From Tetrahymena thermophila SB210 (Eukaryota; Ciliophora; Oligohymenophorea; Hymenostomatida; Tetrahymenidae): DNA of 64,000 nt. This document shows positions 1-64,000 of this stretch, one piece after another. The notes under the pieces are model-generated. The model saw only the letters and a list, made by a program, of their open reading frames with translations, was not told the DNA's origin and did not search any database. The stretch's first letter is position 1; each line of letters starts with the position of its first letter. The stretch lies in assembly GCF_000189635.1 (NCBI RefSeq), contig NW_002476379.1, forward strand, positions 248,001-312,000, read 5' to 3'. The position numbers and the translations under genes were made by a program.

Positions 1-344
1 AGCTACACTATTTTCGAAATCATACATCTAACTTTGACAAATTAATTCAATTCTTAAATCTTTGCTTTGCATAAAAACCTTTCAAGAATTTCATCGACAA
101 ATTCAAAGAAATACTATGCAAGCTTTCTTTTAATAGGCTACTCTAACTCTTATTATTATAATTCAGTATAATTTTAAATAGCAGTCAAGATATCATCAGA
201 ATATGTATGAATTTCTTCTTTTTTAAGATATTGCATATTCTTTTGTATTTCATTTATCGTTGTAATAAAGTCATCTGAATTAATTCCAAGGGGTTTCTCT
301 TACTCTATTTGCATTTAGCTTTCCAAGAAAAAAGTATCGCTCAT
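1..344 (-). CDS. Partial unknown gene (5' end only)
   Basis: The frame opens with ATG at 344-342 and stays open to the left edge, about 114 residues, with TAA/TAG read as Gln. The visible part begins MSDTFFLESQ and is mostly charged and helical, with no domain I recognise. The 3' end lies outside the window. It is divergent from the TPR gene at 776, leaving a 431-nt AT-rich shared promoter region. The frame is coding-like: lower AT than its flanks, and many in-frame TAA/TAG but no TGA. Confidence 0.7.
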
Positions 345-775
345 TCCTATTAACTTCTACTGTTTGCTAATTTTTCTAAATTTTTTAAAGTTTAAACGAT
401 AAATTATTTATAGATAATAAATTGAAAACAATTTGTTAATTAAATATTGCGCACTTTTTCTTGAAAAAGACTATTGATTATTTTTTTTTTCTAAAGATTT
501 TAAAAGATCTATTGTTAGATATAGTTGATATTCTAAAATTAAATAATATGTTCTGATATTTTATTTAAAAAATATATAGGAATGGCTGATTGATAACATA
601 AAGGGCAATATAAAATCTGATATAGACAATTATTTTAAAATAAACTTGCTAATTAAAAGTACATCTAGCATTCTATTAACATAATACTATTTAATCAAAA
701 TGTATGTTTGATAAATTTATTGATTCCACATTTTTTAATTAAAAATTAACACACTAAAACAAAATTTAATTTTAA
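345..775. other. Divergent intergenic region
   Basis: This is AT-rich spacer between the left-edge gene (-) and the TPR gene (+). It must hold both promoters. I see no coding frame and no structured element. Confidence 0.6.
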
Positions 776-2320
776 ATGTTATCAATCTAACTTTTAAAAT
801 AAATAGGGAATACCTCCTTTTATGAAATTTAACTATTAGATAAAATTTAGATAAAAGCTTATATTACAAAATAAGAAATTTATAATGTAGCAACTTATTA
901 CTAAGATTTGAATTTATCATAATAGACTAGTGAAGATATGAACTTAGCAAAAATACCTATTTAAGGTTAAATTTTTTTAATATTAAACAATATCATTGAT
1001 TGGAGGAAGGTATAAATAAATGCGCTATTAGAAATAATAGAATAAGGTGCTTAAGATGAATTTTAGTTCTTGAATAGATGTTTGATAAAAAAAATGACAG
1101 AAGACATAGATGAGCTTATATAATAAGCAATCAATTTCAAAAGTGAAAATAAATTTATCAATTTGTAGAAGGATATTTTGCTCTTTTATCTATACAATCA
1201 GAGTTAATAGTATGAAATTTCTTTAAAAACTATCTTGAGCATAATTTCTTAACTTGAATAGAATAAAAAGGAAAATAATTTTTTATTTTACCTTTTTAAT
1301 TGCTACGTTAATTCAAGTACATTATTGAGCTTGCATGGTAAGAGAGACGAGGCAATAGAAAACCTAAAGAAGTCTAATTCTTTGCTTACAAATATTTTTT
1401 AAGGAGAAGAATTAAGTCTGTATAAATAAATTGTTAATATAAATTTAGCTAATATTAAACAGGATCTCTTTGAGTTTACAGAGGCTTAAGACATATTAAA
1501 TTAATGTCTAAGAGATATGGCTGAAATATAAGATAAATTTCCATATAAATCATAACGTTTGATTGCATAAATACACAACAATTTGAGTACTAGCTATTAA
1601 TAAGAAGGAGATGAAAAACTTGATAAGAGTTTAGAACATTCACTTATTTCTCTCTAAATGAATGAAGCTTACTTTGGTAATTAATATAATAGTGAAATAG
1701 CAAAAAATTTGATGAATATTAGTAGCATTTACAAGGACTTACAAATGTTTGATTAGGCTATCAGCTATTCCTTAAAAGCTGAGGAAATATTTTAAAAACT
1801 AAATGATAAAGAAAATTTACCAATATGCTTAGGAATGATTGCTTCAATTTACTAAGATGAAGATATTGCTGATTATTAAAAAGCTCTCGAATATTCTTAA
1901 AAATGTGTTGCCTCTTTAGAAAAATATGGAAAGAAAAATACTATTGATTTTGCAATAGCTTTGCACTCATTAAGTAGAATACTTCACTCGTTAGGGCAGT
2001 TTGAAGAGAGTTTAAAAAAGTGTAGCTAAGCTCTTCTTCTCTTTTAAGAAATGAATGAAGAACAAGGCTAAACTTAAAGTTTTGAATTAATCAGTAAGAT
2101 TTATAAATCATTAAATAACTTGGATTTAGCTATTGACAACCTGTATGATGCAATCTAAATAAGATAAAAGTTAGATAAAGATAATCCCACAGAAGAACTT
2201 TTGTTAGACTACCAAGATATAGCTTTAATGTGGGAAGAAAAAGGAGATACTCAAGAGTCTAACTACTATATCAGTAAAGCAAAAAAACTTGAAAAGTTGC
2301 TTAAAATTTAAGAAAACTGA
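776..2320 (+). CDS. TPR-repeat protein, single exon, 514 aa
   Basis: There is one uninterrupted frame from ATG 776 to TGA 2318-2320 under the UAA/UAG=Gln code. The protein is helical, with repeated units of tetratricopeptide type. Examples are GKRDEAIENLKKS near residue 188, the unit around MFDQAISYSLKAEEIF (about 320-345), the next unit with QKALEYSQKCV (about 365-390), GQFEESLKKCSQALLLF (about 410-430), and a unit with NLDLAIDNLYDAI (about 450-470). Alternating small and large residues (A-x-x-x-A/S, Y/F) match the helix A/helix B packing of TPRs. Such proteins are protein-binding scaffolds; the partner cannot be told from sequence. An internal ATG at 938 is an alternative start, but the frame upstream is clearly coding. 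Confidence 0.85.
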
Positions 2321-2691
2321 ATTTTTTAATTCTAAAATTGAATTTTGTAAATTAAAAAAATATTTTATAAATGTAAATAGAGCAAATTTATCAATGTTTG
2401 TTTATTATTTTCAGTGGTGAAATTTCTCATTTCAATTAATAATTATTAATTTTTAGATCTTCAGTTTAATGATCAATAGGAATTTTAGGGAGAATGCTTC
2501 TTTGAAATTCCTATAATGATCCCACTTTAATATTCAAATATAAGCAAAATATATTTCTAATCTTATTTAAAAAAATGAATTTCCAGAATTGATTAATGAA
2601 TTTGAAACTAATTATATGTTAACAATTATATTAACAATTATAATATAATTGCTAAATTTTGAAAAATTAATTTAAAATTTATTTGAAGATT
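2321..2691. other. Intergenic spacer
   Basis: AT-rich sequence between two tandem plus-strand genes, presumably the 3' UTR of the TPR gene and the promoter of the next gene. Nothing else is visible. Confidence 0.5.
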
Positions 2692-3168
2692 ATGTTGCAA
2701 TAAAAGGCTTAAATAGAAATTTAAATGAAGTCTATATTTTAAAACACTTCAGATTTACTGAGAGATGTTAAAATGAGCGATTTAAAAAAGTAAAAATTAG
2801 AAAAGTGTGAGTCTTTAGATATGATAGCAGGAATTATTTACTGTTTAAAAGACATACCTCCACTTAACTTAAACTATTTGGATAATAATTAAGATTTAAA
2901 ATATATTAATGAATACGTGACATTTAAGATTATGGAAAGCTTTAGCGCATTTAATGCTACAGTCTTGAATTATTACAATCTAATTAAATATGTAAAAGAT
3001 GATACTTTTCTCAAATAAGCTGAAAGAATATATAAAATATATGAAAATCCTCATTTAAATACTTCTTTTGTTTAGTCTTTTAAACCTGTTGAAGCTTTTT
3101 TATATTCTCTTTTTAAAGATATGATATAGTATTACAGATTATAAAAGCAATATAATCTTTTAGTTTGA
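2692..3168 (+). CDS. Small unknown helical protein, 158 aa
   Basis: A single exon runs from ATG 2692 (a second in-frame ATG is at 2725) to TGA 3166-3168. The product is predicted helical with an aromatic-rich C-terminal half (FKIMESFSAFNATVLNYYN). There is no signal peptide, transmembrane segment or recognised domain. Codon composition (lower AT than the flanks, frequent TAA/TAG Gln codons) supports it as a real gene. It lies downstream of the TPR gene on the same strand with its own spacer. Confidence 0.65.
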
Positions 3169-4325
3169 GCTATAAATTAAGCAAACAATTAAATTTATTT
3201 TACTTTCTTTTATTTGTTAATCAGTTATTTGATCTATTTTTTTATTTGTGAAAATATTTTAAAGGTTCATTTGAAAGTTGTTTTTAAGTTTTCTAAATGT
3301 CATATATGAAATTTAAATTATAGAAAAATAAAAATTTTCTTTTATTTTGATATTAATAAAACATTTTAATTTATATTTTAAATTAAAAAAGTCAATTAAA
3401 TATTGTTATCAAATTTAATAAAAAATAAAAATAGCTTTTTGAAAATAAAAATTAAAAAGTCTAAACAATTAAATCTAATTAAAAATGTAGAAATCTTAGA
3501 TTTCTAATAATAAAATGGATGAAAGACCACTGAAAAAAAGACAAAAAAATCTAAAATTGGAATAATGAGTTATGTATTTGCAAATAAAATTTTGATCTAA
3601 TGAAAATAAATTTAGAATAGAATTCTTTTTGTTTTTGAGATTAAGAAATAATTTAAAAAATAAATAAATAGTTTTCTGTTTTATTTAAAATGAGGTAATT
3701 ATTTATTATGCTAATTTTTAATGCCAAAGGTTTGTTACTCATAATGTAGAAAGAAAATAACTCTTTAATAGGATATAGACAAATAAATTTATAGAATATT
3801 TTTAGTAGAAAACAAAAATGGTGTTGCTTTTATAATTGTAGATGTTGATTATTAATTAGTGATTTGAATATAGAAGGATTTTATTTAATTATATTAAACA
3901 TAGAAAAAAGTTGAAGGGAAAGAGGAAATGATATTTTATTTATAACTCAAAGATATTTGTTAAAATAGAAGAATTTCTTAATATAAATGAATGTATATAT
4001 GTATACAGTTTTTCAAAGATGGATTTTTTTAATTATTTCTATCTATAAATATAAACTTATTGTTTTATATAATTATTTTTTTTGTTTATATACTTTTTTG
4101 TAAAATATAAATATATAAATATTCTCTTTCAATTCCATTTAGATACTTTTTTTTTTTGTAAAGCTTTATTTTATCTGCTATGAATGTATACATAAGATAT
4201 CTAAACTTGCTTCTTTAAGTTGCTTAATTATGTTCTAGGTTAGCATATTTTAATGCTTGAAATTTTCAAATTTCTTTATTATGAAAAGGAATCAAAAGAG
4301 ATGAGGAAGTTTTTCTCTCTTACTC
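3169..4325. other. Intergenic region with one doubtful short ORF
   Basis: About 1.1 kb of A/T-dominated sequence lies between a plus-strand gene and the convergent PX gene. The only protein-like stretch is the short frame at 3721-3867, listed separately. T-runs near 4150 are consistent with 3' UTR sequence. Confidence 0.5.
3721..3867 (+). CDS. Possible micro-ORF, 48 aa
   Basis: ATG 3721 opens a 48-codon frame ending at TGA 3865-3867. It has a locally protein-like composition (a hydrophobic strand FLVENKNGVAFIIVDVDY) and two early cysteines. It could be spliced onward: GT at about 3840 with AG at about 3876 keeps a frame open. No family is recognised. It may be chance in AT-rich DNA. Confidence 0.2.
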
Positions 4326-6294
4326 TCAAATACTTATCTCTGTGAAATTTTAGAAAAGCTCTGAATTTGATATGACTGGTATGTTCTTCAATTCAGTGAG
4401 GTACTTAGCTAAGTTTTGCTTTCTAAAGTCTACTAAATTTTAAGAGTTTTTGGGCTTGTAAGGCAATTGAGGTAATAGGTTTACTAAGTTACTCTTCTTT
4501 AATTAGCTCTTCATCTAAAATAAAAAATAAATAATTTAGTTCTATACCAAAATTAATTTTGTGTAATAGAAAGTATACACAAAGTGTAAATTAAAAAAAA
4601 ATAAATTAAATAGATACTGTTAAGTGGAATTCCTTAAAGTCATTGTATCTCTTATCAATGTTGTGCAATTATTTTCCATTTTTGAAGAATAAAATTTCAT
4701 AGAACTATTTTAAATTAAGATTAATATTGAAATATTTTATTATTAAGTAAATTACTGTTTTTCCATTGATTTCTTTGTGTTAGTTAATTATAATTTTTAA
4801 CTCATCAGATACACCAGTGTTTTATTTCTTAAAGACATTTTCAGCTGACTCATTTTGTTGGGAGAAAGAAAATGCTTCATCTCTTTGGGCGTTTGTGTTC
4901 TTACTTTTTGGTTGAGTTTCTATTTAGCTGTTGCTTAAAAGAGTATTTCCCCTCAATGATATTCTTTATTTTGAGGTATTATTTTGTAAAATACTTCCGT
5001 ATTCTTAGCCATCGCTATGAGTTGATCCTTATCTTTCTTCTTGATCATAGCCAGAATCAAAAGATGCTTATTCTGATTAAGTAAATAAAGATTCTTCGTG
5101 AGCTTTTCTTTGACCTGATTGTTCAGCAACACATTTGTCTTATGATTTATTACTGTTATTTTAGATTGTTGAGCTTCTTAATCTTTGAGTTTACAAAGAT
5201 GCTTGTGTTGAATTTGATAAAGTTGATTCTTTAGATTCTTTTCCAACTTCTTTTTTAGCGAAATCTTCAATATTATTTTCGATAAGCAAAAACTGCTTTT
5301 CTTAAATAGATGAGGATACTTCCTTTTGTTGAGTCTCACTTTCTTTAGAAGCTTAAAGGGAATCAGCTTTATCTTCATTAATTATGTAAATTGTATTTGA
5401 TTTTCCCCTGAAGCTTGCATCAGAAGATACTCTCTAGCGGGAAAACTATGAAGGAGAAACAGGCATATTAGTATTTTAAGTTTTTTCATCATTTTTAATC
5501 GAATCAGTTCTTGACATATTTTCAGGAGGTGATTAATTAGAAATGAAAGATTCACTGTCTTCTTCTCTTTTTTCGGAGGGTGGAGCGTAAACAGCTAACT
5601 CAGTGATGGGAAGAAGGAAATTGGTGAATTCTTTGCTTTCAATTTTATTATACTCAATATAATTTAAGAATCTATTATACTTAACTACTTTATCATTCAT
5701 AAAGTTCTTGTCAAGAGTACCAGTTTTTTAGATACGTTAAGGAAGCAAGGGAAGACTGAGAGAAGATCTAAATAACTCTTCACTCATTTTTTTGTTCAAG
5801 TGCTTGAAATCTCTGTGGGTACGATAGGTTCTTAATTTTTTAATACCACGGAAATATTCAATCACAAATTGCATATGTTAGTTTTTAGCTTTGTAGCCAA
5901 CTACCTTGATGTCTCTATAAGCGTACAAATATGTCTTAGGTTCTTCTTCTTGATTTGAAAAAGTGGAGTAATTTACATGTTGGCTAAAGCTGGGAGTGCA
6001 TCTAGCATTCAAAATATCACGAATATCCTAACCATCAGAACGGGTACTAGTATTTAAAGCAGAGGTTTATCTTTTCATGGAAACCTAATCATATTATGAG
6101 CTGTTGCTATTATCAGCTATATTTAAATCTTTGAAGGAATGAGTGTCAGAGAATTACTATTTGCTGTTAATTGATGTTGCAGTGATATTTTGAGTTGCAA
6201 CTTTTTAGCTTTTTATTGAAATAGATTCTTGATCTACTGGTTGCTCTAGAAGATTATTAGTAATAATTTATTATCTATTTTCAACTTATTTCAT
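4326..6294 (-). CDS. Protein with two PX (phox homology) domains, 621 aa
   Basis: Exon 1 is 6294-4618 and exon 2 is 4514-4326, with a 103-nt GT...AG intron and matching phase. PX1 spans about residues 118-228: the R-x-Y/H-x-DF basic motif is seen in RTHRDFKHLNKKM, followed by the P-x-x-P-type loop LSLPLLPQR. A long low-complexity S/Q/E-rich linker follows. PX2 spans about residues 513-621, has RYNDFKEF and a loop LPQLPYKPK, and ends in helices typical of the fold (NLAKYLTELKNIPVIS). The intron falls inside PX2. PX domains bind phosphoinositides, usually PI3P on endosomes, so a membrane-trafficking role is inferred. It is divergent from the ORF at 6389. An unusual feature is a PX at each end and no BAR domain. 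Confidence 0.85.
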
Positions 6295-6388
6295 AATATT
6301 AATTTATATTTGAATAGCCTCCTTTGTAAAATCGTTTCTCAAAAAGACTAGAGATAATATACTAATAAAAGAAGTAACTTAAAGGATT

Positions 6389-6988
6389 ATGAGTAATCCA
6401 AAACAATGTGTGTCGATACTATGTTCTAGTTAGAATAAAACACCCACACCAGCTTAAAATAAAAAGTTTAAAGCATAATTCAAAATCAATATCTTGCTTG
6501 TTTTTCCTTGTCTTTTGTATTCAGCACTCATTAGGAAAACGCATAAAATATAAATTGCAGCTATTTTATTTAAAATATAATTTAATTAAAAAATTCTAGC
6601 TGACTAGATAAAAATATAAATTAAATTTATTGTCAGTTTGTCTAATTCATATTTTAATAGTCTAATTAAAAGATTGTAAGAAGGTCTATTTTAAATCAAA
6701 ACCAAGAAAAAATATTAGGTTTTTCAAGAAGAAAAGTAAATGGCTAGATTAATTAATGAAAGATATAAATCTAGCATAATTGAGCTTGCTAATGAAGAAA
6801 TTTAAAATAGTAAAACTGTGCTTGAAAACTCAAATTAAAAGGGGGTCTATTGTTAATTTTTCATCAAATTATATTTTATTAAAAATTTAAGCTTCAATTT
6901 TTTCTAAATACTCCATAATTTATTTAAATCAATTTTTGGTAATTTATATTAGCTAAATTATATTCGTATTTTTTAAATGCATAGTTGA
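6389..6988 (+). CDS. Weak ORF, 199 aa, possibly intron-containing
   Basis: The frame runs from ATG 6389 to TGA 6986-6988. The first 27 codons (polar, P/T-containing) and the stretch around 6725-6850 (EEKQMARLINERYKSS) look coding. The AT-dense segments between and after them may be introns, for example GT at 6468 to AG at about 6523. With only one stop codon, frames of this size occur by chance in this DNA, so the model is tentative. The ORF shares a 94-nt divergent promoter region with the PX gene. Confidence 0.35.
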
Positions 6989-9147
6989 AGATAATTAATC
7001 ATGCGATTAATTCAAATACAATAAAATTCCTTTTCTGCATTTCTTCCATTTAAAGTTAATTTCTTAAATATTTAGAAATTAATTCATTTCGATCAAAAAT
7101 TTTATATATTCATGGAAATCTTCATTATATTTTTAGAATCTCTTTCTTTTTTTAGAAATTTATTCATTCATTTTTTAGTTATAACAGATATTTAATATTC
7201 ACTAGATTGAGACCTCTTACATTAAAAGGAATGATAAAAGAAAAATAATAAAAAATATACTTTGGATAGAGTAAAATGCTAGGACAATTATAGAAATAGT
7301 TGGCTCCTAAACATAAATAGCAATAAAAACGCAGCAAACCATGCAATTAATAAGTGTAAGTATTTACTTCACCATTCTAGTGAAGCTAGATCTTTCAATT
7401 ATAGATAGATTTTCTTCATATTCTTATTTAGATTTCATCTAAAATATAAATGATTTTTTTTTGGTAATCAATATTGAGCTTATTAAGTAGATAACCGCAG
7501 GTGCATAAGCCATAACATTCATGCTTATGCATGCGGATGTAGGTAAATTTTACTGGCAGTATTCCATATTATTGCCGCCTCAAGTTTTTTTTTGCTTCGT
7601 TAATTGTTTTTCAACAACAATACTAATATTCTGTATTATTAATAGTATTTTCAATTATTTTTTTGTCTTGTTTAGAAATTTATGACAAAGTTTTCATTAT
7701 TTATTTATTATTTTTTAAGTCAAGCAAATATTAATATTTTGTTCAATTGCAATTTTCTTTACAAATTCCTTGAAGAGATTATGCATTCATATAGGAATAT
7801 ATATATTTATGAATGCTTTTGCATATTAATATGATGAGTAGTATTTTTTATATTACCATTTAATATTTTTCTCTTTGAAAATATATTGATTTTGGGCGAC
7901 TTACTATATATAATTACGCTTTAAATTTTACAATCAATTATACTAATAGAGTATTTCCTTTGATTCTATCATAACCTTTCTCATTAGAAATCATGTTTCT
8001 ATTTATCTAAGTTTGCATAAACAGGCGAGTATTATTATTCACTGAATTATTTAACATTTATATAAGAGAAAATATTTAAAATAAAACGCATATTATTTTT
8101 AAAATATTAAGCAAATATTCTTTAATAAAAAAATAATAGTTTGCACATATAAGATAATTCTATGATATCTACACTCATTTCATCTAGAATCTTTTCTTAC
8201 TCTTTATTCAAAAATAACCTCTTGGCCTATATTATAATTATGATTTGGTCAGGTTATAAAAGAATTAATAAAAGCACCTAATCGTTTATTAGGAAATTAA
8301 AAAGAATTTTGATATAGATTAAAAAAATCTAAAATTATTTATGAGAATATACTTTCCGATTTACATTATTAGTTTTTTATCAAATAGGTAACCAAAAATA
8401 ATTTTAGACTTTAATTTTATAATAAAAATTCAAAAGACCAAAAGTTTTTAAAGTGATAAAATTTTATATCTGATAAACAATATGATAATATTTTTATGGT
8501 TATAGTCTTGATTATTAAAGATATCACTCCCTTTTAAAATTAGAAGTAAAAAGATAACAAATCACTAACTAAGTATTTAATTAGAATGAAAAGAACAGTT
8601 TATTTTTGCAAATACACTCAAAAAAAATTCTTTTATTAAAGCAAAGGAATTTAAATTTCTTTTTGTTTTTGTTTTGGGAAAACATAAATAAATTGCCAAA
8701 ACAAACAATTTTTTTGTTTTCTCCTTTAACCTGGACAATTTAATGATGCTTTCCTTCACTAAAACAATAAATAATCACTAATAATTTTAATAAAAATAAA
8801 AAAGGAAATAAATTTTTTAATAAAGAATTAAAGACCAATAAAAATAAAAAATATATTTGGAATTCTAATAATTATAAAATATTATTAATAAATACAATAA
8901 TTTACTTTATCAACATGTAAATAAATTAATATGCATAAAACAAAAAGCTGTAGTTTCAAAAATAAAATATGTTTGATCTTATACAATTCAAACTAAAATT
9001 ATTTAGATAGATAGATGCTTTTAAAATTATCTAAAAAATAGTATTTAAGTAGTTTTTTTGAGGGAATTTCTTCTTGAACTGAAATTATTTCATTGCCTTA
9101 TTTTTAATTTAATTATTATTTTTGGTTGAATTATAAGTATTTTAAAA
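6989..9147. other. Long AT-rich intergenic region
   Basis: About 2.1 kb separates the weak ORF from the coiled-coil gene. Apart from the GC-richer hairpin segment near 7.5 kb, it shows no convincing coding sequence. A 172-codon frame at 7993-8511 and a 60-codon frame at 8577-8759 are compatible with chance. Confidence 0.5.
7490..7593 (+). ncRNA. Candidate small structured RNA with T-run end
   Basis: This is a GC-richer island in nearly pure A/T. Hairpin 1 pairs CCGCA(7495-7499) with TGCGG(7532-7536) and TGCATAAGC(7502-7510) with GCTTATGCA(7523-7531). That is 14 base pairs with a 2-nt bulge and a 12-nt loop. Hairpin 2 pairs 7555-7561 with 7570-7576 (7 bp, one G-T). Eight bases later comes a run of nine T (7585-7593), like an RNA polymerase III terminator. 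I could not match it to U1-U6, SRP, RNase P/MRP, telomerase RNA or a tRNA. The 5' end is unknown. It could instead be a strong hairpin in DNA without transcription. Confidence 0.4.
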
Positions 9148-12051
9148 TCATTTAAGTTATTAGACATCTTCATACTATTAATTGTTTTAGCTTTACATTA
9201 AATTATATTTGTTTATATTGTTCTTGTTGGTGATGATATTAAAATTATTACAGTCTTCATCATTTATTGCCTCACCATCCTCAAACTCTTTATTATTTTC
9301 GCCTTCTTCCTAAATATTTTCTTATTCTTCTAGATTTTCCTATATATCTTCCTCATCTTCTTCTTATAATTTATTTGCAGTCATTTAATTATAACTCAGA
9401 TCCATTACTTATCCACTTTTATTTTAAATGTCTTGAATGGTGTCTTCTTGTTCTAGGTTTTCAGAATAAGAAGATTCAGATGATGAACACGAAAACTATT
9501 CATCTTGTTCAATATCTTCTTGCATATAATCCCTTTGAGCAATATCATTTTAGGATTATATTTCCATTTACTTGTTGAATTCTTATTCTTCTTATGTTAA
9601 ATACTCTTTAAGCTGTAATGAAGTTATTAACCAAAAGTTTTCTACACAGCTTCTTAACGAACTCATGTGCAAATCTTAATCAAGCATTTTCCACAATTTT
9701 CTCACATTTTTCAGTAAATATTTTTTATTTTAAATTTCAATTTCACCTTCTTCATTTACAGCTAAATTAATAGAAAGTTATTTTTTATTGGGATTACTCT
9801 TATTCACCAAATTGAATTTAAAAGGTAAGCCATTATCATACTAAATTTCCCAGTTGAAAAGCTTTAAAAGAGTGTTCTTTAATAATACACATTCGTCATT
9901 TAAATCTAAACTTTTTCTATCAATTTTAACTTTTGTTAATTCGTTAGAATTATTATCAAATACATTCTAATTAGCTAAGATATGCTCAGGGACAAATGAT
10001 GATGATGCAATCTATGAAATATCCATCAATTCATTTAGTTATTTTTTTACATTAATTTTCTACTCTTAATTTTTAATTGCATCCATCAAATTATCTATCT
10101 TAATTTGATGAATAACTTCCTGTTCCATAAGCAATCTTTCTTTGTCAGTCTTTTACTATTGCAATAAATCCTTTTCTTCAATCAACTATAAATTTCTTTC
10201 TTATAATCTCTCAATCTCACTTACTTGTAATAGAAGTGTTTAAATTTTATTTTCTTTTTCACTTAGCAGCTGTGAAAGATCATAATTATTTTTTTTTATA
10301 ACTCCGAGCTCATCTTCTGCTAATCTTGCTCTCAATTCAAATTATGTCTTTTCTTGCTAAAATTATTATAGCTAACTAATTTATTCGCTTTTATTTAAGT
10401 TTTCTTCCTTCATACTTAAGAGCTTTTTATGTAAAAAGCAAAAAATTTAAAACATATCATTACTTGATGATAACTCTGATTGTTTTTCTCCTAATTCTTA
10501 ATTTAATTAATCTATTTTTTTCTTTATTTCACTGGTATCAAAAGCTCTCTGGATTGATAAATTAGTCTCAAGTTCAGCTGTATCGAGCTAAGTTCTTTTA
10601 AGGTAAATATTCTAATTGGCTTATTAATAAATTTAAATTGTATTTTTCAAATTTAGAATCTCATTATCTTTATTCTAAAGAGAAGATTAATATTCAACGA
10701 GAGAGGTTTCATGCTAAATGAGTTTTCTATTTAGATCTTAAATATTCAATTATTTTTCAGCTAATTCTGTTGTAACTCTCTAAAATTACTAAGCTGTCTC
10801 CTTATAACGTTTTTCCATTTCATTATTGCTATCAACAAGCTATTAATTAGAAGTAATCAGCTTTTTCATTTTCTTCTTCATCTTATCAAATATATCTTAA
10901 TTATTCTTTGCTTTCTTGAAGTGGACACTCCTTTCTCTATTAAGCTCAGCCTAATACTTTCTGTTTAATATACGAAGTTTCATATTATTTCTGCTGAGAT
11001 TCATCCATTCATTCATATTACTAACTATTCCGTATTCTTCAGCTTATGTTAGTTTATAATTATCTTATTTTTCTTAATCTTCTTCCAAATCTATTAACTC
11101 CCTTGAAATATTTCCATTATTTCTCCTGTTTGTAACTATTTTTTTTCTTTTCTCTTCTTCCATAGTTTGTAAATCGTACATTTTTAAAGATTAAAGAGAT
11201 TAGGTACTTTTCTTTTGTTCTTCCCTGTCATCACTAAATATCTCTAATTCCTCTTCTTTTTGCTGTTCATCTTCATCACTTATTTGAATTACCTATTTCT
11301 TATTGTTTTTATCCTTCAAATTTTTGCTTGATTCTATTTGAATAAATATTTCAGGTTTTATTTCTTGAATATCACTTTAATCGTCATCATCAATTTAGTT
11401 ATTGTTATCCTTTTGCTAAATCAAAGAGCCTCCATAGTTCGATTATTATTTTTAATTCAAACTGAATTCGTCTCTATTTAAATTGCTTTTACTTCTAATC
11501 AGATTACTGCTTTTAATATCATTTTCTTCTTGATTCAAATTGTTGTCATCAATATCTACCCAAGCATTATCATAACCATATCCAGAATAGTTATTGTAAA
11601 AATAATTATTGCTTTGATTTCTATTAATTTCAGGCATTTGATCTTGCCCTTTTAAATCATCATCTTTTACTTCCAAAGATGTTCCATATTCGAAAGAAAA
11701 ATTATCATTTGCTATCTATTGAGGTAATCCACTGTTGTTTATTACACTATTAGAGTTATTCAAAGTTGGATCAATTAAGTATTAAAAGCTTTTTTCTCTT
11801 CTAATAGGAATAGGAGCATAAATACTAACAAACTTATTTAACCCTGGCATGCTTGACTCTTTTTTCTCTAAATCATTATCTAACATTTTTGAAAATCTAA
11901 AAATATTTTTAGATTATTCAATCAAAGTTGTCTGCATAAAATTTTAACTTTACCCAACCGAACCTTAGTTATATAAGTCAAAGTCTAATTCTTGCTAATC
12001 TGGGTTATCTTCTTCTAATTCTTCTTCTAAAGTTTTATCTCCTTTCTTCAT
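9148..12051 (-). CDS. Large coiled-coil protein, 967 aa, single exon
   Basis: An uninterrupted frame runs from ATG 12051 to TGA 9150-9148. Residues 1-280 are acidic/polar and probably disordered. About 290-675 is a long heptad-rich coiled coil (for example LVEYQSSLQNKDNEILNLK and QVSEIERLQERNLQLIEEK). A short non-coiled segment containing KYLLKNVRKLWKMLDQ and ENFWLITSLQLKEYL follows at about 770-830. The C terminus is very acidic. No motor or kinase domain is present. The architecture suggests a structural or tethering protein (cytoskeletal, basal-body or Golgi-type); the function is not assignable. No introns are seen over 2.9 kb. Confidence 0.85.
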
Positions 12052-12748
12052 TTATACTTGCTTAAAAACTACAAATATGTCCTTTAAATTTTTTATTAAA
12101 ATTCTTCTTAAAAATTAAATTGTTAAATAATTAAAATCCCTAAAATATCATTATTAATTAACATAGAAACAATATTATTATAAATATTTTTTTTCTATAT
12201 TTATATTAAATGAATCTATTAAAAATATTAAAGGTTTTAATAGCTCAAAAATCAAGCATAATAAGCAAATAAATATTTTATATAAAAAACATCACAAACA
12301 AATTAATATATTAAACAATTTTTAGACTTAATTTTACTCACTAAATAGGAATAATAATAAAAAATATTAATTATTTACAAAGCATGAATATAAAAAGAAA
12401 TTATTTTCATTTTTTTTAAATTAGAAAATTCTGAAATATGATTAAAATATTAATTTAAAAAATTTACATAAAACTTTTTAATAAATAAATAAAATAATTT
12501 ATAAAAAAAAACTATTTAGAAAAAATAAAATTAGTTTGAATTTAAAATTTGTAAAGTTTTTTGTAATTTTGATTTTAAAATATTTTTTAATTTTGATTTT
12601 TATTTTTAAAGAAATAATTAAAATTTCTAAAATATTTTTTACCCAAATTTTTATATTCAATATTTATAAAGTTCGAATTTATTCAAAGTAATAAGTTAGA
12701 ACATATAAGGCTGATCAGTTAGTGTCTATCTATCTATTACATAAAAAC
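12052..12748. other. Divergent intergenic region
   Basis: About 700 nt of AT-rich sequence between the coiled-coil gene (-) and the multi-exon gene (+). A TCTATCTATCTAT tract (about 12725-12737) lies just upstream of the plus-strand start codon. No coding frame is seen. Confidence 0.5.
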
Positions 12749-14750
12749 ATGAACGAAAACATTTATTAATAGAAAATATCAAACTTAATAGACTAATTAT
12801 TAACTCTTATCTAAATTTAAAAGCATTTATTGAGGTATTAATGTGTTTTGTTCATTTTTATTTAAAAGCTTAAATAATTTATTTTTAAAGCTAAGACATT
12901 ATTTTTAAATTAGAAATTTTTTGATTTATTAAAATTTTATTGAATAATTTGTGTTTGTTGAACTCAATTTTCTTTTACATAAATCATAATTTTTTAATGT
13001 AGAGAATCGGAGATTCTTTAAAAATAATTATAATTTATTTCATAAAAAAAATTTATATAAAAGAAGGTTTTATAAGTGCGAACATAAAATTAGGATGAGA
13101 ATCTAGTTTTCTCAACAAATTTAATAATTGAGGTTTCAAAAATAAAGAACAAAAACACAATAGACAGACATGCTTAGCAAATAAATAACTTGAGAGAGAG
13201 CATGGATTAACTTCTTACATAGTTAAGTTCCAAAAAGTCATCTCATAAAAAACGCATAAGCTAACTTGAAAGTATAAAATAAAAATGCTTACAATAAATT
13301 TTTAGACTTTTGAAATATGAATTAATGTTGGTACTTCCTCAAAAATAAATGAAAACCCATATTGGAGATATTGTTATCTCAAAATTAAAAACTGTCAAAT
13401 ACTTTTTGATTTTTCTTTATTTTTTTTCTTATTTTAACAATTTAATGAAAATACGTTTTTGAGAAAATTATAATTTTGATTAGATTAATAACTCATAAAA
13501 ATTAAAGTGAGTGAGTGGTCTAACACTAAGTTGTAAATAATTGAATATTTCAAGAAAATAGATATTCTATCCCTGTGTAGTAAATAAACTTGGAAATTAT
13601 TTAATTATTTTCTCTACATTAAATATTTTTTTAAAACTGGTGAATTTTAAAGGAAAAAAATTGAATATTTAATAAAAATTTAATGGCAAATATTAAAATA
13701 TAAATTTTATTTATCACTCTTTGTTTTCTCAACTTAATATTTATTTTTATATTTCGAAAACACAACTGAGTTAATTGCTTATGCTCTGATCGAAACTAAA
13801 ATAATTCAATTAGACTCTGTATTCATTGAAGAGTTAAGCTAAAAAAAAATCTATATTGGAAACGAAATTTTTAAACGGTTTTTTTATTCAGTTAATAATC
13901 TGTTAAATGCCAACATAAAAAGATATTTATATTAAACAATCAATAATTAATTTCATATTGCAGTGAAAAGCAATTCATTTCTTTTTTCTAAATGTTTTGA
14001 AATCTATTTAATATATTCTTATAAAAATTTACTAAAATTAGAAACCAAAATTAGGTTAGCACTAAAAATGAATAAAAGGACAATAGTAAAGACAAGTTAA
14101 AATTTAAGATGATAGTAATACAATGGTAATATAATTCATCTACATAGTGAAGTATATATTTTTTTAAATTTTGTAATAGATCAGTATGCTATTACTAATG
14201 CTTTACTTGATATAAATAAAAATAGAAAAATAGTATTCATGCTAAAATATCAAACAGACAAGGTATTGATTAATTTTAAAAGATGATAAGGTTAGACTTT
14301 GAAAAATGTAATAAATTGAAGTGATTTATCATGCAATTTAGCGTTTCCATAAGCTTTTTTTAAATAAATAAGTAATTCTAGAGTTAGGAAAAATAGAAGA
14401 ATAATTTTTTCTTTTAGATAATAATAAAGAAGAATCATATGCAATTATTAAATGACCTAAAAAACATCCTTTGCTTAGTATAAAAGAAATTAGTAATTTC
14501 CTCAGTGATTAAATCAATTAAATATGAAAAGTAAAAGGAAATTGAAGGAACATTACAAAAAAATTAGCATAGCTGGTAAGCAAATAAACATTTATGCGAA
14601 CTATTGATTTTTGAATGGAAACTGAAAAAAATACTAATCAAATACAAGAAATTTTGCCTATTTAATTTATTAACTAATTTCTTTTTCCTTGAAACTCATG
14701 GGTCAGTCTAGCTATTAAAAAAAAAGTTTGTTTTTGCAGAAATTAATTGA
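12749..14750 (+). CDS. Multi-exon coiled-coil protein, possibly UVRAG/Atg14-like
   Basis: Exon 1 is 12749-12834 (MNENIYQQKISNL...). A 168-nt intron then joins in phase to exon 2 at 13003, which stays open to TGA 13460-13462. Exon 2 is a coiled coil (AQQINNLRESMDQLLTQL) followed by IFRLLKYELMLVLP. Further coding-like stretches on the same strand suggest more exons: 13480-14112 (with ELIAYALIETKIIQLDSVF), about 14182-14261 (QYAITNALLDINKNRK), and 14418-14750, a final exon containing HMQLLNDLKNILCLV and ending at TGA 14748. The order 'coiled coil, short beta segment, (A)AL-helix, LLN-x-N-I-x-x-L-C' loosely recalls UVRAG/Vps38/Atg14 PI3-kinase-complex subunits. The exact exon set is unresolved and the family call is speculative. 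Confidence 0.5.
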
Positions 14751-14953
14751 TAAAAAAAAGATATCTTAATAAAAAAAAGAAAAACAAACAAACAAACCTT
14801 TTTAAAGCTTTAAGCCTTATTCAACATAAAACAACTTAAAATCTAAGTGTTTCAATAAAAGAAAGAATCTCTTCTGAAACTAAATCAACAAAAAAAAAAC
14901 TCTTCAATAAAATAATTGCCTGCTAACAAATATATCGAACTAAATTACTAAAT

Positions 14954-15178
14954 ATGAGTCTCAACTTCACCCACCAAAACTCTTACCAAGAATATATTAA
15001 CAATGTACTTATTAATAATTCTCATTTTAGGTGGAGAACACCAAATTAAAAATATCACTCTGTTCCTTTATTTCCTTTATTTTCTGCTTTCTGCTTGGAA
15101 ATGCGTTAAGGAAATTCAGGAGAAAAATAATATCGAAAATCATGCAATCAACTCTATCCTTTGCTCACATCGAGTTGA
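14954..15178 (+). CDS. Short GC-richer ORF or 5' exon upstream of bZIP gene
   Basis: ATG 14954 opens 74 codons ending at TGA 15176-15178, in a segment noticeably less AT-rich than its flanks. There are three readings: an independent small protein; an upstream ORF in the bZIP leader; or a short first exon (14954-15001, MSLNFTHQNSYQ...) spliced by GT at 15005 or nearby to the TAG just before ATG 15267. A third frame over the same bases also lacks stops. The region is probably transcribed, but its role is open. Confidence 0.35.
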
Positions 15179-15266
15179 GGTTTTACTTTTTATAGAGTTG
15201 ATATGATGCTCGATAATTAATTTAGATTGTAAACTCATTTAAGAATTTATTTTGTCTTATTAGTAG

Positions 15267-18200
15267 ATGTCTAACGAGGTCATGATTAGATAAAAGTATG
15301 AATCTATATCTTAAAGTGAATACTCAAACCCCTTAGGCTCTCATCCCCAACACAATGATAATGTCGAAGACTACCTCAATTTCGGTGACAATATTATGGA
15401 AAATTACGAAAATATACATGGCGTTAAGTAGGAAGATCTAGAATGTGACTTCCTTCAAGGACATGAACATAAAAACTAACAAGGTAAATTCTTTTTTTCT
15501 TTTATTAAACCTGAAAAAATATCTTTGATTTTTCTAATTCATTTAAAAATCGTTTGTAGACTAAAATAACTTAAAATTTTAAAAATAGAAAACGGTATGG
15601 GATTTGAATAAGCCCACCTTCCTTTCATGTCTCACTAATAGAATGGTAGCATAATAGACAATACTAACTTTTTCCTATTCAAGTAGTAATCTATTCCTTA
15701 AAATAATCCTACCTCCTCTCAAGGTTAATAAGCTCCTACTCAATTTGATAGCAGTCAACTCTCTGCCAAAATGAAGAGAATTATGAAAAGAGAAAAGGCT
15801 AAATCTCGCAGAAAAATGAATCTTGAATAATAATAGTAAACTGCAAACAGTCAAGAAACTTAATTCAAGTCATTCATTCCAACTTTGGTACCTTCAGCTC
15901 CTTTAGTTCCTCAATAAAATACAGAAGAGGCTTCTACTTTCAATAAGTCTACAGAATTATCTGGATAACAATAACAAATTGATATGAGAAGCTGCTCCAC
16001 AAGCTGTTCTAGCAATACTGCATAATTCGAAGTAAAGTTAGAATCTTCAAGCTCTGCTGGAAATCAAGCTTCTGCTAATGGAATTAATCCAGCTCATTTA
16101 CTCGAACAAAAGCTGAAAAAAAGCTCAAGTTCTTCCTTAAGTCACGAAGATCTCTAATTAAAGGCTCTTCAATAATGCTAAGGAAGCATGGATCAAAAGT
16201 AATAAAAGAAAGTAATGTAAATGATTCGTAACAGAATATCTGCTTAGAACTCTCGTGATCGTAAGAAAGCCTACATTTCTAAGCTTGAGCAAGATAAGGA
16301 AGATTTCTTACTCGAAAGTATTGAATTGAGATAGTAGTTAAATGAATCTCAAAAAGAAGTTGCCAATGAAAAGAACAAAAATGAACTTCTCTAAAAGGAA
16401 ATCTAAGAATTAAAAAGAAAGCTCTAAAGCTAGTGCAAATGTTTCAACACCAATCCCGATAAAATCGAATCAGCATAAATGAACTAAACAGCTTTAAATT
16501 AAAAATACAGTAATCATCATTCTCTCTAAAAGAACTATGCTGCTTTCAGTGTTGCTTTCTTTGCTGTTTTAGGAGTAGTACTTATCTTCAATATCAAACC
16601 CAGTAAAAATGAACAAGCCATAATAAATTAAAGTAATATTTGATACGATTATTATAAAAATTATTATGAAATATACTAAAAAAACAAAAATAGAACATAA
16701 ATAAATAATTCATTGATATTTTTTCTTAACATATTATTTAAATAAAATTACAGGTTCCTAAATGATGAAAATGTTAGATGATTTATAAAAATCAACCTAA
16801 GATTTCTAAAAGATGAGTTAAATGAGGTAATGCATTAATTGATTATTTATTTTAGCAAATTAGTGTAAAGGCATAAATTCATATATAGTCGATCAATCGG
16901 TTGAAAGAAAAAAAGCATTTATTATAAAATTTAAATTAGTAGGATAATATATAAACTAGATGCTTGTGTTATAGAGGAAATTTGATTAATAAATAGTTAA
17001 TTGAATAAATAAATCATCAGCAAAACATATTAATAATTTTAGCGAAGCATAGAGGAAAATTAAATAAAGAAGAAACAGAGAAAGAAATAAACAAATAAAT
17101 AAATAAAAGATAGATCGATTAACAGAGGAAGACAACTTCCCTTTCAGCAAACAAAAAAAAAATCAAATTAAATTTAATAGGAATTGAATAGCAAATAGTC
17201 TTCAATAAATAAATCAATCAATCTATCAAATAAAATAATCAAACATTATAACATTAATAAAAAAAAGTAATACACTCAAGCAAATATCATTTTCCTTACT
17301 TTTTAAAAATTTGTATTCAAATTAAAAATTTCCTTAATTTACAAAAAGTAATTGTCGATATTTCTCAATACCTCATTTCTAATACACAATTCCTCATTTT
17401 GTCTTGTTTTCTTCAATTAAGAAAAAAAATGCAATTTTTCCCTAATCTCTTAAATCAGAACCTAATCTAAAATAAAATGTGAATTTTAAAATAACAAAAC
17501 AAGATAATTCATAAAAATATCAACACAAGCATATGACTTTAAATAAGAATAAAATCTATTGATCCTATTTTTAACTTTTTGAGAAATTATTTAAAATCAT
17601 TACCTGCATACAGATAGATTAATATATGAAATAAATAAATTATTCTGCAATATTTTTTACTTTTAAATAGATTTTATTTTTAAAAAATAACTAAAAATTT
17701 AAATTTATAAAATAGAAATGAAAAAGATGAAGTTGCTGTTGTTGGAAGTGCCATTTTAAATGAAAAAATGTATTAAAAGAGTGATTCGAAAGGAGAAATC
17801 GGTCTGAACATCGAAAAAGAGCTTAATAATTAAGCTATGGAAGAAGAAGTACCTTTATAAGGTGAAGAAACCCCCTAAATAAACTTAAATATGCTGACAA
17901 AGTAAAATATAACAATTATTTTTAAATTTTGTTAGTAATCTAAGATAAATTTAAAAGAAATTGAAAAGAAAACAATTAAAAGTTATTAATCTTTGTTATA
18001 AAAATATCCTTCGATTTAAGAAAAAAGAAAAAAAGATTCAATTAACTATCTTTCTATTTCTCAAATATATTATTTTTATTACAGAAATTTAGAAAAAAAA
18101 ATAATCTAAAAGAAATTTGTAAATTTTAGAATAATAATAATAAATTAAATTTTCTTTATACAAATTTATCTTAACTTACTTTTATACTTTTAACTATTCA

Positions 18201-18447
18201 AATTAACAACAAACAATTAATTTTTATCTTATCAGAAACTAATTATATTTCTATTCAAAATAGATCAGATCAAATACAAAAGGGCTAATGGATTCAATTT
18301 ATGGTCCCTAAATAAGAAAATAGCTTAAGGGATGATGTTAGCAGAGATAGCGCTGAAACAGACGTTACTCATACCAATAACAATTAAAAATATTTGCAAG
18401 TTTGGGCTTAAATTAAATCAGTCAACGAATTCGAATAAATCGTTTGA
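15267..18447 (+). CDS. Membrane-anchored bZIP transcription factor, 567 aa
   Basis: There are five exons: 15267-15483, 15589-16632, 16754-16826, 17716-17901 and 18264-18447. All junctions are GT...AG with compatible phases (1704 nt in all). Residues 1-270 are Q/S/N-rich, a likely activation region. The basic region at about 280-300 reads MIRNRISAQNSRDRKKAY, with the invariant N287-x7-R295, and closely parallels the ATF6/CREB basic region. A leucine-zipper-like coiled coil extends to about 350. A hydrophobic helix at about 388-409 (NYAAFSVAFFAVLGVVLIF) follows and fits a single transmembrane span. The C-terminal 158 residues would then be lumenal. This is the layout of ER-tethered factors (ATF6, CREB3, plant bZIP17/28), released by proteolysis on ER stress. 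If exon 2 is not spliced at 16632, a TGA at 16641 would end the protein right after the anchor. The 889-nt intron is unusually long here. Confidence 0.85.
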
Positions 18448-19950
18448 TTTGCTTTGAAGATTTAGATTAATAAAGAAATAAATAAATAAATATATTGAAT
18501 CTTTATTTTGCAATATAAATAAAAAACACCTCTTCTAAATTTATTAATTTTTAAAAAATGCAAATGAAAAGATGAAATATTTTTATAATAACATTTTAAT
18601 AATCATGATAATAATTATAAATTCAAAAAACTATTCACAGCCCAAATATATAACAAAATACCTACCTATTACTCTCCTACTTATTAATAATTATAAAATT
18701 TACTTGATATAATATCATAATTAAAAAACAAGTCTAAAATCAACTCTTACCTTATATTTTTTGACATAAGAAATCTTAAAAAAAATTATCAATCTTGCTT
18801 ATAAATATATTTTATGCAAATAAAATATTAATTAGCAAGTGATGGCTAATTTATATAATTTTATTTACTAATAAATTATTTAAACATTGATTTATTTAAA
18901 TATTTGTACTGTTTGTTTATCAATTTTATTTGTATTTTAAGCAATTAAAAATATTTATTCATTAGAAATTCTCACTTTCTTTATTTTATTTTAATTTTAT
19001 AATTTTCTATTACAAAAACCTTTAAAATTTTAACTGAATAATTTTCCAAAGTAAATTATTTGAACATAAAAGTGTTAAGAATCCTTTAATTTATGGAAAA
19101 TACAAATATGTAATTTTCTAATGAAAATTAAAGTATCTTTTTGGTTAAATAATTTGTTTAATTTTTGATTAATTAATTTATAAATAATTTAAGATTTATA
19201 CTTTTTAAATTCCATCATAAATTATTTAAATTTTCTTCGTAAATTGAAATTTATCAATTAAGAAATGTATTATACTATTAATATTCTGATCAATCAATTA
19301 TAAATACTTAGCTTCGCTATTTTTTAGGTATTATTTCATTTAGAGCTTTTTTATAATAAAAATACTAAAGTTGTAGAAAATACAACAAAAATGATAATTT
19401 TTTTTAAAAATGTTAAATCTTAATGTAAAAAAATATTTAGAATTTAAAAATCAAATATTTTTAATCTATAAAATAAAAATGATTATTTAAAAAACTATTC
19501 ATTATTTGCGGTTATTGTTAATGAGAAAAAACTTTGACATACAATTTAAATAAAAAATGTTGTTAAAAATAGTAATTTCCTATTTTCTTTAAAAAAATAA
19601 TTTCCAAATTTATTTTATTTTTTACTTTATAATTTCATAATTATTTGAAGATTTTAATTTAATTTAGTTTTTTATTTTTCATTTATTTAAAAAGTAGCCA
19701 TTTTTATTTAGCTAATTATCTAAATTCAACAAATAAATATAATTAATGATGCATTTTCAACTATATTAAATTTAGATAATAAAATATCTTTTAAAGGTAA
19801 TTTTTGCTATTTTACACTAAATTTTAGTCTGAAATGATGATATTCTAGCTAATTAGCTAAAAATTTAATTTATTAATTTTTAATTTGCATAATAAATAAT
19901 TATAAATTTTAAATACTTATCAATTAATTAGCTTATTTATAGATATTGAG
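18448..19950. other. AT-rich intergenic region
   Basis: About 1.5 kb between two plus-strand genes, almost entirely A/T with scattered poly-A and poly-T. No coding frame, RNA or repeat of note is visible. Confidence 0.6.
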
Positions 19951-21481
19951 ATGAGCTTTATAGAAAAAATAGAATATGAAATTGAAAAATATTTCCACTC
20001 AAGTGGTGTAAAAGAAGGATTCGAAACTCTTTAAAATGATTTTAAATAATATACTCTTGAGAAAAATACCTAATTCTAAGATATTAGGAAACACTTAGAG
20101 ACTCTTTAATAAGAGAGCTTATAAACAGAAATTAAGATAGTCACTGAGAATTAAATAAAAGATGCTTGCTTTCTGTATATAGATGGAATTAGCCTTATAG
20201 GAGTAGTGAGTAAAAATTAAATTTATGTCTTCTATTCAAGTGATTCAGCTTCTTCAAACATAAATTTAATGTCTTAGCATACTATTTAATTTAACATAAG
20301 CGATAATCCCTATTAGTACTAAAGTTATCCAAAGAGCAAGTAAAAAATAGTTAATTTCGTTAAAGGCTACAGAGAAAGCGTATTTCCTAAAACAGAAGAG
20401 GATTTATATTCTTGCGATTTCTTCGATTTGCATTTAGAAAAAAATATTTACACTGGAGTTATTGCAGGAGGGATGACAGGTTTCATACACTTTGTTGACA
20501 TTTAAAGTTCTACCAATTAAATTTGCTTTTAGGTGCATGGAGATACAATTTTTGATATCAAATGCTTAAATAGAAATTAGTCATGCTAAGATTACAAAAA
20601 TATAGTTGTTAGTGCAAGTAAAGATGGTTCAATTTTTCTTTCTCATTTGGCTAAATAAGAAAAACTTATTTAGCTTAAAGATTTTTTATCTACTTCTCCT
20701 ATGTCACAATTTACGTGCATTGACATTGACTTAGCTTGCGAAAATATATTTTCCGCTTGTGGAGATGGAACAATTTAAGTTTGGCAGCTATCAGAATAAA
20801 TAAAGAAAATTTTGCTTCTAAAAACTCCTGTGAATAACTTTGTAAAGATTGAAAAATCTCAATACAATTACTAGGTATAAGCTTAAGAAGATATTATGCA
20901 TACAGTTCAGGTCACTTAGTGTAGTTTTTATGGAAAGTATTTACTTTATCTTAATAGCTAAGGATATATTACTCTCGGAACATTTATTGAACCATATGTT
21001 TACAAAGCTTAGTATCGCATGAGGAAGTTCGACAAAGACAACACTGGTGTAAATTTCATATGATTAAAATGAAAATAAAAAATTTTAAATATTTTAATTT
21101 ATTTTTTTAAAAGAAAAATCTGAAGTTTTTTCAAATTACTAATTTTGATTTAGGCTCGAAAGTAGAAAACTATAACAAAGTCATGCATGTAGACTAAAAA
21201 AATGGTCTTGTATGGATAGGTATTTACTTCCTCTTAAAGTAAAAATGTTAAGTTTTTAATTAAAATAAAATTTAGGAAAACAATAGTCAATTTTTTGCTT
21301 TGACTTAAAAGATAGAAGGAACTCCGAAATCGATTACAATTATAGCAAGCCTTTGATTGCTTACAATACTTTTATCAAGGCTAACATTTAGAAGATATTT
21401 TTTAATGAAAATTACTCAGTTCTGTATATTCTTACTGATGCAAAATAGCTAATTAAATTCTCATTTATACCTAATAAGTGA
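19951..21481 (+). CDS. WD40-repeat protein, ESC/EED-like candidate, 455 aa
   Basis: Exons are 19951-21046, 21154-21219 and 21276-21481, with phases consistent. Several degenerate WD40 blades are visible: HGDTIFDIKCL...VVSASKDGSIFLSHL, then FTCIDIDL...FSACGDGTIQVWQL, then MHTVQVTQCSFYGKYLLYLNS, and a last blade containing VWIGKQQSIFCFDLKD. The order resembles the Polycomb subunit EED/ESC, where a blade reads 'H..YVDCV.F.GDLILSKS' and the last blade 'GN..GKLYVWDLE'. If so it would read histone H3 trimethyl-lysine in a PRC2-type complex, known in ciliates for heterochromatin and DNA elimination. The match is by eye; any other seven-blade scaffold remains possible. It is convergent with the next gene, with 87 nt between stop codons. 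Confidence 0.75.
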
Positions 21482-21568
21482 TTTTTCTACATAAAAACTC
21501 ATATTTATTTATATTTATTTCTTCATACATAATATATCAATTTATTAATAATTAATTTAAGATTTTTT

Positions 21569-23157
21569 TCAGTCCGCTTCATATATCAGTGTATCATTTA
21601 AACTATAAAAAGGACTACTAAATTTACTGGAACTCATTTCTTATTTTTTACTATTTGGGAGGGATATTTATTAGTTGGTTTTTTTGCTTATGTTATAAAC
21701 AGATTTTCTCCTGTTCTAATTCTTCTTTTCAATTTCTTCTTTCATTCTCAGATAATCAGCTTTCATACAGGAATATTTTAGCAGATAAGAAACAAGTGGA
21801 TTGTCTTTCTTTTATAGCTAAAAGAAATGCCCTCTTAGATGAGCCATATAAAGGTATTTTTCAAATAACTTATGATCACTTGGCATTTTGTCGCTGCACC
21901 TAAATCTTGTTGCCATAATTTTCCAATGGCACTCAATCTTTCATAAAAATTAACATAATTTTATATTAGTTAACATTTTAGATAATAATAATGATTTACC
22001 TGCTTCATAGCTAATGGGAATTCTGTTAAGTTAAATAAATCACATCTCTTAAGTAAATACTGCAATATAGCTATTTCAGATAAATTAAATTAAAAATCAT
22101 TTAATCATCAATTATTATTTACAATTAACATTTGATGTAGCTATTCTATGAAAAATGTCTATGTTTTAGCATTCTGATAAAAACCTTGATATGGTTTCTA
22201 TTATTGTAGCTTCTTCGCCTGGTCTTAATATTCTATTTTTGCCTGTTCCATACATCTCATTGAGACCCTTTTATGTTTTTTACAAAATTTATTTTTATTA
22301 TATATAATTATCTAAGAGCAAAAAGATAAGCAAGCTACCTAATCTATTTAATGCATCATTAGTCTATGAGGTACAGGAAAATATGTTTTGTCTTTTTCAA
22401 TCTCCATTCTTTCTTCTATAGGTAGACATGAAATCCATTTTTTAAGAAGCTCAGGTTCCTATTTTGAGTAGCGATCTTTACCTTTTAAAACAAATCTTAA
22501 TACTTCATCAGGCTAATGGCTATACTCCTCCTATAAATATATATCTTCATATTCCAAATCATAATCTTCTTAAAGCTCAGCTGGAGAACTTTTTTCACTT
22601 AAGTCAAAGTTCATATCTTGAGTATCATTAGACCCTAAAAGTAAATTTTTTAAGCCAATTTTTACTGTTAGATTAGAAAACTTATCTGCTTTCTTAGCTA
22701 TTTAAGATGTGAATCTATTTAAATTTTTTTTAGCATTTTTTTTGCTGTTTTTAGGAGATTTGCTAAACAGTTTAATTTCTTTATTCTTTTAAACATATTA
22801 CTATTTTTTAGTAAAATTAAGTGCACTCTAACTCAATAAATCAGGCTATCCAAGAGTTTCCTAGCAGAATGTATTATTTAAAACCACTTCTTTGGGATGT
22901 ATATATAGTGATGAATCTAATTTTTAATATTAAAAATGTCTTAATCTAAATCCTCTTTTATTTACAAGATCTTAATATGTTTATTCTTATTTTGGATTCT
23001 TCAATTACTAAATTTGCGATAAATGCATCACCTAAATATTTCTTATTTTAGGTGGAGAATCGTTTTAAATTAATCTATTTTATTCTTAAATCGAATTCAT
23101 TTTAAAATTGCCATATGCTGAAATGGCTCTCCTTTTCTTTTAAGGACTTTCAGACAT
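21569..23157 (-). CDS. Unknown conserved-looking protein, 461 aa
   Basis: There are four exons: 23157-22339, 22267-22130, 22059-22000 and 21937-21569, all phase 0 at junctions. The N-terminal half is polar and lysine/Gln-rich (probably disordered). From about residue 225 an ordered, charged helical region follows: DEVLRFVLKGKDRYSKQEP, KKWISCLPIEERMEIEK, LNEMYGTGKNRILRPGEE and HWKIMATRFRCSDKMP. The C-terminal tail is again polar. I do not recognise the family. An ATG at 23100 is an alternative start, but the frame from 23157 (MSESPQKKRRA) looks coding. The 5' tail KKRR could be a nuclear localisation signal. Confidence 0.75.
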
Positions 23158-24150
23158 TAATTGGCAAATTAACTTATATAATAATATATTAGCTCCTCTT
23201 TATGAATAGTAAAGTTTAATTATAAGTTATTAATTTCCAAACAATCTTGACGTAGAAATTTGGATGGATAAAAAATATTAATATTTAATTATATTCTTCA
23301 TCAAAGATAAAATATATTTTGATTTACTTTAATAATTAAGATTTTTGATACCAAAACATAAAATTATTAAATCACTGTGTAGAATATAATAAATATAACT
23401 TTAATAAAGCATAAAATATATTTCAATTAATATGATTTAGGATTTTTTATACCAAAGCAAAAGTTATTAAATCTTAGTATGTTTCTATATCTATAAAATT
23501 AAAAAGCTACTTTTTAAGTTTTATTATGATAATAAAAATAATCTTTTTTAAAAATAAAATATATTTATCTATTTTTTAATTCTAATAAATAAAATTATCA
23601 ATTTTGGTTATATCTATAAAATAAAGAAACTATTTTTTAATTTTATGACTATAATAATATAATTTAAGTGTTAAGATTTTTAAAAATCATTATTATTATG
23701 ATAGTATGTGCCTATATCTATAAGATAAATAAAGATAAAATTATTTAATTTTATTTGTATTATTAAATTTTTTATTAATTTTTTACGTTATTTTAATTAG
23801 CTTAATATGAAAATATTAAATATTTTAGCATTTTAGTTGAATTTATTATTTACTAATTTGTATTTGTGAATACTTAGAATAATTTAATTGATAAAGATTA
23901 GAAAATATATTTTTTTGTTCTAGTTTTTGCCATGATAAAATCATTAATAATGCTTTGTAAATATAAAATAACTACATTTTATTATATAAGTGTAAAATAT
24001 TCAAAATTAATTATCAAATTGTTTTTTTTTTGGTTAATACAATAATTTAAGAATTAAATTTGCTTATTTTGATAGAACTTCAGCTTATAAGCTTTTAAAT
24101 AATATTATGAATAATTTAAAGATTTTTAAATATTCAATTGAAATAAATTT
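23158..24150. other. AT-rich intergenic region with decayed repeats
   Basis: About 1 kb between two minus-strand genes. It is non-coding and contains imperfect tandem repeats (see separate entry). Confidence 0.5.
23307..23760. repeat. Imperfect tandem repeats, intergenic
   Basis: A unit beginning ATAAAATATATTT and containing a 'gattttt..taccaaa' block occurs at 23307-23372 and again, diverged, at 23411-23473. Shorter degenerate units beginning TATATCTATAA recur near 23490, 23610 and 23715. They look like old local duplications in spacer DNA. Confidence 0.45.
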
Positions 24151-26911
24151 TCATTTATTCTTAACTTCTTAGTTGATAATTAACTGTTATTGTGTGTTTT
24201 AAGATTTTTCTTGTTCAATTTTTAAATTCAATATTTATTATTAGTTGGCTGAAGGATCATCTTTCTTTTGTTAAGATGAGTCAATATTTTAATTGTTTGT
24301 AGAGTCTTCATCCATGTCTTCATCTTATTCGTTATCAATGTCATTGTCAATTTCGTCGTCTTCTTCATCATTTTCTTCATCTTCATCTCTCATTCCACTA
24401 CATGCATTAGAGTTGATTTGTTATTGTGATAGTTTATTATCAGATTACATCGAGCTTTTATCTTCCTCACTCTTTTAAATAAGTTATTAGTTTTTATTAG
24501 AATTTTGGAATTTATTTTCTCTCATTTTCTTTGCCTTTACAATAATTTTTTCTAAAATTAATGGTTTTATTTCTACATGATCTTGATTTCCTTAATTGCT
24601 TTATAGTTTGCTTTCTTTTGGATGTTTAGGGAATATTATCAGATAAATCCATCCATTCAGATAATGAGAGGTTACTTCTTTAATTTATATTTTATCAAAA
24701 GACACTCTTCCTAAATAAAGTTCTTTTTCTAAAAATCCCTTTAAAATTTAATTACCTAATAAAATTTAAATTATTAAAATTTTTCTATTTATTATAAATT
24801 AATTCTTTACCCAAAGTATTTTATTTGATGACTTATGGAGGATTTTCAGAGGTATATAGAGCCATTGTTAGAGTAACTTTATTTTGGTTTTAAATCATAT
24901 TTCCCTGTCTATCGTATAGTTATAACTTTATACTATTTTTAAATTTTTTTTTATTATGATTATTATTTAAAGAAAAAATCAATCTTTACCTAAAGTTTCT
25001 TTCCCTATAGAAAGGATGAGGTATTTCTTCAGCAGGCTTCAGTTCATATTTGAAGTCTGAATCCTATTTATTAAAGAGATACTAAAGTAAACTACTAGCT
25101 CCTTACGATCCTATAGTGGTCTCTTATGGTAAGTTAGCTCTTTCTAATTAAGAAAAGTCAAAATTATTTTGTTAATTTGACTATTATCCTTATTGCTTTG
25201 ATTGGTTGTTTAATCTTATTGATTCTCTTTTAGTTAAAAAATAAATTTAATAAGGCAACATTATTTTAAAAATACATCTTAAACTTAATTAAAATTTTTC
25301 TCATTTTATAAATGTTAACATTTTATATTTTAAAAAATAAATTTTACTAGTAAAAAGATTACCTTATTTACATTATTTCCTGTCTAACATTGCTTATAAG
25401 CTCAAACTAATGATTGCTTTTTTTATAAAGTTCCTTTATCATGTTTGATTAGACCTCTTCAAAAGAAACAATTTTAGAATAAAAATCTTATATCTGCTGG
25501 ATTAAATGCATATTTTTTTAATTTTCCTCTTCTTAAATATTTGATATTGAATTTCCATTATTATTTGCATTATTGCCATTGTTTTATAAGAAACTTAAAA
25601 TTTAGCTTACTTAATTGTTATTTTGCTGAGGTTACTACAAACTATTTTAGTTAAATACATTTTATCCTACAATATTACCAATTCCTATTTAAGAGTGCTA
25701 GGTCTAATTTTAAATTTAAGGCTAAATATTGTTGGATGGCTACTACTATTGTTACATCATTGAATTTAAGAATGCATGAAGTATATTATTTTTTTAAATT
25801 TATTATTAATTCTGATTTTATTATTGAATAGGTTATATCTAGTTTTGAAAAGGCATTTAATTTTAACCAAGGCTTTAATTTTGCATCAGCATAACAAGCT
25901 CTGGAATCATTTATTATATTTATTATTAGTAAGTATGCTATTGCTATATTTTTTAATTTTGGATGTTATTTTATTCCTATAGTTACATTAAAGTAGATTG
26001 TATATTCCTAAATTATTAGTCATCTAAGAGAGTTTATGGTTACTAATTTACATTATTTGCTTGTTATATCTATTACTATTACTATATCTATTTGCCGTTG
26101 CTAGGATTTTCATTAAATATTTACTCATTGTTTTAAGATGAATTGTAACTTACAAAATTATTCATTACTCCTTATTACAAATTTACTCCTTTTTAAGAAG
26201 TGTAATTATCTCCACTATTACTTCCACTATGATTAGAGTAAGTTTCATATTTTATTTTTTTTCTCATTTCTTCTTTGATTTCATCTTATTCAGAAGCATT
26301 TTAGATTGTGTTATAATTACTTGAAATTAAGTTATTTGCATTTACTTAACAATTATTCTACTAACTCTGCTATATGCTTTTATTATTTATTTTTTATGAG
26401 TTTATTTTACTGTTCTTTAGAATTTCGCTTTTATTAGCATTACTTTAGTTGTTATGTAAAACGAAAGAACCTGATCCATTGCTACTACTATTAGTCTAAC
26501 TGCCATTTACAACGAACCCATTTTAACTTCCTTAATTAGAATTGCTGCTTTGACTTTGTTACTTTTAATTCACTTACAACTGCGTTTCAAATCCCTTGGC
26601 CAAACTTTAAGAGATCTTAGATCTAATTCATTTTTATAAATATAAATTACAGTTAAAGGTTATCAGAATTTACTTATATAGGAAATATCGGGAGATATTG
26701 GAAATAAAACATTTTAAATTAAAAGGTTATACCAAAATTTGTCTAAAGTTATAAATATTAGACTACATATTTAAAAGAAAAGTTTAAGAAAGTCTTAACA
26801 TCAATTTAATGTTAAACAATTTAAAAATGATTTTTAAATATTTTATTGTAATTATATTATAAAAATAACATACTGCTTTGTAGGTTCGTTAGATTCTTTT
26901 TCAATATTCAT
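24151..26911 (-). CDS. Q/N-rich protein with a conserved beta-rich domain, 753 aa
   Basis: There are five exons: 26911-26874, 26622-25363, 25226-24990, 24932-24811 and 24755-24151. Phases agree at all junctions. Residues 1-430 are extremely Gln/Asn/Ser-rich, with runs encoded by TAA/TAG. About 480-640 is ordered: KPAEEIPHPFYRERNF, KLQLYDRQGNMIQ, VTLTMALYTSENPP, GFLEKELYLGRVSFDKIQI, SHYLNGWIYLIIFPK, then IKPLILEKIIVKAKK. Alternating hydrophobic strands suggest a beta-sandwich. The tail carries a long D/E-rich stretch (about 690-715). The combination of polyQ, an Ig-like domain and a basic end to the domain would suit a transcription regulator, but the family is not identified. Confidence 0.8.
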
Positions 26912-27832
26912 CTTTGCAATATAAACTCAATATAGTAAAGTACAATTGTCTTAATATTTTTAAGAGAAATGCTGTTGATTGCTGCTGTGTAAAGTTAATA
27001 ATTCTTAACTGAGTAGTTTACTACTTTGTTTCTGCTCTTTTTATTTTAGAATAAAGGAAAAACTTATAAGAATGAGATCAGACAGTATGAATAAGTTTAG
27101 AATGCAAACCTTTAGTTGAGTTTGTTTAACTTTAGAATGTTGAAATATATCAATCTATCTATCTCTTTATTTAGGAATTGATCTATTTTTAACAAATCTA
27201 ATTAAGCTTTTAGTTATTAATTTTTAATATTATATTTTTCATTGTTATTATCGAAATCTTTCTATTCAAAATAATTTATTAGCCATAAAGATTTGGAAAA
27301 ATATTAAATAATTTCTTTTTAACTAAAGTAAATTTCCCAATATTCTTAATAAATATTGAAATAATTAAATTTTAATTTGACAAAAATAGGAAATTAACAC
27401 AAATTTTACTAAATTTTCCTTTTTAATAAGGCGAAAAATTCTTAAAAATTTTTCCTTTTAATTATTGGCCTATATTATCTAATAAATCAAACAAAATGAA
27501 AGAATTTTTATCATATCAAGTGATTTGATAGCAGCTTATAATATTGATACTTATCAAAAGGATTTAAGATTCTAGATAATAAAGTTAGAATGCACATTTA
27601 TTAAGATGTACAAATATATAAAATGATACTTAATCTTTATATTATATTAAGAATTCTGAATTGCATCTTAATTATTGCATTTTACAAAATACCTAAAAAA
27701 TTGTTAGAATTTTTAAAAATAAAGAAATTTCAGTAGCAGATTTGAATTTTCTTTTTTTGGTTAATTTAATAGATCATAATCCTGTTTTTTATTATATATT
27801 TTCTAATTAGACTGTTTTAGAATCTTTAAAGC
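26912..27832. other. AT-rich intergenic region
   Basis: About 0.9 kb upstream of the Q/N-rich gene and downstream of the methyltransferase gene, both on the minus strand. The segment 26940-27180 is less AT-rich and may be a 5' leader or promoter. A CTATCTATCTCT tract lies near 27160. No coding frame is convincing. Confidence 0.5.
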
Positions 27833-29006
27833 TCAGAATTCTAATTTAAATATTTCAATATCTTTCTGCTTATAATTGCTATCCAATTCTGATTTATGAA
27901 TCTATTATTTTAAAATTAGAGAAAATTTTATTTATAAATTGCTAATAATAATAAATTACCCTTTCGCCAATAAATTTATATTCTTAAAATGTTTACAATA
28001 TTGGATCTTAATTTATATCTTCATGTAATCTCTGTTTATAAGCTATAAACACATCAAAAGAGCATCCTTCTTGCTAGTAGTAAGTGGAAACAGATTTTAA
28101 TAGCTTTTTTTATAATCATAGATTATTATTATTAATTAAGTAGGAAAAACATATAATGAAATTTATAATTAAAATATACTCTTGAAAATACGTTAAGCAT
28201 AGCTGAATTGAAATAAGTATCAGATGCAACAATGTAATCTATTTTTTAAAACCCGATATCTGATTTCAAGATTTAAAATATCTTTTCCTCTTGCTCGTTC
28301 CTATTTTAAGAATAAGTAATATTATCTTTAAATTTTTATTTAATATTTATCAACCATTTATTCAATAAATGATAAATTAGTTACATGTATTCATTCATAA
28401 TTTGATATTATATTCACTTCAATTTTTAATTAGTTTTGATTATAATTTACATTAAAAAATTAATTTATTACCAATCAAGAGCAACAAACTTCACTGTACC
28501 TTAACGACAATCTACTAATTCTTTATTCATCTATAAATTTTTTTCAACATAATTTTAAGTAATTTTTAGATCTGTGGCTACAACATTTGCTCCTAATTAT
28601 ATTTTACTAATTTAACTAAATAAATCAATAAATATTTTACCTTGTGATGCTAAAAATATGGAAAGACATCCAGTACCACAGCCTAACTCTAAAATATTTT
28701 TTCCTCTAAGTTTGTAATTGCCCTCATCATTTTGCTTTAATAAATACTTAGCAAGTATTATACTCTTTTTTAAAATAAATTTGGTTAATCCCTAATTAAC
28801 ATTCAATCTTCTAGAAAACAATTTATTACGCAATCATATATTCTTCCTGCAGTTCCTAATTTAAAATTTGAATTTTCATAAATTTTGATAATATTATCAG
28901 GTGAATGTTCTCCATCATCATCAACTTTGATTTCTTTTAAAAATTCAGAAGCCTCTTTTTGAGTTCCATTAGCTTCAATCTATTATTTTTAATTTTATGT
29001 ATCCAT
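27833..29006 (-). CDS. METTL21-type protein methyltransferase, 256 aa
   Basis: There are six exons: 29006-28830, 28791-28641, 28592-28472, 28300-28192, 28103-27960 and 27901-27833, all phase-consistent. The Rossmann methyltransferase fold is clear. Motif I is ILELGCGTGCLSIFLA (glycine loop, residues about 92-106). The next strand, NVVATDLK, carries the acidic residue that binds the SAM ribose. A later strand, DYIVASDTYF (about 165-175), matches the 'D...ASD..Y' element of the methyltransferase-16 family (METTL21/METTL22/FAM86), which methylates lysines of chaperones and elongation factors. Length fits that family. The substrate is unknown. Introns of 38-171 nt are typical of this genome. Confidence 0.85.
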
Positions 29007-29572
29007 TTATAATTTAGATTATTTAGTTGACAAAGATATAATTAAACAGATATTTAATTAAAAAATTTAAAAGTATTTATTCTATCAAAAATATATATAA
29101 ACCATATCTTTCTTCAACAGATCTGATTAAAATGAATATTTGCTTAATTATTTAATCTAAAATTTAAAAAATTCTAATTAAATAAAGATTTTATTTAAAA
29201 TGTTAGTATTAATAAAGCGAAGATAATCTAATTTCATTGATAAACAAGCAACAAATAAAATGTACTATTAGTAAATGCAATCAATAGAGATACAAAGAAT
29301 AATTAAAAGTTAAAAATAATAATTATTAAATATTTATTACTTAAAAAATAATAATTGTATTTCTATTATCAAATTATTACTAATAAATAATTTATGAAGA
29401 TGATTACTAAAATTTCCATATAAGTTATAACTAATTATATGCTGATAGAGAATTAAATTGATATTTCATTTATTTAGTAATAGGAATCTCATATGGTGTA
29501 ATATAATTATTTATTCTTTAATTAAATTGTAGCATTAATTATTATTAATTTTATTAAATTTCATATATATTC
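29007..29572. other. AT-rich intergenic region
   Basis: About 0.57 kb between two minus-strand genes. It should contain the TTLL 3' UTR and the methyltransferase promoter. Nothing else is visible. Confidence 0.5.
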
Positions 29573-32500
29573 TCATTTTAATTATTTGAATTTCTTTTTA
29601 ACTTGAACATTTGAAGAGTCTTTAAGGTTACCAAGAAGCTCCCTTTTTTATTAATAGATAAATAAATTCAAAAACTGAAAAATATTTTTTTAATTTTTAT
29701 TACCACATATTAAAGGTATCCTCATACCCAGGAACTGGATAGTAAGAGGGCTCTTAGCTAGTTCCAGAATTTGATTAGCCTTAATTCTTAGCTGCTTACT
29801 ATGGTGAGTCTGCTTATAACTTTGTTGGTGAATTTAGGTCCATTTATTCTACAGAACTTATTTTCTTTTCAACTTCTTCTTCTTCCTCGTCTTCCTCTTC
29901 TTCTTGTTCAACTGGCTTTTCAATAATTTAATCCTAAACAATTTTATCATTCTCACTATCACTGTTTGATTTTTATGGCTAATGTGTAGGAGATTTTTCT
30001 TTGTTTTTACTTTATACATTTGTATTTTATGGAACTACTTGCCTCTTGCTAAAAATCTAATCGATAGTTAATTTAAGAGCATCATCTAAATTATTAATTT
30101 TCAATTTAAGTTTTTGTCTTAGAAAAAATTGTATTTACCTAATGCACGAGGTATTAAAGTCTTCAGTAACTGAGAACACTCGTCAATGGCTGGATTAGTG
30201 TTTACTTCAATAAGCCATGAATTTAATTCTTCATCAATGAGGAAGTCAAATCCAAAAATTTCAAAGCAAAACTTTCTATCATATTAGTTTATTTTCTTTT
30301 TAACAGAGCAAAATGTTAACCAAATGATGTCTTTGATTTTAGAAACAATTTTCTTTTTAAAGAATTTCTAAGGCAACTTTTCTTCATTTGAGCCACTGTT
30401 AGTTGTACTACTTTGATTTGATGAGCTGTTTTAATAATTTGCTTCCAAAAATTCCCAAAGCTGCTAAAATGACCACATATTACCATTTTCAAATTGCCCA
30501 TAGTTATCACTGTATTTTTAAATAGCATTATTTGTTAAATGAATAAATAGATTATCAAGTTGTCTTTCATCAGTACTAAATTCAGAGCTTGAGAGTCTCA
30601 TATAGCCTTCTCTTTTTATTTAAAATAAATAAATTTATTGTAAATTACTCACCTAATAAAATAAAATTAATACCTAAAGAAGTAAACATCTAAATTTTGA
30701 GTTACTAGAGCCCAAACTCTAATATCAAACTTTCTTTTATTTATTAAAAGTGGTTTTTCAATATACTTTTAAATTACGAATTGGCTAGCTTTAAGAATAT
30801 ATGGTCCTTAAGGCTATGCTCTAATGTATTTGTTTGGGTCTTCTTTTTCTTTCTCTTTTTCCTTTTCTTTTTTAGACTGCCTATTTGAACTAGTTGATGC
30901 CGGAACACTCTATACCATAGATTGTGAGTTTATTGAAGCGTTTGTATTTGTATTTGAAGTTGTAGAGGCTCCACTATTGATAGACATAGATTTTTATGAG
31001 TTATTGTTGGCACGGTTATTTTGAAGTGGTTTTATTTTCTTTATTTGGAAACTGTTTCCGTTTTAAGATATTTTTTTAACATCTGGTGAGTGGCTCTGGT
31101 TAGGATTATTTTCCTTATCTAATTGTTTTGCTGAATTTATTTCATTGTTTGCTTTTTCATCATTTTCTTTAGTTTCTTCAAAACCCTCAACCTTTCTTTC
31201 AGGTGATGGTAACTTTTGTAATGATAAAGAAGATTTGTTGTCCATCTTTTGCAAATTCTACTCTTCGGGTTAATTAGTAATTTTAACTTAATTTTCGATA
31301 ATAATATTTGGTTATGATTGTGAAAGTTTCTTATTATTATTCTAAGATTCTTTTATAGGAATTTCTTGAATTTCATTTTTTTCCTCTCCTTCATCTTTTT
31401 TTTCTTGCTTTTTAAGAGATTTTTCTTCGAATCCTTCAGTATAGTCTGACATCAGCTTTTCTAGACTTGCTAAGCTGTTGAAAACATGTATACCTCTACC
31501 TCTATTTAAAAATGTTGGCTTAAGCAACCACATATAAGTACTATTATTTTTATCTAAAAAGGTATCATGCAAAGACCATCTAGTGTAAAAATAATTAAAT
31601 AATTTTTCAGTCCCTTGCTATCCGTACTGAGTTTAGAATTATCTTAATATTTTTCTGATATCAGCTTGCTTCTGCATTAAATTTTATTGTTTCTTTTTCA
31701 CATGAGTTGGCATGTTCATTTCAAAAAACTTTAAGAAATTATTAAGAATGAGATCACAGTTTTCATCATTAAAGTCAATCACATAGGTCAGCGGAGTAAT
31801 ATCAAATACATTTTATTTCATACTTTCTGCAAAACTCATCAGATTTTTTACAAGATATTATTTGTTTGTAATCTCTTTGTGAAATTCAAAATGATTAACA
31901 ACTTATTTATAGCTTGTGTTTTCTACTAATTTTTCATATTTATAACCTCTTGTAGTTTGCTGCCACTTGAAATTAACAAACATAGTTGTAGGATCTTTTG
32001 TTTCTACCCATCCTTCTCTTTTAAGCATCAGCTTTCTGATTCTTTCGCCATTGTTTCCTCCACCTACATAAAACTTATTAAAAAATTATTTTTTTAGATT
32101 TTGGTTTTTTCATTATAGAATTTTATAATTTAAAGTTAAATAATAAAAAATTTTACCTTCAATAAGTTATCAGGTTAAGAAACATTATTATTTCCTTATG
32201 AACTGTTGGATTGTTGAATTTATGGTAAAGGTTTCTTGACTAAAGCAGCTAATTTGGTATCATTTTACTAAGGGCTTACAGCTGTTTATTAGCTTTTAGG
32301 AACAAGAACTACTTAAGAGCCTTGAAGTTTTTAATTAGTAAAAAGGTTTTATTTTTAATAACTAGGGTTGACCGCTGAAGAGTTCTGCAATTATTGAGAC
32401 TAAGGAGTATTGGATTGTTAAGATTTTAAAGTATTTGACATTTGCTTTTATGAACTAGTCTTTGAGTCTCCTTATAAAGTTTGCATTTTAAGCCTTTGAG

Positions 32501-33282
32501 ATTACTATAGATTGTAAATATAAAGAATAAATTAATTATAGTAGATTAAAATATATTTTATGTATTACATTCAAAATAATCGGATTCTTTTAATTAGATT
32601 CGCCATTAGTTTATTATCTTAAGTTCTTGTTTTGATTTCTTAAATTAGATAAATTTAAGGTATTTTTTATTTATGCTTTTTCATTTATGCTTGGAGATAT
32701 AGACCGATTTTATCTATGAACTATTTTATTTTTGAAATTCGTTTATGAATTTTCTTCAATTTTATCTAACTTGATTGAATTATTGTTTAAATAGTTTTTT
32801 TGTGTATGCGATTTATTCCTCATCGAAAAAGGGCTTTCTGACTAACTTTTATATGCGTGGTAGTTTTATGGAAGCGAAAGATTCAAACCTATTTTAAAAA
32901 ATAGTTTCACTTAAAATTTAGTTTGCAAACAATTTTCTAAAATTAATTTAATAATATTAAAACCATTATAAAATTTGTGTATTTGCTAAAATCTTTATTA
33001 CTTTTCAAACTGTTCAAATAAGTATTTTAGGAGCAATGTCCAATATTAGAAGACATTTCATTTTAAATAATTTTAAATTAACATACTTTTGCGAGGCAGG
33101 TTGAGAGCTGGTAAAGTCTACTTTTCAGGTATTACTGGAGACGGTAGACAAGGGATTGAAGACGCATTATGATTACCAGTTGTTTAGACTTTAGCTTAAG
33201 AATTAGCTACTGTTATAGGTGCTGCTGTCTAAGTCTATGGATTCGTTACTGGTGCACTTGCTACTTATATCTACTAACTCAT
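29573..33282 (-). CDS. Tubulin tyrosine ligase-like (TTLL) enzyme, 1062 aa
   Basis: There are seven exons: 33282-33087, 32888-32569, 32504-32157, 32073-30674, 30611-30139, 30085-29704 and 29642-29573, with all phases matching. The first ~290 residues are low-complexity. The TTL core starts near 289 with FYVGGGNNGERIRKLMLKR, then KPTFLNRGRGIHVF (about 475, ATP-grasp), GPYILKASQFVIQKYI and KRKFDIRVWALVT (about 711-745). It ends with FGFDFLIDEELNSWLIEVNT (about 875-892), whose E and N residues bind Mg-ATP. TTLLs ligate glutamate, glycine or tyrosine to tubulin tails, and ciliates carry many. Two low-complexity insertions split the catalytic fold: about 200 residues (490-710) and a shorter S/N-rich one near 805. 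The C-terminal tail is acidic. Whether it is a glutamylase or glycylase cannot be told. Confidence 0.9.
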
Positions 33283-34094
33283 AATCTTAATTTCTAATTA
33301 TATTTTGAAATGCTCTTATTTACTATTTTATTATTTGCTTTTTGAATGAATAAAAACTTTGTTATGAATAATATATCAAAATTTAATTATAAATTTTTAC
33401 AATTTTGTGATTAGTTAAAATTTTTCAAACAAGTATCCCTGTTTCAACTACAATTTTTTCTTAATGAATTTATCGTATTATTACATTTTATAAACGTTGA
33501 TATTATATTTCTTTCAACTATTAAATTGAAAGCTATCCTTTTTATAATTTCTTATCAAACTGAATAGAATTTTTTAATCTAGTCTATTTTCCTATTCAAA
33601 ATTAACTAATATATTTCATTATTCATTTATTTTTTAAATACACAAGCTGCAATCCATCCTTAGAATATAATTTTTCTATCTAACAACTTACCTTATATAT
33701 TTGTTTATATTTTTAATCAAAGACAATGTAAAAAAATAAATAGAATTATACATACAGACAAATATGCATTTATAAAACCATTCAAAATTAATTTGGAGGA
33801 TAAATCTTACAAATTATCAAACCTATTCAAATAACAAATTATTATATATTGATAAATCCTTTTTAGTTAGTAAATAATAATTTAAGTTAGCACCCATTTT
33901 TTAAATAATGTTAATGAAATTTATTTTATTTTTTTTTACTTTGAAAATTTTAAAAATAAAGGATTTGTAAGTTTTCTAAAAATAGCTTATTTTATTTATT
34001 TATTACTAAAGAAATTTATCAAAACAAAAAAATTTATAAAATGTATTTATAAGAAGTATTTAGTACATTAATTAAATATTTTTTAAGTTATAAA
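33283..34094. other. AT-rich intergenic region
   Basis: About 0.8 kb between two minus-strand genes: the promoter of the TTLL gene and the 3' UTR of the Q/P-rich gene. No coding, RNA or repeat signal is seen. Confidence 0.5.
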
Positions 34095-35084
34095 TCATTT
34101 CTGTAAACTATTTGAAATATAATTGCTGATATCTAATTTAGCTGGGGCAGCATAATTCATTGGAGGGGGATTAGAAATAATGATAGGGTTATGAATAGGA
34201 GCTGCAGCTGCAGGGATATAACTGTACTAAGCTTAATACTATTACGGCTATTGATAAATAGTTTACTATTAAGGGATATAGTGATGAGTTTGCTAGTATG
34301 CAGGTTACTGTATTCCAGGAATAGGATTAGCTGGTGGAACACTATAAATCACTTAGTGGGCAGGTTATTAATGATATTAATAGTATTAAGGATATTAGTG
34401 AGCCATCTTATCATGTTCTAATGGTTATTATTATACTTACTATATATGATGCTATTACTGCTGATGCTAGTTATATACTAAATTATTTGCCACAACTGGA
34501 TTTGCTTTTTAAATTTCTTCTAGTCTATCTTTAGCAGTTTATTATTGTGCTATATAATAAATAAATCAATTTATTAAAAAAAAGATGTTAATATTTGGTA
34601 AATTATAAAATAAAAAAACCCATTTTACCTTGCTAATCTCCTTACTTTTTCTATTATTAGTTTGGAGTATTCTAGTGCTATTTTTTGGCCTAAGGCTTTT
34701 AATTTTTATCAGTTTATTTTATTTTATTCTTTGAAATAATTTCATCATCTTTATTATTTAAAATAAAATAAATTTATATTTAAATACACTGAATTAAATA
34801 CTTTTTTGTTAAGGGTGAGTTTTTAAATATTCATTATGCATCTCGCCCCAAATTTCATAAAGTTTTTTTTTATTATCTTCTAAATTTCCATTATTTATTT
34901 CACTACTATCCTATTTAGAGTAGTATGAATAGTCATAAGATTTTTTGTAATTTGTATAAAACTGCTAGAAAATATCTTTATGAGAAAGAGGCTGTGCTTT
35001 TGGAAACGCAGAACTTCCGGCTATTGTCACTTATTTTAAATTTTGTTAATGCTATTAATGCTACTACTAATACATTTGACTCAT
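34095..35084 (-). CDS. Gln/Pro-rich low-complexity protein, 285 aa
   Basis: Exons are 35084-34802, 34748-34629 and 34549-34095, with phases matching. The protein is dominated by Q, H, Y and P: an N-terminal Q/H run, then a more ordered patch (FQQFYTNYKKSYDYSYYSK; KLYEIWGEMHNEYLKTHP), a K/Q-rich linker, and a C-terminal tail with repeated QQP, IPG and PPP elements and several tyrosines. The aromatic/Q/P composition is typical of proteins that partition into RNP condensates; that is inference. Homology is not recognisable. Nearly every Gln is TAA or TAG. Confidence 0.7.
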
Positions 35085-36031
35085 ATATTAAAAATAAATT
35101 TTTTATCAGACAATCTAAAATACAAACAAAGTTATTTATTTATTTGACTATTTGAATTATAATTATTTATTATTAAAATAATCTTGTCTATTACCCAACA
35201 CTCAATGTCTTATTACTTATAAACGATATATTAAAAAATATTATAAAAATTCCTTCTTCACTCTAACTAAATATCTTAATTTCTTAATTATTGTTGATAA
35301 AATTAATTTATTTGTTTAACATAAAAGAGAACAAAAAATATAAAAAACAGCAAAAATTATTTCGTTTAAAATTATTTTTTGTTTTAATTAATAAAAAATT
35401 AGGTTGCTCATAAATACTTAGCAAAATTAACTTTAATATTAGAAAGATAATCAAAAATTTTTTAAATAATCAATCAAGCTCATCCTTTTTTTATTTTTTA
35501 TAAACATCTATGATTAATGTCTTTCTTTACAATGATACATAGAATAAATAAGTTTATAATAAATATTTATTAAATAATTTTCAGTTTTTATATTTTTACT
35601 TATAAAACATATTGCTATTTGATTTTTTAATGATATAATAGCCATAAAATTGATATATATTCTTATAAATTGGATCTATTCTATCACATTTCTTATAATT
35701 ATATCCATAGAATAAATAAGTTTATGATAAATATTTATTAAACAGTTTTCAGTATTTACATTTTTCCTTATAAAACATATTTCTATTTGATCTTTTATTT
35801 ATGTAATAGCCATTAAATTCATATTTATTCTTAAATTGGATCCATTCTATCACATTTCTTACAATTATATCCAATTGATGATAACATTTAATTTTCTATA
35901 TCCTAAGTATATCATTGAAATATTCAAAATTGTTGATCAATATTTAATTTAAATAAAATAAAAATTTAATTAATTGGAATACTCAAAATTAATTATAAAT
36001 CTATAGTTTATATATACAAAATAACTTTGAA
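35085..36031. other. Divergent intergenic region containing a tandem duplication
   Basis: About 0.95 kb separates the Q/P-rich gene (-) from the phosphodiesterase-like gene (+). It is non-coding; the main feature is the two-copy repeat at 35538-35876. Confidence 0.55.
35538..35876. repeat. Two-copy tandem duplication, 168-nt unit
   Basis: Copy 1 (35538-35705) and copy 2 (35706-about 35876) both start CATAGAATAAATAAGTTTAT and end TTATAATTATATCC / TTACAATTATATCC. They match along most of their length with scattered substitutions. They lie head-to-tail in a promoter-bearing spacer, so the copies could duplicate regulatory sequence. Confidence 0.85.
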
Positions 36032-39000
36032 ATGGCGTGTTGCTTGCAAAATGAAGATGATGGAAAATCAATAATTTCAGAAATTAATGAGTAAATTGAA
36101 GAAATGTAACTCAAAAAAACGCTATCTTAAATTATTTAAGAGGCTTAAACAAATAACAAATACAATTTAATGAGAGGAGGCTGTGTTATAAAATCTGCGA
36201 TTGGCCCTATTTAATTTGGTATTCCTCCAGAAACTGTGAAAGACTCATTAAATTTAGGATAGGAAGTTCCTACATTTTATATTATACCTTCTAAGAGATT
36301 TGATAAAAAGAATGGTGTAAATGTCGCTGAATTTGAATTCCCTGCCTATTTCAATTTTTTTGTTAAAAAACGTAAATGCACATTAATTTGTACTCAAGAA
36401 GCTGAAAGAGCAGTAAGAACAGTATTTTAGGAGACTCTTCTTGGTCCTGTTAGTTTTGAAGTAAATAAATGATTGATATTACTATTTAAACTAAGATAAA
36501 ATTATATATTTTAACAAAAATTTATTATGCAAAATCCTAACTAAATATTTAAAAATTTATTTAAAAGCACATTGAAGAGGATTACTATTATTCTTATCCT
36601 AAAGATGGAATACCAGATTTTAATAAAGAATTAAAAGTTTTTGCAAAGGTAACTATTGAACATATGCATTTTAAGCTAAATTTATTAATAATTATTTAAA
36701 ATAATTAATGTAGAATCCTATGAACCCTAGTGAGGCTTTAAAAGTTGATACTTTAATCAGTTTTGTTATTTTTGATGAAAATGGTGTAGCAAAATTAAAC
36801 GATTCAAACGGAAATATTGTAGAAATCAAAAAAGAACAAGGGAGCTATTCTATTTTTGAAAACGGAAAACTCCTTGATAATGTAAAAGATGAAGTAAATC
36901 TACCTGAAGGAAATTTATTTGAGAGTTTTGGAACTATCAGCACTGATAACATCAATAATATGAAAAATTCTGAATAATAAATAGGCAATTAATTTAATCA
37001 TGATAGAGTTACTTTTGAAAGTCCTACTAAATCTCATACTAAAAATCTGATCGCAGTTTGGACAAGCAAACTTGGTTAAATGAAATGTATTTAGGATATT
37101 TAAAATTTTCATCCTGAGTTTATCGATGAATCAGAAACCATTACTCCTCCTGATTTTGGTGTTACTGTCCTTGGTTCTTCTCATGGTACATACTAGATAT
37201 AATTCAAAATAATAAAAAACTTATTTTGTTTTTTAAAATATAAGGTTTTGATCCTAAGGGAAGCACTACTGGATTTATCATTTGGATCTATGGTAAAGGT
37301 ATAATGGTTGATCCCCCACCATTCAGCTCTTAATTTTTAAAGAAAATGGGTATCCCTAGTGTACTAATTCATGGAATTATTATAACCCACTGTCATGCTG
37401 ATCATGATGCAGGAACTTTCACTAAACTTCTTGATGATAGTAGAGTTGAAGTAATAAATTTTTAATTTTTAATATTTATTTTTGCTTGTAATTTTACTGG
37501 AAGAATTCTACAATAATTTATTTAAATAGGTCATTACAACTAGAACAATCATGAATAGCTTTTTGAGAAAATATAGTGCCTTGAGTGGAATGGGTATTGA
37601 AGAACTTAAGCATTTGTTTATCTTTAGGCCAGTTACCTTAGGTACTTCTATTAATATATATGGAGCTAACTTTAGATTTTTTTATGCTTTCCATACTATA
37701 CCTTGCATCGGATTCGAATGCGAGCTTAAGCAGAGATCAATTTATTATTCTGCAGATACATTCTATAATCCTGAATAGTAATTTTAAACTAGATTTATAT
37801 AAAAAATAATCAATTAATCGTTTTTATAGGTTAAAAGAATTCAAAAGATAAGGGATATTTGGATAAAAAAGATATGAATAGTTAGCTAATGTCAAATTTA
37901 ACAATGACATTATTATTCACGAAGCTGGTGTTCCTCCTATTCACACACCTTAAACAGTTCTCGCTAGTCTCCCAATTCATGTAACAAATATATTAAATGT
38001 CAATCATTTGAAAATTAAATTTTTTAACAAATTTAAAAGATTAAAAATAAAATGATGCTCATTCACATCGCAGAAAAAGATTTGCTTAAAGACAGTGGAC
38101 TTAAAATAGCTAAGCACGGTATAGAAAATACTTTAATATTACATCCTTCGGGATTTCATAAAAATATGGATACTTTAAGAAGACTTGACCTTCTTTCTTC
38201 TATTGACATATTTGAAAACCTAACAATCAAAAACATTAAGTGGCTATTGGATTCCTTAGTAGAAGAGTAGTATTACCCTAAATAAATTGTAGTAAAAGAA
38301 AATACAATAGGTAATAAGTTCTATATAATTGAAAGTGGCATTGCTCGTGTCTACTCAAATAATAAAAATAATTAATTTGAAAGATTTTATCAAACTGGAG
38401 AGTATTTTGGTGAAACTGCTCTAATATGCCATGGAGGAAAAAGAATTGCAAAGTAAAACATTATTAAAAACTCTCTATTTTTATCAAATTTTTTTTAATT
38501 TTTTTAGTGTAGAAGCAGTCACTGAACTTCGTTTACTCACTTTGGAAAAACATGATTTCAAATTTATTTTTGGTGATGGATGTGGTGGAGATGGTCCTGT
38601 CATCAGAAAGTTTATGAACTTAACTGATGCTCGTAAATCAAAGGCTCTGCACGTATTATACAAGTAAATTATATTTTAAGGTGATTGAAAAGAAGTAAAA
38701 TAATAAATTGATTTATTAATTATATTTAAAAAGGAATTCTGTATTTAATGAGATGGGATAGTCATAAAAAACATAACTTGAAATGATTTTAAAAGAAGAA
38801 GAAGTTGATAAAGGATAAGTTATGTGGAATGTAGGAGACAAGGCTACATTTGCCTTTATTATAAAGAAAGGTAATTTTGAATTTGTAGATTGCCCTGAAT
38901 CTGAGTTAGATGAGCTAGAGAGTGGTGCATTTATAGGAGAAGTTAAGTCAATAACTGATAGTTCACCTCTTACTACTTCAGTTGTTGCAACTAGAAAAGG

Positions 39001-39097
39001 AAAAATATTTAAGATTTACAAAGAAGACCTCATTTCTTTCTTAAATAAAAATCCTGGTTTATAACTTGTATTTTAGGATTGCAAGTACCTAGAATGA
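36032..39097 (+). CDS. Metallo-beta-lactamase phosphodiesterase fused to two cNMP-binding domains, 839 aa
   Basis: There are nine exons: 36032-36460, 36568-36648, 36714-37185, 37245-37450, 37530-37777, 37830-37980, 38040-38452, 38508-38663 and 38734-39097. All phases match (2520 nt). An N-terminal conserved domain (to about 300) is followed by a metallo-beta-lactamase/RNase-Z-like domain. THCHADHDAG gives the metal motif H376-x-H378-x-D380-H381. Further ligands are FHT, D472 in YYSADTF, HEAG, and the last His in MMLIHIAEKD (about 538). The first cNMP-binding domain (about 585-700) has a phosphate-binding cassette GEYFGETAL with the downstream Arg. The second (about 748-826) lacks that Arg (GAFIGEV...PLTTS) and looks degenerate. 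This order matches Dictyostelium GbpA/GbpB, cyclic-nucleotide-stimulated phosphodiesterases. A cGMP/cAMP phosphodiesterase activated by its own ligand is inferred. Confidence 0.9.
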
Positions 39098-39399
39098 GAT
39101 TGACTTTATGCCAAAACTTTATTATTAATTATCATTTCACTTAAAAATATGAAATTAATTTTATTAATTTCTTCATAAATTATTAATTTATAATTTTATT
39201 TGCAAAACCTAGTATAATCAATTTTTATATTTGTTAAGTTTTCTTGATATTTTTATTAATATTTTAAAAAAATTTGTTTTAATCTTTTTTGATATATTGT
39301 CAAATTGCTTAAAATTTCATCAGAAATAATTTATAAAAATTGTAAATTAAAAATATCTTTATAATTAATTAAAATTAAAAACTTTTTTCAATCTGATAA

Positions 39400-40086
39400 A
39401 TGTAAAAACTAAATAAATTTCCTCTGTGCTATAAAGATTCAACTGTTAACTAAGTTGATTTAGATGCTTATCAAAATTATAAATGGCTTACTTCTGAAGC
39501 AATTAATTTTTTCTTTGAGTATATCATGAATGAATAATACCAAGATTTGCAAGGAAAAATTTATCTTATGAATCCATCGTGCTATCAAGTTATTTTATTT
39601 GAGGATGATTTTGAAGATCTCAAAGATTCTGTAAAAAGAATTAATTTACAATAGTATAAGTATATAATCTCTCCAGTTAACGACAGCACTGAATGCTGGT
39701 CAGTAGGATCAGGAAACCACTGGGCTCTTCTCGTGTTCATAGTTGATGAGAAATAGTTTATTTATTTTGATAGCTCAAGTGGTTTTATAAAAAATGCTTC
39801 CATTTTAGCTAGTAAACTAATGGCAATTATCACAAATAATGAATCTTATATGAATAAAAATTTAGATATTAAAGTGAATGAAAACACCCCAAAACAAAGA
39901 AACTCATATGATTGTGGTATGTATGCTATTTCAATAGCTGAGCTAATAGTTTAAGTTATTTAGTAAAATTAAGGATAAAACATATTAAATAATAAGATAT
40001 ACAATGATACTATTACTCCTGAATACATAACTTAAAAAAGACAAATAATCAGATCTATTATTTTAGCACTTTTAGATTAAAAATGA
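39400..40086 (+). CDS. SENP8/DEN1-type Ulp1 cysteine protease, 228 aa
   Basis: A single exon runs from ATG 39400 to TGA 40084-40086. The C48 (Ulp1) catalytic set is complete: GNHWALL with His107, FIYFDSSSG with Asp124, oxyanion Gln166 (PKQRNS) and nucleophile Cys172 (SYDCGMYAISIAE). The compact length and lack of an N-terminal extension fit SENP8/NEDP1, which matures NEDD8 and strips it from cullins, better than the larger SUMO proteases. It lies about 300 nt downstream of the phosphodiesterase gene on the same strand, with no sign of co-regulation. Confidence 0.9.
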
Positions 40087-40290
40087 TATTTATTTTAAAT
40101 AAGCTAATTAATGAAAAGGAAATTTGATAAATTTTTATATTTTATAAACACTCACTCAAATTCTCAGTATGTATGTATGAAAAAAGATATATTAAACTGA
40201 ATTGGTCTTAATATGAAACTCTAAATTTATATAAATTAGTTTTTTATTATAATGATAAATATAAACTCTGTTATTTATTGTTTGCTATTT

Positions 40291-41907
40291 TCAAATAAAA
40301 TTTTTTATTTCTTCTTCTTTTATTAATTTATTTTTTTTTAGTGTTGAGAATGTTTAGTCCCTTGTAGTATTATGCATAATATTTACAAATGCTGGATATC
40401 TTATAATTCTATTTTATATAGGAATAAATCTCTATACTTTGCTATATTTTCGCATTGTTGATTTTGGAGTGAACTAAACCACAGATGGGTTTTTAAGGTG
40501 GTTTTTTACATTTTTAATAGAAAATTAAATTTATTCGCTACTATTTTAATATTCTAGCTGAGATAATCCTTCTTAATTATCAGGTAAAACTATATTCTAT
40601 AAAGTTTTTTTTATTACTTTAACATTTTATTAAGGAGTATTTTTTGGTGGATGAATGCTATTTTGATTATTATTAAATATATTTTCATCATTATATTTTA
40701 TGAAAAAGAGATTATCTTCAAAACTTTCATTTGGTTATGTTTGTATTCTTTTATTCTAATTAGGTGAGGGAATTGGTATATTTTATTCAGCAAAGAAGTT
40801 TATATTAGATTTGTTCAACTTCAGTTACCTTCTAGTTTTATTGTTATTTACTATTTCACTGTTTTTATTGTGAGATAATGGTGATGGAGTAACAGATCTT
40901 TATTTAGAATTTAAACTATTTTAACAAAAACTTTTTTACTTTTCAGCTAAAAATGAATTTTCAAATATTGAGTTTCTTAAGTAAGTTCCTGTCGGATTAG
41001 TATTATTTGAATTATCTTAAATAGGTTGTTGCTAAATGTATTTCATAATTGTATCTTGCAAATAATTGTTAAAATGAGCAGTCTCTCCACCATTTTTAAG
41101 GGGAGAATCTTATAAATTAATTTAATGTTATCCTTAACTTTTATTTATCACTTAGCTAACTTGATATTGAGTATGTGCCTTTTTATAAGGACTATCTTGT
41201 TGTCTTTTATAATTATTTGGACTTGTAAAGTAGTTTTACTTTTATAAATTAGACTTTGAATCCTAAAGAAAGTGGCTTCCTTAATTTAAGTTAATGGGAG
41301 AGCTTGAAAGAGGAATAGATGGAAGAGGTGAGCAATTAGATTAATTGTTATCATGATATTAGCTCTACTAACTTTCTTGTTACTTTTTTTCCCAATAGTT
41401 AGTCATTATTAATAAATCTTTATTTTAATTAGCAATATTTGTTTTATTTTACAGTTAATTTATTATATATTAGTTTTCGTTTCTTGATCTTATCATACCT
41501 TTTTGCTTAGACCATCTATTATTAGGAGTCAAACTTCTAAATCTATTGTTTTCATTTTTAAATATATCTTGATACATCAAAAGAATGTTTTCTGCTTAAG
41601 CTGGAGTGCTCAAATGAGTCTTATCTTTACTAACTATTCCTTGAGCTTAAAGTAGTAAATTCTATGCACATAGTTAATCTCCTTAACCCTAATCTAATTC
41701 CTAGTAGATCTTATTTTATGATCTTGTTTGGGGTTCATTCTAATTTTGATATTGATTTTATTAAGAAGGAGTCTGAATCTTTTAAAGGTAAATTTCAAAA
41801 GACGATAACTCATCTTTACGGACAAGGCAAGGAGTAATAGACCTCACATTATTTTTATTACGAATTAGCATGTTATTTTTCTTTTACATTTTACTTTCAC
41901 ATGCCAT
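40291..41907 (-). CDS. Q/N/S-rich disordered protein, 538 aa, single exon
   Basis: An uninterrupted frame runs from ATG 41907 to TGA 40293-40291. It is low-complexity throughout (N, Q, S, K), with short SP and TP motifs: SLTPNNRWSKQ, PLPSIPLSSSPIN, TSPNNYKRQQDSPYKK, RSVTPSPLS. These resemble proline-directed kinase sites. It has no ordered domain, coiled coil or membrane segment. The same style recurs in the next two upstream genes, suggesting a local family or shared compositional class. It is convergent with the SENP8-like gene. Confidence 0.75.
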
Positions 41908-42456
41908 ATTTAATCAAAAGCGTTATAAATTTTTCTTACTTTAAATAAATAAAAAAATTCTTTCTTTCAATTAAATTAAGGAATGGTTAGAAAATTTCGT
42001 TTATATTCAATAACTTATTAAATTACTGCTTGTGCAAAAATTAAATTAAAATGACTAAATAATTAATTTATAAAATTTTATGAAAAAGATATGCTATAAA
42101 TAGTAAAAATAATGTAAAAATTAAAGCATCAAATTCATTTTCTTATTAAACAAGAAGAATAAGAAAATATAAAGTATAAAATATTTTTTATTCAATAATT
42201 ATTATATATTCTCCTTTTTAATTACTGCTTGAAAAATTAGCATGCCATATTTAATTAATTAGACATTGATATATAATGTATTTCTACAAATATAAGTAAA
42301 TTACATACTTACTAATTGTATTAAGATTTAAAATTAATTTAATTTTGGTTATATTTAGAATAAGATTTAGTAGAGGATAGGTTCAATCAAAATAATTATA
42401 TTTTTATTTATTTATTTATTTATTTATTTGCTTGTTTATATCTATTTATTTGTTTG
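41908..42456. other. AT-rich intergenic region with TTTA microsatellite
   Basis: About 0.55 kb between two minus-strand disordered-protein genes. A (TTTA)n tract with TTTG variants runs from about 42403 to 42455, ending at the stop codon of the upstream gene. No other feature is seen. Confidence 0.6.
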
Positions 42457-44805
42457 TCATTTTTATGAAGTATTAGATGAATTTTTAAATACAAATGCAT
42501 TCAGAGTATAATCGTTTGTCTAGTTTTGTTAGTAATTTTAAGGTAAGTAGCTATTTCTGTAAGGTGTACTGTAATTTCTTGATTTTTTGAGATAAACAGA
42601 GTCTTGAGAAGGAGTATATCTATCTGAAGAATTATTTTCTTACTATTATTAAATCTGCTAATTATTTGATGCTACATTTAACATTTATTCTAATCTTTTC
42701 TATTTATTTCTATATTCTTTTCTGGGGTCCTCAAATTGAATAGAGTTTTTTTTAGAGTTTAAGCTACTGTCTACAGACTAATTGACTAAATTATTTTTCT
42801 TTCTATTTGGTGATTAATTCCTAGATATTCTTACTCTCAAATTTCTATTTAAATATAGACAATTATATCTGTTCTTGCTACCTTGATAAATTTACTAATC
42901 ATCGTCATCATCATGATTCTCTTATGTTTCCTAACTTATTTAGTTTAATTTTTTGGCATATTTTATTTTGCATAAGTCTTCATCTACATAACTTGTTTCA
43001 CAAAAAGGAGTTACAAGTGGATTTATTTCATCTTTTTGATTTAAATTTATTTTATTTGCATTTCTTGGAGTAGTGAAGGATTATTTAGAATAATCATTAT
43101 GGGGAAGCTTTTATAACTCTTAAGACTTCCTTGGATTGTAAATTTTATATTTATTTTCAAAACTCGTCTAAGGATGATAAAAAGATTCCTTGTAACTGTC
43201 TATGAAATTATGAAAATAGGGAATAACTCTGGACATATCTGATTTTTTTTTCTTATCTTATCTAACAGAATGGTTGTTAATATTTTAAATGTTAACAGTT
43301 TAGCTAACTTTATTAAGATTCTCTATTAACTTATACCTTGGGTCGCTTAAATACCTTTTGTTCAAAAAATGTTTTGATTAGATTATTTAGATAAATTAAA
43401 TAAATTTTTTACTCAGGTTTATTTCTTAAATAAATACCAGAATTTTTTATTTACTGGTGGGTATGTCTTTAGTCAGTTGTAAATTAAAAATTATCTTCGT
43501 TTGAATTTTTTATTGTCTACACTTAGCTGATGAAGCCAGTGCTATTTCTTTTCTGAGAAACAGACCAATAAGTATTAGAACTATAGGAAGATATATTATT
43601 AGGTTTCATAACTTGTACACTATTTCTTCCCTTTCCTGTATCATACTGCTCAGTATAATCAATTTTTTTTTTTACTTCTTATAAATCTTCTTGAGAGTTC
43701 TTTTGTGAATTGAGCTTCGGTTTTTCTAGCTGAATAGAAATACTATTTCTCTATGAATTATTTTATGTTTTTGGTGGAGCAGTTAGCGATTAGTGTTAGG
43801 AATTTAGCTTTTCATGGGAGACTTAGTTTATTGATGTTACATTAGAAGCTATTAAAAATGATGCATTTTTCTCTGCATTTTTTTTATCAGTTTACTTTAT
43901 TTCAACATCATATAGTTAGCTTAATTAATTTTAATTTTTTTCAGCTGTACTAACTTAGTAACTTATTTGGCTTAAATTCCTTTTGGGAGACTCTTTTCTC
44001 TCATAAAGTTTACTCATTTCAAAATTTCCAGTAATGCCATAAATTTTTTAAAGCTTATCCTAAATACATCAAATTTAATTTAACGTTATAGAAAATTTAT
44101 AATTTTGTAAGTATTTATTTATTTACCTTACTGTAGTCACACACTTCAAAATATTTTTTTGAAGGAACAGAAGAATATCTTTATTGCTCTTAAGAAACAA
44201 TTTCATCTTCGATACAATTTTGTAAAAGAGGAGATAAATAAACAGAATTTTAATACTATTTCTATGATATGTTTATAGGAATAGTCTAACTTTGATTAAG
44301 TGTAGGAGAAGGACTTCTCTTTTTTTTAGCTGATGAATCTATATAATTTACAAATTAATTTCATTTTGAATGCATTTTTAAAAAAATATATAAGGTTTAC
44401 TTTTTTAAATTTCTATTTAGTAATGATTTACTTCACCATTTTTATTTTTAGATTATAACGTTTGGTGGTGGTTAATTGCTTCATTAATTTAATCATTTTA
44501 CATTGAGTTTTATATTTCTTTCCCTATTATTCTTTTTTAACTACTCTAATCCAAATTAAATTCCTGCTTTGCATTCATATTGGAATTTTAAGTTTGCTTA
44601 GTTAATTTCTTAGTATTCTAAGATATTTTTTTTGATCCATAGCAGTAATTTTCATATTAATAAGCCAGCTATTACCTAAAAATAAATTATATAAATTATT
44701 TAAGTTTATACATATTTGTAAAAATATCTATTACCTTAAAATTTCTACTTAATTTGGATCCTTATAATCGACATCTAATATGAATGGCTAAGTAGTAATG
44801 AACAT
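42457..44805 (-). CDS. S/N/Q-rich disordered protein, 700 aa
   Basis: There are five exons: 44805-44735, 44675-44401, 44338-44127, 44059-43413 and 43354-42457, with phases consistent (2103 nt). Apart from the N terminus (MFITTQPFILDVDYKD), it is polar and probably disordered. It has many SP/TP sites (KKRSPSPTLNQ, SVYLSPLLQ, QSFTTPRN, RYTPSQDS), an acidic DDDDD patch and Y-rich stretches near the C terminus. No domain is recognised. A short segment DKLQKIYGITGNFEMSKLYE around residue 190 may be a helix. It could be a phosphorylation-regulated scaffold; the function is unknown. Confidence 0.7.
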
Positions 44806-45443
44806 CTATTTAATTATTTATTTTAGCTATTCAATAAATTGGTTATTTGTTATAAATAAAACAAATACTGTTCAATCAGGAATACAAATTATTGTGATTT
44901 TATGTTTCTTTTTTATTTTTTATGAAATTTATTACTTTAATTTGTAGTAATAATAATTTGTATGCAATAAATTTAATTAGTATTTAGAGATATTGAATAA
45001 TTAAATATATTTAATATGGTCTTGCTAATCATCGCAGTTGTATCTCTCAATACTTACCATTCATTTAATAATTTAAAAAATATAATAAATCGAATGGTAT
45101 GCTAAATAAAAACATCCTTTACTCAGTATTAAGCAAACAAATTAATTTTATTATTTCTTTTGAACGAACGAACAAACAAATAATATAAAAAGAACATTTT
45201 AAAAATAAGAAGATATACATTCATTTAACATTTTATATTAATAAGTAAAATTAAGATAAACTAAATTTACTTTTTTATAATATAAAAATTATTAAATGTT
45301 TTTTAAAAACAGGTTAAAATAAAATTTCAAAAATTATTCTTTAATTAAAACCTTAATTTTAATTCAAATTGAATTTATAAATTTCTACTTTAAATAAAGG
45401 GATGGTGTATTATCTGCTCATATCTTACAGAAAAAATTATTTT
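44806..45443. other. AT-rich intergenic region
   Basis: About 0.64 kb between two minus-strand genes. It includes a GAACGAACGAACAAACAAA tract at about 45162-45180. No coding frame is seen. Confidence 0.5.
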
Positions 45444-47777
45444 TCATGAACTCTGTTAGCCCTTCTTAAATTTATGAACTTACATTTATGAAGTAATTAA
45501 GAAATCAGCAGGCTGTAAATAATTACAGCTATTTTAGTTTGGACTGGTAGAGTAACGCTTTGGTAATTTTGAGGATAATTCTATTTTGCTTTTAAGCTCA
45601 TAATTTTTTGATGATTAATATAAAGCATTTTATTAATTAGCTGTAGTTGATTAGATTTAATTAAAATCTTAAAATTTTTATTTTAAGAATTATATTTGCT
45701 TTTTATTGCTATTTGTTAGGTGATTTGTATTAACTTACTTAAAAGTTTTTGAGCTTTCAATATTTTTTAAAATTTTTTTAAGGTTTATGTATTTTACTTC
45801 TTTTTCTAATGTTTTTATTTTTTGCATAATATCATTTGAGGGCTTGTTCTCCTAAATAAAATCTACATCTAATTTTGTTTAAGATGAGGATATTTGAAGC
45901 TATTCAAAAATTTAGACTTATTTAGGACTAGATGCAACTGAATTGCTGAATAAAGAGTATCTTGGTGAACCATAACTTATATGCTATATTTTTGGTGACT
46001 ATTCATTTAATGAGCTCCTTACATTTGATGATTATTAGCTTTTACAGTTTCTTTTGGGAGTAAATGGCTTCTTATATATATTCACAGGCTTAACATCTAA
46101 GTTATTAAACATCAACAGTTATTAGTGATTATTAAACTATTCCATTTGTAATGATAATTAGGATTTTTATTATCTCTATGAAAATAACAATTAATCATTT
46201 ACAATACTGTTAAAATTAGATTGTGAATATTGCTTGTAGGTTCGAGAGCTAAATAAATTTACATAAGACTCCTAGTTTTATTAATTTTATGAAAATGGCT
46301 ATTAATTATTTTGTTAATAAATTTTAGGATTGATAAAATTTTGCTTTTAATTGTTAAGATTTTATTATTAATTAAATTAATTATTCGTTTTGTTAAAGAA
46401 TTATGAATCGCTAAAAATTTTACGATGGCTCTACTTAAAGCTATTCATATTTTATTAGACCTTACCCTAAATTTATGTTTAGTTTTATAATTAAAGCTAA
46501 TCTACATGTTGTTAAGGTTATTATAATTAAATATGATCTTACTACTCTTTATTTTATGTTTAAAAATGAATATCTTATTAGATTTATTACGAATAGCTGC
46601 TCTAGCCCTAACATTATCTATGCAATTTGATTTCATCATTAGAAGAAGTATTACTTTTCTGTTTATTTGATGATTATTTACAATCAAGCGACATTGATGT
46701 AAAATTTTATTTTTCGTCATTGCTAATTTCAAAAAAGTTATTTTTAGCTTAGTCAATATTTTATTAAGCATTTTGGCTCTCTTACCTTGACATATTAAAA
46801 ATCTGTGAAAAATCTTCTATTTACTCTGCAAAAAGCTTTTTGTCTGATTAGTGAGACTTATTATTTTATTCTAAATTTTATAACCTCTTTTTTTAAAATT
46901 ATTTTTAAAAAAAAGGTTTTGTCTTTTCTTTTTTTAGTTTAAATATATCTAAATCTTGCTATTTCCTTTAGTGAGGATCAATAATAATAAAGAAGTTAGA
47001 TGGCTTTCCCTTCTTTTCTGATTAATTTAATACCATTTATTTATGTTAAAACCTTTCCTCTAATATTTAGTTTAATGAATATTCAGAAAGTTCAGGAGGA
47101 ATACGAAATGTTTAGTGAAGGGGAGAAGAAATATTTTCTGTATCTTAACTTTGAAAATATTCGTCTATTTGTATAAAATCTTTTTTATTTTCATTTTATT
47201 ATTCTTATTTATTTTGCTTAGCAATAATAGATGAATTGGGTGTTTCCAATTATTCCGCTTTCTAATTCAAAATCTCTTCTACTTAATTTTCTCTTTTGAT
47301 ACAATTAATTGAAAAATAAATATTTTATTATAAAATTAAAATAGCCAATAAATTTCTTTAAATGTTGAATTTTTTTTATTTCTTAATATTTGCAATAAAA
47401 TCTACCTCAAATTCTCTTTTTAAAATTAAAAAATTTTTTCAAATTTTCTGAATTAGTAAATATAAATATTCAAGTATTGATCTAAAAAGAATTAATTTAT
47501 AAATAATCTGTTATTTAGAGAATTTAAGGTGGAAAATTTTGAATTTTTCAAAAAAGAAATAAATTAATTACTCTTATGAGGAACTTTAGCTTTTATTTAA
47601 GACTGAAGATTGCTTTTTTTGTAAATTTATTTCTTTAATGAAGTTATTTACAAGTGGCTTTTAGAATTTTTGTGAAGAAGTAGGAGCTTTACTTTTATTA
47701 AGCTCAGTTTATAACAATTAAGAGTTTATCCTATTAATGTAAGCTTATCTGTATTCCTCACCAAGTATTTATTTCAT
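45444..47777 (-). CDS. Q/N-rich disordered protein, 684 aa
   Basis: There are two exons, 47777-47572 and 47292-45444, with a 279-nt intron and matching phase. The start MKQILGEEYRQAYINRINS is helical. Then comes a segment with FRIPPELSEYSLNQILEERF and KPSNFFIIIDPHQRKQ that may be ordered (about 115-160). The rest is N/Q/S-rich with dense TAA/TAG codons, a patch of SP motifs (SPKIQHISYGSPRYS) and a short coiled coil (IMQKIKTLEKEVKYINLKK, about 560-580). No family is recognised. Confidence 0.7.
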
Positions 47778-47995
47778 CTTAATATTATACTAATTTATTG
47801 TATTTTATTTCATATTTATTATATTTTTATACTGCTATATTCTCCATTTTTGTTTTACTTCGTATTCCTATACTAAGATATTATATACATTCGAGCCCTT
47901 AAGATAGTCAAATAATCTCTTTTTATTTAAAAATAACATTTTAAAAATCTTAATTATTCGAATTTTACTTAAAATATAAAAAAATAGTTAATTTT

Positions 47996-49757
47996 TCAAC
48001 TATTAATTATTTTATTTTTAAAATAAATAAAAGGAAAAAAAATTACTTATTTAGAAATTATATAAATTTCGGCTTCAAACGAACTTACTTCAGCTTTTGT
48101 ATTTCTCATAGCTAAATCTTACATTATTTCATCTTCACCAAAAAAACTGTTTTCCTTATAAACTACTAACTGTACTCTGATTTAAGATTAAGAAATTGCT
48201 TGATTTTTTTTTACCTTATTTAAATCTAAAGATTAGTTTTCATCTATTTCTTGCTGCCTTTGTTCTACCAATTTGTCATCAATGATTTCACCTTTTGAAA
48301 AACATTTTAAAAATTGATTCATTCATTAATATAAAAATGTTTGTTTACCTAATTTTGTTAGCATTATAACTCCTTATCTAATAAAAAAGATATTCTCTGC
48401 TTTATCACCTTCTTTGTATATTATGTTAGATTTTTAAAATTTAATTATTTCTGTACAATGAAGTAAACTTAAAAGCTTAGTTGGGCCTAGCTCATTTAAA
48501 AATGAAAATCTATGCAAAAAATCGAGACTATTTCTTATTTTAAGCTCTTTAAAAATGTTTAATATTTTATCAAACTTAGATTTATCCAATGTAATTAGGA
48601 TACCATCTTCTCTAGAAATTATAGTTGCTTTTCTTCTACAGTTTTAAATAAATTTTAAAAATACTGCTATTTAAAAGTAATTAAGTTAAATTACTCTTTT
48701 TGCATAGTGAGTAAAGCTATTTCTCCAAAAGACTCTCCTGGAGTGTAAACTTTAATTTTTGTGAAACTTGGAAAATTTTGTTTATAAATTTTATCTTCAT
48801 CAATATTTTCTTATTTACTTTTTTAATTTAGATAAATAAATAAATAAAAATAATTTTTAAACTTTATTTACAAATCCTAAATAATTTTTTTTTTTGAAAG
48901 GCTGTGGAATTCACTGATAGTTTCTTCCTAAATAACTTTTTATTTTTCGGAAGGTTTTACATATTGGCTAATTGGTATAAGTTCTTCTAATGGATTAACC
49001 ACAATTTCTTTAGACTTCTCTTAAACAACAGACATATTCTTTAACATATTCTATCTTTATTCTTAATTCAGCTAATCATCTGTTTGCTTTTGTTATTTCA
49101 TAGATTTAGGTATTAGACAACTGAAGGAGCCTTCAAATATAAAAATATGCATTTAATTTAAAAATAGAAACAAATTGAATTATTTATACCTTAGGCAACT
49201 ATATAATATATTGATCCTTAGTCACCTTTTATTAAAAGATGGAATTAAAATGTTTTTAGTTTATTGAAAATCAAATACCATAATTGAAGATAACTTCTCC
49301 CTTTTAGCAATATTAAACTTTCATATGAGAGAATATAGAATTATTAAAGCTGCTACCTTGATTAAATAAATTAACTTAATTTTTCCATATATCCAAGTTT
49401 TCTAGAGCTTTTTTTACAAAGGTTATTTCCAATTTATTTTTTATTTGCTTTCTCAGTATTGATACAACCATCTTTTATGTTTTTATAAGAAATAAAAATA
49501 TTGATTTATTTTAAATCACAATTTACTAATGCATCTTCTTAGTTTTACAAAGACACGTTTTCCTTAAATAATATTTCTGGGTTTTGATCATCTATTTAAG
49601 ACTCTTTATTGTTTGGGACATCACAGTTATCTTCTTTATTAAATGATTAGCTACATTAGGATTTACTATTTAACTTTTGAAAGGAGTTGCTGATAGCTCT
49701 AACTTTAGATATATTAGTATTGTTAATGATATGATCTAGAATAGACTAAGGAAGCAT
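47996..49757 (-). CDS. Tandem cyclic-nucleotide-binding-domain protein, 474 aa
   Basis: There are seven exons: 49757-49527, 49471-49279, 49225-49190, 49130-48872, 48817-48695, 48635-48349 and 48291-47996. Phases match at every junction. Domain 1 begins near residue 110 (NQGSSFNNSIFSHMKVQY; KGEVIFNYGDQGSIYYIV). It is interrupted by a ~100-residue polar insertion and resumes with the phosphate-binding cassette PGESFGEIALLTMQKERKAT, with its Arg present. Domain 2 has FSFLNELGPTKLLSLL, IIYKEGDKAENIFFIRQG and a cassette NSFFGEDEI...RNTKAEV. There is no kinase, channel or GEF domain, so it resembles a PKA regulatory-subunit-like or orphan cNMP sensor. The insertion inside domain 1 is unusual. Confidence 0.85.
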
Positions 49758-50755
49758 ATGCCTGACCTATATAAGATGCTTTTATATAAAATTAAGATTT
49801 ATAATTATTAATAATAGATATAAACTATCTCTCTAATTTAAAGAATAATTCAAGCAAAAAGAAGTGATAATGTGGATTTATATATTGAATTCCAAATAGA
49901 ATTTACTTCTAAGCTTAGTATTTAAGTAGAGAGTCTTATTTTATTTTGTGTAATATAAAATATTTTGTATTTCCAATTATTAAATGAGGTTCTTACTTAA
50001 TACTTCTACTTTTATTTTAATGAAAAACTTTTATTTATTAAATAACCATTAATTTAATAAATATACTGATAGAGGCTTATATTTTTTTATTAAACAATAA
50101 TTACTATTTTAATTTTATTTTAAAAGCTAGGGATAATCATTTTTTTAATAAAGAAGGTTTTCACTAGTGTTTTTACCATAACACTACGCTAATTTTTTCT
50201 AAAACTCTTACTATGTATATCATGTAAAAACACTTCAAAATTTATATTTTTTATTATTTAACTCCATTCTTAAAATAAATTAAAGAGATTATTGGTCCTT
50301 TTTAAAAAAATCTTACTAATTTTCTTAGAATCAAATATTTTCAAACTAAAATAGAATTTATTTAAAAAATTTTTGAACAAATACTTTAAAAATATTAATA
50401 AACTTATTTTGCAATGGAATTTATAAATTATAGTTTGTCAAAACATAGAAACAAACTGATTGAAAGAGTAATCTTATAAAATAAAATAAAATTCAAAATT
50501 ATTTAAACATTTTAAATTAAAAATAAAGAAATAAAAAATCTTTTCTTTTATCTATATGTTTTAAATGTATGGATTGAGTAATTAAGCTATGGAATTTGAT
50601 GAATTTATGAAAATTATTAAAAATGTTGACCTTTTGAGTGTATAACGATATAAAATAAAGAAAATTATAATATTTTTTAAGATGTTTAAATTTAAATTAA
50701 AGAAATATCAGCACACTTTCTACAATCAAAATGTTTAATTTAAATAATTGAATTT
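49758..50755. other. AT-rich intergenic region
   Basis: About 1 kb between two minus-strand genes, largely A/T. The only protein-like stretch is a plus-strand frame at 50565, listed separately. Confidence 0.5.
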
Positions 50756-50872
50756 TCATTTTATGTTGTATGATTAGACATTAGTACTGAAGAGTCTGTC
50801 TTGCTTGAATAATGGGGTTTAGGAGGCACGGATTTTTTAAATAAATTTGATGTAGGTATCAAAATGAGCTTT
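50565..50872 (+). CDS. Doubtful short ORF antisense to USP 3' end
   Basis: ATG 50565 starts a frame whose first 30 codons (MYGLSNQAMEFDEFMKII) look protein-like. The rest runs through AT-rich DNA and antisense over the last codons of the USP gene, to a TGA near 50870. It could be chance or a first exon. Confidence 0.15.
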
Positions 50873-53800
50873 TATTTTATCAAAGTTTGAAATTAATTCA
50901 TTAAACAAATAGTCTTCCTTTTTATTTGCATTCCAATAATACATATCACCCTCTGATGTAAGTTTTTCTAAACGCTCTTTAAGTTCAGTAGGTATATTCT
51001 TTAATGGTTCTTCACCTTAAATATAACGGTTGTTGTTACTAGCAGACATGTATTCAGAGTTAATTTTTTTGATTTCTTGTTGCAAATTTTGGTCACTGGC
51101 TAATTGAGAGATGTCATCTATCCAAAGACTAAATGTAACTTAGGTCTTCTGATCTGGCTTATTTTATTTTTTGTAGAATCCAATAAATACTTAAATTCCA
51201 TTCAAAATCTCTTGGCTATCTTCTTTAGTGCAAAAAGGTACCTTAAGTTCATAGTAATGGAGCATAGCTATAAGAATGATTAGCTTAGTATCACGAGAAA
51301 TCTTAAAGAAATAATCATCTTTGAATTAAGCCTACTTATTTTAGTCAGAGAAAAAGTTAAGATCAATTAAATAATCAAAAGCTGCTAGCGATGATATCCA
51401 ATCAAACTTCAAAGCAGCTTACATTGCGAATATAGTAGCTTCTGCATTATTAAGCTACTTGATAAATTCAGAATTGATTTATTCTATTGTGTCAGAATTT
51501 TCTGCAGATATTTTTATACTTTTAGGTGCCTTGAAATTACCAAGAGAGGCTATTTATTATTTAAGCTTATCTTCTAGCTTTTTGTCACTTAAATTATTTA
51601 AGTGTTAGGCATTTTTGTAGTGTTCTCTGACACAACTATCAAGAATAAGCCATTTTATCAGATCATCAAATTAGCCCTTGTCATTTTTAGGATGTAGCTT
51701 TAGATAGACGCAGAATTAGATGAATGGAGGTGGAGAGCCTTTAACTTTCTTACGGGCTTCGTCTCCTTTGCGAGCACATTCATTGTTAAGCTCGAAACGG
51801 CGAGTATACATATCTATAATCTAACGAGAAGTATTGCTTGCTTTATACTCTTCAATTTCTTCTTAGAATTTCAAGTTTTCTACACACAAATTATTCAAAA
51901 GATCTTCAGGAATAATAGAAGTATAGTAATCTACTGTTCTAACCTAAGATGCTGACAGTTAATTGACTGTATTTGAAGCTAAATGCAAGCGAATAGGTTT
52001 TTCTTTTGCTTAAGGTGGAATAGCAACTTCCTCTTTCACATAGATTAAACTGTATGCACTGGCCTTACCCCATCCTCCTAGAGCTTCTTTGAAAACATTT
52101 TCTTCTGTTTCCTCACTTACTTGTATATCATTATAACGCCACCACTTCTTGGTAGAGTGATCTTTAATGAATGCGTAGTAATGACCACTATCAGCTTATC
52201 CGTCATGAATGATAACGCTCTAGAGCAAATACTTTTCTTTTTTAAATCCATTGTATGACTCATTAATCTTATTTTCTAGTTATCTGATTTTTTCTTGCAG
52301 CTCTTGGATTCTTTACTTTACCTTGCTAGTATATTATTCAAGGGCTTTAACAATTTAAAGGTTTTCTTTGGAATTATCTCCAAAATATGAAGGATCTACT
52401 AATGGATTGACATCAACCTTTTTGCTATTAGTTTAAAGGAATAAAATAGTACTTTCTAAAGCACTCAGAAGTCCTAAGTTGCTTTGTTGATCTTTATTTT
52501 CTTCTGGCTTTGCATTAGATTTAGTTTAATTCTATGAAAGATGATTTGAGTATTGGTTAATGTTGTTAAGAGCTAATTCATATTGCTATTTTTCATATAT
52601 TAATTTGTTTACCTACTCACGAATTCTTAAGTAATCCTTGCTTCTTTCTTCAGTAAAACGCTCTAAGTAGATTTAATTCTCAAAGTTGAAACTATCATTT
52701 AGTTTTTTTAAGCATCCTTTTTCTTTATCAAATACGACACGCTGAAGTTAAAAGAAAAGGGTCTTAGGTGCTCTTTTTATCCAGTTGTATTTTTAAGCTT
52801 GAACTATATCACCTTTGTCATTCTTAAACTCGTCGATATGATTAACTACGTATTCATCTAAAGCATAATAAAGTTCTTTGTGCTTGATATCTAAGAAAAT
52901 GATGTTAAACAACTCCTCTTCTTATTTTTCAAAAGTTTCCTCACCTAATGGATAGCTCATGTGGATAGAAGCTTTTCCAAAAAAGTTTGAATTAACTACA
53001 CTAGTGTCTGACATAGAAATAGAAATGCTTCTTTACAATTCTTACTCACCTTAGGATATGCTAGTAGAAGAAGCTCTCATTAGACTGTGAACTAATTCTT
53101 CTTCCATAGCTCCTTTATTAAATGATTTTTTAGAGTAGCTAAGACCTTCATCAATTCTTGCTAAAAAAGTAAGATTGAATTCACCTATGTCTTACTAATC
53201 ACCTATTTATATTTAATTACCTTGCTCGTCTACTATATTTTTAATTACCTTAGAAGGATCAATATACTTTTTGTCACTTCCTACTAGTAATATATATAAC
53301 TCTTGTAATGCACACACTAACTCGACAGATGCCTTCACTCTCTTTAAAAGTATGTTTTATTCTGTGCTATCTTTTTAAAATTATTCGTCAGATGAATTAC
53401 TTTAAGTAGAGTCATTTTTGAGGCGCTTTTAAATTTCTTCTTCACTAGGTTTTTGGAAATTAATGATGGCATAGCAGAATTCAGCGTTATAAAAATATGA
53501 TTGCAAGAGAGGATTTATGTAGCAAGTATTTCCTAAATTCTTCAAGCCAACTGGTATTCCTTCCTTTCTAATTCTTTATTCAGGATTAAGAGGTTCAAAG
53601 CTAATATTTTTTTCTTTTGCTTCTTGTTAAGAAGCTAAGATAGCTTAATTCAGTTAAACTTCTTCATCCATATTATCTGTTAAATTGCTAATTTTATTTT
53701 GCTATTCGTTTAATACCTAATTATTGCTGGCTAATAGGTGCTGATACTCATCTAAAAGGGAATTAACTTAGCCTTTACAGTTTCTATAAGCTAATCTGAG

Positions 53801-53875
53801 AAGCTATTCATTTAGCCCCATTTATAAATAATCATTTAGAATTGATTCTGGTATTTCTCCTTTTTAATTGCTCAT
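50756..53875 (-). CDS. UBA-containing ubiquitin-specific protease (USP), 1039 aa
   Basis: A single exon runs from ATG 53875 to TGA 50758-50756. Residues about 5-50 form a UBA-like three-helix segment (SILNDYLQMGLNEQLLRLAY). The C19 catalytic domain opens with the Cys box GLKNLGNTCYINPLLQ (Cys118). The His box is DGQADSGHYYAFIKD (His565), followed by WWRYNDIQV and ASAYSLIYVKE. Spacing between boxes is about 450 residues, larger than usual, with a coiled-coil-like insertion in the middle (about 390-530), reminiscent of USP25/28 and Ubp2. The 420-residue C terminus is ordered-looking but unassigned. It removes ubiquitin from proteins; substrates are unknown. No introns are present across 3.1 kb. 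A CAGA-repeat lies 14 nt upstream of the ATG. Confidence 0.92.
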
Positions 53876-54420
53876 TTATTTGATTTTTCAGACAGACAGA
53901 CAGATGTAGATTTTATTTTATTTTAATAAATTTAATTGTTAATATCTTTCAAACTTTTTTAAAAATTTTTTTCTTGTTTAACATTTCCTGATCTACTTTA
54001 TATTCTTAGAAAAGATTATCATAATTATTTAAAGACATGTAAAAAATAGTAGCAGAGCTAAGCAAACAGGCAAACAAACAAGGTAACTAACTAGCTAATT
54101 AACTAAGCTTTTTAAAAAAATCTGATGTTGTTTAAAATACAATTAAAGTTTTAAAAACGTTGAAAAAAATAGATATCAAACATATTAAATTATTTTATCA
54201 GCAATCAATTTTATTTTTTATATTTATTTAAAAATATAAATTTATCTTGGATACAGAATGAATAAGTAGATATTTTAAAAAAATTACAAACAAATATTCA
54301 ATTAGAAATTTTTAACATTACAATCAATCTTGGATGTAGAATGAATAAGTAGTTATTTTAAAAAAATTACAAACAAATATTCAGTTAGAAGTTTTTATCA
54401 TAAAAATTAATTTATAAAAA
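53876..54420. other. Intergenic region with short tandem repeats
   Basis: About 0.55 kb upstream of the USP gene. It holds the CAGA tract (53889-53904), a degenerate 4-nt-periodic tract (54061-54108) and the 83-nt duplication at 54244-54405. No coding sequence is seen. Confidence 0.6.
54244..54405. repeat. Two-copy tandem duplication, 83-nt unit
   Basis: Copies at 54244-54326 and 54327-about 54405 both begin ATCTTGGAT and contain AGAATGAATAAGTAG and ATTACAAACAAATATTCA, differing at a few positions. They are head-to-tail in spacer DNA between the USP stop-distal promoter and the 3' end of the giant gene. Confidence 0.85.
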
Positions 54421-57400
54421 TCAAATTTAAGAGAATTAATTTATTGCAGATGATTATTTTAATAGTTTATTTTCTTTTTATTCTTAATTGTTAATATTAA
54501 AAGTTTTACCATACTTAAAGTTTGCTATCAGCGTCTTTTTTATTCTTTTTAGTTGTTATTCTTCTTGCTATCTTTTTGTGCTTTAGCACTTTTTTAAGTA
54601 TTCTTATGCAAAATTTTAGCTTTTATTTTATTACTATTATGGTTTTTCTTATTTTTTTATCTAATTTTCTTATTTTTTCTGAATAGGCTTTTATGATGAT
54701 CCTACTATCCTTTGAGTATTTTAAGCAGAAGTTAAAGGTGTATATGCTGCCAAATTTTGTAAACTGCTTTTTCTTAGATGAATTTTGCTTGTCAAGTTAG
54801 ATTTATTTAAAGCTTTTGAAATATTTAAAAGTTATTCCCAATCCTCATTAGTATTTAAAACTTTGCCAAATTGGTGAGTACTTACTTTTCTTGAGTTATT
54901 CAAACTGTTTTACTATGAGCTATGCTAATGTGTAGGAGAGATAGAACTAAGTATTTAGCTATCTTATTGCTAACAAAGTGGAACGAATATATAATTTTTT
55001 TGTTTATTATTTTCATAATAAGCTTATCTGTTTTTTTCCTAATCCTCTCTTTTGATTAATTATTCTATATTTTAGTCTTCTTCGCACAATTTTTCATAGG
55101 CTACATTCTAATTTTCACAGGAATGTACCTTGTTTTATAAATAACCTAAATGTTCATTTTTGCACTTGTTAACTTGATTAGCTTCATCAATACGATTGAA
55201 AGTCTATTAGTTATTCTTTTCTTTTTATTAGGTATACTCCTCTTCCTCTTCAGTTTATTCTTCTATTCCTTTTTAAGTCTTAAATATAGATCTACTCTTT
55301 TAGCTGTCAAAATTATTTTAATTGCTTACAAATCTTTCATCTCCAGAAGTGTTTGCATAGTCATTATTTGTATACTTACCAAAGTTTGATTGATGAATTT
55401 GATCATTTGTGCTTTCTATTTCTCTAATAGGAGATAAACAAGGCTATATTTTTTAGTTATTACGAGGTGATGCAATTTATGCAGTCTATTATTAACTAGA
55501 ATTTTAGTTGTTAAGCTCAGTTTCGTATTAAATAAAAGTATCATTCTTTTAAGAATCAAAAGAATTTTATACAATAAAACCCCCATCAAGATTCTCCAAA
55601 AACTATTGATCACCATCTGCCTATTTTTAGACATTAAATAAATTACCACTCAATTCTTCAAAATCTTAAGATAAAAGTAGCTATTTAAATTCTTCTAGCT
55701 GCTAACTTTTTCTGAATATTATCTATTCATCAAAGACAGAAGGAATTATTAAATTGCTGCCGTAATTATTTATTTCTTTCTTTTCATGTGAGCTATATTT
55801 CGAATCCAACATTTTTTAGGATTTTGAAATGATTTCTTCATCTTTTTGAGAATAACTGGTATAATAGCTCAAGCACTTTTCTCTTTTTTCATTAGACTGT
55901 GTTATTTTATTAGATAACTTATTGATCGGTGAAATGCAAATATCTTTGAAATCTAAATCTTATTTATTTTAATTTATTTTTTCTGAGCTTTTTTCTATTT
56001 ACTTTACACCTGCTACATTTGTATTAAGATTTGAAGTACCCCTTTGAGATGCTATATTATTGCATGAAACCAAATTTTAAGACAGAGAGTTATCGTTAGA
56101 TTTAGAAGAGGAACTCACTTCGATATTATACTTCTCTCTTAGCAAGCTAAAGACACTTTCATAAATTGATTAGCATATCTTTTTCAGCTCGGAGTCTCTA
56201 GCGTTAGGTAGAATCTTTTCAACATTTTTTTATATGTTTTCTTGTAAAGTTCTTAACTTCTTTTCCTTTCTTGTTTCATAGAACAAACCAAAATGCTAAC
56301 CCTATTATAAAAAATAAAGCAAAAAATAAATAAATATTTTTTTATTAGTTTAAAATTTAAATTACTTCTAAATTATTTTTTGGGGTAAAAAATAGCTCTG
56401 AACTAATTTATTTTTGAATTATTTCAGCCTCTTTTTCTAATTATTCAATGTTTAACGTTTTTAATGAAACCTTCGCTTTGGTTTATTATGTTTCACTTTA
56501 TCCAGTATTAGTTTTTTTATCTAATTATTATTAATTAGGTGAAGATTTGTCAACAGTTTATTTGGTATTAAAACTTTGATTAAAGCCTTAAACACTGTTA
56601 TTGCTGCTACTAGGAGAAATTGATCTTTTTTTATTGCTTTCTTTTTTTGCTTTATCTACTTAGTTTATTTTTTTATTTTAAGAATCATTAAGTTTTTTAT
56701 CTGATTTAATTAATTTCTATTCTTTTTCTGAGGACCTGTTATTTTGCTTTTAATTATTATCATTCTCATCATTTTAATTTTCAATTTTTTGTTCAAGCTT
56801 AACTTGCTAAATGTTTATAATTTTATTCTATTTTTGATGTGAATAAATGTCTTGATAATTATTATAAGTTTATTAAATTTAATTATTTTCTTAAGATTAA
56901 TTTTCAAAGTTATAAACATTTGAATCTTATTTGTGGTTATCTTCAGTTTAAAGTTTATCATCAATTTTAAATTCATTATTATTAAATTCTGGATTGTTGT
57001 TATTTAACTAGTTTTATTTTTCTGGAGAAAAATCAAATTCTCTTTTAATTTTGTTGCCTGAATATGACCAATCATTCTCTTTTGTGTTGGAAAAAGTAAA
57101 TTGAGGATCAGTAATATTTTATTCATCTTTATTTTCTATATCCTACAGTTTCAAAGATTTTCTTTCAATTAAAATATCTTTTTCCATTTGGCTTTTATGT
57201 AACAATATGGAATTTTCTTTTATGGTTTGGTCCTTTAGAAGGTTTTCTACTTTTAAAATTTAGTTTTAGCATTGTAATGTAAAATTACTCACTATTGGCA
57301 AACAGCTTTAAGGAGTATTATCAACTAAGATGCACTATTAATTTACAGGAGAGGGTTATTATTTTTCATTAGAGTAAGTGGGCTATTATTTCTCAACAGA

Positions 57401-60322
57401 CAATTAGCTTCTATGACCAGCTCTCTTAATTTTATCTTCAGAGTCTTGCAAATCAAGTTGATTTTCGATTTTTATGTTTTCTTCAAGGTTTTATTTAAAT
57501 GGAATTCCATCACTACATTAATTTTATTAGCTTATTCTGATTTCTTTTTCTTTCTAAATTTGTTTTATCATCTTGTCACATTATTTTTCTATTCTATGTT
57601 CTTTTTCTTTCTAAATTTCTAAAATCATTTTATCACATTATTTATCTATATTTATTTTAATTAAAGCTTTTCTAGCTTCTGGCGACATTTTGTTCCATAA
57701 TTTCTCTTCTTCAGAAAGTCCAATGGAGTTTGTAGGAGATTTCTAAGCAGAAAAATCTGAAACTTGAGGTTGTGTGGGACTTTAAATACTTCTTTTAGAT
57801 TAATTAACTTTTAAGGTAGCAAGTTGTATAGGAGATTCGCATTCCTCTATTTTATCAAAAGTATTTTTTTCAACTGACTTTTAATTTGATTCTTTAGTTT
57901 TCTTTTTCTCTGAATTAAATTTGTTTTCATAATCATTACAAATTTAAATAGATTCACTCTCACAAGGTAGATAATCTTGTTAATGAGGAGATTAAACTGT
58001 TTAAAAGGAGTGAGTATCAATTTATGGATTAAGTTCTTTTTATTAAATTAATTTTTCTAGGCTCAACTTTAGCTCATCTTAAAATTTCTATTAAACATAA
58101 AATTTTTCATTTTCAATATTTTATCTCATATTTTCTACATTTATCATACTTTAAGGGAATTAAGAAGAAGATAAATTCTATAATGGGAATGTTATGTTAG
58201 CTCCAAACGAAGGACTATACTAATTATTACCTTGTATTTAAAATGGACTAAGATCCGTAGATAATTTCCTCATAAATTATTATTGTTAAACAATATTATC
58301 AACTCTCAACATTTTAAATTAGTTTTAAGGGTGCTATGAAATAAAATTACTATTTTTCATCTAATTATTATAGTTAAGATTATTTTAGGAGTGGATATTA
58401 TGCTGATCGATAGCTTAATCTATTACTTGATTCTATCTGTATTAATATTACTGTTGTTATTGCTAAAGAGATTATTATTATATAATCATTTATGCTGGCT
58501 AAATGATTGTAGAAGGTTAAATTTAAAATCTATCATCATCACAGTCCTTATCTAATAAATTTTACTATAACTACTTTTTATCATACTTACAAAGTGAAGT
58601 ATTTGCACTCATATCATTATTTTTAATAACTACACCACCTTACGAATACATTGAGCTGCTACGAGAAATGTTTTATTTGTTTTAGGAAACTTATTATTAT
58701 AATCCTGTTTAGTTTACAATCTGTTAAGCTTTTTAATGATTTGCATACTAAGGAAGAATGTTTTCCTAATTCTAAATCAAAAGTTAAGAATTAATTTATT
58801 TATTAAAAAAAGGATTTTATTTTGGGCTAAGTTATTGGCTGACACTATGTTTCATATTTTATGAAACTAAATTCGATTGAAAAAAAGATTCAGACTTTGG
58901 AGTAGCTACTTAATTACTCATAGAAGTAGAGTGAGGACGTCTATCATTTAATCCTTAAATATATCTGAATGACTAAGTAGAAGAAGAGTATAGTGAGTTA
59001 TTTTGAGATAGTGCATTGACTGATTAAAATGGTGTTTAGTAGCTTTAATTGTTATTAATTTAAGCAGGTAACTGAGATTATGGATGATTCTAAATTAATT
59101 ATAAAGATTACCTTCTATCTGACAATTATTCTTATTAAATTTAGTTTATTTTTTGAAGAGGTTATCTAAATTATAAATTTTAGCTCTCAGTAAACGGTAA
59201 GCTCGTGCTTCTGATAAGTTTTTATTAACTCATTTAAAAAGAATTAAAATTGTTTACTAAAGAGTTCTTGTCGTTTTAATCTTTTATTTAAGTTTAGTTT
59301 GTAGAATTACTTTACAGAGCAGGATTATATTATTTCATTAAACTGATTCCTCTTACTTCTTACAAATTATCTTCTTTAGTTTCAGCTTAAATTGGTGATG
59401 AAACCTGCTAATGGATATTTTACCTAAAGTCAGCAGACTGAGCACTTTATTAATTAATTTTGGTGCTAGGATTTAAATGAGTGATAATTATTATTTTTTT
59501 GTTTGCTTATTCATCTTATTATTTGATCTCTTTCTTTTCTAATAAGTTTTTAACTAATTTAATTCCTCTTTCTTAACTCTAAGATTATGTTAGAGTCTGT
59601 TGTTAATACTATTTTTGATTATCTACTAAAGTTTAGTTTTTTTGATAATCTTTTAAAACATCTACATTTTCTTATTGATCTTTTCTATTGTTAATTATGT
59701 TTTAATCTGTTTTAAGAATTTAAATTCTTCCTATATTTTCTTTTATTTATTATTAACCAGCAAGTTTATTTTTTTCATTTAGTTAAGCTGATAAATATCT
59801 GTTTTATACCTACTATTAAAGTGGAGGATTTTATTGTTATTAAATGTTAATATTATTTCCATTTCCTAGAGGAGTTCTTTGAGGATAAACATTTTGATTC
59901 ATTTAATCTTAATTAAAAGCAAGTCTTTGGTTAATTTTTTGAGAATCTAATTCGCTCATTCTTATAGGAGTAGTTTGAAGATATTGTGGATTATAAAAAG
60001 ATTTATTCCTTTAAGAGTATTGTACAGAGTTTTGTTAGAAGTTATTTTACAGATTTTTGATCCCAGAAGCACAGTAACTCCTTTCTGACAAGCAACTCGA
60101 TGAAGTATGATAATTTTTTAAATCGCTGCTTTTCTATTAGCTAATTTGATTACCAAGTTGTTAACTTAAAAGTGCTTAATTTAGCGATTAATCTTTATTA
60201 TTATTTAAACCTTAAATTTGCAATGAAGCTCTATTTTAATGAAATTAGAATTTTAAAATTTTATCGTAACTAAAAATTTACCTTGGAGTATTAGTATTCG
60301 AGTTTGAACATCTCTTATCCAT
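54421..60322 (-). CDS. Giant Q/N/S-rich protein, 1928 aa
   Basis: There are three exons: 60322-60282, 60230-56366 and 56301-54421. Both junctions are in phase and the total is 5787 nt. Almost the whole protein is low-complexity Gln/Asn/Ser/Lys. Possible ordered parts are a helical block near 870 containing EEKLWNKMSPEARKALIKI with a duplicated unit KQCDKMI-x-x-IQKEKE, and a block spanning the last intron (LEKEAEIIQKQISSELFF; GLFYETRKEKKLRTLQENI; SELKKICQSIYESVFSLL, about 1270-1350). SP/TP motifs are frequent. No named domain is recognised. The same-strand neighbour at 61188 is of similar style. A prion-like or scaffold role is inference only. Confidence 0.75.
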
Positions 60323-61187
60323 GTTGTTATGACTTAAAAAATTAAGCATTTAAGCTTACAAGTTCTTATTTTAATAATTCATTTATAATACTTTATTTTA
60401 TCTTTTTATTTGCTATTTGAATTATTTAAATAGAATAATCAATTTTGCTGTTAAGATTTCCTATCAAATCAATTAATCTATTTTTATTATTTTTTCATAG
60501 ATAAATCCAAATGAATGAATAAAATCTTCTATAACACTCTTAAATTTTTGTTTGTTAAATAAATATCAGTTCAAAATTAACATTATATTCAAATTTTTAA
60601 CTGGTTTTGCAAAAAAAAATTTTAATTCATTAAACTAAATAAAGTAAAATATATTCTTTTTCAAATAATTTTGGTCATGAATAAATTATTGATTACAGAT
60701 TAATTAAATATTTTTTAAATATTAATTTACTCAGATACTTTAATTTTAAATAAACCTTGATAGGTAACTTATATAAATAAAGGATATTTTTTTAATAATT
60801 TTTTTAAAGAGAGATATACAAAAGTTTTATTTAGCTTTTAAATTACTCTAAAATAAATTTTGATTTATTCTAATTTGTAGATAATTAACAGATTTAAATA
60901 AATGAAAAATATATTCATATTAACTAAAAGATATCTCTATTAATCAAATAGTGAAAAAATTGTTATATTTAGCATTGCAATTCAATTGCTGTATAATTAA
61001 TATAAATCATATTAAATAGCAAATAAATATAAAAGGAATGAATCTTTTATTTTTCGATTTGAAGAAATAAAATTTCAAAATTTTAGAATAATTTTATTAT
61101 AAAATTTATTAGATAACTATAAATAATATACTAATAATAATTTTCAATTTTTGTTAAATACTATCATTTTTATAAATGTCTCAGGAC
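60323..61187. other. AT-rich intergenic region
   Basis: About 0.87 kb between two minus-strand genes. It is almost pure A/T and no feature is visible. Confidence 0.55.
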
Positions 61188-64000
61188 TCATTAAAAAACA
61201 GGGGTGTCTTTAGAGAGTCCAAAACTTGGGGGTCGAATTTGTTGTTGAGGTAAAATATTGTTTTAAGATTTAGTTGTATTGAATATAGTATTACAGTGCT
61301 ATTTTTAATATAAAAAGTAAATTTAATTAGCTATTTAATGAAATTAAACAAATTTACCTGCATCACTTATGGGTATTTAGAAGTAATAATACCAGAAAAA
61401 CTATCAATATCAACAGTTTTAAACTATTAAAATAATTCTTCAAGAAGTTAATTCAATTCAAGTCTTAGCTAAAAATGTGGTGGTAGTTTAGAAAAATCAA
61501 TTTATTGTTAAGAAATCCACCCTTAATTCTTTGAATCTAGCAAACTGAATAGCTCCTTTATATTGCTATTAATTGATTGTTTCTTTTCTTAATAATTTGC
61601 ATTAAGGCTAAATAAAATTCCATTTTATATATGTTCTGATTCATCTATTTTTACTGATGTGCGTTGGCTTACATTCTGTTAATTTGATTCAAAAATATCT
61701 TCTTCTCTTATACCAGAGCTCTTTATATCATCTATAACGTAATAATCTTTTTGCTGAACTAAATTTTTATGGTATTATTATGTAAGCTAGTTATTCACTT
61801 TTTCTCCTCCAATTTTATCTGTAGAAATTACACTTTTATTTTAAATTAATTTTTAAATTTATTAGCTTTTAACATTTGAAAATATTTAATTTTATTTTCA
61901 TTAAAAATTTTATTAAAAATACCTTGTTGGTTAAATTGCAATAATATTTGAAGCATTTTAGCTCGTTTGCTACATATTATTATCAAGTCCCATTTATTTA
62001 AATTACTCCTACTGTTAAAGCTTTATTTTTTCAAAGAGTGGTATATTTAGATTTTTATAATTGAAATTATTATTAGCAGATTTTATTTAAGTTGGAGAAG
62101 GTGATCTGTTACCATTATTACTTTATATATTACTTTTCTAGGTACTTTTTTCTATATCAGGAGCAAAGTTAGGTGAAGGAGTGTCAAGCGATTTTTAGTA
62201 TACCTCTGTGTTGCCTTAAAAATGATTATTGTTTTTGTAAGCTCTTTAATCTTGGGGTAAAGCTACTTAGCTTCTTGGTGATTTGCTTTGATTTTCAATA
62301 GTATTATTTTGAAAGTTTTATTTGTAAATAGGTTAACTTATTTAATTTTAATTTTACTATAAATACTATGGTGCTTGTCCATATACTTACTATGGTTGTT
62401 ACTAAACAATCATTTAATTGTTTTAGATTTAATGTTACTATGTGATAAAATTTTATTATTGCTATTATTCAAAAACTTATTATTAGAAAGGAGTATTTAT
62501 TTTTGGAATATTTTATAAATTGCTTTGATTTACAAATCCATTCCTATTATAATTAGCTTAGCTTGATGATGTAAACTGTAAACTTTATTAATTTAAAGGC
62601 AGCTATTGTTAATAACTAAAATTTTTATTTATATAATTATTGTTTCCATTAGGTGAAATAGATCTACTGGGATAAATAAATTGCTATCTTTATTATTGCT
62701 AAAATTGTGTATTTTCTTAATTCCTATACCTCATAGGTGTAGAAGAACCATTTTTGATAGGAGTTACATATTATTATTAATACTACTACTCATTGATTCT
62801 TTGGTCATAAATAATATTTTGAGGTAAAATTGGCTAATTTCTAAAAAATTAATTATTTTCTTCAAAGATTTTTCTCCTTGGGGTAAAACTTTTATTAATT
62901 AAACTACCATTGATAGAGGTATTTATTGTATTATTATTATTACTACTTAAAAATGATTAATTTAATGGCAAATTTGCTATGTTTTAATTATTTGGAGGAA
63001 ATTAATTAAATTTATTTTACTGATGAGGCGAAGATAAGTTTTATTAATAAACTTAATTTTAATAAAAGGTATTTTCTTAATAGTTTAAGCCTTAATAATT
63101 TTTGTTTAAAGGAGAAAGCATTTAATTTTAATAATAAGGAATTTAGTTTTAATTATTTTAATAAAATTCACTAGGATGTTAAGGATTTATTTATCTATTT
63201 ACCTATTAGTTGATGTTGTTATTTTAAGTAGTGAAAAAATTGTTATTGTCTTATGGAATAGCATTGTTAGCTTATCTATATACATTTTATTAAAACTACG
63301 TCTTAGGTGACATATAAATATTTGGCTGCTAGATTTATTGAGTGTTTGAAAAATTAGAGTTTGAAGAAGGAGACAAATATCTCTAAGGAGGAGGTGACAT
63401 ATAACTTTATGGTGATATAGCATTATTGCTATTGGGATTAATTTAAATAGCCTATGGTTAATTTTACTGCGCTAAACCTTAGTTTATAGCTTTTAAATTA
63501 TCAGAAACGAAATCACTAACTTCATTTTGTTAATCTAAAGTGATAATATTGAAAACGTTATTACTGTTAAAAGTATCATCTTTGATTTTATTTTAAACAA
63601 ATGGTTTAGCTTTTAAGTTATGATTTTCATTTCCTTCAGCTATTGCATTTTTTTGTTGTCTTTATAAAACACCATTAGGAGCTCTTTTTATTGGCTTGCT
63701 TAGTAAATTTAATAACTAAGGATTCTACACAAGATCTTAAGCTTCATCTACTTAGTTAAAATGGTCGTTATCATTCTCTGTATTTTCATAACTATCTTAA
63801 TTGTTAATTTAATCATAGTTTTAAAACTCTTCATTATTTTTATTTTAAATTTTTTTATTTTTGGTAAATTAGTTTTAAAGGTTTTTATTTTAATTCAATA
63901 AAGTATTTTATTTATTTTGTTTTTGTATTTTTTATAATTCATCAACTTCAGTATCTTCTTCTTCATTTTCATTTTAATTCATTTCCTATGTATCTTGATA
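61188..64000 (-). CDS. Q/N-rich protein with EF-hand-like C-terminal segment (5' end outside window)
   Basis: The visible exons are 64000-61923 (still open at the right edge), 61832-61358 and 61298-61188, in phase, giving at least 887 residues. The N-terminal two-thirds is N/Q/S-rich with SP motifs (NRSPSPTQIKS, YMSPPPQRYLSPSS). The second exon is more ordered: KELFSLLDSKNQGWISQQQI resembles an EF-hand-like loop (D-S-K-N-Q-G-W-I), followed by hydrophobic helices (LRLELNQLLEELFQQF). The C-terminal exon ends PPSFGLSKDTPVF. It may start near 63980 (in-frame ATG), but a longer protein is equally possible. Calcium binding is doubtful because the loop lacks some acidic ligands. Confidence 0.75.

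Follow-up and report, generated by a model that had tools for sequence, protein, structure and literature searches.

Membrane-held bZIP stress sensors are known in animals and plants. The question raised here is whether a gene in a 64,000-nucleotide stretch of the Tetrahymena thermophila SB210 genome (the window) encodes a ciliate factor of similar build, with a DNA-binding region, a membrane anchor and a tail beyond the membrane, and what such a protein might do in the cell.

Gene model and protein anatomy

A model of six exons, all on the forward strand, translates letter for letter into P0002, a deposited T. thermophila SB210 protein of 584 aa named "BZIP transcription factor family protein." A sequence-only reading of the locus had started the gene at 15267 and joined five exons. 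Its spliced product of 567 aa is identical to the matching part of P0002, and the start moves to the deposited position, 14954, because an exon overlooked in that reading (exon 1, 14954..15004; 51 nt) codes 17 further residues at the 5' end, which are nearly identical in the T. malaccensis protein. Exons 2 (15267..15483) and 3 (15589..16632), previously counted as exons 1 and 2, follow, and exon 3 carries the remaining N-terminal region, the bZIP and a hydrophobic span. The spliced tail begins in exon 4 (16754..16826), runs through exon 5 (17716..17901) and ends in exon 6 (18264..18447) with the stop TGA at 18445-18447; these exons, previously 3-5, have the backing of both the T. malaccensis protein and a profile of ciliate tails. 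Farther downstream, an ORF at 19750-21063 on the same strand has weak WD40 matches, every one below its cut-off.

The five introns would have different effects if retained. Intron 1 (15005-15266; 262 nt) would bring an in-frame TGA after 171 nt. Intron 2 (15484..15588) has 105 nt, a multiple of three, and no in-frame TGA, and its retention would lengthen the protein without introducing a stop; intron 5 (17902-18263; 362 nt) likewise has no in-frame stop. The GT donor at 16633, the 121-nt intron 3 (16633..16753) and the three phase-compatible exons behind it are all present as had been described. Retained, this intron would end the tail at a TGA (16641-16643) that is indeed in frame, lying 8 nt past the donor rather than the 10 nt first given. 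Intron 4 (16827-17715; 889 nt) would supply an in-frame TGA after 13 nt.

The basic region, the zipper helix and one hydrophobic span, all read from the DNA at the outset, are found in the spliced protein. PF00170 scores 32.1 bits in P0002 against a cut-off of 27.6, with the domain at 16194..16382 and its core reading MIRNRISAQNSR; Pfam returns bZIP models and one sub-threshold match, nothing more, leaving the tail unrecognized. Upstream of the bZIP lies a conserved basic segment, MKREKAK (15783..15803), predicted to be helical. The span, AAFSVAFFAVLGVVLIFNI (16539..16595), also a predicted helix, has a KD of 2.48 versus 0.40 for the best other non-overlapping segment of the 567-aa model, and a single predicted span after the zipper is what a membrane-tethered bZIP would have. 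Beyond it the tail of P0002 comprises 159 residues. Between zipper and span, 42 of the 71 span-bearing relatives described below have a juxtamembrane CxxC, where Tetrahymena has CKC (16434..16442); the CxxC of the relatives may serve the dimer as a metal clasp.

In the structure predicted for P0002, the bZIP forms a long helix (block means of 88-96 across residues 291-370), the span is helical as well, a further helix follows, and two strands lie close to the C-terminus. The first strand, WIQFMVP (18289..18309), also coincides with a motif of the relatives, and the second, YLQVWAQ (18391..18411), has its alanine at the position of a cysteine in 21 of 25 intact tails. The bZIP helix, span helix and two late strands are likewise present in the model of a relative, P0013. 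Confidence in the predicted tail is low, with a mean pLDDT of about 53 for whole models (53.5 for P0002), and when the P0013 model was compared with PDB folds, 14 matches came up at E <= 10 and none at E <= 0.001. By profile, 25 relatives find their best PDB match in 6iak_A (E 4.4e-9), which we take to be of CREB3 type (the entry name itself reads "Uncharacterized protein"), and chains of ATF-2, Jun and CREB match more weakly. Two Rad50 hook chains also appear in that list (E about 0.005), perhaps through a chance coiled-coil likeness.

As to topology, the mean net charge is +1.12 over the 15 residues preceding the span and 0.00 after it in 25 proteins chosen for an intact tail, a difference that fits a cytosolic N-terminus. 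Glycosylation sites lend no support to a lumenal tail, since sequons are not enriched there: in 12 representatives, 28 were observed in the tails versus 25.7 expected, and 29 versus 33.6 in the N-terminal parts. A single IRE1-type CNGCNG site occurs on the strand of the gene, at 16054, away from the span.

Ciliate relatives and the conserved tail

Whether the tail belongs to the bZIP gene can be judged from its relatives. A protein search returned 19 proteins at E <= 0.001 (P0002-P0020), and a profile search, in which scoring was limited to the 7991 candidates with the most shared words, returned 99 relatives at E <= 0.01. Organisms named among the latter are Tetrahymena, Paramecium and, at the weak end, one fungus with a single protein (P0099); many of the 99 come from contigs about 1.3 to 2.2 kb long. 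The bZIP core is found in 97 of them, and in 71 the bZIP is followed by a span with a KD of at least 1.4. Among these 71, tails of at least 110 residues occur in 29 (25 with the motif at the tail's end, which make up alignment A3, and 4 without), tails of 82-93 residues in 10 and tails under 70 residues in 32; the short-tailed relatives could be unspliced gene predictions or genuine short forms. P0082-P0094 are mostly a Paramecium side group with a bZIP, a span and a tail of about 82 residues from which the family's end is missing, and one protein in this range, P0084, has no clear span.

P0002 and its T. malaccensis counterpart are 95% identical, tail included. Against a profile of 23 tails that holds no Tetrahymena sequence, the part encoded by exons 4-6 scores 31 bits, which 0 of 5000 shuffles reach, and because such a profile recognizes these exons, the tail is part of the bZIP gene, as had been proposed. 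Other ciliates have both span and tail, and we define the ciliate tailed bZIP family by this homologous tail after the span. That the gene is real and a member of a ciliate bZIP family with a conserved tail is well supported.

The 25 tails have a common order of motifs, FCP, (W)LQLxIPK and, near the end, EVWCKV. FCP occurs in 23 of them, the second cysteine in 21; in all 10 intact Paramecium proteins these are the only lumenal cysteines, and the two Tetrahymena proteins have no tail cysteine, with FCP and the second Cys both missing. Retention of the pair in most tails and its absence from Tetrahymena suggest a tail disulfide since lost in that genus. Conservation of the full tail, for its part, argues for a functional tailed form.

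These results bear on two other accounts of the last three exons. If they formed a separate downstream gene, the bZIP protein would end at TGA 16641; that stop is in frame, and the 889-nt intron falls between two of the exons. Against this, the deposited and T. malaccensis proteins join these exons, and other ciliates carry homologous tails on the same bZIP. Given the T. malaccensis junction and the 31 bits of the tail profile, we reject a separate gene as having almost no chance of being right. The other account, raised when the gene was first read, is that of two isoforms, one spliced, with anchor and tail, and one in which the 121-nt intron is kept, with anchor and short tail, the two serving to switch a sensor on or off. 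A TGA as close to the donor arises in 2.5% of intron shuffles, which is weak evidence in its favor, and the 32 span-bearing relatives with tails under 70 residues are perhaps such forms or unspliced predictions. The early stop is, however, not special to this intron, because the 889-nt intron gives one too (offset 13), and such stops may simply direct unspliced transcripts to decay; ciliate introns are known to be under selection for stops. We would be surprised if two isoforms were made.

Other T. thermophila bZIP ORFs also carry hydrophobic stretches. A second bZIP, L025 (contig C344, ORF 1084-2625, minus strand), has PF07716 over its cut-off, a CxxC, a span of KD 2.49 and a tail whose ICP and LTC cysteines resemble, by eye, those of the family's tail. 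It scores 5.7 bits against the tail profile (E 0.00068 for a single target), mostly on the span, and 2.3 bits over the last 91 positions. L026 (C308, ORF 3490-4191, plus strand) is a bZIP with two hydrophobic stretches that scores 8.0 bits (E 0.00014 for a single target), on the span. A third bZIP, L027 (C242, ORF 1911-4589, minus strand), has a CxxC, a span of KD 1.93 and a long, Q/N-rich tail ending near YIKFQCKFVDSN; its score against the tail profiles is negative.

TthebZIP1 compared with animal and plant sensors

De Francisco et al. 2018 (PMC6205968) described TthebZIP1 as a protein of 66.9 kDa with coiled coils at 144-178 and 319-374, and a T. malaccensis counterpart of 95% identity with coiled coils at 145-179 and 321-376. 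The calculated mass of P0002 is 67.0 kDa, and the published coordinates hit the same segments in P0002 and P0003. Because mass and coiled-coil coordinates agree, we take this gene to be TthebZIP1, for which no accession was found in the main text of that paper. TthebZIP1 is treated there as an AP-1 factor whose mRNA rises most with Cd, next with Pb and then with Cu, and the terms "transmembrane," "ATF6," "endoplasmic reticulum" and "CREB3" have no occurrence in the main text (PMC6205968). The same paper reports nuclear proteins of 30-57, 57-93 and 93-116 kDa that bind MTCM1, an AP-1-like motif, and leaves them without identity. Residues 1-406 have a calculated mass of 46.7 kDa, inside the 30-57 kDa range, and the full-length protein falls in that of 57-93 kDa; such a fragment is compatible with the 30-57 kDa band, which is not evidence of identity.

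Among the literature matches listed, which comprise titles and abstract starts and have most subscription journals outside their scope, there is no ciliate membrane bZIP. A paper on the ciliate Cryptocaryon mentions ATF6 within a general ER-stress scheme (PMC10428556), and a review of Dictyostelium states that an ATF6 orthologue could not be identified there (PMC6025073). A bZIP phylogeny groups the animal OASIS-ATF6, fungal HAC1, plant proto-B and heterokont bZIPs together, and its main text nowhere names ciliates, Tetrahymena or Paramecium (PMC4736632).

The architecture had been said to equal that of proteolysis-activated ER-stress sensors. The likeness holds for the bZIP, the one span and the spliced, conserved tail, a layout like that of ATF6, CREB3 and bZIP28, but equality goes too far: the Tetrahymena tail has neither RxxL nor cysteine, and a six-frame search of the genome yielded no S1P- or S2P-type protease match. 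Like animal CREB3/OASIS, the ciliate proteins have one span and a tail behind a bZIP core, which by profile is nearest 6iak_A, presumably of CREB3 type; unlike them, Tetrahymena has a tail free of RxxL S1P-type sites and of anything that Pfam finds. With animal ATF6 they would share the type II arrangement of a bZIP with a lumenal tail, and their last hairpin is weakly like an ATF6 stretch ending MMQIDCQVMDTRIL. In 21 of 25 an Asn also sits close to where the span ends on its far side, and in 13 of 25 that stretch contains an Asn with a Pro within the next five residues. S1P/S2P matches are, again, lacking in that genome search. P0100, presumably a plant-like sequence and the only one found, shows no significant match to the tail profiles. 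Plant bZIP17 and bZIP28 are also membrane bZIPs with a lumenal tail and are freed by intramembrane proteolysis (PMC9237531), and the title of a work cited in that paper calls Asn-Pro important for S2P cleavage of SREBP.

The ATF6 likeness of the last hairpin was first noticed by eye, and the stretch with that ending is the best match of the ciliate profile on gorilla ATF6. A profile of the last 91 positions gives 5.7 bits against ATF6, a score reached by 32 of 10000 ATF6 shuffles and an optimistic figure, since the profile was cut after the likeness had been seen. Reversed ATF6 gives 0.1 bits, and in a same-window control with 191 other ORF chunks, one scored 6.1 bits and one 5.4. The whole-tail profile gives 2.2 bits against ATF6 (507 of 10000 shuffles as high), and an ATF6 profile gives at best 2.1 bits against ciliate tails (P0009; -0.3 for P0002). 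The hhalign probability for ciliate tail versus ATF6 is 0.3%, with an ATF6 set that is shallow and mammal-only (37 of 120 fetched sequences fitted the span pattern, and a length filter followed). Homology of the ciliate tail to the ATF6 lumen is thus suggestive and unproven. If the tail were a true but highly diverged relative of that lumen, its cysteine-bearing hairpin would correspond to the ATF6 stretch MMQIDCQVMDTRIL, the sensor would predate the ciliate-animal split, release in ciliates would do without S1P/S2P and fall to an SPP-type protease or a rhomboid, and Tetrahymena would have lost the redox Cys pair; we think this rather unlikely.

A candidate membrane-held switch

Release of the N-terminal part would require a protease. 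The T. thermophila genome (101 Mb, 445 contigs), in which the window occupies C158:248001-312000, was searched with Pfam in six frames without intron handling. S8 (PF00082), Peptidase_M50 (PF02163) and M50B (PF13398) gave no match in this search, which is blind to introns, so that missing S1P and S2P matches do not prove absence; in the controls, 14 prokaryotes, M50 was found in 14, M50B in 6 and S8 in 7. A22B (signal-peptide-peptidase type) has four matches in the genome and rhomboid eleven, two of which, 483 bases apart on the same contig, are perhaps one gene. Of the 19 proteins P0002-P0020, 10 have an RxxL S1P-type site; the P0002 tail has none. The usual S1P/S2P release route appears doubtful in Tetrahymena. 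One IRE1-type RNase domain (Ribonuc_2-5A) was found in the genome by the same search; its IRE1-like locus, L012 (C126:89167-89541, minus strand), has by eye a hydrophobic span and a kinase-like stretch.

We consider it fairly probable that TthebZIP1 is a type II bZIP of the ER or nuclear envelope whose lumenal tail senses and whose N-terminal part is freed by proteolysis; the step from this architecture to a sensor of ER stress is one that we infer. About 400 N-terminal residues (about 47 kDa) would be cytosolic and bind DNA as a coiled-coil dimer, anchored by the one span, with the 159-residue tail in the lumen. Folding or redox stress on the lumenal side, possibly metal-caused, would be the signal that opens the protein to proteolysis, and an intramembrane protease would free the N-terminal part to enter the nucleus. 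In Tetrahymena the releasing protease would likelier be of the A22B type or a rhomboid, because no S1P or S2P was found.

The published view, in which the membrane goes undiscussed, is of a soluble AP-1 factor on metallothionein promoters, and the hydrophobic stretch would then be a buried helix. Induction by Cd and Pb and the nuclear proteins that bind an AP-1-like motif speak for it (PMC6205968), as do the 26 of 99 relatives without a span of KD 1.4. Those motif-bound proteins, however, carry no identity in that paper, metal induction would equally fit an ER-stress factor, the predicted span argues against solubility, and span and tail recur in other ciliates; we leave only a small chance to a soluble factor. 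A membrane-held bZIP might also answer to something other than unfolded protein, such as lipid, sterol, calcium state or nuclear-envelope tethering. The Tetrahymena tail, with no cysteine pair, is in keeping with such a signal, which we think conceivable and rather unlikely. The proteolytic stress sensor remains the reading we prefer.

A published, ordinary stress factor thus looks like a membrane-held switch, with a sensor-like tail common to other ciliates. Its architecture is like that of animal and plant stress sensors, but the ciliate family has its own tail. If S1P and S2P are truly absent, a different release protease would be required. With a ciliate family marked by such a conserved tail, the membrane-bZIP scheme would reach the alveolates, and a published metal-stress factor would take on a new meaning in Tetrahymena, a genetically tractable cell in which these proposals could be tested.
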